Source: Janthinobacterium sp. SUN073
Lineage (GTDB): Bacteria > Pseudomonadota > Gammaproteobacteria > Burkholderiales > Burkholderiaceae_D
Direction: 5' to 3'
Assembly: GCF_030397665.1 (NCBI RefSeq)
Contig: NZ_JAPUBT010000003.1
Location: 62,001-126,000 of the forward strand
Length of the DNA stretch: 64,000 nucleotides
The position numbers were made by a program, and so were the translations under genes. Shown here piece by piece: positions 1 through 64,000 of the stretch. Below the pieces are notes generated by a model. It had not been told where the DNA came from. It saw only the letters and a list, made by a program, of their open reading frames with translations, and made no database searches. Each line of letters opens with the position of its first letter. Position 1 is the stretch's first letter.

Positions 1-977
1 AACTTGCCGCCGCTGCGCTGTGCATAACCGCGCAGCAACTGCGCCCAGTCCGCCGCCGACGGCCGCTGCGGTTGCGGCGACGGCGCAAAGGCGCGGTCGA
101 ACATGGCGCGCAGCTCGGGCGGCATCAGCGCGTGGCCGCTGGTGGCGTTCGGCGCCAGCTGCTTGTGGCGTTTGACGCCATACGCATAGCAGCCATCGCG
201 GATGCGCCCGGGAATATCGGTCGCCACTTGCGCATTGCCGGGCCGCCCGCTGTACGGGTGGATGCCAAAATTGAGCAATTGGAAGATGACGACGGCCAGC
301 GCAAAACGGTCTTGCGCCATTTCCGTGCCCGCCGGCATGCCCTTGCGCTGGAATTCCGGCGCCAGGTAGTCGGCCGTGAATTGCTCGGCAGGAAAGCGCT
401 CCGCATGGCCCTGGATGCTGAAGCCATCGCAATCGAGCATGGCGATGTACAGCGAATCGCGATAGAAACGCAGGTTCACGGGCTTTAAATCGACCACGTA
501 ATGCTGCTGTTGGTGCAAGGCATCGATGACGGCGGCCAGGTTGGCGGCCAGGGTCAGCTTGGGACCGAGTCCCGTGGGCAAGCCGGCCGCGCGCGCCTGC
601 CGCTCCTGCATGATCTGTTCCAGCTCGGCCGTTTGCGCCATGTCCAGCAGGGGCATGACGAAACCGGCAAAGCCGCCCTGGCCATCGAACACGGCCGCTT
701 GCGGCCAGGCGATCTGCACGTAGCGCTTGCCGTTTTCCAGCTGGTCGGGCAGCTCGGGCGACAATTCCAGCATCGCTTCGAGCTTGCGCCGGTTGGCGGC
801 CCGGTCCAGGTGCGGGTGGTACAGCTTGGCGACCTGCGCAGGTGCGCCAGGCAACAGATACACGCTGCCCGCGCCACCGCTTTTAATCAGTTTGCCCAGC
901 ACCAGCGTACGGACTTTATCCAGCCAGATCTTGCCGCCCGGACTCAGGCCCGGCGTCACGCCTTGCTTGCGGCTCAT
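1..977 (-). CDS. Ser/Thr protein kinase-like protein of a TerY-type triad (partial, runs off the left edge)
   Basis: The start is at 977, and its ATG overlaps the TGA of the phosphatase gene (ATGA), so the two are translationally coupled. About 325 codons are visible and the 3' end lies outside the window. Kinase hallmarks can be read directly: a glycine-rich loop SGGAGSVY (residues 33-40), a lysine in VAKLY (K51), a catalytic loop VVDLKPVNL (D163, N168) and a metal-binding DGF (D184) where most kinases have DFG. The canonical HRD is replaced by VVD. With the adjacent PP2C phosphatase and vWA protein it forms the kinase/phosphatase/vWA triad described for Ter-linked stress signalling. Its substrate is unknown. 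The C-terminal part, which often carries an extra domain in this family, cannot be seen. Confidence 0.82.
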   Translation of the reverse strand, partial: MSRKQGVTPGLSPGGKIWLDKVRTLVLGKLIKSGGAGSVYLLPGAPAQVAKLYHPHLDRAANRRKLEAMLELSPELPDQLENGKRYVQIAWPQAAVFDGQGGFAGFVMPLLDMAQTAELEQIMQERQARAAGLPTGLGPKLTLAANLAAVIDALHQQQHYVVDLKPVNLRFYRDSLYIAMLDCDGFSIQGHAERFPAEQFTADYLAPEFQRKGMPAGTEMAQDRFALAVVIFQLLNFGIHPYSGRPGNAQVATDIPGRIRDGCYAYGVKRHKQLAPNATSGHALMPPELRAMFDRAFAPSPQPQRPSAADWAQLLRGYAQRSGGK

Positions 978-1732
978 GCGCGCAAGGCCAGCAGCAGGGT
1001 CTTGTCATCACCCGTGATCTGGTGCGTGCGCGGGTCGGCCAGCGTGGACGCCAGCGCCGCATTGCCCAGTTCCACGCTGTCGACCGTGCGCAGATAGCCT
1101 TGCACGGCATCCATGAACGGCGCATACAGCGAACCATTGTTCTTGCTCATGGCAAAGGGCATGCAGCCGTCCGACATCAGCACCACGCCGCGCACGGACT
1201 GGGGAATCGGCAACAGACGCAGCTGTTCGCGCCAGCGCTCGCCGCTGATGAAATATGTTTCGTTGGCGTATTCGCCGTTGGCAGGCAGCGAGATCAGTTC
1301 GCCGCCGTCAATCAGCTGCGCCACGCCCAGGCCATCGCCCAGGTGGAAAAAGAAGCCCTTATCCGCGCCCATGACCACGCCGACGACGGTAGAAGCGTAG
1401 TCATCCAGCGTGGCGTTGGCGGCGCGGGCGATGTCGTCCAGCGCGGCGCGGATCTGCGCCAGGGTGCCCGCCAGCGCGCCGTCATGCAAATCCTGCACGG
1501 TGGCGCCCTGTTCCAGCCGGCCGGCCAGCGCCTGCACGGTTTGCGCGGCCACAAACTGCGCGCCCTGTTCGCTGAGCCTGGCCGAACCGGCGCCATCGCA
1601 GACGATGGCCACCAGCACGCCGTTGACGATGGCATGCGCGTGCGCATCCTGACAAGGGATGGCTTTATCCAGGTGCGCCTTGCCGGTGACGGACGCGCCG
1701 AACACGCGCCAGGTATTCTGTACCGCAGTCAT
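974..1732 (-). CDS. PP2C-family Ser/Thr phosphatase of the triad
   Basis: A 252-residue cytosolic protein of the compact PP2C_2 type. Metal-binding acids occur in order: CQDA (D29), CDGAGSA (D46), a central HLGDG, LMSDG and a terminal TGDDKT. These ligate the dinuclear Mn/Mg centre of PP2C enzymes, so the protein should be catalytically competent. It lies 14 bp downstream of the vWA gene and overlaps the kinase start by 4 bp, which indicates one transcript and suggests it reverses the kinase's phosphorylation. No membrane segment or signal peptide is visible. Confidence 0.85.
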   Translation of the reverse strand: MTAVQNTWRVFGASVTGKAHLDKAIPCQDAHAHAIVNGVLVAIVCDGAGSARLSEQGAQFVAAQTVQALAGRLEQGATVQDLHDGALAGTLAQIRAALDDIARAANATLDDYASTVVGVVMGADKGFFFHLGDGLGVAQLIDGGELISLPANGEYANETYFISGERWREQLRLLPIPQSVRGVVLMSDGCMPFAMSKNNGSLYAPFMDAVQGYLRTVDSVELGNAALASTLADPRTHQITGDDKTLLLALRA

Positions 1733-1746
1733 GGATCAGCGGGCTT

Positions 1747-2430
1747 TCACGTATTGACGACAGACCAGCCATCCGTCGAAGCCAGCTGCGCCTGCGCACC
1801 GGGACGCGATTGCGACACCACCTGCATGCTGGCGCTCAGCCACAGGAACAGTTCGCGGAACTGCAAGCCTTTCAGCTGCTTCACGCCCCGCTCGCCACGG
1901 CTGGAAAACTGCCCCAGGGTATCGATATTCGCGTTGTCGCCCACGGCGATGGGGAAGATCGCCACTTTATTCGCCTGCTCGGCCACGCGCGCCTGTTCGG
2001 CGCCATGCTGCCATTGGTCCGTCGGCTCGCCGTCCGACATCAAAAACAGCCATGGCCGCGTGTACGCCACGCCAGCGGCGCGGAAGCGCTGCTTTTCCTG
2101 CTCGATCTCCGCCAGCGCCAGTTCCACGGCCGCGCCCGTCGGCGTGGTGCCGTTCGCCTCAAGGCGGGGCGCCGTGAAATCCATGGCGTCGCACCAGTTG
2201 CTGGCAACCACCGCTTCATCGTGGGCGCCATATTGAATCACCAGGATGCGCACGCGCTTGGCGGCGATCACGTCGGACTTGAGTTCCTGTTCCAGCAAGG
2301 CCAGGCCTTCGTTCAGCAGCGAGACGGGTTCGCCATCCATGCTGCCGGAGCAGTCCAGCACGAGCACCAGCGGCGTGCGTTGTTCGGTGTTGTCGACCAG
2401 GGCGACGTCGGGGATCATTATGGAGGTCAT
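1747..2430 (-). CDS. TerY-like von Willebrand factor A domain protein
   Basis: A 227-residue vWA domain covering nearly the whole protein. The metal-ion-dependent adhesion site is complete: DCSGSM at residues 26-31, a threonine in NGTTPTG, and the acid in LMSDGEPTD. It is first in the minus-strand triad with the PP2C and kinase genes. TerY-type vWA proteins are thought to act as metal-dependent scaffolds or phospho-targets in Ter systems; that role is family knowledge and is not shown here. A terB gene about 4 kb away supports the Ter link. The gene is divergent from the RDD gene, with a 207-bp intergenic region that must hold both promoters. Confidence 0.83.
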   Translation of the reverse strand: MTSIMIPDVALVDNTEQRTPLVLVLDCSGSMDGEPVSLLNEGLALLEQELKSDVIAAKRVRILVIQYGAHDEAVVASNWCDAMDFTAPRLEANGTTPTGAAVELALAEIEQEKQRFRAAGVAYTRPWLFLMSDGEPTDQWQHGAEQARVAEQANKVAIFPIAVGDNANIDTLGQFSSRGERGVKQLKGLQFRELFLWLSASMQVVSQSRPGAQAQLASTDGWSVVNT

Positions 2431-2637
2431 GTATTTTTAATAGAGTTGCGAAATAGCTTAGGGCCGAAGCTTACCCTATGCATATGTTTTCCATGCGTCC
2501 GATTGCTTCGAATTTCACCATGCGATATCAAACACCTGACAAAACCTCTAACTTGCAATGAAAGCAACAAGATCGTACACTGCGCCATTCTGCCCCGACT
2601 CTGGCGGCCACTCATTTACTGACGTTTTGGAAAAATA

Positions 2638-3096
2638 ATGCAACAGAATCCTGAAATGGACTATGTGGGCTTTTGGCCGCGCGTTGGCGCGACGCTGATC
2701 GACACCTTGCTCTTGCTGATTATCATCATACCGATGTTGATAGCCATATATGGCCGAAGCTACTTTTTGACGGATTCCTTGTTCCGTGGCCCGGCCCACT
2801 TCATGATTTCGTGTGTCATGCCGCCACTGGTTCAATTGGCATTTTGGATTACCCTGTCTACAACGCCTGGCAAGATGGTCATCGGCGCGATCATTGTCGA
2901 TGCGCGGACGGGCGGCAAACCTTCTGCCGGCCAGTGTGTCAAACGCTGTCTCAGTGCTTACCTGTCGGCGCTACCGTTTTACCTGGGATTCCTTTGGATC
3001 GCCAGGGACGCGCGCAAGCAGGGATGGCACGACAAGATCGCTGGTACGGTTGTGATACGGCGCAAGACCACGGCAGTACCGGTTGCCCTGCAATAA
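2638..3096 (+). CDS. RDD family membrane protein
   Basis: A 152-residue integral inner-membrane protein. The signature Arg and Asp of the first helix are visible in GFWPRVGATLID (R15, D22). Hydrophobic segments follow at about residues 18-40 and 57-77 and near 110-128. The C-terminal motif GWHDKIAGTVVI is typical of RDD proteins. Members have been linked to ion or osmotic stress tolerance, but most are uncharacterised. It is transcribed away from the TerY triad and converges on the DUF3304 lipoprotein gene. Confidence 0.8.
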   Translation: MQQNPEMDYVGFWPRVGATLIDTLLLLIIIIPMLIAIYGRSYFLTDSLFRGPAHFMISCVMPPLVQLAFWITLSTTPGKMVIGAIIVDARTGGKPSAGQCVKRCLSAYLSALPFYLGFLWIARDARKQGWHDKIAGTVVIRRKTTAVPVALQ

Positions 3097-3204
3097 GCAA
3101 ACTGGATGATGATACCTGTCGCAAGCCTGGAAGAGCTTGAAGAACTCCTTGGAGAAAAGCTGGACCAGTTCGATTCTGGGCCGCCAATCGCGCAGCTAGC
3201 AGCA

Positions 3205-3702
3205 CTATTCCCAGATGATTTCCAAGGGCACGCCCGGCTCCAGCTCCGCCTCCTTGCCGGAAAGCGGATATTTTCGATGCCCCAGCGAGTATTTGCTCAC
3301 GAAGACTTTGTAGCCGCCATCGTGAAGAAAATGCACGACGAAGCGGCTGGCATCGGCGGGAGCATACTGGGGAACCGCCACGGTTTGCTCCACGCGCACA
3401 TCCTTGCCGTTTTTTACCGTATGCATGACGACGGCCGCCGTCATCCCCGGCTTCCATGCCGCCGGTATCGAAAGGCAGCAAGTGTCTCCCCCACCGCCGT
3501 TGCCAGGAGCAAGATAACCGGCCTCCGCCGACGAGCCATCGGCCAGTGTCACGGTATAACTGCCGACGCCGTATTCGCCATGGTTGTAGGCCGTCAGGCT
3601 CACGCTGATTTGTCTTTCATGCCTCGCGCAGCCGGCATTTAAAAGCGACAAGACCATACACACGAAACAGGCGGCATAGTTACTTTTCGAGAAAAATATC
3701 AT
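3205..3702 (-). CDS. DUF3304-type lipoprotein
   Basis: 165 residues with a signal peptide ending in a lipobox (LNAGC, Cys at about residue 25), so an outer- or inner-membrane lipoprotein is predicted. The body has the pattern I associate with DUF3304: SLTAYNHGEYGVGSYTV, a GNGGGGD turn, a paired cysteine CCLSIP and a W-x-PGM segment. The function is unknown. Some DUF3304 proteins occur beside type VI effector genes and may act as periplasmic immunity proteins, but no effector is visible here. About 100 bp downstream there is an unstarted minus-strand frame that could be a gene remnant. Confidence 0.68.
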   Translation of the reverse strand: MIFFSKSNYAACFVCMVLSLLNAGCARHERQISVSLTAYNHGEYGVGSYTVTLADGSSAEAGYLAPGNGGGGDTCCLSIPAAWKPGMTAAVVMHTVKNGKDVRVEQTVAVPQYAPADASRFVVHFLHDGGYKVFVSKYSLGHRKYPLSGKEAELEPGVPLEIIWE

Positions 3703-4053
3703 TTAACCCTCAATCAAGCCAGGCATGCGCATGCGTCGGCAGGTAATGCTTGCTTGGTTGCATAAAAACTTCGCTAAGTGAATGGCAGGCAACTCCCACC
3801 CCATGCCTGGCGTTTATATTTTTGACAATTTTTTATTGTATCGGGGAATTTTTAATCCGGGAGCACGATTGCATCGGCAGCGCCGCATTGCAGCAGCTCT
3901 ATCTTTGTACTATCTTGAAAGTTGCCCAGGCTAGATGGCAGCGACCAGCCCTTCCTCATAAGGGTGGGGCGAATCGCTGCGCAACACCGCCCTTACCCAG
4001 TTCCGCACCTGCACGCCTGCGGCACGCTGATGTAATCAGGATTGGGGGCAAGC
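3703..4053. other. Intergenic region, 351 bp
   Basis: This AT-richer stretch separates two divergent genes, the DUF3304 lipoprotein and the LuxR-type regulator. A TTGACA hexamer occurs near 3822 on the plus strand, but I cannot find a convincing matching -10 box. No start-to-stop frame with coding character was seen. It probably holds the promoters of both flanking genes. Confidence 0.4.
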
Positions 4054-4788
4054 ATGAACACAGGTACAGTCGCGGCGGATGTGGGCAAGCTGATCGGCGC
4101 CATGTACGACTCGGCCTGCGGCGCAGGCGACTGGCCACTGCTTGACAGCGCTGACCTGAGCGGCCAGCAATGGCAGGAACTCTTGCCGCATCTGCAACGC
4201 GCGCTGTGCCTGCAGCAGCGCCTGCGCGAGGCACAACTGGCCAGCCACTGCGCGCTGGCGGCGCTCGACGCCATGGGCGCCGCCGTGCTGGTGCTCGACG
4301 CCGGCCTCGGACTGCGCTTCGCTACCCCCGCCGGCCACGCCCTGCATGCGGCGCAACTGGAACCCTCAATGCCGCCCGCCCTGGCGCGCGCCGTGCGCCT
4401 GGTGATCGCCAGCGCCGGTGGCGCGCAACAATGCCAGTCGCTGCGCCTCGCGCGCAAGCAGCAAGCGCCGCTGGCCCTGACCGTCACTCCGCTTGCCGCT
4501 TGCCAACCCGCCTGCGCGCTGCTGATCGCGCGCGACCCCACACAAGCGAGCACGTCCATCCCTGCCTTGCGCCAACTGTTTGACCTGACGCTAGCTGAAG
4601 CGCAAGTGGGCAAGGCGCTGGCGCAAGGGGCGACCATCGAGGAAATCGCCGCGCGGGGCGGCATCAGCGTCAACACTGTCAAGACGCATCTGCACCACAC
4701 TTATCTGAAGACGGATACGCGGCGCCAGGGAGAGCTGATCGCCCTGATCCATGGCGCAACGGCTCACCTGGCCGTACTCGATGCATGA
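4054..4788 (+). CDS. LuxR-type helix-turn-helix transcriptional regulator
   Basis: 244 residues from the ATG at 4054. A TTG 12 bp earlier is in frame but less likely, because the G-run at 4045-4048 can then serve as ribosome binding site. The last 65 residues are a LuxR-type HTH: LFDLTLAEAQVGKALAQG, then EEIAARGGISVNTVKTHL with the recognition helix. The N-terminal 170 residues contain a PAS-like segment (AAVLVLDAGLGLRFATPAG), so it is probably a one-component sensor with an unknown ligand. No autoinducer-binding domain or receiver domain is visible. The gene stands alone between exported-protein genes. Confidence 0.8.
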   Translation: MNTGTVAADVGKLIGAMYDSACGAGDWPLLDSADLSGQQWQELLPHLQRALCLQQRLREAQLASHCALAALDAMGAAVLVLDAGLGLRFATPAGHALHAAQLEPSMPPALARAVRLVIASAGGAQQCQSLRLARKQQAPLALTVTPLAACQPACALLIARDPTQASTSIPALRQLFDLTLAEAQVGKALAQGATIEEIAARGGISVNTVKTHLHHTYLKTDTRRQGELIALIHGATAHLAVLDA

Positions 4789-4973
4789 GGCCGTGTCATC
4801 CGATCGGATGATGCGCGGCGCAACTTGCCTGCCTACACTGGCAAGATCGGGTGGCCGCGCCTTGCCAGTATGACAGCAGCGTCTGCGGACCAGTCGGTTC
4901 GATTTCCCTGGCACCCACATCAACATCGCCGCGCCGGCAACGGACGGCACCACATTCAAGGATGGGCTGGAAA

Positions 4974-5423
4974 ATGAAAACATGGATCCTGGCCGGCACC
5001 TTGGGCGTCTGCGCCCTGCTGGCAAATGCGCAATCACTCCCCGACAGCCAGACCGTCACCATTCCCGGCGGGCACCTGCACGCCATCGAACTGCCGGCCT
5101 ACAGACACTTTATGAATGCGCAAGAATTTTCCCCGTTCCGCGGTGGCTATGAGCTGTCGAACGGGCAAGTGCTCTACCTGCGCAATGCGAGCAGCATCGG
5201 CGCCATCATGTATGCGCGCATCGACAACCAGAAAGAACACCGCATCATCGCCAGCAGCAGCGACAGCTTCGTGGCGCTCGACCAGCAATTGGCCATGCGC
5301 ATCGACTTGCGCGACGACGGCAGCGTGGGCGGCGAAGTACTGATGCTGGTACCGGCCGAAAAACTGGCCAGCGGCGACATCGTGCCCGCCCATGTGCAAA
5401 GCATGGGCCTGGCTTCGCGCTGA
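4974..5423 (+). CDS. Exported protein of unknown function
   Basis: 149 residues from the ATG at 4974, chosen because it begins a clean signal peptide (MKTWILAGTLGVCALLANAQ). The frame stays open upstream, but that part is not signal-like. The mature part, about 128 residues, has alternating polar and hydrophobic segments typical of small beta-rich periplasmic proteins and carries no cysteines. I do not recognise a family. It is followed 33 bp later by another small plus-strand gene, so a short operon is possible. Confidence 0.6.
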   Translation: MKTWILAGTLGVCALLANAQSLPDSQTVTIPGGHLHAIELPAYRHFMNAQEFSPFRGGYELSNGQVLYLRNASSIGAIMYARIDNQKEHRIIASSSDSFVALDQQLAMRIDLRDDGSVGGEVLMLVPAEKLASGDIVPAHVQSMGLASR

Positions 5424-5456
5424 GGCGGCGAGCGGCAAGCCGCATGGGTGACAGCC

Positions 5457-5849
5457 ATGAGCAAACAGTATTCCGTCCAACAGCAAAACGCACTGACCCT
5501 GGCCGCCATCCGACAGACGGCGGCCTGGTGGCGCGCGCGCCCCTTGCCCGATGCCTTGTGCCAGTGCGCCGCCAGTCATGGCGTGGCGCTGGGCACGGCC
5601 CTCATGCTCGACCTGCAACTGGCCTGGCCCGACATGCCCGCCGTGTACGGCAAGCTGCTGAGCGCTGACGGCCACTTCATCCACTTCGAGATGGACCTGG
5701 ACGACGCCCTGCGCCCCTTGCCTGGCAGCGTGGCGTGGGATGACATCAGCGCACGCTACGACCTGGCCGCACACAAACGGGGCAAGGGCGTGCGATACGG
5801 CGAACTGTGCAAGCAAGTGCTGCAGGAATTGAATCACGGCGCATCCTAG
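5457..5849 (+). CDS. Hypothetical protein, 130 residues
   Basis: A soluble protein starting at ATG 5457 (MSKQYSVQQQNAL); a GTG three codons earlier is an alternative. The N-terminal half is helical and rich in Ala, Leu and Trp. The C-terminal half is acidic, then ends in a basic tail. There is no signal peptide or membrane helix, and I do not recognise a domain. Codon use matches the GC-rich neighbours, so it appears resident rather than recently acquired. It sits between two exported-protein genes on the same strand. Confidence 0.55.
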   Translation: MSKQYSVQQQNALTLAAIRQTAAWWRARPLPDALCQCAASHGVALGTALMLDLQLAWPDMPAVYGKLLSADGHFIHFEMDLDDALRPLPGSVAWDDISARYDLAAHKRGKGVRYGELCKQVLQELNHGAS

Positions 5850-5912
5850 CGGAACCGCCGTCGGCGCATGTTATGATCGGCGCCCCGTTCATGAGACAAA
5901 TGGCAACGCCAC

Positions 5913-6437
5913 ATGCAGCATCCATCCGGCGGTAAATCCCCATCCATGCTGCGCCGCGGCCTGCGCCTGCTGGCCTGGCCCTTGCTGGCCCTGGTCAGCG
6001 CCGCCTGCACCAGCACCACGCGCCATCCGGCCAGCGAGCCCACGCAAGTCACCCTGCGCTTTACCTATGACGACGGCAAGCCGATGCGGCATGACGATTA
6101 CCTGGCCAATGCACGCCAGGAAACGTATATCAAGCGCTGCAGCAAGATCGGCAGCACCACTGTCTGCGACGTCGGCTCGGATGCACTCTTCACGGGGGGC
6201 GACGCCCCGCTGGACGCCAACGGCGAAGTGCGCGTCACCCTGCACTCGACCGGCCCCATCGGCAACAATCCGACCAGTCTTTGCATCAAGGGCAAAGGCT
6301 ACGTCTTTGATTCCGGCGACTGGAAACGCGGTCCCTTCAGCCCAGGCCAGGTGATCGAGATCCGCTACAGGATCAGCGAAGTGGACATGGCGTGCCCCTG
6401 GTCGTCAGGCACGCCGCCGTGGTGGGACAAGAGTTAA
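5913..6437 (+). CDS. Lipoprotein of unknown function
   Basis: 174 residues. The N-terminus has a basic region, a hydrophobic core and a lipobox (LVSAAC, Cys about residue 32), so it should be lipidated and exported. The mature part reads as beta-rich (TQVTLRFTYDDGKPM) with three cysteines in KRCS, VCDV and LCIKG that could form disulphides, and a Trp-rich C-terminus. I do not recognise a family. A good hairpin terminator follows at 6440-6461, shared with the convergent terB gene. Confidence 0.6.
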   Translation: MQHPSGGKSPSMLRRGLRLLAWPLLALVSAACTSTTRHPASEPTQVTLRFTYDDGKPMRHDDYLANARQETYIKRCSKIGSTTVCDVGSDALFTGGDAPLDANGEVRVTLHSTGPIGNNPTSLCIKGKGYVFDSGDWKRGPFSPGQVIEIRYRISEVDMACPWSSGTPPWWDKS

Positions 6438-6439
6438 GC

Positions 6440-6461
6440 TAGCCAGCCGGGGCTGGCTGGC
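6440..6461. terminator. Bidirectional hairpin between the lipoprotein gene and terB
   Basis: AGCCAGCC at 6440-6447 pairs with GGCTGGCT at 6454-6461 across a 6-nt loop and is followed by TTAAAAG on the plus strand. It starts 2 bp after the lipoprotein stop and lies 7 bp from the terB stop, so it can serve both convergent genes. Confidence 0.6.
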
Positions 6462-6468
6462 TTAAAAG

Positions 6469-6924
6469 TTACTGCAACTCGAACTCCGCCGGAGTCAAGC
6501 CCAGCTCGCGCGCGATCTTGCTGGCCACGCGCTGCTCGTTGGCGTCGAAATTGCCGTCCGACGAAGCGACAGCGATGATCATGCGCACCAGCAAGCGCGA
6601 CGCCTCCACATTCGACTTCATCTTGCCCAGCGCCTGATACGCCTTGGCTTCGCCGATATCCTTGTCGAACTCCAGCTGACTGACATAGTCCTGGAAAGCC
6701 TTGATCACATCCGTGGTGGTAAACACCGACAGCGCGTCATTGCTTTCAATAAACTTCACCATCTTCTGCTTCTCTTCCGCACTGACGCTGCCGTCGGCCA
6801 TGGCGATCAGGGCCGAGCCCGCCATCGCGGCATTCAGGAAATCCTTGTTCTTGTACTTCAGTGCCTCGGTTTTCAGTTCGCTGGCTTTGGTCTTCAGTTT
6901 GGACAGAAAGGAATCGAAACTCAT
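6469..6924 (-). CDS. terB: TerB-family tellurite resistance protein
   Basis: 151 residues from the ATG at 6924, preceded by a strong GGAGG at good spacing. The frame extends far upstream, but that part is not TerB-like. The product is all-helical TerB: a charged N-terminal helix, then two acidic metal-binding turns, MADGSVSAEE and ASSDGNFDANE, one in each pseudo-repeat. TerB is a cytosolic component of the Ter stress system, which acts in tellurite, phage and colicin response and probably senses metal at the membrane. It lies about 4 kb from the TerY-type triad. No terC, terD or terZ is in the window. Confidence 0.85.
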   Translation of the reverse strand: MSFDSFLSKLKTKASELKTEALKYKNKDFLNAAMAGSALIAMADGSVSAEEKQKMVKFIESNDALSVFTTTDVIKAFQDYVSQLEFDKDIGEAKAYQALGKMKSNVEASRLLVRMIIAVASSDGNFDANEQRVASKIARELGLTPAEFELQ

Positions 6925-7043
6925 GGTGTACCTCCGGGGTGGTGTAGGTGCGGCAGCGCTACGCTGCCACTCCCATCCAAATGAGGGCACATGCCTGAAA
7001 TGCAAGCGGCGGGAACGAGCCTTGCCTCCGATGAAAGCATGGC

Positions 7044-7107
7044 AAAACCCAGAGCAAGGGCCGGGGTCAGACCCTGAGGGTCTGACCCCAGTTTCTGCCT
7101 TGGGGTG
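7044..7107. repeat. Dispersed nested-palindrome element, copy A
   Basis: The core at 7063-7089 has 12-bp arms (GGGGTCAGACCC / GGGTCTGACCCC) around a TGA loop. The core is flanked by weaker outer arms, ACCC on the left and TTGGGGTG on the right. It lies upstream of terB in a divergent intergenic region. The same design recurs at 30.4, 42.6 and 60.2 kb. Confidence 0.75.
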
Positions 7108-7241
7108 AAAAACTGCCAACTGCATACAAACGCACAAAACACCACGAAACCCAATTAACAAGAAAATTATCTTATTTGCAGTTGAAAAATAACTAACTCC
7201 ATGGCAGCATGGAATTACATTTTCTTTACTGCAAGGTTGTG

Positions 7242-8055
7242 ATGGACAAGCAATTGCTGTTGATTTGTGCACTGACGTTCATCATCCACATCATCGGCAC
7301 CCTCGCCTACTCCGTGCGCATCGCCGGCATCCGCACGCGACGCATCGCCGTCTCGCTGGCCCTGTTCAGCATTCTCATGCTGCTGTCGCGCACGTCGAAC
7401 TCCTTCCTGGGACCATACCTGGCCAAGCGCGTGGAAACGGGCATAGACCAGCATGTTGCCGCCAGCACCCTGTTGCTCGATTTCCGCTGGCTGCTATTTT
7501 CCGCCAGCCTGGCGACCATCCTCGGCGCGATCCTGATCCCCACCTTCCAGCGCGCCTTCTGCCGCGCCGTGGAGCACTTCCAGATGCACAGGTCGGTACC
7601 GAGACTGCTGCTGCACGCCGTCTTCAAGGGCGGCTTGTCCTACCTCAAGACCTCCGCCAGTCTGCCCAAGCCCGCCAACGTCACGGGCCTGCGCCAAAAA
7701 TCGGGCGTCTCCATCTCCATCTCCATCGTCATTGCCACGGCCCTCTGGACGGTGGGCGCATCGTTGCCCACCTTACACCGCGGCACTGTACGCAGGCGTG
7801 CTGAACGCGAGCGTGCGCGTCACCTCCAGCACCCTGTCTTCCATCATCAACGACGGAGCCACCATCATGATGGCCGTCTTCATCGGCACCTGGTGTCGGG
7901 CATGACGGATGACGTCATCGAGGGCAAGATCGAAGAATCTCAATTCCGGCGCGGTGGTGTGGCTGGTGGGGAGCAGATTGGCGGGGACGCTGCTTGCGCA
8001 GTTTTTGCTGGTGCCTTCGGCGGTGGTGATTGTGGGGATGGCGAAGGGGCTATAG
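7242..8055 (+). pseudogene. amj family lipid II flippase, broken by frameshifts
   Basis: The first 177 codons match the Amj (DUF2837) pattern: MDKQLLLICALTF, then GTLAYSVRIAGIRTRRIA and LLSRTSNSFLGPYLAKR. Reading then has to jump frames three times. Near 7773 it moves to a frame encoding YTAALYAGVLNASVRV. Near 7890 it returns to the first frame for MTDDVIEGKIEESQFRR. Near 7950 it moves again for AVVWLVGSRLAGTLLAQ, ending at TAG 8053-8055. Amj flips lipid-linked peptidoglycan precursor as an alternate to MurJ. Because all family blocks are present in the right order, this is a recently broken gene or a low-quality stretch of sequence. Confidence 0.75.
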
Positions 8056-8153
8056 AGGTAGATTTAAGTGAATATTTTTCTGGGAGAATTGACGATTCCA
8101 TAAAAAACAAAGAAGAAATTTAGAATAAACAACTCAAAAATTTAAGTGGAAAA

Positions 8154-8774
8154 ATGATAAATAGAGAATTAAAAAAATACATGATTTCGCAATTAAGTCC
8201 AACAAAACATGGATTTATATTAAAAAGAGAAGAGTTTTTAGAGGGGATGACACTTTTTCTATACTGGTCAATACCATCTTTTTTCTTTGCATTACTTCAG
8301 AAAATAGAAGGCCATAACTTCCCCTCATTGTACATTAAAAGTGCGGTGGAAGAAGGCATAGGCCCTCACATATGGAACATATTCGGATCCATCGGATTGG
8401 TATTTTTTGGGTTAACAATTATTGCACCGAAATTTAAATTCTTTCGAATAAGTGCGTCACAAATTTTGCTGAATACTTATGCCATGGGGGCATTAAGTAT
8501 AGGCTTAATGATTGGCAATTTATTAATAATATTTGAATCCTCCAGGTTTGATCTATGGAATGAGATCCTTCTAAAAATTTCATTTTTTCTCTCATTTACA
8601 ACTATAATTATAATAAATTTCGCCATCTGGTACTGCTCCAAAATAATTGGAAAAGAAGAGCAAAACGATAGTTTAATAGACCTGTTCGCCAAAGTAGATA
8701 CAAAAATAAGATTGCCTTTGGGACTTTCAATTGCAACACTTCCGATAGTATTTTTTTATTTTTTTGAAAAGTAA
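8154..8774 (+). CDS. AT-rich hypothetical membrane protein
   Basis: 206 residues with four to five hydrophobic segments (about 33-47, 75-92, 105-128, 140-162 and 192-204), so an inner-membrane protein. I do not recognise a family. Base composition is strikingly AT-rich, with long A and T runs, and codons such as ATA, TTA and AAA dominate, unlike every neighbour. This indicates horizontal acquisition. It directly follows the damaged amj gene. The start ATG at 8154 has a GTGGA upstream. No partner gene, integrase or insertion-sequence ends were seen beside it. Confidence 0.7.
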   Translation: MINRELKKYMISQLSPTKHGFILKREEFLEGMTLFLYWSIPSFFFALLQKIEGHNFPSLYIKSAVEEGIGPHIWNIFGSIGLVFFGLTIIAPKFKFFRISASQILLNTYAMGALSIGLMIGNLLIIFESSRFDLWNEILLKISFFLSFTTIIIINFAIWYCSKIIGKEEQNDSLIDLFAKVDTKIRLPLGLSIATLPIVFFYFFEK

Positions 8775-8863
8775 GAAATATTAGAGAAATCGTAAATGAA
8801 TAGCATGTTTTTTAATACACAAATTCATAAAAAATAGTCCTCTCGATTTTTACGCCTAATAAA

Positions 8864-8891
8864 AAAGCCGCGGTCTCCCGACAGCGGCTTT
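8864..8891 (-). terminator. Rho-independent terminator of purL
   Basis: AAAGCCGC (8864-8871) pairs with GCGGCTTT (8884-8891). Read on the minus strand, the hairpin is followed by a T-run from the A-run at 8861-8866. It lies about 60 bp past the purL stop. Confidence 0.8.
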
Positions 8892-8949
8892 CTCATTCCT
8901 ACCACAGCAGCAGCGCCTTGAACCAAGACGCCGCGCCGCAGATAAAAAA

Positions 8950-11900
8950 TTACCCCACAAACTTCCGCGCATTCCTGAACATGCGCATCCACGGCGAATC
9001 CTCGCCCCATGCTTCAGGGTGATACGACTGTTGCACGCTGCGGAACACACGTTCCGCGTGCGGCATCAGCACCGTGAAGCGGCCGTCTGGCGTGGTGACG
9101 GAGGTGATGCCTTCCGGCGAGCCGTTCGGGTTGTACGGGTACGCTTCGGTAGCAAAGCCCTTGTTATCGACGAAGCGCATGGCTTTGCTGACCTGGGTGA
9201 TGTCGCCCGTTTGCGAGAAGTCGGCGTAGCCTTCGCCGTGGGCGATGGCGATGCCGGCCTGCGTGCCGGCCATGCCGTTGAAGAAGATCGATGGGGAATC
9301 CATCACTTCGACCATGGCAAAGCGGCCTTCGAATTTCTCCGACTTGTTGCGCGTGAATTTCGGCCAGGCGTGTGCGCCAGGGATGATCGACTTCAAATTG
9401 CTCATCATCTGGCAGCCGTTGCAGATACCGAGGCCAAAACTGTCCGTGCGGTTGAAGAAGCGCGCGAACTGTTCCGCCAGGCTGGCGTTGAACAGAATCG
9501 TTTTCGCCCAGCCTTCACCCGCGCCCAGCACGTCGCCGTACGAGAAGCCGCCCACGGCGATGACGCCTTGGAAGTCGTCCAGCTTGACGCGGCCGGCAAT
9601 CAGGTCGCTCATGTGCACGTCGACAGCCGTGAAGCCTGCCTGGTGCATCACGTAGGCCGTCTCGATATGCGAGTTGACGCCCTGCTCGCGCAGGATGGCG
9701 ACACGCGGACGCACGCCGGTGGCGATAAATGGCGCGGCGATGTTCTCGTTCTGGTCAAAGGTGACGATAGGCGACATGCCCGGATCTTGCACGTCCAGCA
9801 GGCGGTCGTATTCGGCGTCCGCGCAAGCCGGATTGTCGCGCAGGCGGGCGATGCGCCAGCTCGTTTCGCTCCACAGGCGATGCAGCTCGGCGCGCGGCTG
9901 GGTGTAAATCAGCTTGGCGTCGCGCGTGAATTCGATGACGTCGCGGTCGTTCAATTTGCCGATGATATGGCTGCAGGCGCCCAGGTTGAAGGTGCGCAGC
10001 ACGTCCATGACGAGCGACTTTTCTTCCGCGCGCACCTGGATGACGGCGCCCAGTTCTTCGCTGAACAAGGCGCGCAGGGTCAGTTCGTTGCGGCGTTCCG
10101 CTACCTGGCCGGTCCAGTTCTTGGCGTCGCCCCAGTCGCTGGAATGCTCGCCTTCCATGGTCAGCATGTCCAGGTTGACGGACATGCCCGTGTGGCCGGC
10201 GAAGGCCATTTCCGTCAGGGTGGCGTACAGGCCGCCGTCCGAACGGTCATGGTAGGCCAGCAGCTTGTCGTCGCTATTGAGCTTTTGAATGGCCGCGAAG
10301 AAGCCTTTCAGGTCTTCCGCGCTGTCCACGTCCGGCGTTTCATTGCCCAATTGGCCCATGACTTGTGCCAGCGCGGAGGCGCCCAAACGGTTTTTGCCGC
10401 GACCCAGGTCGATCAGGATCAAGGACGTGTCGCCCTTGTCCGTTTTCAGCTGCGGCGTGAGCGACTTGCGCACGTCCGTCACTGGCGCGAACGAGGAAAC
10501 GATCAGGGACACCGGCGACGTGACGGATTTCGCCGCGCCCGTGCTCTCGTCTTTCCAGGTGGTGCGCATCGACAGCGAATCCTTGCCGACGGGGATGCTG
10601 ATACCCAGCGCCGGGCACAGGTCCATGCCGACGGCTTTCACCGTGTCGTACAGGGCCGCGTCCTGGCCAGGCTGGCCGCAGGCGGCCATCCAGTTGGCGG
10701 ACAGCTTGATGTCGGAAATGTCGCTAATGGCTGCGGCGGCGATGTTGGTGACGGCTTCGCCCACGGCCATGCGGCCCGAGGCGGCGGCGTCGATGACGGC
10801 CAGCGGCGTGCGTTCGCCCATGGCCATCGCTTCACCCAGGTAGCCTTCAAAGCTCATGGTGGTGACGGCGCAATCGGCGACCGGCACTTGCCATGGTCCC
10901 ACCATCTGGTCGCGCACGGTCATGCCGCCCACGCTGCGGTCGCCGATGGTGATGAGGAAGGATTTGTCGGCCACGGTCGGCAGCAGCAGCACTTTTTGCG
11001 CCACATCCTTCAAGTCCATGCCCGTCAGGTCAATCGCCGGGAAATCGTTGGCCACGTGGACCACGTCGCGCTGCATCTTTGGCGGCTTGCCCAGCAAGAC
11101 GTCCATCGGCATGTCGACCGGCTCGTTACCGAGTTCCGGGTCGATCAGTTTGAGTTGACGCTCTTCGGTGGCCACGCCCACGGCGGCGAACAGACAGCGT
11201 TCGCGTTCGCACATGGCTTTGAACAGTGGCAGGCTTTCCGGCGCGATGGCGAGAACGTAGCGTTCCTGCGACTCATTGCTCCAGATTTCCTTCGGCGCCA
11301 TGCCCGATTCTTCCAGCGGGATCTTGCGCAGGTCGAAAATCGCGCCGCGCTTGGCGTCGTTGGTGATTTCCGGGAAAGCGTTCGACAAGCCGCCCGCACC
11401 CACGTCGTGGATCGAGATGATCGGATTGTCCGCGCCCATTTGCCAGCAGGCGTTGATGACTTCCTGGGCGCGGCGTTCCATTTCCGGATTGCCGCGCTGG
11501 ACGGAATCGAAGTCCAGGTCGGCCGTGTTGCTGCCGGTGGTCATCGACGAGGCGGCGCTGCCGCCCATGCCGATGCGCATGCCCGGGCCACCCAGCTGCA
11601 CCAGCAGGCTGCCGACGGGGATATCGTTCTTGTGCGTGTGCTGCGCCGAGATATTGCCGATGCCGCCAGCGATCATGATCGGCTTGTGGTAGCCGAACAC
11701 CGCATCGCTGTCGACGCCGACGTTCTGTTCATACGTGCGGAAGTAGCCGCCCAATACCGGACGGCCGAATTCGTTCGAGAACGCGGCGCCGCCCAGCGGG
11801 CCTTCGATCATGATTTGCAGTGGCGAAGCGATGCGCTCAGGCTTGCCATACTGGTCAGCGTCAGTGCGCTTGTCCAGCGGCGCCGTCACGGAAGCGGCCG

Positions 11901-12987
11901 TTTCCCAGCTGCGCACGGCATCCGGCAGCGACAGGTTCGAGACGGTGAAACCGGTCAGGCCAGCTTTTGGCTTGGCGCCGCGGCCCGTTGCGCCTTCGTC
12001 GCGGATCTCGCCGCCCGCGCCCGTGGAGGCGCCGGGAAATGGGGAGATGGCCGTCGGGTGGTTATGCGTCTCCACCTTCATCAAGGTGTGCGTCAATTCC
12101 GTCGATGCCGCATATTCGTGGTTTGCACCGCGCGGGTAGAAGCGCGACACCGTGGCGCCTTCCATGATGGACGAGTTGTCGCTGTAGGCGACGACGGTGC
12201 CCTTCGGCTGCAGTTCGTGCGTGTTCTTGATCATGCCGAACAGTGATTTTGGCTGCGCCACGCCGTCGATGGTCCAGTCGGCGTTGAAGATCTTGTGGCG
12301 GCAATGCTCGCTGTTCGCCTGCGCGAACATCATCAGTTCCACGTCCGTCGGGTTGCGGCCGGCCTTGGTGAAGGCGGCATCCAGGTAGTCGATTTCGTCT
12401 TCCGACATCGCCAGGCCCAGTTCCGTGTTCGCCGTTTCCAGCGCGCGCTTGCCCTGCCCCAGCAAGTCGATCGATTCCAATGGGCGTGCTTCCAGGGTGC
12501 GGAACAGGTCCTTGGCGTCGTCTGCGCTGCGCAGCACGGATTCCGTCATGCGGTCGTGCAGCAGGTCGGCCACGGCTTGTACCTGCTCGTCCGTCAATTT
12601 GCCGGCGCCAATGGCGCTGCCCAGGATGCCCGATTTCAGGTTGATGCGGAAAGCGATGCCGCGTTCGACGCGCTTGACGTGCGCCATGCCGCAGTTGTGC
12701 GCGATATCGGTGGCTTTCGAGGCCCACGGCGAAATCGTGCCGAAACGGGGGATGACGAAGAATTCTTCGGCAGCGCCTTCCGTATTGTCAGCCTGGGCCG
12801 GCTCGCCGTACGTCAGCAAGGCGCCAAGGCGCGTACTGTCGTCGTCGGTGAGAGGCGCGCTGGCATCGATGAAATGGACATAGCGTGCTTGTACGGCAAC
12901 AATCGCAGGCGAGACGACTTGCAGTTGGCTTAACAGACGGTGGCTACGGAAATGGGACAGGGCATTGGAACCCGGCAGTATCAACAT
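8950..12987 (-). CDS. purL: Phosphoribosylformylglycinamidine synthase
   Basis: 1345 residues, the full length of the large fused PurL of Proteobacteria. It performs the fourth step of de novo purine synthesis: FGAR + glutamine + ATP to FGAM. The start is at 12987 ([14 protein letters not shown]). Domains in order are the N-terminal PurS-like region, two AIRS-type synthetase halves (for example the [20 protein letters not shown] block) and a C-terminal class I glutamine amidotransferase with GICNGCQM (nucleophile Cys) and an MPHAERVF ending with the catalytic His. It is single-gene, with its own terminator downstream and a TATAAT-type -10 box upstream. I see no frameshift or missing block. 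Confidence 0.97.
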
Positions 12988-13072
12988 GATTGGAAGGTGG
13001 TTGATGCAGCGTGGCTGCGGGTTAAAGGTAGGTATGACAATATCTTTCGTACGGCAAATTTCCTTTGCGCGC

Positions 13073-13078
13073 ATTATA
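13073..13078 (-). promoter_or_regulatory. Likely -10 box of purL
   Basis: ATTATA on the plus strand reads TATAAT on the minus strand, 86 bp upstream of the purL start. The -35 region is weak (near 13096-13101). I saw no clear PurR-like palindrome. Confidence 0.45.
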
Positions 13079-13182
13079 CCCGTTTTGCCCCTGCCTTATG
13101 ACCGGAACTTATGGCTTTACGGCCATTTTGCCCTTGAAACGGGCAGTTTTCGCCAACTTGCAACAAGCGGCCCCAGCGATGA

Positions 13183-14247
13183 TCAGGCGATCACATAGCG
13201 ATTCTTGCCCTGCCGCTTGGCCAGGTACAGCGCCTCGTCGGCCAGCCGGTAGCTGTGGCCCAGTTCCTTGCCCCGGTCCAGCTCGGCCACGCCCACGCTG
13301 ATCGACACGAACTGTGTCGCATGGAAAGCCTGGCTGACGGCCTCGACCAGACCACCGGCAAAGGCGCGCGCAGCGTCGCGGTCGCCCGCGTAGACGATGC
13401 CGAACTCCTCGCCACCCAGGCGGCCGCACAGATGGCCTTGCGCCTTGTCGGCGATGATGGCGGCCGTGCGCACCAGTACCTCGTCGCCCGCATCGTGGCC
13501 CTGCTGGTCGTTGATGATCTTGAAATCGTCGATATCGATCATCAGGAAATGCAGGGTGCCGCCATGGGCTGCGCCATGCATCTGCTGGGCGCGCTGCGTG
13601 AACATGCGGCGGTTGTTCAAGCCCGTCAGGCTGTCCTGGAAAGCGAGCCGCGTCAATTCCACCTTGGCGTGATAGTTGCGCAAACGCAATAAACTGAAGC
13701 TGACGTTCAGCGCCAGCCCGAACAGCACACTGACGGCGATCATCAGCGGCGCCCAGGATTGGTCGGGCAAGCCCGCGTTGACGGGATACAGGCCGTGGCC
13801 CACGTTCCACCAGATGCCGGCCACCACGGCAAGGTAGCTGAGGCCGCCATTGAAGATGGAGGCGATGGCCAGGGTCATGAAGACGCCCACGGGCAAGACC
13901 CAGAAGCTGGCGTGATGGACGGCGTCGGCCATCGTGCGCAGGCCGAAAGTCAGGGCCAGCACGGCGCAGGCGCCGGAAATGGTCAGCACGGGCAAGGTGG
14001 TGCAGCGGTAGCGCGCCACCAGGCTGATCAGCATGCCCAGCAGCGCCAGCAGGGCGTGCAGCAGGTTCGGATGATAGGGGGCGGGCATCATCAGCCAGGT
14101 CAGGCTGTAGGCGATGATGCCCATCACTTGCGTGACCAGGCCGACGCGGTGCAATTCCGCAAAATAGGTATGCTGCTGTTCGCTGTTGCCGCCAAATGCA
14201 AGGGGAACGGCAACGCGCCGCAAGGTAGACAGATCAGTAACGCGCAT
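13183..14247 (-). CDS. Membrane-bound diguanylate cyclase (GGDEF)
   Basis: 354 residues from the ATG at 14247. An in-frame ATG 31 codons upstream is possible, and neither has a strong ribosome binding site. The N-terminal half holds about six hydrophobic segments with short loops, resembling a MASE-type sensor region. The C-terminal half is a GGDEF domain with FQDSLTGLNNRR, IDIDDFKIIND and the active-site GGEEF. It should make cyclic di-GMP from GTP. The inhibitory RxxD site normally just upstream of GGDEF is absent (sequence there is QGHLCGRLGGEEF), so feedback inhibition through that site is not expected. No EAL domain is present. Confidence 0.88.
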   Translation of the reverse strand: MRVTDLSTLRRVAVPLAFGGNSEQQHTYFAELHRVGLVTQVMGIIAYSLTWLMMPAPYHPNLLHALLALLGMLISLVARYRCTTLPVLTISGACAVLALTFGLRTMADAVHHASFWVLPVGVFMTLAIASIFNGGLSYLAVVAGIWWNVGHGLYPVNAGLPDQSWAPLMIAVSVLFGLALNVSFSLLRLRNYHAKVELTRLAFQDSLTGLNNRRMFTQRAQQMHGAAHGGTLHFLMIDIDDFKIINDQQGHDAGDEVLVRTAAIIADKAQGHLCGRLGGEEFGIVYAGDRDAARAFAGGLVEAVSQAFHATQFVSISVGVAELDRGKELGHSYRLADEALYLAKRQGKNRYVIA

Positions 14248-14599
14248 GACGGGTATCGACACCAGAGAGAGATAAAGCGCCCGGTAAAGCCTTGCGCACG
14301 CCTGGCCGCGACATGGCGCGGCATGCAACAAGTGTTGCATTTTTCGGAATACTATCACGCTAGTCAAGGAATGGACGGAAAAACAGGCACCGGCACCGCC
14401 GCGATGAGCCCCCGCGTCATGAAATACAACGCCGGACGGCGCCGGGCGTCCCTGCCCTCGCGCGGCACGCCCGATTGCATGCATTTTGCTGGCAGTGACG
14501 CCCGGCTTTGCAGTATGCTGATAAAAAGTAATACTGCCAGGCAGATACCTATAAGAAGAGTTCCCGCAAATGACCGAACAGATGAACGAGAGCTGAACA
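14248..14599. other. Intergenic region, 352 bp
   Basis: Divergent spacer between the GGDEF gene and the receiver-TPR gene. It should hold both promoters. I saw no convincing additional gene, tRNA or perfect hairpin. An upstream extension of the GGDEF gene into this stretch is possible. Confidence 0.4.
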
Positions 14600-16225
14600 A
14601 TGCCAGAAACTAGCGACTTATCTGTCCTGATCGTCGACCCGAACCCCAGCATGCGGGGCAATCTGCACAATATGCTGAACCAGGCGGCCATCACCAAGGT
14701 GGAATATGCCGTCAATTCCGGCACGGCCATCCGCTTGCTGATGAAGAAACCGTTCGACATCATCCTGTGCGAATACGATCTTGGTAGTGGCACGGACGGC
14801 CAGGATGGCCAGCAATTGCTGGAAGACTTGCGCCACCACAAGCTGATTGGCCTGTGGACGATCTTCATCATGCTGACCTCCGAAGCCATCCACAGCAAGG
14901 TGATCAGCGCGGCCGAACTGACCCCGTCCGACTACATATTGAAACCGTTTACCGTCGATGTGCTGAGCGGACGCATCGCGCGCGCCATCGAACGGCGCGC
15001 CATTTTCCTGCCCACGTATCAGCTGATCGACAAGGGTGACTTGCGCGAAGCCGTGAAAAGCTGCCGCGCGGCCGAACTGCAGCACCCGCGCCTGGCGGCC
15101 GATTTCACTCGCCTGCGCGCCGAGCTGCACATTGCCCTCGATGAATGGAAGGAAGCGGAACAGCTGTACGCCGACATGCTGGCCACGCGGCCCATGGCCT
15201 GGGCACACCTGGGACTGGCGCGCACCCTGTTCGAACAGCAGCGCCATGAAGATGCGCAGGATGCGCTGCTGGAACTGGTGGAAACCTATCCCCGCTTCAT
15301 GGCCGCCTACGACTTGCTGGCGCAAAACCATGAAGCCATGGGCCAGCAGATACAGGCGAAGAAAGTCCTCGAAGACGCGGTGGCCATCTCGCCGCACATG
15401 GTGCGACGCCTGCGCCACCTGGGCGGCATCGCCTACGACACGGGCGATATCGGCGCGGCCGAGCGGGCCTACAAGCAGGTGGTGACCAAGGCCAAGTACT
15501 CGGAATTCCGCGACCCGGAAGACCACGTCAACCTGGTCAGGGCGCTGGTCAAGAAGGGCGATGCGCCGCAAGCAAGCGGCGTGCTGCGCGACATGGAGCG
15601 CTCCCTGCGGGGCAGCGCCAACGTGGAAGCCTGCCGTGCCATCTCGGCCGCCATGCTGCATGAATTGTCGGGCAACGACATCGCCGCCGCCACCGAACTG
15701 CAACTGGCCGCCGCCGCCCTGGACGACGCACGCGGCCTGTCGACGCAGCTGAAAGTGGGCCTGGTGCAAAGCTGCCTGAAAAACAACCTGGAACAGGCCG
15801 CCTCCGACGTCATGATGAAACTCGTCAACGAAGCCGACAGCGACCTGACGATGGAGGCAGCCGTGGACGTGTTTGAAAAAGCGGGCCGGCATGACCTGGC
15901 GCAAGGCATGGGCCAGCAAATCACGCACCAGGTGCAGGAATTGATGCAGGATGCGGCCAGCAAGTCGGAAAGCGGCGAGCTCAAGGGCGCCGTCTTCGTG
16001 CTGCGCCAGGCCCTGCGCAAGACACCGGGCAACCTGCCCGTGCTGTTCGCCTCCGTCGACGCCATCCTGCGCCAGCTCAACATGCTGGGCTGGGAAGCAC
16101 CGCTGGCCGAACAGGCGCAGCACCAGATGCAGGTGATCCGCAAGATCGACCCCAGGCATCCGAAGCTGGAGTCGCTCAAGCAGCAGTATGCGGCCACGCA
16201 GCACAAGTATGGTATCGCTACCTGA
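14600..16225 (+). CDS. Receiver-domain protein with TPR repeats
   Basis: 541 residues. Residues 7-130 form a CheY-like receiver (SVLIVDPNPSMR, IILCEYDLGSG, ILKPF). The rest is a series of TPR-like helical pairs (for example WAHLGLARTLFEQQRHEDAQ and AYDLLAQNHEAMGQQIQAKK). There is no DNA-binding or enzymatic output domain, so it probably works through protein contacts. The residue in the usual phospho-acceptor position is Glu58 (CEY) with Asp60 two residues on. The acidic pocket is also reduced to VDP where VDD is usual. Such proteins are common beside c-di-GMP or motility genes, and this one is divergent from a GGDEF gene. Confidence 0.82.
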   Translation: MPETSDLSVLIVDPNPSMRGNLHNMLNQAAITKVEYAVNSGTAIRLLMKKPFDIILCEYDLGSGTDGQDGQQLLEDLRHHKLIGLWTIFIMLTSEAIHSKVISAAELTPSDYILKPFTVDVLSGRIARAIERRAIFLPTYQLIDKGDLREAVKSCRAAELQHPRLAADFTRLRAELHIALDEWKEAEQLYADMLATRPMAWAHLGLARTLFEQQRHEDAQDALLELVETYPRFMAAYDLLAQNHEAMGQQIQAKKVLEDAVAISPHMVRRLRHLGGIAYDTGDIGAAERAYKQVVTKAKYSEFRDPEDHVNLVRALVKKGDAPQASGVLRDMERSLRGSANVEACRAISAAMLHELSGNDIAAATELQLAAAALDDARGLSTQLKVGLVQSCLKNNLEQAASDVMMKLVNEADSDLTMEAAVDVFEKAGRHDLAQGMGQQITHQVQELMQDAASKSESGELKGAVFVLRQALRKTPGNLPVLFASVDAILRQLNMLGWEAPLAEQAQHQMQVIRKIDPRHPKLESLKQQYAATQHKYGIAT

Positions 16226-16257
16226 CTCCCGCTTGAGCCCATGAAGCCGGTTTTCCC

Positions 16258-16590
16258 ATGAAATCAATTCGAATCAATTCCCACCTCATCGTCAACGAGG
16301 AGACCTTTCACTCGGTTTTCTCTGAGGCGTGTGGATTCCCGGATTTCTACGGGCGAAATATGAACGCATGGATTGACTGCATGGGCTATCTCGACGAGCC
16401 GCTGGCGCAAATGTCATCCGTCCATGTCGCCCCAGGTGAGAGTTTGGCCTTGATCATCGATGGCGCATCATCCTTCAAGACCAGGTGTCCTGCATTGCAT
16501 GATGAGCTGATTGAGTGCGCTGCTTCCGTAAATCGACGATGCGCAGAGGCAGGCCGAGCGCCTTTGCTAACTATCACAATGCACACCTGA
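16258..16590 (+). CDS. Barstar-family protein
   Basis: 110 residues. The conserved barstar core is visible: GFPDFYGRNMNAWIDCMG at about residues 27-44, preceded by an ETFHSVFSEAC helix. Barstar proteins bind and block barnase-type ribonucleases, and many bacterial homologues act as immunity proteins in polymorphic toxin or contact-dependent systems. No RNase toxin gene is adjacent on either side, so this is an orphan. It begins 32 bp after the TPR gene on the same strand and opens a patch of lower-GC accessory genes and remnants. Confidence 0.75.
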   Translation: MKSIRINSHLIVNEETFHSVFSEACGFPDFYGRNMNAWIDCMGYLDEPLAQMSSVHVAPGESLALIIDGASSFKTRCPALHDELIECAASVNRRCAEAGRAPLLTITMHT

Positions 16591-16617
16591 TGTGGGCCGA
16601 CATGAGCCAAAGCCGGC

Positions 16618-16786
16618 ATGGCGATCGGCGAGGATGAATTCGCTACTTTCCTATATGGAATGGCGCCTTCTCACCCACTTATTACCTGGAAAACCAAGCA
16701 GGAAAAATGCATGAATGAGGGAGTTTTCCGCTATCGGCTATCATGTTGTTGATCCCGAAGATGATATTTTCCAGAAACTCAACTGA
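16618..16786 (+). pseudogene. Possible frameshifted small gene remnant
   Basis: From ATG 16618 the reading EDEFATFLYGMAPSHP and ITWKTKQEKCMNEGVFRYR looks coding. A +1 shift near 16740 is needed to continue as YHVVDPEDDIFQKLN, ending at TGA 16784-16786. The two halves together would give a roughly 55-residue protein. I do not recognise it. It lies inside the barstar/DUF695 accessory patch, where decayed small immunity-type genes are plausible. Confidence 0.35.
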
Positions 16787-16805
16787 CCAGCAGAACCATG
16801 AAACA

Positions 16806-17183
16806 ATGAAAATAGACTGCGACTATGCAAAGCAAATTGAAATAGCGGTGGAATTTCCGCTTTCAATCTTGTGCGAATACAATGGTCAAGACAATTTGGA
16901 TGTGACGCTGGATGACAATATCATATATCTGATTGATGAGGCGCTAAGAAAAGTCGGCGTATATGTAAAAGACAAAGTCTTGAAAACATATCATTCCGAA
17001 AAAAATGAAGAAATCCTGAGCTATCAACTGACATTGATCGTTCAACCGCCAGGATTTGACTTGCATTGCATTGCAAGTGACTTGGCTCAAGAAAATTTCC
17101 ATCAAGGATTATGTATTAAACTGAAATCTCAGCATCATGGTTTCAGAGTCACATATGCAGAACCCGCAGTCAGGCGAGACTGA
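16806..17183 (+). CDS. Hypothetical protein, 125 residues
   Basis: Start at ATG 16806 (MKIDCDYAKQIEIAVEF); the frame is open 21 codons further upstream, but that part overlaps the remnant before it. It is a soluble, slightly acidic, mixed alpha/beta protein without signal peptide or membrane helix. AT content is higher than in the flanking core genes, consistent with acquired DNA. I do not recognise a family. Its size, solitary state and position between a barstar-like gene and a DUF695 gene resemble immunity-gene clusters, but that is inference. Confidence 0.5.
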   Translation: MKIDCDYAKQIEIAVEFPLSILCEYNGQDNLDVTLDDNIIYLIDEALRKVGVYVKDKVLKTYHSEKNEEILSYQLTLIVQPPGFDLHCIASDLAQENFHQGLCIKLKSQHHGFRVTYAEPAVRRD

Positions 17184-17234
17184 AGCAGGCAATACTCCAT
17201 CGAAGGAAAGAATATGCCCGATCTATGTTTCTGA

Positions 17235-17402
17235 GCATGGGCGAATTCCAGGGGCTGGATTCTTGAATCACTTTTCGTCGGGGCACTCTTCGCAATCGTA
17301 GTCATCTCCATTGCACTTGCCGGTGCTTTTTATGTATGGAAATTGCTGGCAAAATCATGTCAGAAGACGGCAATGAGCGATGCGTCAATAGTGCCAGCAT
17401 AA
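17235..17402 (+). pseudogene. Possible remnant encoding one membrane helix
   Basis: A frame without a normal start encodes WILESLFVGALFAIVVISIA followed by AGAFYVWKLLAKSCQK and ends at TAA 17400-17402. The hydrophobic stretch is a convincing transmembrane helix. Upstream of it a TGA blocks the frame and there is no ATG, GTG or TTG in reach, so it may be the tail of a lost gene. Confidence 0.3.
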
Positions 17403-17447
17403 AAATGCTGTAGACTCCTTCCGGAAAAACTTTCGGAATATTTATCT

Positions 17448-17903
17448 ATGTGGCCTTTTAAAAAACACCTGCAAATCTCGAACCTGACTGACGATACCGA
17501 TAAATGGTCCCTCTTTGATGCATCAACGGCCGACGCCCCGATGCTCGTGAGAGTTAACACAGCGGCCAAGCGTTGGGCGCAGCACCCATCACTGAATATT
17601 CGCGTGGGTTTTGCGATACCGCTTAATCAGCCGAACCCACAAGGCTTGCCTGACTCAGCCGAGAATTTTGCTGTGGGTCAAATAGAGGACACCATCCGTT
17701 CACATATCAAGTCCTCTGGCCCGGCTATCCATGTACTTTCAATCACAACCGGAACCTTTAAAGAGTTTGTTTTTTACATTGAGAATGGCGATTCAGTCGC
17801 ACATATCCATGAAAAATTAAAAATGGAAATTATGTCCCACGAAGTGCAATGTATGGCTGTGCACGACCCTGAGTGGACGGTGTACTCGTCATTCCAACAA
17901 TAA
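17448..17903 (+). CDS. DUF695 domain protein
   Basis: 151 residues. The pattern fits DUF695: an N-terminal WSLFDASTADAPMLVRVN, a central NPQGLPDSAENFAVGQIEDT, the block ITTGTFKEFVFYIENGD and a C-terminal HDPEWTVYSSF. The domain's biochemical role is unknown. The protein looks cytosolic. It stands alone, more than 140 bp from a convergent tetR gene, and belongs to the accessory patch that starts with the barstar-like gene. Confidence 0.72.
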   Translation: MWPFKKHLQISNLTDDTDKWSLFDASTADAPMLVRVNTAAKRWAQHPSLNIRVGFAIPLNQPNPQGLPDSAENFAVGQIEDTIRSHIKSSGPAIHVLSITTGTFKEFVFYIENGDSVAHIHEKLKMEIMSHEVQCMAVHDPEWTVYSSFQQ

Positions 17904-18047
17904 ACTATCTGCATGTTTGTCCTTGGCCTGTCCTTTGTAACGAACTTTCGCTTCGAGGCGTAACCTCTGCCAACGACGGCAACCGGCCACGAGCGCACTG
18001 TCGCATCAGGTGTAGCAGCTCAAACTTGACAGGCCGGCATCCTTGAC

Positions 18048-18683
18048 TTACTTGCACGCCACCCGCGCCACCACCAGCTCGATCAACTCCGCAATCAAGG
18101 GCCGGAACGTGGCGGCATCGCCGCCCTGCCCCAGCATGACGGTGCGCGTGGTCAGGTGCGAAAAAACAGCGTCGAACAAAATCTGCGGCAGGTTGGAAAA
18201 CGAGGTATCGGGCGCGATGCGGCCCTGGGTGCGCTGCTGCTCCAGCAGGCGCAAGATCAAGGCATGCCACACTTGCGGGCCGTGTTCGTACCAGGTCAGG
18301 CCCACGGCCGGCACGGCGGCCGCGCCCGTGACGACCAGGCGGTAGAAAGCCACGTGGCGGGGGCTGGTGACGACGGCCACCAGTTCATCGAGGATCAATT
18401 GCAAGCCCTGTTCCAGGCCCGCTTGCGATGTATCGAGCTGGCGCAGCGCGATGATGAAGTCGGCGCACAGATATTCGACCACCGCCACCAGCAGTTCCTG
18501 CTTGCTGCCGAAGTAGCGGTAGGCGGTGGCTTTCGAGCCGCCCGCCTCGGCCACGATGGCGTCCATGCTGACGCCGTCGTAGCCGGAGGCGAGGAACAGG
18601 TCCGCCGCCGCCACCAGCAGCTTGCGGCGCCGCTCCTCGCTTCGGGTACTCGGGGAAGCTGGAACGGTGCGCAACTGGGGCAT
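18048..18683 (-). CDS. TetR/AcrR family regulator next to gcd
   Basis: 211 residues. The N-terminal HTH reads RSEERRRKLLVAAADLF, then GVSMDAIVAEAGGSKATAYRYF with the recognition helix, followed by a ligand-binding helical domain typical of AcrR-like regulators. It starts 11 bp after the stop of the PQQ dehydrogenase gene on the same strand, so the two are probably co-transcribed. The palindrome at 21195-21215 upstream of that operon is a good candidate for its own operator, which implies autoregulated repression of glucose oxidation. The ligand is unknown. Confidence 0.85.
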   Translation of the reverse strand: MPQLRTVPASPSTRSEERRRKLLVAAADLFLASGYDGVSMDAIVAEAGGSKATAYRYFGSKQELLVAVVEYLCADFIIALRQLDTSQAGLEQGLQLILDELVAVVTSPRHVAFYRLVVTGAAAVPAVGLTWYEHGPQVWHALILRLLEQQRTQGRIAPDTSFSNLPQILFDAVFSHLTTRTVMLGQGGDAATFRPLIAELIELVVARVACK

Positions 18684-18694
18684 GAAGCAAACTC

Positions 18695-21121
18695 TTACGG
18701 TGTCTTGGGAAGCGCGTATGCTATCACGTAATCTCCCCGGTCCGGGCTCTGGCGGGCGCCGCCCGCCACCACCACGACGTACTGGCGGCCGGACCTGGGC
18801 GACACATACGTCATCGGCGTGCCTTGCGAGCCGACCGGCATGCGCGCCTTCCACACTTCGCGTCCCGTGGCGATATCCATGGCGCGCAGATAGTAATCCT
18901 GCGTGCCCGCATAAAACACCAGGCCCGACGCCGTGCTCATGCCGCCGCCCAGGGTCGGCATGCCCAGCGGGATGGGCAGTCGCGCGCGCACGCCATTGAT
19001 GACGGCGTCCTGCACCGTGCCGGCCGGACGCTCCCACACTTTCGTGCGCGTTTTCAGGTCGATGGCGGCAAACACGCCCCAGGGCGGACTTTGGCAGGGT
19101 ATGCCCAGCGGCGAATTGAAGGCCTTGTGGTCGATGACGAACGGCGTGCCATCCATCGGATAAGTGCTGCCCACGCCGTGTCCCGACGTCAGCTTGGCCA
19201 CGTCCACCGTTTCGCGCGGCACCAGCTTGACCACTTGCGGCATGCGGATATCGTTGACGAACATATAGCCATTGCTTTCATCGACGGCCGCGCCGCCCCA
19301 GTTGAAGCCACCGTAGTAGCCTGGATAAATCAGCGTCTCTTTCGTGCTTGGCGCCGTGAACTCGCCCTGGTAATTGAGCTTGCGAAAGCTGATGCGGCAC
19401 GCCAGCTGATCGAAGAAGGTGGCGCCCCACATGTCGCGCTCCGTCAGGGTTTCCGCACCAAGGGCCGGCATGCCGGTGGAGTATGGCTGCGTTTTTGACA
19501 CCCAGTCGCCGGCCGCGTGCTCCTGCGGCACGGCTTTTTCGATGACTTCGGCAATGGGCTTGCCCGTGCGGCGATCCAGCATAAAGATCTGGCCACGCTT
19601 GGTCAGCTGCACCAGCGCGGGTATTTTTCCGCCCTTGCCGTCCGGGACGTCGTACAGGGCCGGCTGCGCGGCCACGTCGTAATCCCAGATATCGTGGTGG
19701 ACGGTTTGATACGTCCAGCGTTCGCGGCCCGTGGCCATGTCGAGGGCGACGATGGCCGACGCGTATTTTTCCGTCAGCGGCGGACGCTTGCCGCCCCAGA
19801 AGTCGGGTTGCTCATTGCCCGTCGGCAGGTACACCAGACCCAGCGCATCGTCGAACGCGGGCGCCGACCACATGTTCGGCGTGCTGCGCGTGTAGGTCTG
19901 TCCTTCCGGCGGCAGCTTGGTAATCGCCGGATTGCCCAGGTCCCAGGCCCACACCAGTTCCCCCGTGTCGGCGCTGTAGGCGCGCACGACGCCCGACGGT
20001 TCATCGGTGGAGCGGCCGTCAAAGACCCAGCCGCCGAGGATGATCAGGTTGCGCGCCACCGTAGGCGCCGACGTGTAGGCGTAGTACGGCACGTTCATTT
20101 TCACTTTGCCCAGGCCGACGGTGAGGTCGACGGAACCCTTGTCACCGAAGCCCTCGCACTGCCTGCCCGTCTGCGCGTCGATCTGAATCAGGCGCGCATC
20201 CATGGTCACTTGCACGATGCGTTTGGCGCACGCGCCCGCCACCGGCGCGCTGGCCGCTTGCATGCCCTCGAACTGGAACGGTTTTGTGACCTTGGCAGGT
20301 TCGTAGTAGCCGACACCGCGGCAACGGTTCCATGTTTTGATGTTGGATGGCTTGGGATCGAAGGTCCAGCGCTGCTTGCCCGTGTCCGCGTCGAGCGCAA
20401 TCACCTTGCTCGTCGGCGTGCACGTGTAGATGGTGTCGCCAATCTGCAGCGGCGTATTCTGCGCTTCGGACGCCCCTTCGGCCACCTCGCCCGTGCGGTA
20501 GCTCCACGCCACTTGCAACTGGTCGACATTCTGCTTGTCGATCTGCGTGTATGGCGCGAAGCGCGTGCCCTTCGGCCCATTTGCATAGTGTGCCCAGTTG
20601 GCGCTGCCGTCATTGATGGCCGTCACGGCATCCTGCTGCGGCTGAACGGTGGCATCCAGCACGCCATGCGGCTTGAACATGGAGGCGAAACCGACTGCCA
20701 GCACAACGGCAAACAGCGCGGCGAAACAGCGCAACTGGCCAGCGTGCGTACGGCCGGCCAGCCAAGGATGCAGCAAGGCGGCCAGCAGGCCGATAACGAG
20801 GAACGGCGCCAGACGCGGCACCATGGGCCAGAAGGCGAAGCCGATTTCCCACACGGCCCACAGCAAGGTGGCGATGACCAGCGCGGCGACGACGCCGCTC
20901 GCCAGCGGCTTGCGGCGCAAGTACAGCACACCGGCAAATATTAAACCGAGACCGGCCAGCAGGTAGTACCAGGAACCGCCTAGGGTGATCAGTTCGATGC
21001 CGCCCGCCCCCAGGGCCAGGCCGGAAAGTCCAAGAAACATGCCAAAAACCGCCAGCGCTATTCGCTTGCCCCTGGAGACCGCCGGGATCGCCGCCGCTCC
21101 ATTCTTTGTTGAAGTGTCCAT
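18695..21121 (-). CDS. gcd: Membrane-bound PQQ-dependent glucose-type dehydrogenase
   Basis: 808 residues, the usual length of the quinoprotein glucose/quinate/shikimate dehydrogenase family. About five transmembrane helices fill residues 22-150, and the rest is a periplasmic eight-bladed propeller that binds PQQ (for example WAHYANGPKGTRFAPYTQID, ALDADTGKQRW and SAPTVARNLIILGGWVFDG). It oxidises an aldose such as glucose to the lactone and passes electrons to ubiquinone. The exact sugar cannot be decided from sequence alone. The C-terminus has the VSPRSGRQYVVVVAGG block. No pqq biosynthesis genes lie in the window. It is followed by a co-directional tetR gene and preceded by a palindromic operator. 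Confidence 0.88.
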   Translation of the reverse strand: MDTSTKNGAAAIPAVSRGKRIALAVFGMFLGLSGLALGAGGIELITLGGSWYYLLAGLGLIFAGVLYLRRKPLASGVVAALVIATLLWAVWEIGFAFWPMVPRLAPFLVIGLLAALLHPWLAGRTHAGQLRCFAALFAVVLAVGFASMFKPHGVLDATVQPQQDAVTAINDGSANWAHYANGPKGTRFAPYTQIDKQNVDQLQVAWSYRTGEVAEGASEAQNTPLQIGDTIYTCTPTSKVIALDADTGKQRWTFDPKPSNIKTWNRCRGVGYYEPAKVTKPFQFEGMQAASAPVAGACAKRIVQVTMDARLIQIDAQTGRQCEGFGDKGSVDLTVGLGKVKMNVPYYAYTSAPTVARNLIILGGWVFDGRSTDEPSGVVRAYSADTGELVWAWDLGNPAITKLPPEGQTYTRSTPNMWSAPAFDDALGLVYLPTGNEQPDFWGGKRPPLTEKYASAIVALDMATGRERWTYQTVHHDIWDYDVAAQPALYDVPDGKGGKIPALVQLTKRGQIFMLDRRTGKPIAEVIEKAVPQEHAAGDWVSKTQPYSTGMPALGAETLTERDMWGATFFDQLACRISFRKLNYQGEFTAPSTKETLIYPGYYGGFNWGGAAVDESNGYMFVNDIRMPQVVKLVPRETVDVAKLTSGHGVGSTYPMDGTPFVIDHKAFNSPLGIPCQSPPWGVFAAIDLKTRTKVWERPAGTVQDAVINGVRARLPIPLGMPTLGGGMSTASGLVFYAGTQDYYLRAMDIATGREVWKARMPVGSQGTPMTYVSPRSGRQYVVVVAGGARQSPDRGDYVIAYALPKTP

Positions 21122-21194
21122 TTTTTATCCATGACGCCCCCCCTGCCCAGGCAAACACGCCGGGGGATGGCTGATTTTTTTAAGTCTACGTAGT

Positions 21195-21215
21195 GAAACT
21201 GTACTGTACGGTTTC
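21195..21215. promoter_or_regulatory. Palindromic operator upstream of gcd-tetR
   Basis: GAAAC-T-GTAC-T-GTAC-G-GTTTC is a 21-bp inverted repeat with only one non-complementary outer pair besides the centre. It lies 74 bp upstream of the gcd start. The length and GTAC half-sites are typical of TetR-family operators, and a tetR gene is the second gene of the operon. Confidence 0.7.
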
Positions 21216-21335
21216 ATTTTATGCCGATTTTTGACGCAAGGAAAGAAAAATTGATGTCGGAGCTTGATTTTTGGCGGGGATGGGAGGAGGTGCGACGGCG
21301 CCATGCCGGTTTTAGCATTTAAACAAACGCCGTTG

Positions 21336-21434
21336 GAACGCTCGAAAAATGCCCAGGGCTAGGCGCCGCGTCGAAGGCAGTACGAATGTACGGCGAGACG
21401 CGGCAACAACGCCCTGGGCTTTTTCTCGGGCGTT
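21336..21434. repeat. Long imperfect inverted-repeat element (hairpin with T-run)
   Basis: The left arm (21336-21358, AACGCTCG then AAAAATGCCCAGGGC) pairs with the right arm (21410-21434, GCCCTGGGC then TTTTTCTCGGGCGTT). Inside is a second stem, GCCGCGTCGA with CGAGACGCGGC, around CAGTACGAATGTACGG. The element reaches the stop of the alcohol dehydrogenase gene and could terminate it, but it is much larger than a plain terminator. It may be one copy of a dispersed betaproteobacterial element. Confidence 0.6.
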
Positions 21435-22479
21435 ACAAAGAGGCCATGTCGATCACGAAGCGGTATCGTACATCGCTCTTCACGACGCGCTCAAACGCCT
21501 CATTGATATCCTGGATGCGAATGATCTCGATATCGGACACGATATTGTGCTTGCCGCAGAAATCCAGCATTTCCTGGGTTTCCTTGATCGAGCCTATCAT
21601 GGAGCCCGACAGGCTGCGGCGCGCACCCACCAGGCCGAAGGCGTTCACGGGCGGCACGGCGCCGTCCGGGATGCCGACGATGACCATGTTGCCATCGACT
21701 TTCAGCAGGTTGATGTACTGGTTCCAGTCGATGGACGCGCCCACGGTGCAGATGATCAAATCAAACGTGCCGGCCAGCTTTGTAAACGTTTCCGCGTCGT
21801 TGGTGGCGTAATAATGGTCGGCGCCCAGGCGCAGGCCGTCTTCGCGCTTCGACAGGGTCTGGCTCAGTACCGTCACTTCGGCGCCCATGGCATGGGCAAT
21901 CTTGACGCCCATGTGGCCCAGGCCGCCCATGCCCAGGATGGCCACTTGCTTGCCGGGGCCGGCTTTCCAGTGGTTCAGCGGCGAGTACAGGGTGATGCCG
22001 GCGCACAGCAGCGGCGCGGCGGCGTCCAGCGGCAGGTTGTCGGGTATCGACAGCACATAGCCTTCCTTGACGACGATGCTGTCCGAGTAGCCGCCCTGCG
22101 TGGCCGTCTTGGCGTCCGCTTCGACGCCATTGTAGGTCTGGATCAGGCCTGGCAAGTACTGTTCCAGGTCCACGTTGCGCGTCTTGCAGGTGGTGCACGA
22201 GTCGACAAAGCAGCCCACGCCCACGTGGTCGCCCACCTTGAACTTGCTGACGTTGGCGCCGACGGCCGTGACGACGCCCGCGATTTCATGGCCGGGCACC
22301 ATCGGGAAGGCGGCGCCGCCCCATTCGTCGCGCGCCTGGTGGATGTCGGAATGGCATACGCCACAGTATTTGATCGAGATGGCCACGTCATCTTCGCGCG
22401 GGGCGCGGCGCTCGAACGTGAACGGTTGCAGTGCGGAAGTCGGGCCCAGTGCGGCGTAGCCTTTGGCGATGGTGGTCAT
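21433..22479 (-). CDS. Zinc-type NAD(P)-dependent alcohol dehydrogenase (YahK-like)
   Basis: 348 residues from the ATG at 22479, with AGGAG upstream. This is the medium-chain dehydrogenase fold. The catalytic zinc site is intact: Cys42 in YCGVCHSD, His64 in VPGHE and a Cys in LLCAGITLY. The nucleotide-binding loop is GMGGLGHMG. It probably reduces aldehydes with NADPH like E. coli YahK. The structural zinc lobe is unusual: [17 protein letters not shown] keeps Cys95 and Cys98, but the third and fourth cysteines are Arg101 and Leu109, so zinc is unlikely to bind there. It is divergent from an AraC-type regulator that may control it. Confidence 0.87.
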
Positions 22480-22657
22480 GAAAACTCCTGTATCTATATG
22501 TGTGGGACGAAGGGAACGCGTGCCTTGCATGCGATTGCACAAGTGTGCCTGAGAAGCCCGCCCGCCGTTACCGCGATCCTGCAAGACCTTTGCACGATCC
22601 TCCAAATCTGCGTAAGATCAAGCCCTGCCCTTCCCTACCTGACGCATACTGGCCCAC

Positions 22658-23626
22658 ATGTCCACCCTGTCCACACAGATCCCCCCGCAAGATGAAATCG
22701 CCGCCCTGATCAGCCGCCACGCGCCGCGCAATGGCGACTACGCGACGGCCATCGGCAACCTCACCTTCCACCGCCAGTCCTCGGTCACGGAATCGCTGTT
22801 CCATGCGGCGCGCCCCAGCGTGGCCATCATCGCGCAGGGGGCGAAAGACGTCACCCTGGGCAGCGAAACCTTCCATTACAGCCGCATGCAGTATCTGCTG
22901 ACCTCCGTCGACCTGCCGGTGCAGGTGCGCGTGGCGCAAGCAAGCGAGCAGCAGCCGCACCTGTGCGTGGTGCTGGGCATCGACATCGCCGACGTGGCCG
23001 CACTGCTCGACAGCGAAAGCGCCGCTGGCGCGGGTGGCACCGCGCAGCAGAAAATCCTGCCCGCCACGCGCGGCATATCCGTCAGCGACGTGTCACCGGA
23101 GCTGCTCGACGCCATGCTGCGCCTCGTGCGCCTGCTCGACAAACCGGGGGAAATCGCCGCGCTGGCGCCCTTGATCCGCCGCGAGCTGACCTACCGCCTG
23201 CTCAATGGCCCCGTCGGCGCGCGCCTGCGCCACATGGCGCTGGCCAGCAGCCAGTCGCACCAGGTGGCGCAAGCCATCGACTGGATCAAGCACCATTACG
23301 CGCAACCGCTGCGCATCGAGCACCTGGCCGGCATGGCGAACATGAGCATGTCGTCGCTGCACCACCATTTCAAGGCGATTACGGCCATGACGCCGATGCA
23401 GTACCAGAAGCTGCTGCGCCTGCAGGAAGCGCGGCGCTTGATGCTGGTCGAGCAGATCGACGCCGGCACGGCCGGCTACCGCGTCGGCTACGCCAGCGAA
23501 TCGCAGTTCAGCCGCGAATACAGCCGCCAGTTCGGCCGCGCGCCCATGCGCGACGTGGGCCAGGTGCGCGCGCAGCTCAGTGGTGCCAATGCCAGTGCTG
23601 ACAGGGCCTATTCCGGCTTGCCGTAA
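22658..23626 (+). CDS. AraC family regulator
   Basis: 322 residues. The N-terminal AraC_N-type sensing domain covers about residues 20-170 ([32 protein letters not shown]). The C-terminal double HTH spans about 205-305 ([39 protein letters not shown] and [17 protein letters not shown]). It is divergent from the YahK-like dehydrogenase gene with 178 bp between starts, an arrangement in which AraC regulators often activate the neighbour in response to an aldehyde or alcohol. Its last 19 bp overlap the convergent oxoprolinase gene. Confidence 0.88.
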
Positions 23627-26600
23627 CCGCCGCCGCCCGGCGTTTCGATCACGAACACGTCGCCCGCCTGCATGTCGGTCTTGCCGATATGCGCCAGGTG
23701 TTCCAGCGTGCCATCCGCGCGCTCGACGTAATTGCGCCCCAGCGCGCCCGCCTCGCCGCCGGCCATGCCGAACGGCGGGTAAATCCGGTTGTTCGACAGG
23801 ATCGCCGCCGTCATCGACGCCAAAAAGCGCATCCGGCGCACGCCACCATTGCCGCCGTGCCAGCGCCCCGCCCCGCCCGAGCCGGCGCGGATGCTGTAGC
23901 TGTCCAGCCGCACGGGGAAGCGCCATTCCAGAATTTCCGGGTCCGTCAGGCGCGAATTGGTCATGTTCGTCTGCACCACATCCGTGCCGTCGAAACCGGG
24001 ACCGGCGCCCGAGCCGCCCGATATCGTCTCGTAATACTGGTACTTTTCGCTGCCGAACGTGAAATTGTTCATCGTCCCCTGCGAGGCGGCCATCGCCCCC
24101 AGCGCGCCATACAGGGCGTTGGTGATGCAGGTCGAGGTTTCCACATTGCCCGAGACGACGGAGGCCGGGTACTGCGGATTGAGCATGGAGCCGGGCGGGA
24201 TGATCACGGTCAACGGCTTCAGACAGCCCGCGTTGAGCGGTATATCGTCGTCCACCAGGGTGCGGAATACGTACAGCACGGCCGCCATGCAGACGGCGGA
24301 CGGCGCATTGAAGTTGTTCGGCAGCTGGCTGGACGTCCCCGTGAAATCGATGACGGCGCTGCGCTGCGCCACGTCGACCCTGATCGCCACCTTGATCTGC
24401 GCGCCGTTGTCCAGGTCCAGCGCGTAACTGCCATCTTTCAGGGTCGTGATGACCCTGCGCACGGCTTCCTCGGCGTTGTCCTGCACGTGGCCCATGTAGG
24501 CTTGCACCACAAGCAAGCCGAAATGCGCGACCATCTTGCGCAGTTCCTCGGCCCCCTTCTGGTTGGCCGCCACCTGGGCGCGCAGGTCGGCCAGGTTTTG
24601 CCGGGGGTTACGCGCCGGCCAGCTGCCGCCCGCCAGCAAGGCCAGGGTGGCGTCTTCGCGCATCACGCCCGTGGCGCCGTCAACGAGCTTGAAATTGTCG
24701 ATCAACACACCCTCTTCCTCGATGCGCGTCGAATCGGGCGGCATCGAGCCGGGCGTGGTGCCGCCGATATCCGCATGGTGGCCGCGCGAACCGACATAAA
24801 ACAGGATGGCCTCGCCCTTGTCATCGAAGACGGGCGAAATGACCGTCACGTCGGGCAGATGCGTGCCGCCGTGATACGGATCGTTCAGCATGAAGACGTC
24901 GCCGGGCCGCATGGCGCCCGCGTTGCGCGTCATGACGGTGCGGATGCTCTCGCCCATGGAACCAAGGTGCACGGGCATGTGCGGCGCATTCGCGATCAAG
25001 TGGCCTTGTGCGTCGAAGATGGCGCAGCTGAAATCGAGCCGCTCCTTGATGTTGACGGAATGGGCCGTGTTTTGCAGGCGCAGGCCCATCTGCTCGGCGA
25101 TCGACATGAACAGGTTATTGAAAATTTCCAGCATCACGGGATCGGCATTCGTCCCGATGGCACGCCGCTCCGGCAAGGCGGCGACTCTGCGCAAGATCAA
25201 ATGGCCGTGCGCCGTGACGTCCGAGCGCCAGCCCGGTTCGATGACGGTGGTGGCGTTGACATCGCTGACGATGGCAGGTCCATCGATGGCGTCGCCGGGA
25301 CGCAGGCTGTCCGCCCCATACAGGCCGCTGTCGCGCCACACGCCGGCGCAGTACATGGCCACCGTCGCCAAAGGCGCCAGCGCGCCCGCGCGGGGCGCAT
25401 GGTCCGGCGTGGCCACTGCCGGCGCATCGGACGCGCCGATGGCTTCCACGGAAATGGCTTCGACGATCAAGGAGCGCGCCGGCATCAAAAAGGAAAAGCG
25501 TTTTTTATACGCCGCTTCAAACTGCGCCTGCATGCCAGCCACCGTATCGAACAGTACGACGAGGGCCGTATCCGTGCCTTCGTAGCGCAGGTGCACGCGC
25601 GACACCAGCGCGATGCGGTCAAGCTCCACGCCCTGGCGCAGCAAGTCGCCCCGCGCCAGCTCGCCCAAGGCCGTGAAATCGACCTCCAGCTGCGTGCCCA
25701 GTGCCGCCTCGATGGCCTGTTCGCGCATGGCGCTCTGGTCGGCCAGTCCCATGCCGTAGGCCGACATCACGCCCGCCAGGCTGTGGATAAACACCGTGCG
25801 CATGCCCAGCGCATCGGCCACCAGGCAAGCGTGCTGGCCGCCCGCGCCGCCAAAGCTGGTAAGCGTATATTCGGTGACGTCATGACCGCGCTGCACGGAA
25901 ATCTGTTTGATGGCGTTGGCCATGTTGCCCACGGCGATGGCGACATAGCCTTCGGCCACCTGTTCCGGCGTCGAGTTCACCGTGCGCGCCAGCGCTTCGA
26001 ACTGGGCGCGCACGGTGACCGCATCCAGCGCTTCGTCGGCGTCGGGGCCGAAGACGCGGGGAAAGAAAGCCGGCTGCAGCTTGCCCAGCATGACGTTGCA
26101 GTCGGTGACGGCCAGCGGGCCGCCACGCCGGTAGCTGGCGGGACCGGGGTTGGCGCCCGCGCTGTCCGGCCCCACCTTGTAGCGGGCGCCGTCGAAGTGC
26201 AGGATGGAGCCGCCGCCTGCCGCCACCGTGTGGATGCTCATCATGGGCGCGCGCATGCGCACGCCGGCGATCTGCGTCTCGAACACGCGCTCGAACTCGC
26301 CCGCGTAATGCGACACGTCGGTGGACGTGCCGCCCATGTCGAAGCCGATGACCTTGTCGAAACCGGCCAACGCGCTGGCCCGCACCATGCCGACGATGCC
26401 GCCGGCGGGGCCGGACAAAATGCTGTCCTTGCCCTGGAAGGCGCGCGCATCCGTCAAGCCGCCGTTCGACTGCATGAATTGCAGGTGCACGCCGGGCAGC
26501 TCCATCGCCAGCTGGTCGACATAGCGGCGCAGGATCGGCGACAGATAGGCGTCGACCACCGTGGTGTCGCCGCGCGCCACCAGTTTCATCATGGGGCTGA

Positions 26601-27180
26601 CCTCGTGCGACACGGACACTTGCGTAAAACCGGCCTCGCGCGCCAGCTGCGCCACCCGCGCCTCGTGCGCGTGATGGCGGTAGCCGTGCATCAGCACGAC
26701 GGCGATGGCGCGCACGCCGCGCGCATGCGCGTGTTCCAGCGCGGCGCATGCGGCTACTTCATCGAGCGGCGTGACCACCTCGCCGTGGGCGCCCATCCGC
26801 TCATCGATGTCGATCACGTCGCCATACAGCAGTTCCGGCAAGACGATCTGGCGTGCGAACAGCTGCGGGCGGTTCTGGTAGGCGATGCGCAGCGCGTCGC
26901 GAAACCCGCGCGTGATGGCCAGCACGGTGGGTTCGCCCTTGCGTTCGAGCAGCGCATTGGTGGCGACCGTCGTGCCCATCTTGATGGCACCTATCTGTTC
27001 CACGGGCAGGGGCGCATCGGAGGCAAGGCCCATCAGCCGACGCATGCCGGCCAGCGCCGCGTCGCGGTACTGGCCCGGGTTCTCCGACAGCAGCTTGAAG
27101 GTGGCCAGGCTGCCGTCGGGACGACGCGCCACGATGTCCGTAAAGGTGCCACCCCGGTCGATCCAGAATTGCCAGTCCAT
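23608..27180 (-). CDS. 5-oxoprolinase / hydantoinase, fused A and B subunits
   Basis: 1190 residues from the ATG at 27180. The N-terminal HyuA-type half begins [17 protein letters not shown] and contains [19 protein letters not shown], an ATPase-like fold. The C-terminal HyuB half starts near residue 680 ([18 protein letters not shown]) and contains [18 protein letters not shown] and [16 protein letters not shown]. Such fusions, common in eukaryotes and many bacteria, hydrolyse 5-oxo-L-proline to glutamate with ATP, salvaging pyroglutamate. Hydantoin substrates cannot be excluded. It is monocistronic and divergent from the NAD(P)HX repair gene. Confidence 0.88.
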
Positions 27181-27310
27181 CGTCCTGCCCCCTGTCTTAA
27201 GTGAGATGGCTATTGTAGCCGCCAAACAGGGGCGCGTTTCAGGCGTGCGCGCCTTGCCTTTCACCCGGTTCGGCCGTATGTTGAAGGCATATCAATCATT
27301 GGAACGCACC

Positions 27311-28864
27311 ATGACCCAGACCGACTTTGCCAACACCGCCCTTCCTCTGTATTCCATCGCCGAACTGCGCGCCATCGAACAAGCCGCCATGCGCGACCTG
27401 CCGCAAGGGTTGCTGATGCAGCGCGCGGGCCAGGCCGCCGCCAGTGCCGCCCTGAAGCTGCTGCACGCCCAGGAAGATGGCGACGACGCGGGCCACCGGC
27501 GCGTACTGGTACTGGCCGGCCCCGGCGACAACGGCGGCGATGCGCTGGAAGCGGCCGCCCACCTGGCCGGCAGCGGCCTCGAAGTGCTCGCCTGGCTGGC
27601 GCCCGAGGCGCAAGCCACCTCGCCCGAGCGCGAACAGGCGCTGAGCCGCGCGCGCAACAGCGCCGCGCGCCTGATGGAAGCGGCAACGTCCACGGCGTCG
27701 GCGGCGGTGGGCGCCGCGCCGTGGGACCTCGTCATCGACGGCTTGTTCGGCATCGGCGCATCGCGTCCCCTGGACGGCGAATGCCGCGACATGGCGCAGC
27801 TGGTCAACAAGCTGGCATGCCCCGTGCTGGCGCTCGACGTGCCCAGCGGCCTGCACGCGGACACGGGCGCCATCGACGGCGTCGCCATCCGCGCCACGCA
27901 TACGCTCACCTTCATCGGCGACAAGCCGGGCCTGCACACGGCAAACGGCCGTGACTATGCGGGTGAGGTGGAGGTGGCCAGCCTGGCCATCGACCCTGCC
28001 CTGCTGCCGCCTGCCAAAGCCCAGCTGGGCGGCCTGCACCTGTTCGCCCGCCAGCTGCAGCCGCGCCAGCAGAACACGCACAAGGGCAGCTACGGCAGCG
28101 TGGCCATCATCGGCGGCGCGCAGGGCATGGCGGGCGCGCCCATCCTGGCGGCGCGCACGGCCCTGCATGCGGGCGCGGGAAGAGTGTATATCGCATTTCC
28201 CGACACGCCGCCCGCGTTTGACAGCGGCCAGCCGGAGCTGATGTGCCGCCGCGCCCAGGACGTGGATTTCTCGGGCCTGCACTTTGCCGCCCTGGTGGCG
28301 GGACCGGGCCTGGGCGACGACGCCGATACGGTGGAGCTGCTGCAGCGCACGTTCGAGAGCGACAGCCCGCTGCTGCTCGACGCCGATGCGCTGAATCTGA
28401 TGGCGGCCGAGCCGGAACTGCAATCGGCGCTGGCCATGCGCACGGGCGCGGGCGCGACGATCTTGACGCCGCATCCGCTGGAAGCGGCACGCCTGCTCGA
28501 CATGACGGTGGCCGAGGTGCAAGCCAACCGCCTGGGCGCGGCGCGCCAGCTGGCGGCGCAGCTGGGCGTCATCGTCGTATTGAAAGGGTCGGGTACGGTG
28601 ATCGCCGCGCAGGATGGCAGCGTGGTGGTCAACAACACGGGCGGCCCCGCGCTGGCGACGGCTGGCACGGGCGACGTGCTGTCCGGCCTGTGCGGCAGCC
28701 TGCTGGCGCAGGGCTGGCCCGAGTGGGAAGCGGCGCTCGGCGCCGTGTGGCTGCACGGTGCAGCGGCCGATGCGCTGGTGGCCGCAGGCAGCGGCCCGAT
28801 CGGCTTGACGGCCGGGGAATTGATCCCGGCCATCCGCAAGCTGATCAATGCGTTGTCGGCATAG
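27311..28864 (+). CDS. nnr: Bifunctional NAD(P)HX epimerase/dehydratase
   Basis: 517 residues from ATG 27311; the open frame upstream is antisense to the oxoprolinase gene and is discarded. The N-terminal YjeF domain (epimerase) has LLMQRAGQAAA and the GPGDNGGDALEAA loop. The C-terminal ribokinase-like domain (ADP/ATP-dependent dehydratase) has GSYGSVAIIGGAQGM, DADALNLM, LTPHPLEAARL, VLKGSGTVIA and the anion hole NNTGGPALATAGTGDVLSG. Together they repair hydrated NADH and NADPH. A common alternative label is nnrDE (YjeF). It ends 9 bp from the convergent ABC gene. Confidence 0.92.
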   Translation: MTQTDFANTALPLYSIAELRAIEQAAMRDLPQGLLMQRAGQAAASAALKLLHAQEDGDDAGHRRVLVLAGPGDNGGDALEAAAHLAGSGLEVLAWLAPEAQATSPEREQALSRARNSAARLMEAATSTASAAVGAAPWDLVIDGLFGIGASRPLDGECRDMAQLVNKLACPVLALDVPSGLHADTGAIDGVAIRATHTLTFIGDKPGLHTANGRDYAGEVEVASLAIDPALLPPAKAQLGGLHLFARQLQPRQQNTHKGSYGSVAIIGGAQGMAGAPILAARTALHAGAGRVYIAFPDTPPAFDSGQPELMCRRAQDVDFSGLHFAALVAGPGLGDDADTVELLQRTFESDSPLLLDADALNLMAAEPELQSALAMRTGAGATILTPHPLEAARLLDMTVAEVQANRLGAARQLAAQLGVIVVLKGSGTVIAAQDGSVVVNNTGGPALATAGTGDVLSGLCGSLLAQGWPEWEAALGAVWLHGAAADALVAAGSGPIGLTAGELIPAIRKLINALSA

Positions 28865-28872
28865 TTAAAGCG

Positions 28873-29625
28873 CTATAACAGCCGCCCTGCCGCAATCGTG
28901 ATGGTGCGGCCGCAGCGGGCCGCAATCGAACTGTCGTGCGTGACGAGCACCAGGGTCGAGCCCCGTTCACGGTTCAGCTCGAACATCAGCTGGATCACGG
29001 CCTCGCCCGTTGCGGCGTCCAGGCTGCCCGTCGGTTCGTCGGCGAACAGCAGCGGCGGCTGCGTGACAAAGGCGCGCGCCAGGGCCACGCGCTGCTGCTC
29101 GCCGCCGGACAGGTATTTAGGATAGTGCTTCAGGCGGCTGCCCAGATTCACTCGACCCAGCATGGCTTGCGCCTTTTCCTTCGCATCCGGGTCGCCCCGT
29201 AATTCCAGCGGCAGCATGACGTTTTCCAGCGCCGTCAGGTGGGCCAGCAGCTGGAAGGACTGGAACACGAAACCCAGCTTTTCCTTGCGGAAACCGGCGC
29301 GGCCGTCTTCGTCGAGGGCGAAGATATCCGTGCCGTCGAGGATGACCTTGCCCTCGCTGGGGGTGTCCAGGCCAGCCAGCAAGCCCAACAAGGTGGACTT
29401 GCCGGAACCGGAGGCGCCGACGATGGCCAGCGTCTCCGCCGTTTGCACGGTAAAATCGACTTGATGCAGGATGGTCAGCTCACCATCGGCATCGGGTACG
29501 CGCTTGGCCAGCTGGACCACTTCGATGGCCGGCCGGGCATTTTGGCTGTTGGGTGCGGCGGGCCGCTGGGCCGCTGCGTCGGACGGGAGAAAACTGGTGG
29601 AAGTCGCTTTAGGGAATTCGGGCAT
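28873..29625 (-). CDS. ABC transporter ATP-binding protein (YbbA/LolD-like)
   Basis: 250 residues with a 30-residue Pro/Ala-rich N-terminal extension, then a full ABC domain: Walker A GASGSGKST, Q-loop FVFQSFQLL, signature LSGGEQQRVALARA, Walker B LLFADEPTGSLD and switch HDSS. It belongs to the MacB/LolD/YbbA group that works with FtsX-like permeases. In E. coli ybbA is followed by the permease ybbP, but here no permease gene is adjacent; the next gene is the convergent NAD(P)HX repair gene. The divergent neighbour is the TesA-like esterase gene, as in the E. coli ybbA-tesA arrangement. Confidence 0.88.
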   Translation of the reverse strand: MPEFPKATSTSFLPSDAAAQRPAAPNSQNARPAIEVVQLAKRVPDADGELTILHQVDFTVQTAETLAIVGASGSGKSTLLGLLAGLDTPSEGKVILDGTDIFALDEDGRAGFRKEKLGFVFQSFQLLAHLTALENVMLPLELRGDPDAKEKAQAMLGRVNLGSRLKHYPKYLSGGEQQRVALARAFVTQPPLLFADEPTGSLDAATGEAVIQLMFELNRERGSTLVLVTHDSSIAARCGRTITIAAGRLL

Positions 29626-29680
29626 GCTGATCTATCTTAAAAAATTTCGTGAACAAATGAGTGTCAAGGGCAGCAGCCCC

Positions 29681-30313
29681 ATGCGGCGGCGCACGCTGTC
29701 CCTGCTTCCTGCGGCAGCCCTGCTGTTGGTACCCTGCATGACGAACGCCTATTCTGCACCAAAAACGCTGCTGGTGCTCGGCGATAGTCTCTCGGCCGAG
29801 TATGGTCTGGCGCGGGGCACGGGCTGGGTGGCGCTGCTGGAACTGCGGCTGGCTGCGCAAAAGAACGACACGCGCATCGTCAACGCCAGCATCAGCGGCG
29901 AGACCACCAGCGGCGGCCGCGCGCGCCTGCCCGCCCTGCTGGCCAAACACCAGCCCGACGTCGTGCTGATCGAACTGGGCGCCAACGACGGCTTGCGCGG
30001 CTTGCCCGTGGCGGCCGCCGAAGCGAATCTGCGCGCCATGGGTGAGGCAGCCAAAAAATCGGGCGCGCAAGTGGTGCTGGTGGGCATGCGCATGCCGCCC
30101 AACTATGGCCGCGCCTATGGCGAGCAGTTTTATGGCGTGTACGGCAAGCTGGCCAAGGAATGGAAGGCGCCGCTGGTGCCCTTCATGTTCGAAGGCATCG
30201 CCGACCAGCCGCAGCTGTTCCAGGCCGACCGCATGCACCCGAATGCGCAGGCGCATCCGACGATCTTGAAAAATATCTGGCCGCAACTGGCGCCGCTGTT
30301 GAAGGCCAAGTAA
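29681..30313 (+). CDS. tesA: GDSL arylesterase / thioesterase I (TesA-like)
   Basis: 210 residues from ATG 29681, chosen for an AAGGG 10 bp upstream; ATG 29657 is an in-frame alternative. A signal peptide ends near TNAYSA, so the enzyme is periplasmic. GDSL-hydrolase blocks are present: VLGDSLSAEYG (nucleophile Ser), a Gly in block II (ISGETTSGGR), ELGANDGLRG (block III Asn) and DRMHPNAQAH (Asp and His). It hydrolyses thioesters and small esters with broad specificity. It diverges from the ABC ATPase gene, a conserved pairing in Proteobacteria. Confidence 0.9.
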   Translation: MRRRTLSLLPAAALLLVPCMTNAYSAPKTLLVLGDSLSAEYGLARGTGWVALLELRLAAQKNDTRIVNASISGETTSGGRARLPALLAKHQPDVVLIELGANDGLRGLPVAAAEANLRAMGEAAKKSGAQVVLVGMRMPPNYGRAYGEQFYGVYGKLAKEWKAPLVPFMFEGIADQPQLFQADRMHPNAQAHPTILKNIWPQLAPLLKAK

Positions 30314-30350
30314 GCCGGTTCATAAGCGCACTTAATTTTCACCCCGTTTT

Positions 30351-30418
30351 CACCCCGAAGGCCGAACTGCCGGGGTCGGACCCTCAGGGTCCGACCCCAG
30401 TCTTACGCAGTTGGGTGA
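30351..30418. repeat. Dispersed nested-palindrome element, copy B
   Basis: The core at 30372-30398 has arms GGGGTCGGACCC / GGGTCCGACCCC around TCA. The outer arms are CACCCCG on the left and TTGGGTG on the right. It lies between the convergent tesA and ppiD genes, immediately before their terminator. Confidence 0.75.
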
Positions 30419-30445
30419 CATAAAGTGCCCGACTCGCAGACAAAA

Positions 30446-30471
30446 AAATAGCCGCTTGAAAGCGGCTATTT
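30446..30471. terminator. Bidirectional terminator between tesA and ppiD
   Basis: AAATAGCCGCTT (30446-30457) pairs with AAGCGGCTATTT (30460-30471) and is flanked by an A-run on the left and a T-run on the right. It can therefore stop transcription from both convergent genes. Confidence 0.85.
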
Positions 30472-30488
30472 TTATGGGCTAAAACTGA

Positions 30489-32414
30489 TTACGGCGCTTC
30501 CGGCGCTGCGGCGGCCGGGGCAGTGACCGGCTTGACGATCTTCACCTTGGCTTTGGCTTTCAGGTATTCGACGTAATCGAACATTTCCTGTTGCGCCAGG
30601 ATGCCGCTGATCTGGTCTTTCTCTTGCTGGCGGCGCGCCGCGTCCACTTGTGCCGGCTGCTGCACCTTGCCGATGCGGTAGATGCCGTAGCCCAGGGCTG
30701 GCAGGTCCACGCCCACGTAGGCTGGCAGCTTGCTCGTGTCGGCTTTCATGACTTGCGCGATGGCGGCGCGGTTGATGCCGTCGAGCTTGCTGCGCGACAC
30801 CCATTGTGCGGCGCCGAAACCGGTCGCATCACCCGAAGCCTTCAAGGCGGCCAGCTTGGTTTCGCCGGCTTTTTTGGCCAGCTTTTCCGCTTCTTCCATC
30901 GTCACGCGCTGACGGATCATCGCTTCGACTTCGGCCAGCGGACGCTTGCTTGCTGGCTTGAATTCCACCACGCGGCCAGCGATCAGCACGTTCGGTGCAA
31001 CGGTGACGGCTTCCGTGTTGCGCTTGTCCTTCAAGGAATCGTTCGAGAAGATGGCGGTCAGGAACTTGGCGTTGTTGAACGGCGCCTTGCCCAGTGCTGG
31101 CGACGGCGTGCGCGACAGGTTGGCGACGCTTTCCACTTTCAGTTTCAGCTTGTCGGCCACCGGTTTCAGGCTGTCCGATTGCTCGTAGACCGTGTTGGTG
31201 AACGTTTCCGCCATTTCCGAATACTTCTTGGCAGCAAATTGCTTGCGCAGGTCGGCCGTGATTTCGCCGCGGACTTCATCGAGTGCCTTGACGTGCTGTG
31301 GCTTGAGCGAGGTGACGGTCAGGATGTGGTAACCGAAATCGGAAGCGACGACATCGCTGATTTCGCCTTGCTTGAGTTTGCTTACGGCGCTCAGCAGTGG
31401 TGCTGGCAAGCCATCCTTGCCAATCACGCCCAGGTCGCCGCCCTGTTCGGCCGAGGCCGGGTCTTCCGACTTGGCTTTCGCCACGGCGGCAAAGCTGGCA
31501 GGCGTTTTGCGCACGTCAGCCAGGATGGCTTCAGCCTTGGCCTTGGCGGCTGCCTTGTCGGCGGCCGATGCGTCTTTCTTGACGGCTACGAGGATGTGGC
31601 TGGCCTGGCGCGCTTCTGGCGTCGTATAGGCTTTCTGGTTCTTCGCGTAGTAGCCGGTCACGTCGGCCTCGGTGACGTCGACTTGCTCGCCGGCAGCGCT
31701 GTCGTCCAGCACGACGTATTCGATCTTCGCTTGTTCCGGGATTTCGAAGAACTTGCTGTTCTTGTCATAGAAAGCCTTGATCATGGCGTCCGTCACTTTG
31801 ACTTCCGACACGTACTGGTCGATCGGCAGCAGCAGTTCCTGCACTTCACGCTCTTCCGAGGTGATGTCGGACAGGCGCTTGGAGACGGTGCCTGGCGCGA
31901 AGGCGGTGCCTTGCACGGCGCCGGCCAGTTGCTGCAGGGCCATGTCGCTGCGGCGGCGCGCATCGTATTGCTGTGGGGACATGCCTTGCGCGGCCAGCAT
32001 GGCCTTGTAGCGTTCCAGGTCGAATTTACCGTCCGGCAAGGTCAGGCCTGGGATTTCCAGCACTTCCTTTTGCAGTACGGCATCGCTGATGACGAGGTGG
32101 CTACGGCCCACTTCGGCAGCCACGGCGCGCTCGGCGATCAGGTTGTCGAGGATGCTCTGGCGCGCTTCCGGCGTGTCGAACATTTTCTGGTCGAACTGCT
32201 CGCCCATCATCTGGCGGTAGCGGTCGATCTGCTGGCGTTGCGCTTCTTCATATTGCTGCTGCGTAACGACCTGGTCGCCGACCTTGGCGATGGTGTTCGC
32301 GCCGTCGCCGAAGCTTTGGTAGCCGCTGATACCGACCAGTGCAAAAGACGGGACGATGACCAGCATCAAGAGAAACTGCATCAAGCGTCGATGGGTACGA
32401 ATAAATTCAAACAT
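30489..32414 (-). CDS. ppiD: Periplasmic folding chaperone / peptidyl-prolyl isomerase
   Basis: 641 residues from the ATG at 32414. One N-terminal membrane anchor (LMQFLLMLVIVPSFALVGI) places the body in the periplasm. It is followed by a SurA-N-like chaperone region and a parvulin domain at about residues 280-385 (EARQASHILVAVKK and FGYHILTVTSLKPQ), then a helical tail. PpiD assists early folding of secreted proteins at the Sec translocon. It closes the quality-control block tig-clpP-clpX-lon-hupB-tRNA-ppiD. A hairpin with a T-run lies only 38 bp upstream of its start. Confidence 0.92.
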   Translation of the reverse strand: MFEFIRTHRRLMQFLLMLVIVPSFALVGISGYQSFGDGANTIAKVGDQVVTQQQYEEAQRQQIDRYRQMMGEQFDQKMFDTPEARQSILDNLIAERAVAAEVGRSHLVISDAVLQKEVLEIPGLTLPDGKFDLERYKAMLAAQGMSPQQYDARRRSDMALQQLAGAVQGTAFAPGTVSKRLSDITSEEREVQELLLPIDQYVSEVKVTDAMIKAFYDKNSKFFEIPEQAKIEYVVLDDSAAGEQVDVTEADVTGYYAKNQKAYTTPEARQASHILVAVKKDASAADKAAAKAKAEAILADVRKTPASFAAVAKAKSEDPASAEQGGDLGVIGKDGLPAPLLSAVSKLKQGEISDVVASDFGYHILTVTSLKPQHVKALDEVRGEITADLRKQFAAKKYSEMAETFTNTVYEQSDSLKPVADKLKLKVESVANLSRTPSPALGKAPFNNAKFLTAIFSNDSLKDKRNTEAVTVAPNVLIAGRVVEFKPASKRPLAEVEAMIRQRVTMEEAEKLAKKAGETKLAALKASGDATGFGAAQWVSRSKLDGINRAAIAQVMKADTSKLPAYVGVDLPALGYGIYRIGKVQQPAQVDAARRQQEKDQISGILAQQEMFDYVEYLKAKAKVKIVKPVTAPAAAAPEAP

Positions 32415-32451
32415 GGTCAGCCAATTCGGGATGAGTGGATCACTATAAAAA

Positions 32452-32473
32452 AAGGCGAACATGCGTTCGCCTT
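32452..32473 (-). terminator. Hairpin with T-run directly upstream of ppiD
   Basis: AAGGCGAAC (32452-32460) and GTTCGCCTT (32465-32473) form a 9-bp stem. On the minus strand it is followed by seven T residues. It lies 38 bp before the ppiD ATG, so transcription entering from upstream would be stopped or attenuated. It could be the end of a small RNA or a leader attenuator. Confidence 0.65.
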
Positions 32474-32794
32474 GATTTCTTCGGCGGAATGGACGGGACA
32501 GATGTCCACTTCCCCTTTAGATTCAACAACTTGGCGCTGGAACTAAAGCAGGATTCTGACGCCCAAGCCATTATCTCCTGATTCTACAATGCCCATAGCG
32601 CTATAGCAAGAGTAAATCAGGGCGCGCGGCCTGCCCCGGCGGCGGCGGCAGGCAAGGCGCCAGCCAGGGCATAGCCTGGCCATTAAGCACGACAAAGCTT
32701 AAAGCGGATTTAAATACCCGCGCCGGCCATTTAAAAACGGCAAACGGAGAATTGAAAATACGGGAGCGCCAAGATAATCGGGCGCATAAAAGAA

Positions 32795-32827
32795 AAACCC
32801 GCGCTACTTATTCAGCAGCGCGGGTTT
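32795..32827 (-). terminator. Terminator of the tRNA-Asp operon
   Basis: AAACCCGCGCT (32795-32805) pairs with AGCGCGGGTTT (32817-32827) around an 11-nt loop. It lies 8 bp past the second tRNA on the minus strand and is followed by a T-rich run in that direction. Confidence 0.85.
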
Positions 32828-32835
32828 CTATATTC

Positions 32836-32912
32836 TGGCGGAGCGGACGGGACTCGAACCCGCGACCCCCGACGTGACAGGCCGGTATTCTAACCAACTG
32901 AACTACCACTCC
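32836..32912 (-). tRNA. tRNA-Asp (GTC), second of a tandem pair
   Basis: 77 nt including an encoded CCA. Acceptor GGAGTGG pairs with CCGCTCC, discriminator G. The anticodon loop CTGTCAC gives GTC (Asp), and the T-loop is TTCGAGT. It is nearly identical to the copy 17 bp upstream, differing at one position before the anticodon stem and one in the variable loop. Confidence 0.95.
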
Positions 32913-32929
32913 TTAAGAGCGTATTTTTT

Positions 32930-33006
<77 letters not shown>

Positions 33007-33131
33007 GAAAAATACACAGTACTGCTTGCATTTGCATCCAGGGTTGCGATTCGTAGAACTTCAACCCTGAAATCGCGGCACCCGAGGGCGCCGCCAAATG
33101 TTTCCGGTGATTGTCACCTCACCGAAGTCCG

Positions 33132-33404
33132 TTAGTTTACAGCATCCTTCAAAGCTTTACCAGCTTTAAATTTTGGAACTTTTGCTGCTTCGATCGTGAT
33201 CGCTTCTTTCGTACGCGGATTGCGGCCGGTACGCTCAGCGCGTTCGCTGACCGAGAAAGTGCCAAAACCAACCAGCGTTACGCTGTCGTTGTTTTTCAAA
33301 GTTTCCGTCACGCCGCCGATAACAGCGTCGAGTGCGCGCGCAGCGGCGGCTTTGGAAATGTCAGCTTTTTCAGCAATGTGGTCGATCAATTCAGTCTTGT
33401 TCAC
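33132..33404 (-). CDS. hupB: DNA-binding protein HU-beta
   Basis: 90 residues, exactly the HU length, if translation starts at GTG 33404 (reading [19 protein letters not shown]). Upstream in-frame ATG 33410 and TTG 33416 would add two or four residues not found in HU. A GGGGA lies just before the GTG. The DNA-binding arm with [14 protein letters not shown] is present. HU dimers bend and compact DNA. The gene follows lon on the same strand and has its own consensus-like promoter. Confidence 0.95.
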
Positions 33405-33497
33405 TAGCATCCCCAATTACAAAGGTATAAAACGATTACCGTATCGTTGCGGCACTTTTGGCACCACAGCTGTCCGGCGAAAAAAATGTGCAGGCGT

Positions 33498-33527
33498 ATT
33501 AAACAAGCCACACTGTATATGTGTCAA
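33498..33527 (-). promoter_or_regulatory. Sigma-70 type promoter of hupB
   Basis: On the minus strand TTGACA (33522-33527) and TTTAAT (33498-33503) are separated by 18 bp, about 95 bp upstream of the hupB start. It lies just past the lon terminator, which supports independent hupB expression. Confidence 0.65.
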
Positions 33528-33560
33528 GCGCTTTGGGGGCGCAATTCACGTTTCAATATA

Positions 33561-33587
33561 AAACAAGCGCTCTAAAAGCGCTTGTTT
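33561..33587 (-). terminator. Terminator of lon
   Basis: AAACAAGCGCT (33561-33571) pairs with AGCGCTTGTTT (33577-33587) around a 5-nt loop, 22 bp past the lon stop. On the minus strand the hairpin is followed by TATATTG. Confidence 0.75.
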
Positions 33588-33608
33588 GGGGAAAACAGGG
33601 GTAAAACG

Positions 33609-36020
<2,412 letters not shown>

Positions 36021-36170
36021 GGCGTACCTTATAGAAAGCGTGTTTACGATGTTGGCGCTCGCTGCCAAAACACAAGACCGGCGAGAATAAATAATTCTGT
36101 GAAACAAACATAGAGTCTATTTCGCAAAACACACCCGCATGACTGTAACAAATGCAGTTTTAACAGTAAA

Positions 36171-36205
36171 AAAGCCACACGCAGCTAAGCGCCGCGAGTG
36201 GCTTT
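36171..36205 (-). terminator. Terminator after clpX
   Basis: AAAGCCAC (36171-36178) pairs with GTGGCTTT (36198-36205), and the stem is flanked by an A-run that reads as T residues on the minus strand. It lies about 90 bp past the clpX stop. Confidence 0.7.
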
Positions 36206-36293
36206 ACGATTGAAGCCTGCACTCATTGATTTAAATTGTACTGCCATGCATTAAGGAATCAAAACCCTTTTTATGCATTTGTCTCGGCAGTAA

Positions 36294-37562
<1,269 letters not shown>

Positions 37563-37698
37563 AAGGCATTTTGGTTGGAACTGCATTAACAATATTGCAA
37601 AATCGCAAGCCGGAGTGCGGTAGTTGCCCGCAAAGGCAGCCACCCATGGCGCAAGTCAACAACCTGCACAAGCTCCATGCTACCCGAAATAAAAGCGA

Positions 37699-37728
37699 AA
37701 CGCCCGAACGTTTGATCGCCCGGGCGTT
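37699..37728 (-). terminator. Hairpin between clpP and clpX
   Basis: AACGCCCG (37699-37706) pairs with CGGGCGTT (37721-37728). On the minus strand it is followed by a loosely T-rich stretch. It may be a partial terminator that lowers clpX relative to clpP. Confidence 0.5.
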
Positions 37729-37762
37729 AACTTACGTACTTAGCAATACCGGTAGGGGCTCA

Positions 37763-38389
37763 TCAAGCGCGGCTGGTCAACACTTTGTCGATCAAACCAT
37801 ACTCAACGGCCTCGTCGGCGGACATGAAACGGTCGCGGTCGGTGTCCTTGGCGATCTGTTCGATCGACTGGCCCGTGCGCTCGGCCATGATGCCGTTCAA
37901 GCGGGTGCGCAGGTAAAGGATTTCCCTTGCCTGGATCTCGATGTCGGACGCCATGCCTTGCGAACCACCGGACGGCTGGTGAATCATGATGCGCGAGTTC
38001 GGCAGCGAGAAACGCTTGCCCTTGGCGCCAGCGGCCAGCAGGAAAGCGCCCATCGAAGCAGCCATGCCCGTGCACAGGGTCGAGACGTCCGGCTTGATGA
38101 ACTGCATGGTGTCGTAGATGGCCATGCCGGCCGAGACCGAACCACCTGGCGAGTTGATGTAGAGCGAGATTTCCTTTTCCGGATTTTCGCTTTCCAGGAA
38201 CAGCAGCTGGGCGACAACCAGGTTGGCCATCTGGTCATTGACCGGGCCGACCATGAAAATCAAGCGTTCCTTCAGCAGGCGCGAGTAAATATCATACGAG
38301 CGCTCGCCGCGACCGCTTTGTTCCACCACCATCGGCACCAGGCCGAGCATCTCTGTGTCCAGCGCTGGGTTACGGTTCATACCTGTCAT
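37763..38389 (-). CDS. clpP: ATP-dependent Clp protease proteolytic subunit
   Basis: 208 residues. The catalytic triad is present: Ser112 in GMAASMG, His137 in MIHQPSGG and Asp182 in KDTDRDRF. The N-terminus probably includes a short propeptide ([14 protein letters not shown]). ClpP forms the tetradecameric chamber served by ClpX. It lies between tig and clpX in the conserved order. An unusual inverted-repeat-flanked spacer separates it from tig. Confidence 0.97.
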
Positions 38390-38434
38390 TTCATTTCCTT
38401 GTGAAGCAGTTAGGGGATGCTACCAACACCTTGG

Positions 38435-38554
38435 AACACCAAACAAAACCTACTGCGCGTCGCGATTTGCGGCCTCCGATGCTCACTGTGCATTCGCACA
38501 GCTCCGCTTCTCAGCCACAACTCCCATCCGCTCGCTACGGTTTTTGTTTGGTGT
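38435..38554. repeat. Inverted-repeat-flanked element between tig and clpP
   Basis: AACACCAAACAAAACC (38435-38450) and GGTTTTTGTTTGGTGT (38539-38554) can pair over about 15 bp with one bulge, enclosing about 90 nt. The interior has its own hairpin, CTGTGC-GAAT-GCACAG on the minus strand. No protein frame fits. It could be a structured leader of clpP, a processed RNA or a small mobile repeat. Confidence 0.55.
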
Positions 38555-38588
38555 CAAAGGCAATAATGGCATCCGGATACCAACTGGT

Positions 38589-39929
38589 TTACGCTTGTGC
38601 GTTGCTTCCCATCAGTTCGTCGAAAGCAACTGCTTTCGTCGTGACTTTCGACAGGCCCAACACGTAAGTGACGACGTTTTCTTCCAATACAAGGGCTTCG
38701 ATCTCACCCAGACGACGACGGTCGCTGTAGTAGTACTTCAGCACTTCGCGTGGATCTTCGTAGCTTTGGGCGAAGTCTTCGATTTGCGCCTTGACTTGCT
38801 CAGGCGTCGCCTGCAGGTTGTTGTCGCCCACCAGTTGCGACAGGATCAGGCCCAGGCGTACGCGACGCTCGGCTTTTTCTGCGAACAGTTCTGCTGGGAA
38901 AGGCACGTCCTTGACGTTCATGCCGCGCTGCGCCATGTCTTGACGGGTCATTTCGGCCAGGCGCTCGGAATCTTGAGCGATCAGGGTTTTTGGCACGTCC
39001 AGCTCAGCAACTTTGATCAGCGCGTCCATGACGGCTTCCTTGTTGCGTGCTTTCACGCGGCCAGCGACTTCGCGTTGCAGGTTGACTTTGATGTCTTCGC
39101 GCATTTTGGCCAGGTCGCCATCGGCAACGCCCAGCGATTTGGCGAATTCGGCATCGACTTCCGGCAGGTGCGCCCATTCCAGCTTTTGCAGGGTGATGGT
39201 GAACGAAGCGGTTTTGCCGGCCACGTCCTTGCCATGGTAGTCCTCAGGGAAGGACAATGGGAAAGTCTTCGACTCGCCCACTTTCAGGCCCAGGGTCGCC
39301 GCTTCGAATTCTGGCAGCATGCGGCCTTCGCCCAGCACGAAAGCGTAGCCTTCAGCTTTGCCGCCTGGGAATTCAACGCCGTCGATCGAGCCGACGAAGT
39401 CGACGGTCACGCGGTCGCCGTTGGCAGCGATCGGCTCACCGCCGTCGCCGTGTTCGCCAGCTTCGCCCTTGGTGTGGAAGTGCACGCGCTGCTTGCGCAG
39501 GATATCGATGGTCTTGTCGATTTCGGCTTCCGACACGTCGGCTTGCACGGTTTCGATTTCAACGGCCGTCAGGTCGCCGATGACGACTTCCGGATACACT
39601 TCGAAGGTTGCGTCGAAAGCCAGCTGGCCTTCGACTGCTTCTTCTTTCGGCACGATGTTCGGAAAACCGGCCACGCGCAGATTGTTTTCGTTGGCGGCGT
39701 CGTTGAACGCGCGGCCGACTTTGTCGTTCAGCACTTCGGATTCAATTTGGTAGCCGTATTGTGCTGCGACCATTTTCAACGGCACTTTGCCCGGACGGAA
39801 GCCCGGTGCCTTAGCCGTACGGGCTTGCACTTTCAGGCGCTTCTCAACTTCCGTGCGGACGTCCGTCAGCGGGAAGGAGATCGTGATACGACGTTCGAGT
39901 TTGCCCAAGGTTTCGACTGCAGTTGCCAT
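38589..39929 (-). CDS. tig: Trigger factor
   Basis: 446 residues from the ATG at 39929. The N-terminal ribosome-binding domain carries the signature GFRPGKVP. The middle FKBP-type isomerase domain (about 160-245) includes [16 protein letters not shown], and the C-terminal helical arms complete the chaperone cradle. Trigger factor binds nascent chains at the ribosome exit. It heads the block tig-clpP-clpX-lon. In this genome the space between it and tRNA-Leu is occupied by an opposite-strand peptide and enzyme pair. Confidence 0.97.
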
Positions 39930-40529
39930 GTAAAAAATCGTCCAAAAAATAAACACTGTTGGTGCGAGAAAAGAAGACCCGACCCCTTGCGCCATCACTG
40001 GCGGCAAGACATGGGTCCAGCTTCACTCGCTCGCATATTCATCTGTAAAAGTACTGAAAACAGGACGATGGACCTGGTCTACCCGGCTGAGGGAAAAACC
40101 CGCACCAGGCACCAAACAATCCGCCGCTTCCAGTACTGCGACAGGGCTCCGAGCGTCCAGCCTTGCTTCCAGGTAAATGCAAGGCCGGCCATCATTCGGT
40201 AAAGCGTGGCATTATAACAAAGGACTTCGGGAAAGTGGCTGGCTTTGCAGCCCGGCCACAGAGGATGCCAGCGGCGGCGAATGAATCGCCACAGCCTGGG
40301 TTGCCCTGTCTTTACTCTTGCCCCGGCATTTCTTATTTCGCCAGAGACAGGCTTTCCAGCCTGCTTCGTTCATTAGTATATGCGAACTGTCGCTCCGTCC
40401 GAAACAAAGAAATGCGCTCTTGACGAAGATTTCAGTCAAAAAACCTTTGATTTACCTCAATTTGGCCATTTTTCAGGCAAACCTAAACCGCCGCACGCCT
40501 CTCCAAGTGAATTTAATGGAGAAAATATC
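39930..40529. other. Intergenic region, 600 bp, between tig and the peptide/HExxH locus
   Basis: Divergent spacer that should hold the tig promoter and a plus-strand promoter for the peptide gene. Short frames exist, but none has a ribosome binding site with coding-like composition. The right part (40320-40520) is less GC-rich than the flanking genes, consistent with a regulatory zone. No tRNA or clear hairpin terminator was found. Confidence 0.4.
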
Positions 40530-40712
40530 ATGAGCGATAGCGCACCCGGCGGTTCCAGCAACGCCAAAGCCAAGCTGCAAATGGTCCTCAGCCGCCTGCT
40601 CGACGGCGTAAGCGATGACGACCTGCAGAAAATCCAGACGGAAGTCGATGAAATGGAATTACGCATGCAGGGAGACGGCCATCACGACCATGACCACCCC
40701 ACCGCCGCCTGA
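40530..40712 (+). CDS. 60-residue peptide, possible RiPP precursor
   Basis: The start at ATG 40530 follows GGAG at 40518-40521 with good spacing. Residues 12-47 read as an amphipathic helix (AKLQMVLSRLLDGVSDDDLQ and more) typical of a leader or protein-interaction segment. The tail, residues 48-60, is Gly/Asp/His-rich (GDGHHDHDHPTAA). Its 3' end overlaps the start of the HExxH protein gene by 23 bp, so the two are translationally coupled. The overlap also constrains the tail codons, so part of its composition may be a by-product. A role as modified precursor peptide is inferred from size, layout and the partner enzyme; an adaptor role is an alternative. Confidence 0.6.
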   Translation: MSDSAPGGSSNAKAKLQMVLSRLLDGVSDDDLQKIQTEVDEMELRMQGDGHHDHDHPTAA

Positions 40713-42243
40713 TCCGGCAGTGGCTGCGCTTACTGCGCTTGACGTGCGTGCCGCGCCACCGGATGCAGACGTGCTGGCCGCCGTGGAAACGGCACTGGTG
40801 ACCCACCGTGCCTTTAGTGACAGCAACTATATCCGCGACCAGCTGGCCGTCGCCTACCGGCGGCGGCTGCACAAGCTCGGTGGCACCCTGCCCGAGGCGG
40901 AAAGCCTGGCGACGCTGCTGGATGCGGCGCCACCCGCGCGCCAGCGCCAGTTGCTGGGCGACACGGTGCTGCGCTGCGCCGTCCAGCACGCCATGCGCCA
41001 GCTGCAACTGGGCGACGAATACGGCTTGCCTTTGCCGCAATGCGCGGCGCTGTTCCGGGCGGCGGGCGAGCACCTGCGCGCGGACTTGCCCGGCGGCCCG
41101 CTGGTGGCCCATTTGCCGCCCTTGGCGCGGCTGCACGACGAAGGCAGCCTGCAGGACGAGGACACGTATATCTGGCATGCCTGGCAGGAAGGCACGCCGT
41201 ATGCGCGCGCTTTTCTTGCCGTGATGGAAGATAACTACGGCGCGCCGCTGGCCACGCCCACGCCACAGGAACGAGCCCTGCTGCGCCGGGGCCTGCGGCT
41301 GCTGGAAACCCTGCTGCCCCGCCTGACGGCCAGCGCGCTTTCTCATGTCCAGTTGATCGCCCTGTTTCCCAAGCTGGGCACGTGGCGCGGCAAGGCGTCC
41401 AGCTCGCAATTTCGCGTCAATGGCAGCGTGTTCCTGAACCAGGAACTGATTGGCAACCCCTGGTGGCTGGCCGAGCACTTGCTGCACGAGTCGCTGCACC
41501 AGAAACTGTACGACTTCCGCCACGGCCACAGCCTGCTGGCGCCCGACTATGCGCGCGACGACGGCGCCAAGGTCTGTTCGCTGTGGAATGCGCCCGATGA
41601 TGACGGCAATCACTATTGGGATGCCCACCGCACCCTGGCTGCCTTTCATGTGTATGTCCACCTGGCCTTGCTGTGCCTGCTGGCCGAGCGGCAGGAAGCG
41701 GCGCTGGCACCACAGTACGGCCCCATCGGCCAGCACATGAGCGGCAGCCGGCGCGCCATCGACCGCGCCCGCTACCTGGGCGAGCAATTGCAAAGCACTA
41801 CCTGGCCGGAGCTGGGACTGGCGGGGCGGCACATGACGCACTGGCTGCTCGATGTGCTCGACGCGCTCGACACGCAGCGGCGTCCCGGCGGCGCTACCCT
41901 GCATCTGCTGCTCGACCTGTACGAGCGCCAGAGCCGCAAGCTCGATACTTATCTCGTGCAGCAGCCGCCGCCGCGCAGCGACACGCTGGGTTTGCAGGCG
42001 CAGCAAGAGTTGGCGATGACGCGGCAGGCACTGCACATGCTGGACAGGGAACTGCCGCCTTCGCCTCCGGCGCGGGAGCACGACTGGCCGCAGGCGCGGC
42101 AACGCGTGTTGCAGGCACTCTGGCCGCTGACGCAAGATGAAACGCTGATGGGAAACACTGGCTACCCGCAGGCGCAGGCGCTGGTTATGCAGATGGTGCA
42201 ACAGTCAAGCCGGCAACTGGCCGCACTGGGCGCTTTGGGCTGA
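40690..42243 (+). CDS. HExxH protein resembling aKG-HExxH-type peptide beta-hydroxylases
   Basis: 517 residues from ATG 40690. The first 230 residues are mostly helical, with no known domain. The C-terminal half holds HLLHESLHQKLYDF with the metal motif H266-E267-x-x-H270. It continues as VCSLWNAPDDDGNHYW, then RTLAAFHVYVHLALL with H320 and H324. The arrangement HExxH, then S-x-W, then an Arg and a hydrophobic His-containing helix resembles the HEXXH peptide-modification family of RiPP clusters, which hydroxylates peptides using Fe and 2-oxoglutarate. A plain zinc peptidase is less likely, since no peptidase-type third-ligand motif is evident. It is coupled to the 60-residue peptide gene, and both lie between tig and tRNA-Leu. 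Confidence 0.62.
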   Translation: MTTPPPPDPAVAALTALDVRAAPPDADVLAAVETALVTHRAFSDSNYIRDQLAVAYRRRLHKLGGTLPEAESLATLLDAAPPARQRQLLGDTVLRCAVQHAMRQLQLGDEYGLPLPQCAALFRAAGEHLRADLPGGPLVAHLPPLARLHDEGSLQDEDTYIWHAWQEGTPYARAFLAVMEDNYGAPLATPTPQERALLRRGLRLLETLLPRLTASALSHVQLIALFPKLGTWRGKASSSQFRVNGSVFLNQELIGNPWWLAEHLLHESLHQKLYDFRHGHSLLAPDYARDDGAKVCSLWNAPDDDGNHYWDAHRTLAAFHVYVHLALLCLLAERQEAALAPQYGPIGQHMSGSRRAIDRARYLGEQLQSTTWPELGLAGRHMTHWLLDVLDALDTQRRPGGATLHLLLDLYERQSRKLDTYLVQQPPPRSDTLGLQAQQELAMTRQALHMLDRELPPSPPAREHDWPQARQRVLQALWPLTQDETLMGNTGYPQAQALVMQMVQQSSRQLAALGALG

Positions 42244-42305
42244 AAAATACGAATTCAGGGAAAATCTTTGATGGTGCTGCACTTCCGGGCTGGAGCAACC
42301 CGGAT

Positions 42306-42388
42306 TGGTGCGGATGGGGAGACTCGAACTCCCAAGCCGAAGCACTGGCTTCTAAGACCAGCGTGTCTACCAATTCCACCACATCCGC
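42306..42388 (-). tRNA. tRNA-Leu (TAG)
   Basis: 83 nt with encoded CCA. Acceptor GCGGATG pairs with CATCCGC, discriminator A. The anticodon loop CTTAGAA gives TAG. A long variable arm (TGCTTCGGCTT) and the T-loop TTCGAGT complete a class II tRNA. It lies upstream of tig in the order conserved in relatives, but convergent to the HExxH gene. Confidence 0.95.
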
Positions 42389-42483
42389 ATTTTGTACTAC
42401 CTTGTACTACTTGCTCCCCTGATTTTAACAACTCGGGAGCGATCTGGCTACCGTGGACTGATAGAGCAAGCCCTCGGTAAAGC

Positions 42484-42526
42484 AAAGGCGGCATTCTACT
42501 GGATTTCCCAGAGGAATGCCGCCTTT
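42484..42526 (+). terminator. Strong hairpin terminator
   Basis: AAAGGCGGCATTC (42484-42496) pairs with GAATGCCGCCTTT (42514-42526) over 13 bp and is followed by further T residues on the plus strand. It can end plus-strand transcription from the HExxH gene. It also lies upstream of tRNA-Leu on the other strand. Confidence 0.75.
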
Positions 42527-42572
42527 TTTTGCTGTGCCTCAGAGCGCGCCACCGGTCAGTGGGCGGCATTTT

Positions 42573-42640
42573 TACCCCAAAAGCAAGCACTGGGGTCGTA
42601 CCCTGAGGGTACGACCCCGGCATTTTCGCCGTTCGGGTGA
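42573..42640. repeat. Dispersed nested-palindrome element, copy C
   Basis: The core at 42592-42618 has arms GGGGTCGTACCC / GGGTACGACCCC around TGA. The outer arms are TACCCCAA on the left and TTCGGGTG on the right. The two bases that differ from copies A and B in one arm are matched by complementary changes in the other. Confidence 0.75.
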
Positions 42641-42675
42641 GTGGCGTACGCGCCAGGTGGGCGCGCTCCAGGGCA

Positions 42676-42866
42676 TTACACAGCTGGCGTACTCGCTTCT
42701 CTTGCCGCTGGCTCCGGCTTCTTGACCCGGAACCAGGCCGCATACAGCGCCGGCAGGAACAGTAAAGTCAAGGCCGTCGCCAGGATCAGGCCGCCCATGA
42801 TGGCGACTGCCCTGCGTGATCCCCCCAGAACACGGAGTGCGACAGCGGGATCATGGCCAGCGCGGA
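42676..42866 (-). pseudogene. Truncated 3' fragment of an RND pump gene
   Basis: About 190 bp closely matches the 3' end of the intact RND permease gene just upstream on the same strand. Both encode ILATALTLLFLPALYAAWF followed by RVKKPE. The fragment has a different C-terminal tail (PAAREASTPAV then TAA at 42676-42678) and an internal 4-nt length difference that shifts the frame. Homology stops abruptly near 42866. It is a partial duplication or the remains of a second pump gene after deletion. Confidence 0.8.
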
Positions 42867-42878
42867 GGAATTGCTTGC

Positions 42879-45800
42879 TTAGCTCCCTCCTTTGCCCACC
42901 GCCTCCGGCTTCTTGACCCGGAACCAGGCCGCATACAGGGCCGGCAGGAACAGTAAAGTCAAGGCCGTCGCCAGGATCAATCCGCCCATGATGGCGACCG
43001 CCATCGGGCCCCAGAAGACGGAGCGCGACAATGGAATCATGGCCAGCGCGGCGGCGGCGGCCGTCAGCACGATGGGACGGCAGCGGCGCACGGCCGAGTC
43101 GATGATGGCATCCCAGGGAGCCGAGCCATCGTTGATGTCTTGCTCGATCTGGTCGACGAGGATCACCGAGTTGCGGATGATCATGCCGAACAGCGCGATG
43201 ATGCCCAGGTTGGCCACAAAACCAAGTGGCCGGCCCAGCGCCAGCAAGGCAAAGGCAGCGCCCGCCACGCCCAGCGGCCCCGTCAGGAAGACCAGCAAGG
43301 AACGCGAGAAACTGTGCAGCTGCAGCATCAGCAAGGTGAAGATGATGAAGATGGCCAGCGGCAGGTTGGTCGCGATCGACGCTTCCGCCTCGCCGCTATC
43401 GGCCGCCACGCCCTTCACGGTGATGCGGTAGCCGTCCGGCATTTTGGCCCGCAAGGCATCGAGCTGCGGCGCCAGCTGCGTCGAGACCGTCGCGCCCTGG
43501 ATGCCGTCGACCACGTCCGATTGCACGGTAATCGCCCATTCGCGCTTGTCGCGCCAGACCACGCCCGGTTCCCACACGAAATGCACGCGGGCCAGCTGCG
43601 AGATGGGCACGGACTTGCCCGTTGCCGTCGGGATGTTCGTGTCATTCAGCACGGAAATCGTCGCCCGCTCCTCCAGCGGCTGGCGCACCTGGATATCGAT
43701 CAGCTTGTTGTCTTCGCGGAACTGGCCGATGACGGTGCCCGACAGTATCGTATTGGCCGCCTGCATCACGGTTTTCGAGGTGACGCCCAGCGCACGCATC
43801 TTGTCCTGCTCCAGGTCCAGGCGCAGCACTTTCACCGACTCATTCCAGTTATCGTTGACACCCAGGGTGTTCGGATTGGCGCGCATGATGTCCTTGACCT
43901 GGTCGGCGATGGCGCGCACGCCCGCCACTTCCGGCCCCGTGACGCGGAATTGCACGGGATACGGCACGGGCGGTCCGTTCGGCAACAGTTTTACCCTGCC
44001 CCGCACTTCCGGGAAATCCTTCTTGAAGACATCGATGATCTTCTGGCGCAGCTGCTCGCGGTCCGCCTGGCTCTTCGGCAGGATCACCACTTGCGACACA
44101 TTGGTCTGCGGGAAGATCTGGTCCAGCGGCAGGTAGAAACGGGGACTGCCCGTGCCCACATAGCTGGTGATGCTGTCCACTCCGTCGAGCTTGCTGACGA
44201 AGGCCTCGAATTTCTTCACCTGCTTTTCATTCGCGGCAAAGGTCGTGCCTTCGGGCGACCACAGTTCCACCATCAGTTCCGGGCGGCTGGAATCGGGGAA
44301 GAATTGCTTTTCGATAAAGTTAAAGCCGTAAATGCCCAGCGCAAAGATGGCCAGGGTGGCGGCAATGGTCGTCTTGCGCCATTCCACGCACCAGGTGACG
44401 GCGCGGCGGAAGCGGCGGAAGTTCGGCGTATCGAACAATTCATGGTCGTTATGCGCGTGCGGCTTGACCTTCAACAAGACATAGCCGATATAGGGCGTGA
44501 AGACGACGGCCACCACCCACGAAATGATCAGGGCCAGTGCATTCACGGAGAACAGGGAGAACGTGTATTCGCCGGCGGCCGACTTGGCCAGGCCGATGGG
44601 TAAAAAGCCCGCCACCGTGATCAGGGTGCCCGTCAGCATGGGCATGGCCGTCGACGTGTAGGCGAACGTGGCCGCGTCGAAGCGCGACATGCCCTCCTCC
44701 ATCTTGCGCACCATCATTTCGACGGCAATGATGGCGTCATCGACCAGCAAGCCCAGCGCGATGATCAGGGCGCCCAGCGAGATCTTGTGCAAATCGATGT
44801 CGAGCAGGCGCATGAACAGGAAGGTGACGGCTAGCACCAGCGGGATGGTCAGCGCCACCACCAGGCCGGGCCGCACGTCGATGCGCAGCGGTTTCGTGTG
44901 CAAGCCCAGCGCGACAAAGCTGACGGCCAGCACGATCAAAATGGCTTCGACCAGGGTATGCACGAACTCGCCCACGGAAGCGGACACGGCTTCCGGCTGG
45001 TTTGACACGCGCTGCAACTCTATGCCGACCGGCAATTCACTCTTCATGCGCGTCACCGTTGCCTGCAAGGCCTTGCCCATGTCGATGATGTTGCCGCCCT
45101 TTTCCATCGATACGCCCAGGCCGATCACTTCCTTGCCATTGAAACGCATCTTGTCCTTCGGCGGATCGACGAATTCGCGTTTCACGGTGGCAAAGTCACC
45201 GAGGCGGAAGGTGGTGCCGTTGGCGCGCAGCTCCAGGTTTTCCAGGTCCTTGACGGTAAGCATGGCGCCCGTCACGCGCACTTGCAGGTTATCCGTCGGC
45301 GTCACCAGCACGCCCGTGGCGTTGATGCTGTTTTGCTCGGACAATTGCTGCACGATGGCGTCAAAAGGGATGCCCAATTGGGCGAATTTCTTGTGCGAGA
45401 AGATGATATTGATCTTTTCGTCTTGCACGCCGAACAGTTCCACCTTCGACACCTGCCCCACGGCCAGCAGTTCCTGTCGCACCTTGTCCGCGTAATCCTT
45501 CATTTCCGCGTAAGTAAAACCGTCGCCAGACAGGGCGAAGATGGAACCATACGTGTCGCCGAACTCGTCATTGAAGAACGGGCCCACGACGCCGGCCGGC
45601 AAGGTGCCCTTGATGTCGCCGATCTTCTTGCGCACCTGATACCAGGCGGCCGCTGTTTCCTTGGGCGGCGCCGATTCGCGCAGTTCCAGCAAAATCAAGG
45701 TTTCGCCGGGCTTCGAATAACTGGTGATTTCATTGATGTAGGGCGTTTCCTGCAGCTTCTTTTCCAGCTTGTCCGTCACTTGCTCGGCCATCTGCAGCGC

Positions 45801-45977
45801 CGTGGCGCCGGGCCAGTACGCCTGCAAGACCATGGCACGGAAAGTAAACGGGGGATCTTCATCCTGGCCCAGGCTGGCATAGCTGAGCATGCCGCCGATC
45901 AGCAGCACGGCCATCAGGTAGCGCGTCAGCGGGATGTGTTCGAGGGCCCAGCGCGACAGATTGAAGCCGCCCTTCAT
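42879..45977 (-). CDS. RND efflux transporter permease
   Basis: 1032 residues, full length for the AcrB/HAE-type superfamily. There is one N-terminal helix, two large periplasmic loops and two bundles of helices. The proton-relay helix is visible as LGLLVDDAIIAVEMM with the paired aspartates. The C-terminus ends in the conserved FLPALYAAWFRVKKPE block. It exports unknown substrates driven by the proton gradient. Its ATG overlaps the stop of the adaptor gene by 4 bp. No outer-membrane channel gene is adjacent. A broken copy of its 3' end lies just downstream. Confidence 0.92.
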   Translation of the reverse strand: MKGGFNLSRWALEHIPLTRYLMAVLLIGGMLSYASLGQDEDPPFTFRAMVLQAYWPGATALQMAEQVTDKLEKKLQETPYINEITSYSKPGETLILLELRESAPPKETAAAWYQVRKKIGDIKGTLPAGVVGPFFNDEFGDTYGSIFALSGDGFTYAEMKDYADKVRQELLAVGQVSKVELFGVQDEKINIIFSHKKFAQLGIPFDAIVQQLSEQNSINATGVLVTPTDNLQVRVTGAMLTVKDLENLELRANGTTFRLGDFATVKREFVDPPKDKMRFNGKEVIGLGVSMEKGGNIIDMGKALQATVTRMKSELPVGIELQRVSNQPEAVSASVGEFVHTLVEAILIVLAVSFVALGLHTKPLRIDVRPGLVVALTIPLVLAVTFLFMRLLDIDLHKISLGALIIALGLLVDDAIIAVEMMVRKMEEGMSRFDAATFAYTSTAMPMLTGTLITVAGFLPIGLAKSAAGEYTFSLFSVNALALIISWVVAVVFTPYIGYVLLKVKPHAHNDHELFDTPNFRRFRRAVTWCVEWRKTTIAATLAIFALGIYGFNFIEKQFFPDSSRPELMVELWSPEGTTFAANEKQVKKFEAFVSKLDGVDSITSYVGTGSPRFYLPLDQIFPQTNVSQVVILPKSQADREQLRQKIIDVFKKDFPEVRGRVKLLPNGPPVPYPVQFRVTGPEVAGVRAIADQVKDIMRANPNTLGVNDNWNESVKVLRLDLEQDKMRALGVTSKTVMQAANTILSGTVIGQFREDNKLIDIQVRQPLEERATISVLNDTNIPTATGKSVPISQLARVHFVWEPGVVWRDKREWAITVQSDVVDGIQGATVSTQLAPQLDALRAKMPDGYRITVKGVAADSGEAEASIATNLPLAIFIIFTLLMLQLHSFSRSLLVFLTGPLGVAGAAFALLALGRPLGFVANLGIIALFGMIIRNSVILVDQIEQDINDGSAPWDAIIDSAVRRCRPIVLTAAAAALAMIPLSRSVFWGPMAVAIMGGLILATALTLLFLPALYAAWFRVKKPEAVGKGGS

Positions 45978-47137
45978 TTGACGGCCCCCACGCTGACGGC
46001 GGCAGCGGCAACATCGGGTTTACTGGCCAGTTCGGCGCCCAGAATCGAGACTTTCTGCCCAGGCTTGAGCAGGTTGACGCCGGCCGTGACCACCGTCTGT
46101 CCCGCTTTCACGCCCGAGGTCAGCAGCAACTCATTGCCCGCCACGCCGCCCACCGTCACCGGTACCAGCTTCACGGCGCCGTTTTCCACCACCCACACGG
46201 AGCTTTGCGACTTTTCATTGAACAGGGCCGTCAGCGGCACCTTGATCTGCGGCGTGGCCGTCTGCGAGGCGAACTGCACCACGGCCGTCATGCCCAGGCG
46301 CGCTCGCGGCGCGTCCGGGATGCTGACCTTGGCCAGGTAGGTGCGCGTGGCGGCATCGGCCACGGGCGACACTTCACGTATCTTGCCCTGCAAGCCCTGT
46401 TTCGGGTCGGCCCACAGGCGCACCACCACATCCTTGACGCCGCGCAAGGTCTCGACCTTGTCTTCGGGAATGCCGATCACGACTTCCTTCTCGCCGCTCC
46501 TGGCCACTTGCACCACGGGCGTGCCAGGCGCCACCACCTGCCCCACTTCGGCCTCGATGCGCGTGACGACGCCATCGACGTCGGCCAGCAAGCTGGCATA
46601 GCCGGACTGGTTGGCCTGGCCACGGTACAGGGCTTGCGCCGCTTCCACGTTCGCCTGCGCCGCCTTGTAAGTGGCATCCTTGCCATCGAGCACAGCCTGG
46701 CTGACGAAATTTTTCTCGCGCAAATCCTGATAGCGCTTCAGTTCGGCGCGCGCCAGGTCGCGGCTCGTTTCGGCGCTGACCAGCGAGGCCTTGGCCTGGG
46801 CCTGCGACAGCTGCAAGTCGACGGGATCGAGCTGCATCAGCACTTGCCCCTTTTTCACGCTGGCGCCCACGTCGACCTTGCGCGCGACGATCTTGCCGCC
46901 CACGCGGAAACCCAGCTGCGACACCACGCGGGGCACGACCTCGCCCGCCAGCTCGGCACTCACGTCAACATTACTGCTAGACAACACCATCGCGCGCACG
47001 GGGCGCACGTCTTCCACTTTGACGGCGGGCTTGGAACAGGCCGCCAGGGTCAGCGCCAGGGCGGCGGCGGCAATCAGCCGCAGGGCGGGCAGTGCGGGTA
47101 CGCCGGTCTCGCGGCGCAGGGTTTTCAGGGCAAACAA
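45974..47137 (-). CDS. RND periplasmic adaptor (membrane fusion protein), lipoprotein
   Basis: 387 residues. A signal peptide with lipobox LTLAACSKP predicts lipidation at about Cys34. Next come the beta-barrel and biotinyl-lipoyl region (GFRVGGKIVARKVDVGASVK and GQVLMQLDPVDLQLSQAQAK), an alpha hairpin (residues about 105-170), and a membrane-proximal domain. It links the inner-membrane pump encoded by the overlapping downstream gene to an outer-membrane channel. No regulator is adjacent; the divergent neighbour is hpnC. Confidence 0.9.
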   Translation of the reverse strand: MFALKTLRRETGVPALPALRLIAAAALALTLAACSKPAVKVEDVRPVRAMVLSSSNVDVSAELAGEVVPRVVSQLGFRVGGKIVARKVDVGASVKKGQVLMQLDPVDLQLSQAQAKASLVSAETSRDLARAELKRYQDLREKNFVSQAVLDGKDATYKAAQANVEAAQALYRGQANQSGYASLLADVDGVVTRIEAEVGQVVAPGTPVVQVARSGEKEVVIGIPEDKVETLRGVKDVVVRLWADPKQGLQGKIREVSPVADAATRTYLAKVSIPDAPRARLGMTAVVQFASQTATPQIKVPLTALFNEKSQSSVWVVENGAVKLVPVTVGGVAGNELLLTSGVKAGQTVVTAGVNLLKPGQKVSILGAELASKPDVAAAAVSVGAVK

Positions 47138-47426
47138 GGTATTTTCCTTTACTATGCGGGCTGTAATATTTTTATGCGGAGAAACTTTTTGCTTGCCGAT
47201 TGGGATAAGCCAAATTTTTTCGCACGCGATATCCTTAAATTTGTGACAATATCAGCTTGATCATGACAGGGAGTGACTTCCCCTAATGACTTTCTGGTTA
47301 TTAATTATAATCGTGCGTAAAAGTTTTTAGTGACTTTTGCGTCATTAATCTTGAGCCGTACAACGTCCGTCACATTCCAGCGTTTGAGGGGTGCCGGACA
47401 AACGCAAGACTAGAGAAGCGTGTTCA

Positions 47427-48308
47427 ATGCCTGTAGACCATTACGAAAATTTTCCTGTTGCATCATTTTTACTGCCGCGCCGCCTGGTGCCCGCCGTCGA
47501 AGCCATCTATGCCTTCGCCCGCAGCGCCGACGACCTGGCCGATGAAGGCGACGCCACGCCGGCCGAACGCCTGGCCGCACTGCACGCCTATGAAGAGGCG
47601 CTGGACCGCATCGCCCGCGAAGAAGGCCATGCTGGCGAGAACGCCGCCATGTTCGAACGCCTGGCCGCCGTCATCGCCAAACACCAGTTGCCGCTGAAGC
47701 CGTTTTACGATCTGTTGTCCGCCTTCAAGCAGGATGTGGAAACGACGCGCTACGCCAGCTACGACGACGTGCTCGACTACTGCGCCCGTTCCGCCAACCC
47801 CGTGGGGCTGCTGATGCTGCACCTGTACGGTGCCGCCGATGAACAGAATGTACGCGATTCCGATGCCATATGTTCAGCTTTGCAACTAATTAATTTTCTG
47901 CAAGACGTCGCCATCGACCAGCAAAAAGAGCGCATCTACCTGCCGATGGAAGACCTGAGCCGCTTTGCCGTCTCCGCCGCCGCCTTCGAGCGGCCCGAGG
48001 CGCACGGCAAGTGGAGCGCCCTGATGCGCTTCGAAGTGGCCCGCACGCGCGCCCTGATGCTGTCCGGCGCGCCGCTGGCCCTGCGCTTGCGCGGGCGCAT
48101 CGGCTGGGAACTGCGTCTCGTGGTACAAGGCGGCTTGCGCATCCTCGAAGCCATCGAAGCGGTCAATTACGACGTGTTCCGGCGCCGCCCGAAACTGGAA
48201 AAGCGCGACTGGCTGATCATTTTCTGGCGCGCCCTGCGCATGTCGCGCAAAAGCCTGCATCAAGAGACGCAAGTAAAAACGGCTTTTCCCCCGTCGCCCA
48301 CTCTGTAA
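47427..48308 (+). CDS. hpnC: Squalene synthase HpnC
   Basis: 293 residues from ATG 47427. The two aspartate-rich motifs of trans-isoprenyl diphosphate synthases are visible as ARSADDLADEG and NFLQDVAIDQQ. HpnC acts with HpnD and HpnE to make squalene from farnesyl diphosphate without NADPH-dependent one-step synthase; HpnC converts presqualene diphosphate to hydroxysqualene. It is first in the hpnCDE operon, 46 bp before hpnD. Confidence 0.92.
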   Translation: MPVDHYENFPVASFLLPRRLVPAVEAIYAFARSADDLADEGDATPAERLAALHAYEEALDRIAREEGHAGENAAMFERLAAVIAKHQLPLKPFYDLLSAFKQDVETTRYASYDDVLDYCARSANPVGLLMLHLYGAADEQNVRDSDAICSALQLINFLQDVAIDQQKERIYLPMEDLSRFAVSAAAFERPEAHGKWSALMRFEVARTRALMLSGAPLALRLRGRIGWELRLVVQGGLRILEAIEAVNYDVFRRRPKLEKRDWLIIFWRALRMSRKSLHQETQVKTAFPPSPTL

Positions 48309-48354
48309 GACGATAGAATAGCGGCTTCGATCTGCAACCCTTGCTCTTTTGACT

Positions 48355-49188
48355 ATGTCTCCCGACGAATACTGCCAACAAAAGGCCGCCCAGAGCGGCT
48401 CCAGCTTCTACTACAGCTTCCTGTTCCTGCCGGCCGAGCGCCGCAAGGCCATCACGGCCCTGTACGCCTTCTGCCGCGAAGTCGATGATACGGTCGATGA
48501 CTGCACGGACGAAGCCGTGGCACGCACCAAGCTGGTCTGGTGGCGCAAGGAAGTCAAGGCCATGTACGAGGGCATCCCCACGCATCCCGTGATGCGCGCG
48601 CTGGAGCCGCACCTGAACGTGTATAAACTGGAAGAAAAGCATTTGCAGGCCATCATCGATGGCATGGAAATGGACTTGAACCAGACCCGCTACCTCGATT
48701 ACCAGGCCATGAGCCGCTATTGCTGGCATGTGGCCAGCGTGGTGGGCATCTTGTCGGCCAGCATCTTTGGCGCGACGCGCCCGGAAACGCTGCTGTACGC
48801 GGAAAAGCTGGGCCACGCCTTCCAGCTGACCAACATCATCCGCGACGTGGGCGAAGATGCGCGCAAGGGGCGCATCTACCTGCCGATCAGCGAATTGCAG
48901 CAGTTCAATGTGACGGCGGCCGACCTGCTGAACGCGCGCCACAGCGAAAACTTTGAAAACCTCATGCGTTTCCAGGTGGCGCGCGCGCAAAAGGCGTATG
49001 ACGAAGCGTTCGCCCTGCTGCCGGCGGAAGACCGCCGCGCCCAGCGCCCGGGCCTGATCATGGCCGCCATCTACCGCACGGTGCTCAATGAAGTCGAGCG
49101 CGACGGCTACCACGTGCTGAAACAGCGCATCTCGCTCACGCCGATCCGCAAACTGTGGCTGGCCTGGAAGACCTGGGTTCGTGGCTGA
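48355..49188 (+). CDS. hpnD: Presqualene diphosphate synthase HpnD
   Basis: 277 residues from ATG 48355; a TTG two codons earlier is less likely. Motifs REVDDTVDDC and NIIRDVGEDARKGRIYLP mark the two metal-binding aspartate clusters. It condenses two farnesyl diphosphates to presqualene diphosphate. It is the second gene of hpnCDE; its TGA overlaps the GTG start of hpnE by 8 bp. Confidence 0.92.
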   Translation: MSPDEYCQQKAAQSGSSFYYSFLFLPAERRKAITALYAFCREVDDTVDDCTDEAVARTKLVWWRKEVKAMYEGIPTHPVMRALEPHLNVYKLEEKHLQAIIDGMEMDLNQTRYLDYQAMSRYCWHVASVVGILSASIFGATRPETLLYAEKLGHAFQLTNIIRDVGEDARKGRIYLPISELQQFNVTAADLLNARHSENFENLMRFQVARAQKAYDEAFALLPAEDRRAQRPGLIMAAIYRTVLNEVERDGYHVLKQRISLTPIRKLWLAWKTWVRG

Positions 49189-50548
49189 GCGTAGCGTGAA
49201 GCAACGCTACGCCGTCATCGGCGCCGGCTGGGCCGGTTTCGCGGCGGCCATGGAACTGGCGCGCGCCGGCCATGCCGTCACCGTCTTCGAGGCGGCGCGC
49301 ACCTTGGGCGGCCGCGCGCGCCGGGTCGAACGCGAAAGCACGGTGCTCGACAACGGCCAGCACATCCTGCTGGGCGCGTACACTGAAACCTTGCGCCTGA
49401 TCAAGCTCGCGGGCCAAGACCCGGCAGAGCTGATCCTCACCCTGCCCCTGCAGATGCGCTATCCGGCCGACAGCGGCGGGATGGACTTCATCGCGCCGCG
49501 CCTGCCCGCGCCGTTGCACCTGGCCTGGGCCCTGCTGCGCGCCAAAGGGCTGCAGCGCGCAGACAAGCTGGCCCTGATGCGTTTTTCCACCGCCATGCGG
49601 ACGATGGGCTGGCAACTGTACAACGATTGCTCGGTCAGCGAATTGTTGCAGCGTTTCGACCAGACGGACCGTTTGAACCGGCTGATGTGGCACCCGCTGT
49701 GCCTGGCGGCGCTGAATACCCCGCCCGGGCGGGCCTCGGCCCGCGTCTTCCTCAACGTGCTGCGCGACAGCCTGGGGGCGAGCCGCCGGCGCGCCTCCGA
49801 CATGCTGATCCCGAAAGCGAACCTGAGTGCCCTGTTGCCCGAGGCGGCCGCCCGCTATCTGGAACAGCATGGCGGCGCAGTGCGCACGGGCGCCAAGGTG
49901 GCCGCCTTGCACGCCCTGCCCGATGGCCGCTGGCAGCTTGATGACGGCGAGCACTATGACGGCGTCATCGTCGCCACCTCGTCCGTGCAAGCGGCCAGCC
50001 TGCTGCAAGATTTGCGCGACGCACGCCTCGCCGACGTCATCAATCGCATGCAGGCGTTCACGCCGGAAGCCATCAGCACCTGCTACCTGCAATACGACGC
50101 CAGCGTGCGCCTGGACTTGCCGTTTTACGCGCTCGTCGATGCGCCAGAGCAACAGCACTGGGGCCAATTCGTCTTCGACCGGGGCCAGCTTGACGCCAGC
50201 CAGGCGGGCTTGCTGGCCGTCGTCATCAGCGCATCCGGTCCTGCCGCCGAGCAAGGCCACGGGCCGCTGGCGCAAGCTATCGCGGCGCAGCTGGCGCAAG
50301 TATTGCAGCGTCCGGAACTGGCGCAGCCCGCCTGGACCCAGCTGATCACGGAAAAGCGCGCCACCTTTGCCTGCACGCCGGATTTATTGCGTCCCAGCAA
50401 CGCCAGCGGCGTGCCGGGCTTGCTGCTGGCCGGTGACTACACGGCCAATGACGACCGCACGCTTGACTATCCGGCCACCATCGAGGCGGCCGTGCGCAGC
50501 GGCGTGGCGGCGGCCAGGGCCTTCACCGTGGGCAAGATGACAAAGTAG
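49181..50548 (+). CDS. hpnE: Hydroxysqualene dehydroxylase HpnE
   Basis: 455 residues from a GTG start at 49181, which overlaps the end of hpnD and indicates translational coupling. The N-terminal FAD-binding motif is GAGWAGFAAAMELARAG, followed by the amine-oxidase-type fold, and a C-terminal LLAGDYTANDDRTLDYPA block closes the FAD site. It reduces hydroxysqualene to squalene. No squalene-hopene cyclase gene is in the window, so the fate of squalene (hopanoids or other) cannot be told. Confidence 0.9.
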   Translation: MAERSVKQRYAVIGAGWAGFAAAMELARAGHAVTVFEAARTLGGRARRVERESTVLDNGQHILLGAYTETLRLIKLAGQDPAELILTLPLQMRYPADSGGMDFIAPRLPAPLHLAWALLRAKGLQRADKLALMRFSTAMRTMGWQLYNDCSVSELLQRFDQTDRLNRLMWHPLCLAALNTPPGRASARVFLNVLRDSLGASRRRASDMLIPKANLSALLPEAAARYLEQHGGAVRTGAKVAALHALPDGRWQLDDGEHYDGVIVATSSVQAASLLQDLRDARLADVINRMQAFTPEAISTCYLQYDASVRLDLPFYALVDAPEQQHWGQFVFDRGQLDASQAGLLAVVISASGPAAEQGHGPLAQAIAAQLAQVLQRPELAQPAWTQLITEKRATFACTPDLLRPSNASGVPGLLLAGDYTANDDRTLDYPATIEAAVRSGVAAARAFTVGKMTK

Positions 50549-50678
50549 ACTTGACGGTGCATCCTGCCCTGGTGTCGCTCGCCCCCGCGAAATTGCATTC
50601 TGTCGCACCGCGCTGGTGCGCCAGGCCGCGCTTGGGTACAGTCTGATCATCGACAACGGCCATGCCACGGGGAATACC

Positions 50679-50834
50679 ATGCACACCACCTTGCACTTGA
50701 AAAACAGCTTGAAAGCCGTGGCGCTGCTCGCTTGTGTGGCGCTGGCCACCCTGATCGTCATTCAGGTACAGCAGGCGCCGCAAGCGCCATTGCTGCTGAG
50801 CCAGGCTAGCATGTTGCTGCCGGCCATGGGCTGA
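50679..50834 (+). CDS. Small membrane peptide, 51 residues
   Basis: Starts at ATG 50679 after GGGGAA. One transmembrane helix is clear (AVALLACVALATLIVIQV), with a short basic N-terminus and a Pro/Gln/Leu C-terminal tail. I do not recognise a family. It precedes the DUF1700 gene by 22 bp on the same strand and may be part of that operon. Confidence 0.5.
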   Translation: MHTTLHLKNSLKAVALLACVALATLIVIQVQQAPQAPLLLSQASMLLPAMG

Positions 50835-50856
50835 CGCGGCGGACAGGAAGAATATG

Positions 50857-51645
50857 ATGAACAAGCAAGATTATCTCGACGCACTGCGGCGCGCGCTGGC
50901 AGGCTTGCCGCCGGACCTGGTGGCCAAGACCCTCGATTATTACGAACAGACCTTCATCGAAGGCGCGGCGGCCGGCCGCAGCGAGCACGAGATCGCCGAC
51001 GACCTGGGCGAGCCGAAAAAAATCGCCCTCACCTTGCGCAGCAGCACCCACCGCCAGGCTTTCGAGCAAAAGAAAACCCCCGTCAACCTGCTGCGCCTGC
51101 TCGTCTCGCTGGTGGGTCTGACCATCTTCAACCTGTTCATGGTCGTGCCTGCCGCCGTGTACGCGGCCCTGCTGGCCGCCCTGTATGCCGTCGGCCTGAG
51201 CTTTTACCTGGCTGGCATCGCCATCACGGCCAGCGGCTTGTCCGGTGCCAACGAACTGGTGCTCGACGGCCCCTTGCGCCACGTCTTCATCCATGACGAT
51301 GACGGCGGCGAAGGCGGCGAGCGGCGCGAAACGCGCATCACCATTGGCGACACGGGCATCGAAATCGACCACGTGCCCGGTCCCTTGCAGAGTGAACCGG
51401 CCGAACCCCAGAGGCCGGGCGTTTCGTCGCGCATGATGGAGCGGGCCGAAGCGCTGGCCGGCGGCGGCATCCGCATCTCCACCGACATGGACCGCGATGC
51501 GCGCACCACGCAAACCGTCTTCGGCGTGGGCATGCTGCTCGGCGGTATCGCCATCTTCCTGCTCAGTCTGGTGGTCACGCGCTATACCTTGATCGGCATC
51601 AAGCGCTACATCGCCATGAATGTCTCCCTGCTCAAAGGTCACTAG
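50857..51645 (+). CDS. DUF1700 (HAAS-type) membrane protein
   Basis: 262 residues from the second of two adjacent ATGs, chosen for spacing to AGGAAG. The N-terminal DUF1700 domain (YLDALRRALAGLPPDLVAKT and DYYEQTFIEGAAAGRSEHEI) is a small cytosolic helical domain usually linked to anti-sigma-like or PadR signalling. Next come two to three membrane helices (about 75-130), a charged extracytoplasmic or cytosolic insert rich in Asp and Gly, and a last helix near 225-245. It is followed 10 bp later by a DUF2807 gene, a pairing often seen in envelope-related operons. Confidence 0.75.
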   Translation: MNKQDYLDALRRALAGLPPDLVAKTLDYYEQTFIEGAAAGRSEHEIADDLGEPKKIALTLRSSTHRQAFEQKKTPVNLLRLLVSLVGLTIFNLFMVVPAAVYAALLAALYAVGLSFYLAGIAITASGLSGANELVLDGPLRHVFIHDDDGGEGGERRETRITIGDTGIEIDHVPGPLQSEPAEPQRPGVSSRMMERAEALAGGGIRISTDMDRDARTTQTVFGVGMLLGGIAIFLLSLVVTRYTLIGIKRYIAMNVSLLKGH

Positions 51646-51655
51646 AAAGGCTGCC

Positions 51656-52462
51656 ATGAAACGCTTGCTCAAAGTTGGCCTGTCCATGCTCTTGCTGGCC
51701 ATGGTCCTGATCGCCATGTCGTATGCGGCGCTGCGCGCCAAGGGAATCAGCAATCCCAGCAGCGCTGCCGGCCGCGCCGTGCGCAGCGAAACGCGCCCGA
51801 TTTCCGCCAACATCAACAGCATCGACCTGGCCGGCCCCATCGACCTGGTGCTGCGCCGCGGTGCCACGCCATCGATGAAGGTGAGTGGCGAACAACGCTT
51901 GCTGTCGAACGTCGCGACCAGCGCTGACGGCACCACCCTGCATATCGGCCCGAAAGGCATGCTGTTCCACCATCGCCAGCCGCTGCAGGTGGAACTGGTG
52001 CTGCCATCGCTCGCGCGCTTGGAGGTGCACGGCAACGGCGACAGCAAGATCACGGGATTTTCCGGCGACAGTTTCATCCTGGAATTGACGGGTTCGGGCG
52101 ACGTCAGCTTCACGGGACGCTACAAGCAGGTACAAGCCACCGTCAACGGCAGTGGCGACCTCGACATCAATGCCGGCAACAGCGACAGCGTGGTGCTGGA
52201 AATGGTGGGTTCCGGGCGCATCGCCGCCAGCGGCAACACGAAATTCCTGCGTGCCGACCTGAGCGGCTCAGGCGATATCGATGCCGAGCACCTGGCGGCC
52301 GACAAGGCCAGCGTCAGCCTGCAAGGCTCGGGCCAGAGCACCGTCTTCGTGCGCGACGCCACCAACCTGACCTTGCGCGGCAGCGGCGACATCCACGTCC
52401 ACGGCAACCCGCGCCAGCGCGATGCGCAAAAGAGTGGCTCAGGCGATATTATCTGGCATTGA
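51656..52462 (+). CDS. DUF2807 (GIN domain) exported protein
   Basis: 268 residues. An N-terminal signal or anchor (LLKVGLSMLLLAMVLIAMSY) precedes a beta-solenoid body with repeated short strands containing GSGD turns (LTGSGDVSFTG, NGSGDLDINAG, LSGSGDIDAEH, LRGSGDIHVHG). This is the putative auto-transporter adhesin head GIN domain. It is probably periplasmic or surface-associated; function unknown. It is the last gene of the operon with DUF1700, and its 3' end overlaps the convergent flavoprotein gene by 14 bp. Confidence 0.78.
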   Translation: MKRLLKVGLSMLLLAMVLIAMSYAALRAKGISNPSSAAGRAVRSETRPISANINSIDLAGPIDLVLRRGATPSMKVSGEQRLLSNVATSADGTTLHIGPKGMLFHHRQPLQVELVLPSLARLEVHGNGDSKITGFSGDSFILELTGSGDVSFTGRYKQVQATVNGSGDLDINAGNSDSVVLEMVGSGRIAASGNTKFLRADLSGSGDIDAEHLAADKASVSLQGSGQSTVFVRDATNLTLRGSGDIHVHGNPRQRDAQKSGSGDIIWH

Positions 52463-53699
52463 CTTTCTCTTCCAGCCACGCCACGGCCTGCTCGCCGGCC
52501 GCCTTGCCTTGCGCCAGGCAGGCCGTCAGCAGGTAGCCACCCGTGGGCGCTTCCCAGTCCAGCATTTCACCGGCGACAAACACGCCCGGCATGGCGCGCA
52601 GCATGCTGCCGTCGAGGCCGTCGAAGTCCACCCCGCCGGCGCTGCTGATGGCTTCATCGATGGGGCGCGGACGCTGCAAGGTGACGGGCAGCAGCTTGAT
52701 GGCGGCAGCCAGTTTGGCTTCATCGGCAAAGTCCGCCGCGCCCAGGCATTCGCGCAGCAAGCCCGATTTCACGCCTTTTATTCCCAGCCGGCTTTGCAAA
52801 TGGCTGGACATGGAACGGGCGCCACGCGGGCGCGTGACTTCCTCGAACACGCGTTCATGACTATGATCGGGCGCCAGATCCAGCCAGATGGTGGTGCTGC
52901 CGTCACGCGCGATCTGCTCGCGCAGCGCGGCCGACAGCGCATAAATCAGGCCGCCTTCGACGCCGCCCGCCGTGATGACACACTGCCCCTGGCGCTTGAC
53001 CGTCAAGCCATCGATGTCATGCGCCGTGATGGCCACCGTGGCCAGGTGCTCGCCCGCGTAACGGCTGCTGAAATGTTCGCTCCAGTCCACGTCAAAGCCG
53101 CAATTGGCCGGCGCCAGTGCTGCCACGGTCACGCCCTGCCCTTGCAGCAACGGCACCCAGGCGCCATCGGAACCGAGGCGCGCCCAGCTGCCGCCGCCGA
53201 GCGCCAGGATCACGGCGTCGAAGGAGCGCAGGCGTTCGCCGTCCGGCGTGGCAAAGGCCAGCTGACCGTCCTGCCAGCCCGTCCAGCGGTGGCGCATGTG
53301 GAATTGCACGCCCGCTTCGCGCAAGCGGTGCAGCCAGGCGCGCAGCAAAGGCGCGGCCTTCATATCGGTCGGAAAGACGCGGTTCGAGGAACCGACGAAG
53401 GTATCGACGCCCAGGCCGTGCACCCAGTCGCGCACCTTCTGCGGGCCGAACTGGTCCAGCGCCGGTTTCACCCGGTGCGCCTGCCTGGCGTAGCGCGAGA
53501 CGAAGGCCTGGTAGCCTTCCGCGTGCGTGATATTCATGCCGCCGCGTCCCGCCAGCAGGAATTTGCGGCCGACGGACGGCATGGCGTCGAACAATTCCAC
53601 CTGCGCCCCCTGGTCGGCAGCCGCCTGGGCGGCCATCAGGCCGGCGGGGCCGCCGCCGATGACGGCGATGTGAAACGGAGGGGAACTGGAATGGGTCAT
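52449..53699 (-). CDS. BaiN/HI0933-type FAD-dependent oxidoreductase
   Basis: 416 residues from the ATG at 53699. The Rossmann motif AVIGGGPAGLMAAQAAAD binds FAD. It is followed by the family signature GRKFLLAGRGGMNITHAE, ALGGGSWARLGSDG and a C-terminal GEMLDWEAPTGGYLLTACL block. The family is widespread and its physiological substrate is not established. It stands alone on its strand, converging on the DUF2807 gene. Confidence 0.88.
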   Translation of the reverse strand: MTHSSSPPFHIAVIGGGPAGLMAAQAAADQGAQVELFDAMPSVGRKFLLAGRGGMNITHAEGYQAFVSRYARQAHRVKPALDQFGPQKVRDWVHGLGVDTFVGSSNRVFPTDMKAAPLLRAWLHRLREAGVQFHMRHRWTGWQDGQLAFATPDGERLRSFDAVILALGGGSWARLGSDGAWVPLLQGQGVTVAALAPANCGFDVDWSEHFSSRYAGEHLATVAITAHDIDGLTVKRQGQCVITAGGVEGGLIYALSAALREQIARDGSTTIWLDLAPDHSHERVFEEVTRPRGARSMSSHLQSRLGIKGVKSGLLRECLGAADFADEAKLAAAIKLLPVTLQRPRPIDEAISSAGGVDFDGLDGSMLRAMPGVFVAGEMLDWEAPTGGYLLTACLAQGKAAGEQAVAWLEEKVNAR

Positions 53700-53854
53700 G
53701 GCAAGCTGGAAAGACGGTGAAAACCCCGGCATTTTAGTCGAGATAAGGCCCGGGGATGGCAAGAATGCCGAAAAATGATGCATACTGCGCGGACATGCTG
53801 TCGCGATCAGTACTTTGACTTCACCAGACAACCAGACGACAAGAGGAGAAACAC

Positions 53855-54088
53855 ATGGGTGCAGGATTCTGGATTTCCCGTTATTTGCTGGCCAGTTCGA
53901 TTTTATTCATCATCCTGACGGTGGTCGAGTACAGCAAGGGCACCACCAGCAACGCCGACATCCTCAGCGCGCTGGCCTGGTCGCTGGTGGCGTCGGCCAT
54001 CTTCATCGGCTCGAAGTACTGGCGCCACAAGAAAGCCATCGCCTGCGCCACGTGCAGCGGGGACAAAGCAAAAACCAAGTCGTCATGA
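53855..54088 (+). CDS. Small membrane protein, 77 residues
   Basis: Begins at ATG 53855 after a good AGAGGAG. Two transmembrane helices (about residues 9-25 and 38-55) are separated by a short polar loop. The C-terminal tail is basic with a CATC pair of cysteines. No family recognised. Divergent from the BaiN-type gene and followed by a strong terminator. Confidence 0.6.
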   Translation: MGAGFWISRYLLASSILFIILTVVEYSKGTTSNADILSALAWSLVASAIFIGSKYWRHKKAIACATCSGDKAKTKSS

Positions 54089-54094
54089 AAAAAC

Positions 54095-54117
54095 GGCCAC
54101 TTCGATGAAGTGGCCGT
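54095..54117. terminator. Bidirectional terminator after the small membrane protein and moaD
   Basis: CGGCCACTTC and GAAGTGGCCG pair around a short loop just after the 54088 stop, flanked by an A-run on the left. The convergent moaD stop is 18 bp away, so one hairpin serves both. Confidence 0.8.
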
Positions 54118-54134
54118 CTCACTGGGAAGCGGGA

Positions 54135-54389
54135 TCAGCCTCCCGTCACGGGTGGGAAGAATGCCACCTCGTCGCCTTCCGCAATCACGGTATCGGCATC
54201 GCACATCACCTGATTATGCGCCATGCGCAGCGCACGCCCCTGCGCCAGCGCGTATTCCCAGTTGCCGCCGCGGGCGATCAGCAGGGTTCTCACCTCGCCC
54301 ACCGTCAGCGGCACGGCCACTTCCAGCACTTCCTGGCCCGTGCCCACCAGCTCGCGCACGCTGGCGAAAAATCGCAGATTGATCTTCAT
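54135..54389 (-). CDS. moaD: Molybdopterin synthase small subunit
   Basis: 84 residues of ubiquitin-like fold ending in Gly-Gly (FFPPVTGG), the C-terminus that becomes the thiocarboxylate sulphur donor. With MoaE it converts cyclic pyranopterin monophosphate to molybdopterin. It starts 10 bp after moeA on the same strand. moaE is not in the window. Confidence 0.92.
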   Translation of the reverse strand: MKINLRFFASVRELVGTGQEVLEVAVPLTVGEVRTLLIARGGNWEYALAQGRALRMAHNQVMCDADTVIAEGDEVAFFPPVTGG

Positions 54390-54399
54390 CGATACTTCC

Positions 54400-55641
54400 T
54401 TAGTACAGCAATTCGTTAAACGGGATAAAACGCAGCATGTCGCCGCGCGCAATCGACAGCCCCGGCGGGCAATCGATCAAGCCGTCGCCCCACACGGTGG
54501 ACGTCAGCACGCCCGAACTCTGGTTGGCGAACAGTTCCAGTTCGCCGTCCTCATTGACCTTGGCGCGTAAAAACTCGTTGCGCTTGTCCGCCTTCAGGCG
54601 TTCAAACGCGGCCGGCAGCTTGTAGCTGCGCGGCGCCAGATTGCCCGCCACGCCTTGCAGGCGCAAAATAAACGGGCGCACGAACAGCAGGAAGGTGACG
54701 AAGCTGGAGACGGGATTGCCGGGCAAGCCGACAAAGAACGCCTCCTGCACTTCGCCAAACGCCAGCGGTTTACCCGGCTTGACGGCGATCTGCCACATGT
54801 TCAGCCGCCCTTCCGCTTCCACGGCCGGCTTGATATGGTCTTCCTCGCCCACGGACACGCCGCCCGAGGTGATGATCAGGTCATTGCCCTGGGCCGCCTG
54901 GCGCAGCACGGCTTTTGTCGCTTCCAGGCTGTCTGGCACGATGCCCAGGTCCGTGATGTCGCAACCCAAATTTTCCAGCAGTCCCCGCAGGGTAAACCGG
55001 TTCGAGTTGTAGACGGCACCCGGCGCCAAAGGTTCACCGGGCATGGCCAGCTCGTCACCCGTGAAAAACACGGCGACGCGCAGCTTGCGCAGCACGGGTA
55101 CCTGCGCCAGGCCCACGGAGGCGGCCAGGCCCATTTCCTGGCTGCGCAAACGCCTGCCCGCACCGAGGATGACGCCGCCGGCGCGGATATCCTCGCCCTG
55201 GCGGCGCACCCATTCGCCCGCATGCGGTACGTGGTTCACCGTCACCACGCCGTCAAGCAAGGTGCACTGCTCCTGCATCACCACACAATCGGCGCCGTCG
55301 GGCAGCAGCGCGCCGGTAAAGATGCGCGCCGCCGTCCCCGGCTGCAATGGCTGGCCCACGTGGCCGGCCGCGATGCGCTGCGACACGGGCAGGCTGGCCG
55401 CGCCGCTGGCGCAATCGCGCGCGCACACGGCATAGCCGTCCATCTGCGTGTTGTCGCGCTCGGGCACGTTCAGGGTCGACGTCTGCGCCGTGGCCAGTAT
55501 GCGGCCGTTGGCGCGCATGGTATCGACCAGCTCCACTTCGGCCACCGGACGCGCCGCGCCCAGCATGAAGGCTTGCGCCTCGGCCACCGACAGCATGGGT
55601 TTGCGTGGTGCAGCCGGATCGCTCATCACAGGCCCGCTCAT
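54400..55641 (-). CDS. moeA: Molybdopterin molybdenumtransferase
   Basis: 413 residues if started at ATG 55641, which overlaps the thrC TGA (TGATG). A GTG one codon upstream or ATG 55626 are alternatives. Family motifs: NVPERDNTQMDGYAV, GAVYNSNRFTLRGLL, TSGGVSVGEEDH, KPGKPLAFG and GLPGNPVSSFV. It inserts molybdate into adenylylated molybdopterin. It is co-transcribed with thrC upstream and moaD downstream, an arrangement known in Betaproteobacteria. Confidence 0.94.
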   Translation of the reverse strand: MSGPVMSDPAAPRKPMLSVAEAQAFMLGAARPVAEVELVDTMRANGRILATAQTSTLNVPERDNTQMDGYAVCARDCASGAASLPVSQRIAAGHVGQPLQPGTAARIFTGALLPDGADCVVMQEQCTLLDGVVTVNHVPHAGEWVRRQGEDIRAGGVILGAGRRLRSQEMGLAASVGLAQVPVLRKLRVAVFFTGDELAMPGEPLAPGAVYNSNRFTLRGLLENLGCDITDLGIVPDSLEATKAVLRQAAQGNDLIITSGGVSVGEEDHIKPAVEAEGRLNMWQIAVKPGKPLAFGEVQEAFFVGLPGNPVSSFVTFLLFVRPFILRLQGVAGNLAPRSYKLPAAFERLKADKRNEFLRAKVNEDGELELFANQSSGVLTSTVWGDGLIDCPPGLSIARGDMLRFIPFNELLY

Positions 55642-57137
55642 CACAAGCCCGTATTGGCGGCGATATACGCCTTCATCTTTTCCACGTCGGCATCCATCAC
55701 GACGAACTTTTGCGGCAAGTCTTCGATGTTCTCGAAGCCGGCCGGGCGCTCGGCGTCCACGCCCAGCGCTTCCAGGATGGTTTCGTTGAACTTGGCCGCC
55801 AGCGCCGTTTCCAGCACGATCATCGGCACATTCGGCTCCAGGTGCTCGCGCGCCACCTTGATGCCGTCGGCCGTATGCGTGTCGATGGTGATGCCGTAGT
55901 CGTCGGCCACGTCGCGGATGGTGTCGAGGCGGTCCTGGTGCGTGGACTTGCCCGACTTGAAGCCATACTTGACCACCAGCTTGAATTCGTCGCCGTCGCT
56001 GCCAGGCTTGCCGGACAAATCAAAGCCGCCATGCGTTTCCACTTTCGTGAACAGGGCGCGTACACGCTCGCTGTCGCGGCCCACCAGGTCATACACGAAG
56101 CGCTCGAAGTTCGACGCTTTCGAGATATCCATCGATGGGCTGCTCGTGTGATACGTCTCGGCCGACTTGCGCACGCGGTAGACGCCCGTGCGGAAGAATT
56201 CGTCGAGCACGTCATTTTCATTCGTCGCCGCCACCAGTTTCGAGATCGGCAAGCCCATCATGCGGGCGATATGGCCGGCGCAGATATTGCCAAAATTACC
56301 AGATGGCACCGTGAACGACACTTTTTGCTCGTTGCTGGTGGTGGCCGCCAGATAGCCGCGGAAGTAGTACACCACCTGCGCCACGACACGCGCCCAGTTG
56401 ATGGAATTGACGGTGCCGATCTTCTGCTTCGCCTTGAACGGCAAGTCGTTCGACACGGCTTTCACCATATCCTGGCAATCGTCGAACACGCCTTCGACGG
56501 CGATGTTAACAATGTTCGGGTCTTGCAGGCTGAACATCTGCGCCGTCTGGAAGGCGCTCATTTTCTTGTGCGGTGACAGCATGAAGACGCGGATGCCCTT
56601 CTTGCCGCGCATCGCGTATTCGGCCGCGCTGCCCGTGTCGCCCGAGGTGGCGCCGAAGATATTGAGCTCGGCGCCCGTCTTGGCCAGGGTGTATTCGAAC
56701 AGGTTGCCCAGCAACTGCATGGCCATGTCCTTGAAGGCCAGGGTCGGGCCGTTCGACAGCGCCTGCAGCATCAGGGTGGTCGATCCGCCCTTGACGACGT
56801 TTTCTTCGAGCACGCGCAGCGGCGTGATGTCGGCCGCGTTTTCGCCGGCGCGGGCATTCTTGTAGACTGCCTTGGTATAGGTTTTCGCCGTCAATGCCTT
56901 CAGGTCCGCGGCCGGGATATCGGTGGCGAACTTCTTCAGGATTTCGAATGCCAGGTCGGCATACGACAATGTGCGCCAGGCGTTGAGCTCGGCACCAGTG
57001 ACTTGCGGGTAGTGTTCAGGGAGATACAGTCCGCCATCGGGGGCCAGGCCGCCCAGGAGGATGTCGGAGAATTGCTGCAAAGATGACTGTTGCGACTGCG
57101 ATGGCGCTGTATCAGCGCGGGTAGACACGTAATGCAT
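55641..57137 (-). CDS. thrC: Threonine synthase
   Basis: 498 residues. The PLP lysine is K136 in LAFKDMAMQ, and the phosphate-binding loop is FGATSGDTGSAAEYA. The N-terminal segment FSDILLGGLAPDGGLYLPE is typical of the longer class. It turns O-phosphohomoserine into threonine. It heads the thrC-moeA-moaD operon. The homoserine dehydrogenase gene that often precedes it is absent here. The kbl-tdh-sdaA threonine breakdown operon is 4.7 kb away. Confidence 0.95.
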   Translation of the reverse strand: MHYVSTRADTAPSQSQQSSLQQFSDILLGGLAPDGGLYLPEHYPQVTGAELNAWRTLSYADLAFEILKKFATDIPAADLKALTAKTYTKAVYKNARAGENAADITPLRVLEENVVKGGSTTLMLQALSNGPTLAFKDMAMQLLGNLFEYTLAKTGAELNIFGATSGDTGSAAEYAMRGKKGIRVFMLSPHKKMSAFQTAQMFSLQDPNIVNIAVEGVFDDCQDMVKAVSNDLPFKAKQKIGTVNSINWARVVAQVVYYFRGYLAATTSNEQKVSFTVPSGNFGNICAGHIARMMGLPISKLVAATNENDVLDEFFRTGVYRVRKSAETYHTSSPSMDISKASNFERFVYDLVGRDSERVRALFTKVETHGGFDLSGKPGSDGDEFKLVVKYGFKSGKSTHQDRLDTIRDVADDYGITIDTHTADGIKVAREHLEPNVPMIVLETALAAKFNETILEALGVDAERPAGFENIEDLPQKFVVMDADVEKMKAYIAANTGL

Positions 57138-57356
57138 AGATTTGAAGAGTCCAGTTGAGCTGAGTGCGGTTGATCATGAATGGCAGCGGATATTATAGTG
57201 CCAGCCGCTCCCCAAGGCGAATCCGTCGCGTTTGGCCGGGCGCCACCCGCCCGGCCCGGGGGGCGTCTGTTGTCAAACGACACACCTTGTCGCACGGCAA
57301 CTGTATCATGGCCGCTTTCCAGACTACGCGGGCGCCCCAGCCCGCCCACGACGACC

Positions 57357-57770
57357 ATGCCACAGCTCATCGACCATATCGACGCGATCGCACGCCAGCG
57401 GCAGCGTGCCGTGCTGTACCTGGAGTTCCACCCAAAAAGCCACGAAGAGTCGCGCCTCTACCGCCATGACGACGATGCCGTGCGCAGCAGTATGCTCGAC
57501 TGGTTTGACGCGCAGGCGATCGCCTGGCAGCCTTGCGGTCCCTACGCCGAACTGTCGGGCTTTTCGTCGTGGCGCGGCCAGATCTGCTTCGAGCTGCCGT
57601 ATGACGAAACGCTGCCCGCGTATTGCCAGCTGCGGGACTACCTCGAGCATGCGGACGGCAGCATGCACCATGCGGGCGTGCGCTTCTACCTGCTCACCCT
57701 CGATCTCGCCATGCAGAACGCGGCCCATGACGAACCCGGCTTCTGGGACCGCTGGGCGCAAGACCTGTAG
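57357..57770 (+). CDS. Hypothetical protein, 137 residues
   Basis: Start at ATG 57357 (MPQLIDHIDAIARQRQ). It is soluble, Trp/Tyr-rich and acidic, with segments such as YLEFHPKSHEESRLYRHDDD and a C-terminal GFWDRWAQDL. No family recognised. It is divergent from thrC and 51 bp upstream of another unknown gene on the same strand, so the two may form an operon. Codon use is native-like. Confidence 0.6.
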   Translation: MPQLIDHIDAIARQRQRAVLYLEFHPKSHEESRLYRHDDDAVRSSMLDWFDAQAIAWQPCGPYAELSGFSSWRGQICFELPYDETLPAYCQLRDYLEHADGSMHHAGVRFYLLTLDLAMQNAAHDEPGFWDRWAQDL

Positions 57771-57821
57771 GCCCGCCTCCGCCCCCCGTTTTTTCAACAC
57801 AGCAATGAACAGGAATACCAC

Positions 57822-59291
57822 ATGAAGCGTGACGATTTTCTCAAGCAGGACGATGTACGGGGCTTTATCGACTGGCTGGCGGCCGAACTGCCGGTCAAGC
57901 CCTTTCACCTGAAGATGGCGCGCAGCCGCTTCGTGCCGGGCGGCCTGGACGTGCAGGCGACGGGCCTGGAAGCGGTGCTGGGCCACTATGTGTGGAGCAC
58001 GCGATGGACCGATGCGCAAGGCAAGGCTGTCGTCTCGGGCAACTGGCACGAGACGCGCGCCTCGCTGGCCGTGCTGCGCAACTGGCTGAAGACCGCCATC
58101 GCGCGGCAAGATGAAGACCAGGCGCTGGCGGCCTGCCTGGCCATCCTCGAATGGGGCGGCGTGCGCGGCGCCGTCGTCTTCCTCAAGCGCCTGCACGCGC
58201 AAGGCCGCCTGGTCACCTATTTCACGCGCCTGGCGCCATTGATGTCACTCGACTCGGACGCTTCGCTCGATGCGCTCGATACGGATAGCGTGGAGCGCTT
58301 CGATGCGGGCCTGACCAAGATCCACGCCCTGTTTGATGACAGCGGCTCGCCCATCTACGACAGCCGCGTGGGCGCGGCGATGGCCATGCTGTACGCGCAA
58401 TGCCGCAGCCAGGCGGGCAAGAAGCTGGCAAAAAAACACTGGCTGGCCTTCCCCTCGGGCGCCGCGCGTGGCAAGCAAATCCGCAATCCCAAGGGAATCG
58501 ACAGCGGCTTTGCCGGCGCACCGCAATTCTTTGGCAAGGCCGTGTCGTGCCAGGACTGGGCGCAATGGCAGGTCAGGCTGGGCTGGATCCTGCGCGCCGT
58601 GCTGGAACAGTGCGACTGGTTCAAGGCGGACAGCGCCGACATGGCCGCCCGCTGCCATGCCTTCGAAGCGTGTTTGTTCATGCTGGGGTATGACTTGCGG
58701 TGTTTTGCTGCGACACGCGTCCCGGAAGCGGTAGCCGTCGCAGCGCCGGTCGAGGAAGACGAGGTGCCGCAATTTGGCTGGGTGCCAACTGGCTGTTCCT
58801 TTGAAAAAGTCCTCCCCCTGTACGCACAGTTCCGCCGTGGCAAGGAAAAAGACGATCTTGCCACTTTTGCCCAGTGGTATATCAGGACTCAGGGTGCCGC
58901 GCTGAAAACAGCCTATGCCTACTGTTTTCCATATTCAGAAAGCGAATTTGACCTATTTGGCAGTAACGAAGAGCGTCTGAATGACGTTTTGGCCGGTGGC
59001 AAGAGCGGGCTGTATGCCGCGGTGGCCAGTACGCAGCCTTTTGTAGAAAGCGCCGAGCGGGAACAAATCTGCCTGGTCGACGCCCTGCTGGTCGGACGCA
59101 CAGCCGATATGCCGGCTCCGGTGCGCACAGCCTGGCTGCTGAAAAAAGGCTATGCGGGAACGAAAAGTGCTGCCGGCACCCTGATGACGGTCGGACGCCA
59201 GGTCGGCCGTCATTTCGGCCTGCTCGACAAGGATAACAGGCCTACCGCCTTCTACCACGAGTACTTCGGCGATTGCATGCGCGAGCCTTAA
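57822..59291 (+). CDS. Hypothetical protein, 489 residues
   Basis: A large soluble protein starting MKRDDFLKQDDVRGFIDWL. The N-terminal 120 residues contain Trp-rich beta segments (GHYVWSTRWTDAQGK). The middle has WLAFPSGAARGKQIRNPKGI and DWAQWQVRLGWILRAVL, and the C-terminus ends RQVGRHFGLLDKDNRPTAF. I cannot assign a family or active site. It follows another unknown gene closely and is separated from the downstream AAA ATPase by a hairpin terminator. Sequence looks intact, without frameshift. Confidence 0.7.
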   Translation: MKRDDFLKQDDVRGFIDWLAAELPVKPFHLKMARSRFVPGGLDVQATGLEAVLGHYVWSTRWTDAQGKAVVSGNWHETRASLAVLRNWLKTAIARQDEDQALAACLAILEWGGVRGAVVFLKRLHAQGRLVTYFTRLAPLMSLDSDASLDALDTDSVERFDAGLTKIHALFDDSGSPIYDSRVGAAMAMLYAQCRSQAGKKLAKKHWLAFPSGAARGKQIRNPKGIDSGFAGAPQFFGKAVSCQDWAQWQVRLGWILRAVLEQCDWFKADSADMAARCHAFEACLFMLGYDLRCFAATRVPEAVAVAAPVEEDEVPQFGWVPTGCSFEKVLPLYAQFRRGKEKDDLATFAQWYIRTQGAALKTAYAYCFPYSESEFDLFGSNEERLNDVLAGGKSGLYAAVASTQPFVESAEREQICLVDALLVGRTADMPAPVRTAWLLKKGYAGTKSAAGTLMTVGRQVGRHFGLLDKDNRPTAFYHEYFGDCMREP

Positions 59292-59297
59292 GTCAAA

Positions 59298-59333
59298 AAA
59301 TCAGGCGCCCGTGCTGGCGCATGCGCCTGATTT
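59298..59333 (+). terminator. Terminator after the 489-residue unknown gene
   Basis: AAATCAGGCGC (59298-59308) pairs with GCGCCTGATTT (59323-59333), starting 6 bp past the stop. The T-run after the stem is short, so read-through into the ATPase gene is possible. Confidence 0.65.
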
Positions 59334-59385
59334 GCGCCACACTGGTGTTTGTCGGCCCGCTTCCGGGCCATTCATGGAACCGGCC

Positions 59386-60126
59386 ATGTCGCTGAGTAAA
59401 AAACCGTATCTGCAAAGCGCCGCGCTGCGCCACGACGCCGTCGTCGACCTGGACCACTATCCGTTCACCATCCCCGCCATCCGCGACTTCGTGCACATGG
59501 ACTTCCACCCTGATGTGACGTTTTTCGTGGGCGAAAATGGCAGCGGCAAATCGACCATGCTCGAAGCGCTGGCCGTGGGACTGGGTTTCGGCAAGGATGG
59601 CGGCACGCGCAATGTGCGCATCGCCCTGCCGTCGGACGAGGAATCGGGCTTGCATGCGCACCTGCGCCTGAGCAAGAGCTACAAAAAACCGGATGACAGT
59701 TATTTTTTGCGCGCCGAGAGCTTTTTCAATGTCGCCACCTACATGGACGACATGCCCGAGTACCTGGGCAGCTACGGCGGCAAGTCGCTGCACGCGCAAT
59801 CGCACGGCGAAGCGTTCATGGCGACCCTGATCAACAAGCTGCGGGGCAAGGGACTGTATCTGCTGGACGAGCCCGAGGCGGCTCTGTCGCCCAGCCGCCA
59901 GATGGCGGCATTATCGGTGATCCACCAGCTGGTGCAGGACGACTCGCAGCTGATCATCGCCACCCACTCGCCCATCCTGCTGGCCTACCCGAACGCGAAA
60001 ATCCTCAGTTTTACGGGCGGCGGCATCCATGAAGTGGCGTATGAAGATACGGAACACTATGCTGTCACGCGCGATTTTCTGAACCACTACCCGAGAAGGC
60101 TGGAGCAGCTGTTTGAGGAGGAGTGA
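59386..60126 (+). CDS. AAA/ABC-type ATPase, stand-alone
   Basis: 246 residues from ATG 59386; ATG 59374 adds four residues. Walker A is GENGSGKST (49-57), a signature-like SHGE follows, Walker B is LYLLDEPEAALS, and the His switch sits in IIATHSP. This is the compact predicted-ATPase family related to SMC/OLD-type ATPases, cytosolic and without a membrane partner. No nuclease domain is fused or adjacent. Role unknown; DNA repair or stress-linked functions are guesses. Confidence 0.85.
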   Translation: MSLSKKPYLQSAALRHDAVVDLDHYPFTIPAIRDFVHMDFHPDVTFFVGENGSGKSTMLEALAVGLGFGKDGGTRNVRIALPSDEESGLHAHLRLSKSYKKPDDSYFLRAESFFNVATYMDDMPEYLGSYGGKSLHAQSHGEAFMATLINKLRGKGLYLLDEPEAALSPSRQMAALSVIHQLVQDDSQLIIATHSPILLAYPNAKILSFTGGGIHEVAYEDTEHYAVTRDFLNHYPRRLEQLFEEE

Positions 60127-60130
60127 AGAC

Positions 60131-60209
60131 CACCCCAAAGACAGAATCCGGGGTCGGACCCTGAGGGACTCGGCGTCCCCGTCCGACCCCAGTCCTTGCC
60201 GTTGGGGTA
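60131..60209. repeat. Dispersed nested-palindrome element, copy D (expanded loop)
   Basis: Core 60150-60190 has arms GGGGTCGGAC / GTCCGACCCC. Unlike the other copies, the loop is 21 nt and contains its own stem GGGAC with GTCCC. Outer arms ACCCCAA and TTGGGGT are the best preserved of the four. It lies between the convergent ATPase and sdaA genes. Confidence 0.75.
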
Positions 60210-60221
60210 TTTGGCTGATGC

Positions 60222-61622
60222 TCAGCAAGCGGCGTGATTGACGGTAATCACATGCACGGCCAGCCCGCCCAAGGACGTTTCCTTGTACTTGTCCTGCATG
60301 TCCGCGCCCGTCTGGCGCATGGTTTCGATGACTTCGTCGAGGCTGACGAAGTGCGTGCCGTCGCCCTTCAGCGCCAGCGAGGCGGCCGTAATCGCTTTCA
60401 CGGCGCCCATGCCATTGCGCTCGATGCAGGGAATCTGCACCAGGCCGCCGATGGGGTCGCAGGTCATGCCCAGGTGGTGCTCGATGCCGATTTCGGCCGC
60501 GTTCTCGATCTGTTCATTCGTGCCGCCCAGGGCAGCCACCAGGCCGGCGGCCGCCATGGCGCAGGCCACACCCACTTCGCCCTGGCAACCCACTTCGGCG
60601 CCCGAGATCGAGGCATTGCGTTTGCACAACATGCCGATGGCAGCCGCCGTCAGCATGAAACGGCGCACGCCGCCGACCGGGTCGCTGGGGCGGCAATCCT
60701 GCGCGTAGTAGCGCAGCACGGCCGGGATGATGCCGGCGGCGCCGTTGGTCGGGGCAGTGACCACACGGCCGCCAGCCGCATTTTCTTCGTTGACGGCCAT
60801 CGCGTACAGGCTGACCAGGTGCACGGCGTCGTGCGGCAAGTCGTTGGCGCGGTTGTCCGACGCCTTCGCTTCCTGCGCCAAACGCCATAATTTGGCGGCG
60901 CGGCGCTTCACGTTCAAGCCGCCCGGCAGGTTGCCCGTCGTTTCCAGGCCGTGCGCGATGCAGTCGCGCATGACGTGCCAGATGCGGTCCAGGCCTTCAT
61001 TGAGTTCCGTCTCGCTGCGCTTGACGCACTCGTTCGCGCGCAGCATTTCCGGGATCGACAGGCCGCTTTCCACGCCATGCGCCAGCAACTGCTGCATGGT
61101 GTCGAAGGGGAAGACGACCCGCGCGCTGGCGGCCGATTCCACCGCCGCTTCCGCCTGCGCTTCGCCTGCCTCGCGGATAAATCCGCCGCCGATCGAGTAA
61201 TACACCTTGTCGACGCGGCTGCCGTCCGCCAGTTTCAGCGTAAAACGCATGCCGTTCGGGTGCTCGGGCAGGGATTCGCTCTTGTGCCAGATCAAGCCCG
61301 TGGCGGCCGTAAACGGCACCACGTGCGTGCCCAGCAGCGCGATTTCGCCGGCCGCCTCGATGGCGGCCAGCTTGCCGTCGACCGCATCGGGCGCCACGTC
61401 TTGCGGCGTTTCGCCCATCAAGCCCAGAATGACGGCCTTGTCCGTGGCATGGCCCACGCCCGTCAGCGCCAGCGAGCCATACAGGGCCACCTCGACGCCC
61501 ACTACCTGGTCCAGCGGACCGTATTCGACCAGAAAACGCCGCGCCGCCACCATCGGCCCCACCGTGTGGGAACTCGACGGCCCGATGCCGATCTTGAACA
61601 GGTCAAATACGCTCATATCCAT
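60222..61622 (-). CDS. sdaA: L-serine ammonia-lyase
   Basis: 466 residues, the single-chain iron-sulfur type. The N-terminal beta domain begins SVFDLFKIGIGPSSSHTVGP. The catalytic alpha domain has NEENAAGGRVVTAPTNGAAG and cluster-type cysteines in GAEVGCQGEVG, GMTCDPIGG and IPCIERNGMG. It deaminates L-serine to pyruvate and ammonia using an oxygen-sensitive 4Fe-4S cluster. It is the last gene of the kbl-tdh-sdaA operon, 47 bp after tdh. Confidence 0.95.
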   Translation of the reverse strand: MDMSVFDLFKIGIGPSSSHTVGPMVAARRFLVEYGPLDQVVGVEVALYGSLALTGVGHATDKAVILGLMGETPQDVAPDAVDGKLAAIEAAGEIALLGTHVVPFTAATGLIWHKSESLPEHPNGMRFTLKLADGSRVDKVYYSIGGGFIREAGEAQAEAAVESAASARVVFPFDTMQQLLAHGVESGLSIPEMLRANECVKRSETELNEGLDRIWHVMRDCIAHGLETTGNLPGGLNVKRRAAKLWRLAQEAKASDNRANDLPHDAVHLVSLYAMAVNEENAAGGRVVTAPTNGAAGIIPAVLRYYAQDCRPSDPVGGVRRFMLTAAAIGMLCKRNASISGAEVGCQGEVGVACAMAAAGLVAALGGTNEQIENAAEIGIEHHLGMTCDPIGGLVQIPCIERNGMGAVKAITAASLALKGDGTHFVSLDEVIETMRQTGADMQDKYKETSLGGLAVHVITVNHAAC

Positions 61623-61669
61623 GTAGTGTCTCTTTAATTAGTATGTTTTTATGAATGCTTGTGTGGGAC

Positions 61670-62635
61670 TCAGGCTGCCTTGGCGGCATGGCCCACGTCG
61701 ACATTGGCCAGCATGTCGGTGACCATCTGCTCGATGCCGATCTGCGCCTTCCAGCCCCAGTCCGCGCTGGCCTTGCTGTCGTCCAGGCTTTGCGGCCAGC
61801 TGTCGGCGATGGCCTGGCGGCTGTCCGGTTTGTAGCTGATCTTGAAGTCCGGCACCATGTGCACGATGGCCTTCGCCAGTTGCTCGGGGTTGAACGACAC
61901 GCCGGCCACATTGTAGGACGAACGAATCTTGATCTGCGACACAGGAGCATCCATCAGTTCGATGGTGGCGCGGATGGCATCGGGCATGTAAATCATCGGC
62001 AAGGTGGTCGTCGCATCGAGGAAGCAGTCATAGCGCTCGCCGCGCAAGGCCGCGTGGAAGATGGCAATCGCGTAATCGGTGGTGCCGCCGCCCGGAGGCG
62101 ACTTGTAGCTGATGATGCCCGGGTAGCGGATGCTGCGCACGTCCACGCCATACTTGTTGAAGTAGTACTCGCACAGGCGCTCGCCGGCCAGCTTGCTGAT
62201 ACCGTACATCGAGGTCGGGTCCATCACCGTCATTTGCGGGGTGTTCACTTGCGGCGTGTTCGGGCCGAAGGCGGCAATCGACGATGGCCAGAAGATGCGC
62301 AGCGGTTTGCCCGCCTCGCCCCGCTCGCGCGCCAGTTCCAGGATATTGAGCAAACCATCCATGTTCAGGCTCCACGCCTTCAACGGCGCCGCTTCGCCCG
62401 TGGCCGACAGCATGGCCGCCAGCTGGTACACCTGGGTGATGCCTTCATCGGCGATGAGCTTCGCCAGGCCGTCCTTGTCCAACACATTCAATTGCGCGTA
62501 GCGCCTGGCCTGGTACAGGTTATGCGTGCCGATGTCGCTGGCGATGACGTTGTCCGCGCCATGCTGCTGCGCCAGCGCGCCCACCAATTCACTACCGATT
62601 TGGCCGTTTGCGCCGATGACTAAGATGCGTTCCAT
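61670..62635 (-). CDS. L-threonine dehydrogenase, SDR (epimerase-like) type
   Basis: 321 residues. The extended short-chain dehydrogenase fold is clear: NAD loop GANGQIG (8-14), Ser119 in WPSSIAAFGP and the YGISK motif (Tyr144, Lys148). The sequence fits the NAD-dependent threonine 3-dehydrogenase of this fold rather than sugar epimerases, because kbl is immediately upstream (20 bp). It oxidises threonine to 2-amino-3-ketobutyrate. This differs from the zinc-dependent Tdh of E. coli. Confidence 0.85.
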   Translation of the reverse strand: MERILVIGANGQIGSELVGALAQQHGADNVIASDIGTHNLYQARRYAQLNVLDKDGLAKLIADEGITQVYQLAAMLSATGEAAPLKAWSLNMDGLLNILELARERGEAGKPLRIFWPSSIAAFGPNTPQVNTPQMTVMDPTSMYGISKLAGERLCEYYFNKYGVDVRSIRYPGIISYKSPPGGGTTDYAIAIFHAALRGERYDCFLDATTTLPMIYMPDAIRATIELMDAPVSQIKIRSSYNVAGVSFNPEQLAKAIVHMVPDFKISYKPDSRQAIADSWPQSLDDSKASADWGWKAQIGIEQMVTDMLANVDVGHAAKAA

Positions 62636-62655
62636 GCTATTTTCCTGAATTCTTG

Positions 62656-63876
62656 TTAGTTGATAGTGGTGGTCAGCAGACCAAGTTCCTTGCCGGCCTG
62701 CTCGAAGGCGGCCAGCACTTGCACCAGCTGTTCGCGGGTGTGGGCGGCGGATAGCTGCACGCGCACCCTGGCCTGGCCCATCGGCACGACCGGATAGAAG
62801 AAGCCCGTCACCAGCACGCCCAGGTCATACAGGCGGGCGGCAAACTTCTGCGCCACGGGAGCGTCGAACAGCATCACGGGAACCACCGGATGGGTGCCCG
62901 GCTTGATGGTAAAGCCGATGCGCTCGATCTCGCTGCGGAAGAAAGCCGTGTTTTCATGCAGGCGGTCGCGCAGTTCCGTCGACTTGGCCAGGCGTTCCAA
63001 TACCGATAGCGATGCGCCGGCGATCGATGGCGCCAGCGTGTTGGAGAACAGATAAGGGCGCGATTTCTGGCGCAGCGTGTCGATGACTTCCTTGCGCGCC
63101 GAGGTAAAGCCGCCCATGGCGCCGCCCAGGGCCTTGCCCAGCGTGCCCGTGATGATGTCGATGCGACCCATCACATTGTGGTGTTCGTGCGTGCCGCGGC
63201 CCGTCGCCCCCATGAAACCGGAAGCGTGGCACTCGTCGATCATCACCAGCGCGCCGTACTTGTCGGCCAGGTCACAGATCTTGTCGAGTTGCGCAATCGT
63301 GCCATCCATCGAGAACACGCCGTCCGTGACGATGACTTTATGGCGCTTGCCTGCGGCGACGACCGCTTGCAGTTGCACTTCCAGGTCGGCCATGTCGTTA
63401 TGCAGGTAGCGGTAGCGGCCAGCCTTGCACAAGCGGATGCCGTCGATGATGGACGCGTGGTTCAGCGCGTCGGAAATGATGGCGTCGTTTTCGTCGAACA
63501 GGGGCTCGAACACGCCGCCGTTGGCGTCGAAGGCGGCCGCGTACAAAATCGTGTCATCCATGCCCAGGAAGCTGGAAATGGCTTGTTCGAGTTCCTTGTG
63601 CACGGTTTGCGTGCCGCAGATGAAGCGCACGGACGACAGGCCGTAGCCGTATTTTTGCGTGGCGGCGATGGACGCTTCCTGCGTCTGCAGGTCGCCCGAC
63701 AGGCCCAGGTAGTTGTTCGCACACATATTGATCAGAGTACGGCCATCGTCGCACACCACTTCAGCGCCCTGGCGCGAGGCGATCACGCGCTCGGACTTGT
63801 ACAAGCCCTGTTGGCGCAGTTGATCGAGATTCTGTTGCAGACCGCTGAAAAAGGTGTTCTTCGCTTGCTCGCTCAT
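62656..63876 (-). CDS. kbl: Glycine C-acetyltransferase (2-amino-3-ketobutyrate CoA ligase)
   Basis: 406 residues of the alpha-oxoamine synthase family. The PLP lysine is K248 in TGTLGKALGG. Other blocks are CANNYLGLSG, DALNHASIIDG and DECHASGFMGATGRG. It cleaves 2-amino-3-ketobutyrate with CoA to glycine and acetyl-CoA. It is first in the operon with tdh and sdaA, giving threonine to glycine plus acetyl-CoA, then serine to pyruvate. Confidence 0.96.
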   Translation of the reverse strand: MSEQAKNTFFSGLQQNLDQLRQQGLYKSERVIASRQGAEVVCDDGRTLINMCANNYLGLSGDLQTQEASIAATQKYGYGLSSVRFICGTQTVHKELEQAISSFLGMDDTILYAAAFDANGGVFEPLFDENDAIISDALNHASIIDGIRLCKAGRYRYLHNDMADLEVQLQAVVAAGKRHKVIVTDGVFSMDGTIAQLDKICDLADKYGALVMIDECHASGFMGATGRGTHEHHNVMGRIDIITGTLGKALGGAMGGFTSARKEVIDTLRQKSRPYLFSNTLAPSIAGASLSVLERLAKSTELRDRLHENTAFFRSEIERIGFTIKPGTHPVVPVMLFDAPVAQKFAARLYDLGVLVTGFFYPVVPMGQARVRVQLSAAHTREQLVQVLAAFEQAGKELGLLTTTIN

Positions 63877-64000
63877 GATGATCCTTGTGTGTCCCTGTTG
63901 TATGCCTGTTGGCTGTATGGGCCGCCGCTTGACCGGCGCGCGCCATATGCTGTACCGTGAAGCGCTGTTTGAAGTCTACACGTTTCCGTGCTTCTCCTCA

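Follow-up and report, generated by a model that had tools for sequence, protein, structure and literature searches.

HExxH oxygenases are a recently recognised class of enzymes, described in PMC13060819 as Fe/α-ketoglutarate (aKG) oxygenases that β-hydroxylate His, Asp, Phe, Gln or Pro residues of peptides, and as enzymes for which the reaction cannot yet be predicted. Among the members covered by two reports, ChlBH hydroxylates His and Asp, PosC and PflC hydroxylate Gln, and PesO hydroxylates Pro (PMC12636437, PMC13060819). ChlBH is reported to need a cyclophane previously installed by its radical SAM part, while PosC and PflC are described as leader-dependent and as cleaving the peptide backbone besides hydroxylating it (PMC12636437). 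Two of the modified residues have a described use in another context, since β-hydroxy-Asp and β-hydroxy-His are given as chelating groups of non-ribosomal siderophores (PMC12971057).

We analysed a 64,000-nucleotide stretch of DNA (the window) from the soil bacterium Janthinobacterium sp. SUN073, which carries a two-gene unit consisting of a gene for a 60-residue peptide followed by a gene for an HExxH enzyme. In the literature on HExxH enzymes and RiPPs that we searched, we found no description of this peptide–enzyme pair. As in the case of ChlH (TIGR04267/IPR026337, PDB 8s5f), an HExxH domain is encoded with a small peptide gene beside it, and the Asp and His residues that ChlBH is reported to hydroxylate (PMC12636437) are the residues proposed to be hydroxylated here. 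Unlike ChlBH, which depends on a preinstalled cyclophane, the cassette has no radical SAM partner. The Pseudomonas enzymes PosC and PflC, as described in PMC12636437, likewise act on a stretch of similar residues close to the C-terminus of a peptide with a folded leader, and their clusters are described without a protease gene, as is the case here. Their target is, however, a Gln run with ARMD rather than a His/Asp run, and pfl adjoins MNIO-nitroreductase, GNAT and transporter genes, whereas our cassette contains nothing else (PMC12636437). The siderophores of PMC12971057 carry the same two hydroxylated residues as expected here, but they are non-ribosomal and their hydroxylases are described as belonging to other Fe/aKG enzyme families. 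Metal-chelating peptides have further been described among the bufferins and other MNIO-modified peptides. These are made by a different enzyme family and rely on Cys-based chemistry.

If the proposal holds, one enzyme and one peptide would provide a very simple test system for residue choice by HExxH enzymes, in which no other modifying gene is present in the cassette and a counterpart from another phylum keeps the His/Asp tail. It would also show whether ribosomal peptides can carry siderophore chelating groups.

A two-gene cassette at the tig/tRNA-Leu site

As the earlier note had reported, the pair lies between tig, encoding trigger factor (38589..39926, minus strand), and tRNA-Leu(tag) (42306..42388, minus strand), both of which are flanks outside the system. 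The tig gene was present in 40/40 genomes of the genus, and the tRNA gene followed the enzyme gene in 17/17 loci. Comparison with empty tig/tRNA-Leu sites set the borders of the two-gene cassette at 40485..42267 (no strand assigned). The cassette was present at this site in 17 of 40 genus genomes and absent from 22; in the remaining one, G037, the contig begins within tig, and this genome was therefore placed outside the presence/absence count. The peptide–enzyme pair adjoined tig in all 17 loci, and the peptide gene lay directly 5′ of the enzyme gene wherever upstream DNA was available (17/17 genus loci); within the genus the peptide is thus kept in enzyme-carrying relatives, as the pairing in the earlier note presupposed. 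Seven named loci, overlapping partly with the 17, had the same gene order; all seven are from Janthinobacterium, which we therefore take to be the genus of the 40 genomes.

The enzyme was present in 18/40 Janthinobacterium genomes. In the 18th, G023, the contig stops a few bases from a partial enzyme match and tig is on another contig. Locus L107 (G023 contig 15, 2720-3241, minus strand) encodes the C-terminal part of a divergent enzyme relative, about 37-44% identical, and apparently represents a second location for the enzyme, away from G023's own empty tig/tRNA-Leu site.

The neighbours tig and tRNA-Leu occurred without the cassette in 22 genomes, 14 of them aligned and examined, with eight more that include G023. 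At 12/14 aligned empty sites the left flank matched the window (92-99% identity) to ~40484 and the right flank from ~42268, with ~120-170 bp replacing the 1.78 kb cassette, while at the empty sites L093 and L095 the left flank alone was matched, at 81-82%. The left flank of the empty site in G038 was 99.3% identical to the window. On a tig tree, which represents one conserved gene and has weak resolution, cassette presence changed at least eight times, compared with a mean of 13.0 for shuffled labels (eight or fewer changes in 0.005 of 1000 shuffles). Because changes are this numerous and yet fewer than the shuffle mean, the cassette is, as judged from this tree, partly inherited, yet repeatedly gained or lost.

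In a sample of the family (294 genomes, 44 genera) the enzyme profile matched 13 genomes and the peptide profile the same 13, all Janthinobacterium; therefore one linked unit was counted, not two independent events. An enzyme profile of 11 genus rows matched its own genome alone among 321 genomes of the class, and among 349 genomes of the phylum a 5-row enzyme profile gave, besides its own genome, a single weak fragment match in G1181 (E 4.5e-4). No match was found in the phages and viral contigs searched.

The segment between tig and the cassette (39927-40484) is long, 92-99% conserved in 12/14 empty-site genomes, and common to empty sites. Rfam searches of 38300-43000 returned the tRNA and one match far under the gathering score, and no match in 39927-40484. 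No sigma-70-like promoter was found on the plus strand of 40150-42600, no iron-box pattern with up to three mismatches was found in the whole window, and PADLOC gave no defence-system match for the cassette. Within the cassette there was likewise neither a further RiPP gene nor a gene for an exporter or a protease, in line with the observation in the earlier note that neither of the latter two is adjacent; the AcrB-type efflux gene at 42879-45977 lies beyond the tRNA, on the opposite strand and outside the cassette. Protease and exporter genes are usual, not obligatory, and since the cassette has neither we call the locus RiPP-type rather than a proven RiPP.

The enzyme matches the aKG-HExxH peptide β-hydroxylase family

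The larger gene (40690..42243, plus strand, 517 aa) was assigned as an aKG-HExxH-type peptide-modifying enzyme by a TIGR04267 match and a profile–profile match. By NCBIfam hmmscan the enzyme matched TIGR04267 (aKG-HExxH peptide beta-hydroxylase) with E 4.7e-9 and 36.5 bits, so that the family named in the earlier note was recovered by E value, but with a whole-protein score under the cut-off of 40 bits. In a six-frame search the score was 39.7 bits, or 40.2 with neighbours, flagged as over the cut-off. TIGR04267 matched 11/11 members of the genus enzyme alignment (best E 2.2e-10), and scored 41.6 bits for a Nonomuraea relative (over the cut-off of 40) and 32.8 for a Streptomyces relative (under it). 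The family assignment was further borne out by hhalign, in which the genus enzymes aligned with 11 Burkholderiales family members with 96.6% probability (E 4.7e-10) over enzyme residues 193-327. A profile of these 11 members in turn matched ChlH (PDB 8s5f, E 2.8e-25); their alignment comprises 11/12 loci with a relative outside their own genome, L065, which has no family His, being left out. The enzyme had no Pfam match, and PDB searches with the enzyme alone and with the 11-row profile returned no relevant solved structure. The AlphaFold2 model of the enzyme, built from eight close sequences, was of low confidence (pLDDT 45.2).

HESLH (266-270), S297-L-W299, R314 and AFHVYVHL (318-325), the motifs picked out in the earlier note, were all found in the HExxH ORF. 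We compared them in an alignment of 11 genus rows and in one of five rows (window, L015, L017, Streptomyces, Nonomuraea). H266, E267 and H270 of the HESLH metal site (41485..41499, plus strand) were invariant in both, and the positions shared without exception by the aligned Janthinobacterium, Streptomyces and Nonomuraea enzymes also include W299, N300, W310, R314 and H320. Arg314 (41629..41631, plus strand), invariant in both alignments, is one residue off the R of the family's RPxxGIxH, and His320 (41647..41649, plus strand), likewise invariant in both, is by its motif a candidate further metal ligand. QKLY follows HExxH both in ChlH (HEHRHQKLY) and in the window enzyme (HESLHQKLY). Unlike in ChlH and the family, however, the family SPxR is SLWN in the window enzyme, and the distance from HExxH to the next conserved His is longer, the stretch to H320 exceeding that of ChlH and other members by ~10-14 residues in a manual count. 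SPxR also varies in L061 and L066. In the Burkholderiales family alignment (11/12 loci, L065 left out) the histidine of the RPxxGIxH block, H236, is invariant, and from the motifs we infer that H320 may be its counterpart, no more firmly than this because the two histidines are not matched up in automatic alignments.

A candidate precursor peptide with a conserved His/Asp tail

The candidate precursor peptide (40530..40712, plus strand; 60 aa, MSDSAPGG...GDGHHDHDHPTAA) was defined by its ORF, its conservation and AlphaFold2. The ORF described in the earlier note is thus confirmed, together with its His/Asp tail, and the helical N-terminal part noticed there was predicted by the model. A GGAG motif ends 8 nt before the peptide ATG at 40530, and the peptide matched nothing in NCBIfam and Pfam. 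Compared with the window, peptide dN/dS was 0.00-0.28 in 14/16 comparisons, with 0.60 for L013 and 0.35 for L015; by these ratios the peptide is under purifying selection. Enzyme dN/dS was 0.20-0.36 in 16/16 comparisons, and we take both genes to be real because they are conserved at the protein level.

AlphaFold2, run with seven close sequences, placed helices at residues 9-24 and 29-51 in a helical hairpin (mean pLDDT 78.1). Block means of pLDDT were 90-95 for residues 11-40, 82 for 41-50 and 56 for the last ten residues. The predicted helical hairpin is the putative leader, and the His/Asp tail is predicted to be flexible.

The tail GHHDHDHPT was unaltered in 15/17 loci, and the codons of HHDHDHPT (residues 51-58; 40680..40703, plus strand) showed synonymous changes only in these loci. 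Together with the second helix, the tail is the best-kept part of the peptide. Its H/D run is the sole six-residue stretch made of H and D only among 90,767 residues of the six-frame ORFs (≥50 aa) of the window. All 17 peptides were used for the tail and dN/dS counts; the peptide alignment and profile contain 11/17, leaving out L013 (degenerate), L014 (shortened) and the near-duplicates L006, L007, L008 and L011.

In L013 and L014, where the tail is damaged, the enzyme too is damaged or somewhat less constrained, and this favours the reading proposed below. In L014 the tail is two residues shorter and the enzyme is without about its first 184 residues. In L013 the tail is lost and the peptide is little constrained (dN 0.23, dS 0.28 against L012). 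The L013 enzyme keeps HExxH (dN 0.18, dS 0.42 against L012), and its dN/dS against the window is 0.35, compared with 0.20-0.24 for most loci with a similar dS and 0.36 for L017. The L025 peptide is identical to that of L013, its tail being lost and the HExxH of the enzyme kept.

A 23-bp overlap of the two genes had been claimed in the earlier note. An ORF from ATG 40690 does exist, but this ATG is found in 2/17 loci only (the window and L003), whereas in 16/17 loci, all but L011, the frame of the enzyme has an ATG or GTG 7-18 nt past the peptide stop. The enzyme therefore more probably starts at GTG 40720 (507 aa) than at ATG 40690 (517 aa), the genes being adjacent rather than overlapping. 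The tail is intact also in L015-L017, where the first start of the enzyme is 16-18 nt past the peptide stop, so its conservation does not depend on an overlap, a check that the earlier note had suggested. We rejected ATG 40380, which opens a 110-aa frame that includes the peptide, as the start: most of the upstream part of this frame also occurs at empty sites, and in L015-L017 the frame is not preserved as a protein.

A diverged counterpart in Streptomyces

A tblastn search of 72,556 plasmid records identified enzyme relatives in 10 records. The best match was in Streptomyces xanthophaeus, with an enzyme 43.2% identical over 85%, and the other nine records were more distant. Upstream of the S. 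xanthophaeus enzyme is an annotated 67-aa gene whose product ends AGGHHHHHDDDEPDVVDMGEVDQ. Compared with Janthinobacterium, this peptide has a modestly similar leader and a tail GGHHHHHDDDEP; its C-terminal part reads AGGHHHHHDDDEPD..., and the sequence continues past the tail with no Ala like that at the end of the Janthinobacterium tails. When the Streptomyces leader was aligned without its tail to three Janthinobacterium leaders (window, L015, L017), the score was 41 against a shuffle mean of 22.8, a value reached in 0.0008 of 5000 shuffles, with the similarity around VSDDDLQKIQ/VTDEEVKEMQ. When the tail was included, the peptide profile aligned with the Streptomyces peptide without gaps as far as the His run (three targets, E 1e-4; composition bias 6.9 bits); for the leader alone the match was modest, with 3.5 bits and E 0.015 among three targets. 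We consider this counterpart, identified by sequence comparison, to be the strongest new evidence, and it suggests that the tail is the enzyme's target. A long hairpin lies between the S. xanthophaeus peptide and enzyme genes (L108, 7867-7905; z -3.57, 106-nt stretch folded) and could hold back expression of the enzyme.

No other RiPP gene is present in the annotated 17 kb of S. xanthophaeus, while the remaining four of the five plasmid-collection records examined adjoin lanthipeptide or YcaO genes. A Mycobacteroides relative adjoins a YcaO gene. Two Streptomyces relatives, L110 and L111 (FDLD class I lanthipeptide), are ~26% identical over 69% and 34% of the window enzyme, respectively, and have a small ORF upstream as here, but without a His/Asp tail; they differ also in belonging to lanthipeptide clusters, in which LanB, LanC and sulfotransferase genes are present. 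L110 has a weak PqqD-like C-terminus (E 0.1), and L111 is annotated as PqqD family. The Nonomuraea enzyme is 31-35% identical (34.7% by tblastn) and comes from a record labelled plasmid, of 11.85 Mb; downstream there is a LanC-like gene (E 3.3e-45), with a Cys-rich ORF before it that has no Pfam match. The Nonomuraea, S. goshikiensis and S. globosus enzymes are preceded by small ORFs, none of which encodes a His/Asp tail. The Nonomuraea upstream ORF was rejected as a third counterpart, its resemblance being weak (shuffle fraction 0.045 against Janthinobacterium and 0.108 against Streptomyces).

Proposed reaction and alternative explanations

The earlier note had read the pair as a minimal RiPP-type locus, and this reading gains support from the family match, the pairing in 17/17 loci and the tail intact in 15/17. 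We propose that an Fe/aKG oxygenase β-hydroxylates His and/or Asp of the tail, which we regard as the probable explanation of the locus. The helical hairpin of the peptide, with a recognition part around VSDDDLQKIQ, would dock on the enzyme and so bring the flexible tail GHHDHDHPT to an iron that is coordinated by HExxH and perhaps also by His320. The enzyme would then use O2 and α-ketoglutarate to hydroxylate the β-carbons of tail His and/or Asp residues, probably at several positions in succession. The occurrence of a His/Asp tail in two phyla, with the order of letters changed, fits a target of repeated β-hydroxylation. The leader might stay on, or be trimmed by a protease encoded elsewhere. 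Several observations weigh against this reading: the whole-protein TIGR04267 scores under the cut-off, for the window enzyme and for its Streptomyces relative; the missing Pfam match; the longer stretch to H320 and SLWN in the position of SPxR; the dependence of ChlBH on a radical SAM part that the cassette does not have; a cassette free of further RiPP, exporter and protease genes; the retention of HExxH in L013 and L025 after loss of the tail; the modest leader match; and the upstream ORFs of other relatives, which have no His/Asp tail.

A different oxidative reaction of the same family at the tail, either backbone cleavage with amidation at the C-terminal Ala or a cross-link, is unlikely. 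Cleavage of this kind has a precedent in PosC and PflC, reported both to hydroxylate and to cleave oxidatively, PosC at the Ala of ARMD (PMC12636437), and 13/15 intact tails end in Ala. However, it is His, Asp and PT that are conserved; in L015 and L016 Glu takes the place of the terminal Ala, and the Streptomyces peptide, running on past its tail, has no such Ala.

We consider it rather improbable that the peptide is instead a partner or metal chaperone, its tail delivering iron to, or regulating, an enzyme that acts on something else. That the cassette consists of a single enzyme and a single peptide, and lacks genes for processing or export, would agree with such a role, and His/Asp tails bind metal even unmodified. 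On the other hand, a helical leader plus a flexible tail is a usual precursor layout, and this is what the model predicts for the peptide. The intergenic hairpin in Streptomyces (z -3.57) would suit the production of more peptide than enzyme, and characterised HExxH members are reported to act on adjacently encoded peptides (PMC12636437, PMC13060819). A toxin–antitoxin or protease–inhibitor pair, in which a small protein restrains an HExxH zinc peptidase or toxin, could account for a small gene before a larger HExxH gene in a patchy two-gene cassette at a fixed site, and PflC is reported to hydrolyse a truncated peptide (PMC12636437), but this is very improbable given the absence of Pfam and PADLOC matches, the match to the peptide-hydroxylase family TIGR04267, and a tail that is, together with the second helix, the best-kept part of the peptide and has a cross-phylum counterpart.

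Under the preferred reading, β-hydroxylation of the tail, the product most plausibly binds metal through its modified His/Asp residues; this would be its most natural role because β-hydroxy-Asp and β-hydroxy-His are known siderophore chelating groups. Such a role would not prove modification, since the unmodified tail also binds metal. That the locus makes a one-enzyme ribosomal metallophore or metal buffer, with a tail carrying β-hydroxy-His or β-hydroxy-Asp, in Janthinobacterium and, diverged, in Streptomyces, is a tentative and on balance doubtful suggestion.

Small ORFs beside other HExxH genes of the Burkholderiales

Different small ORFs were observed upstream of HExxH genes elsewhere in the order. 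In L066 (G326) tandem ORFs at about 205 and 513 (89 and 84 aa) contain Gln runs that recall the PosC/PflC targets; they have no ARMD, and the N-terminus looks like a secretion signal. L055, L056 and L057 have small ORFs with GAKVG-type repeats (e.g. MREIRLDQSKLYGF...) upstream of their HExxH genes, and these are candidates for a different precursor type next to other TIGR04267 members of the order.
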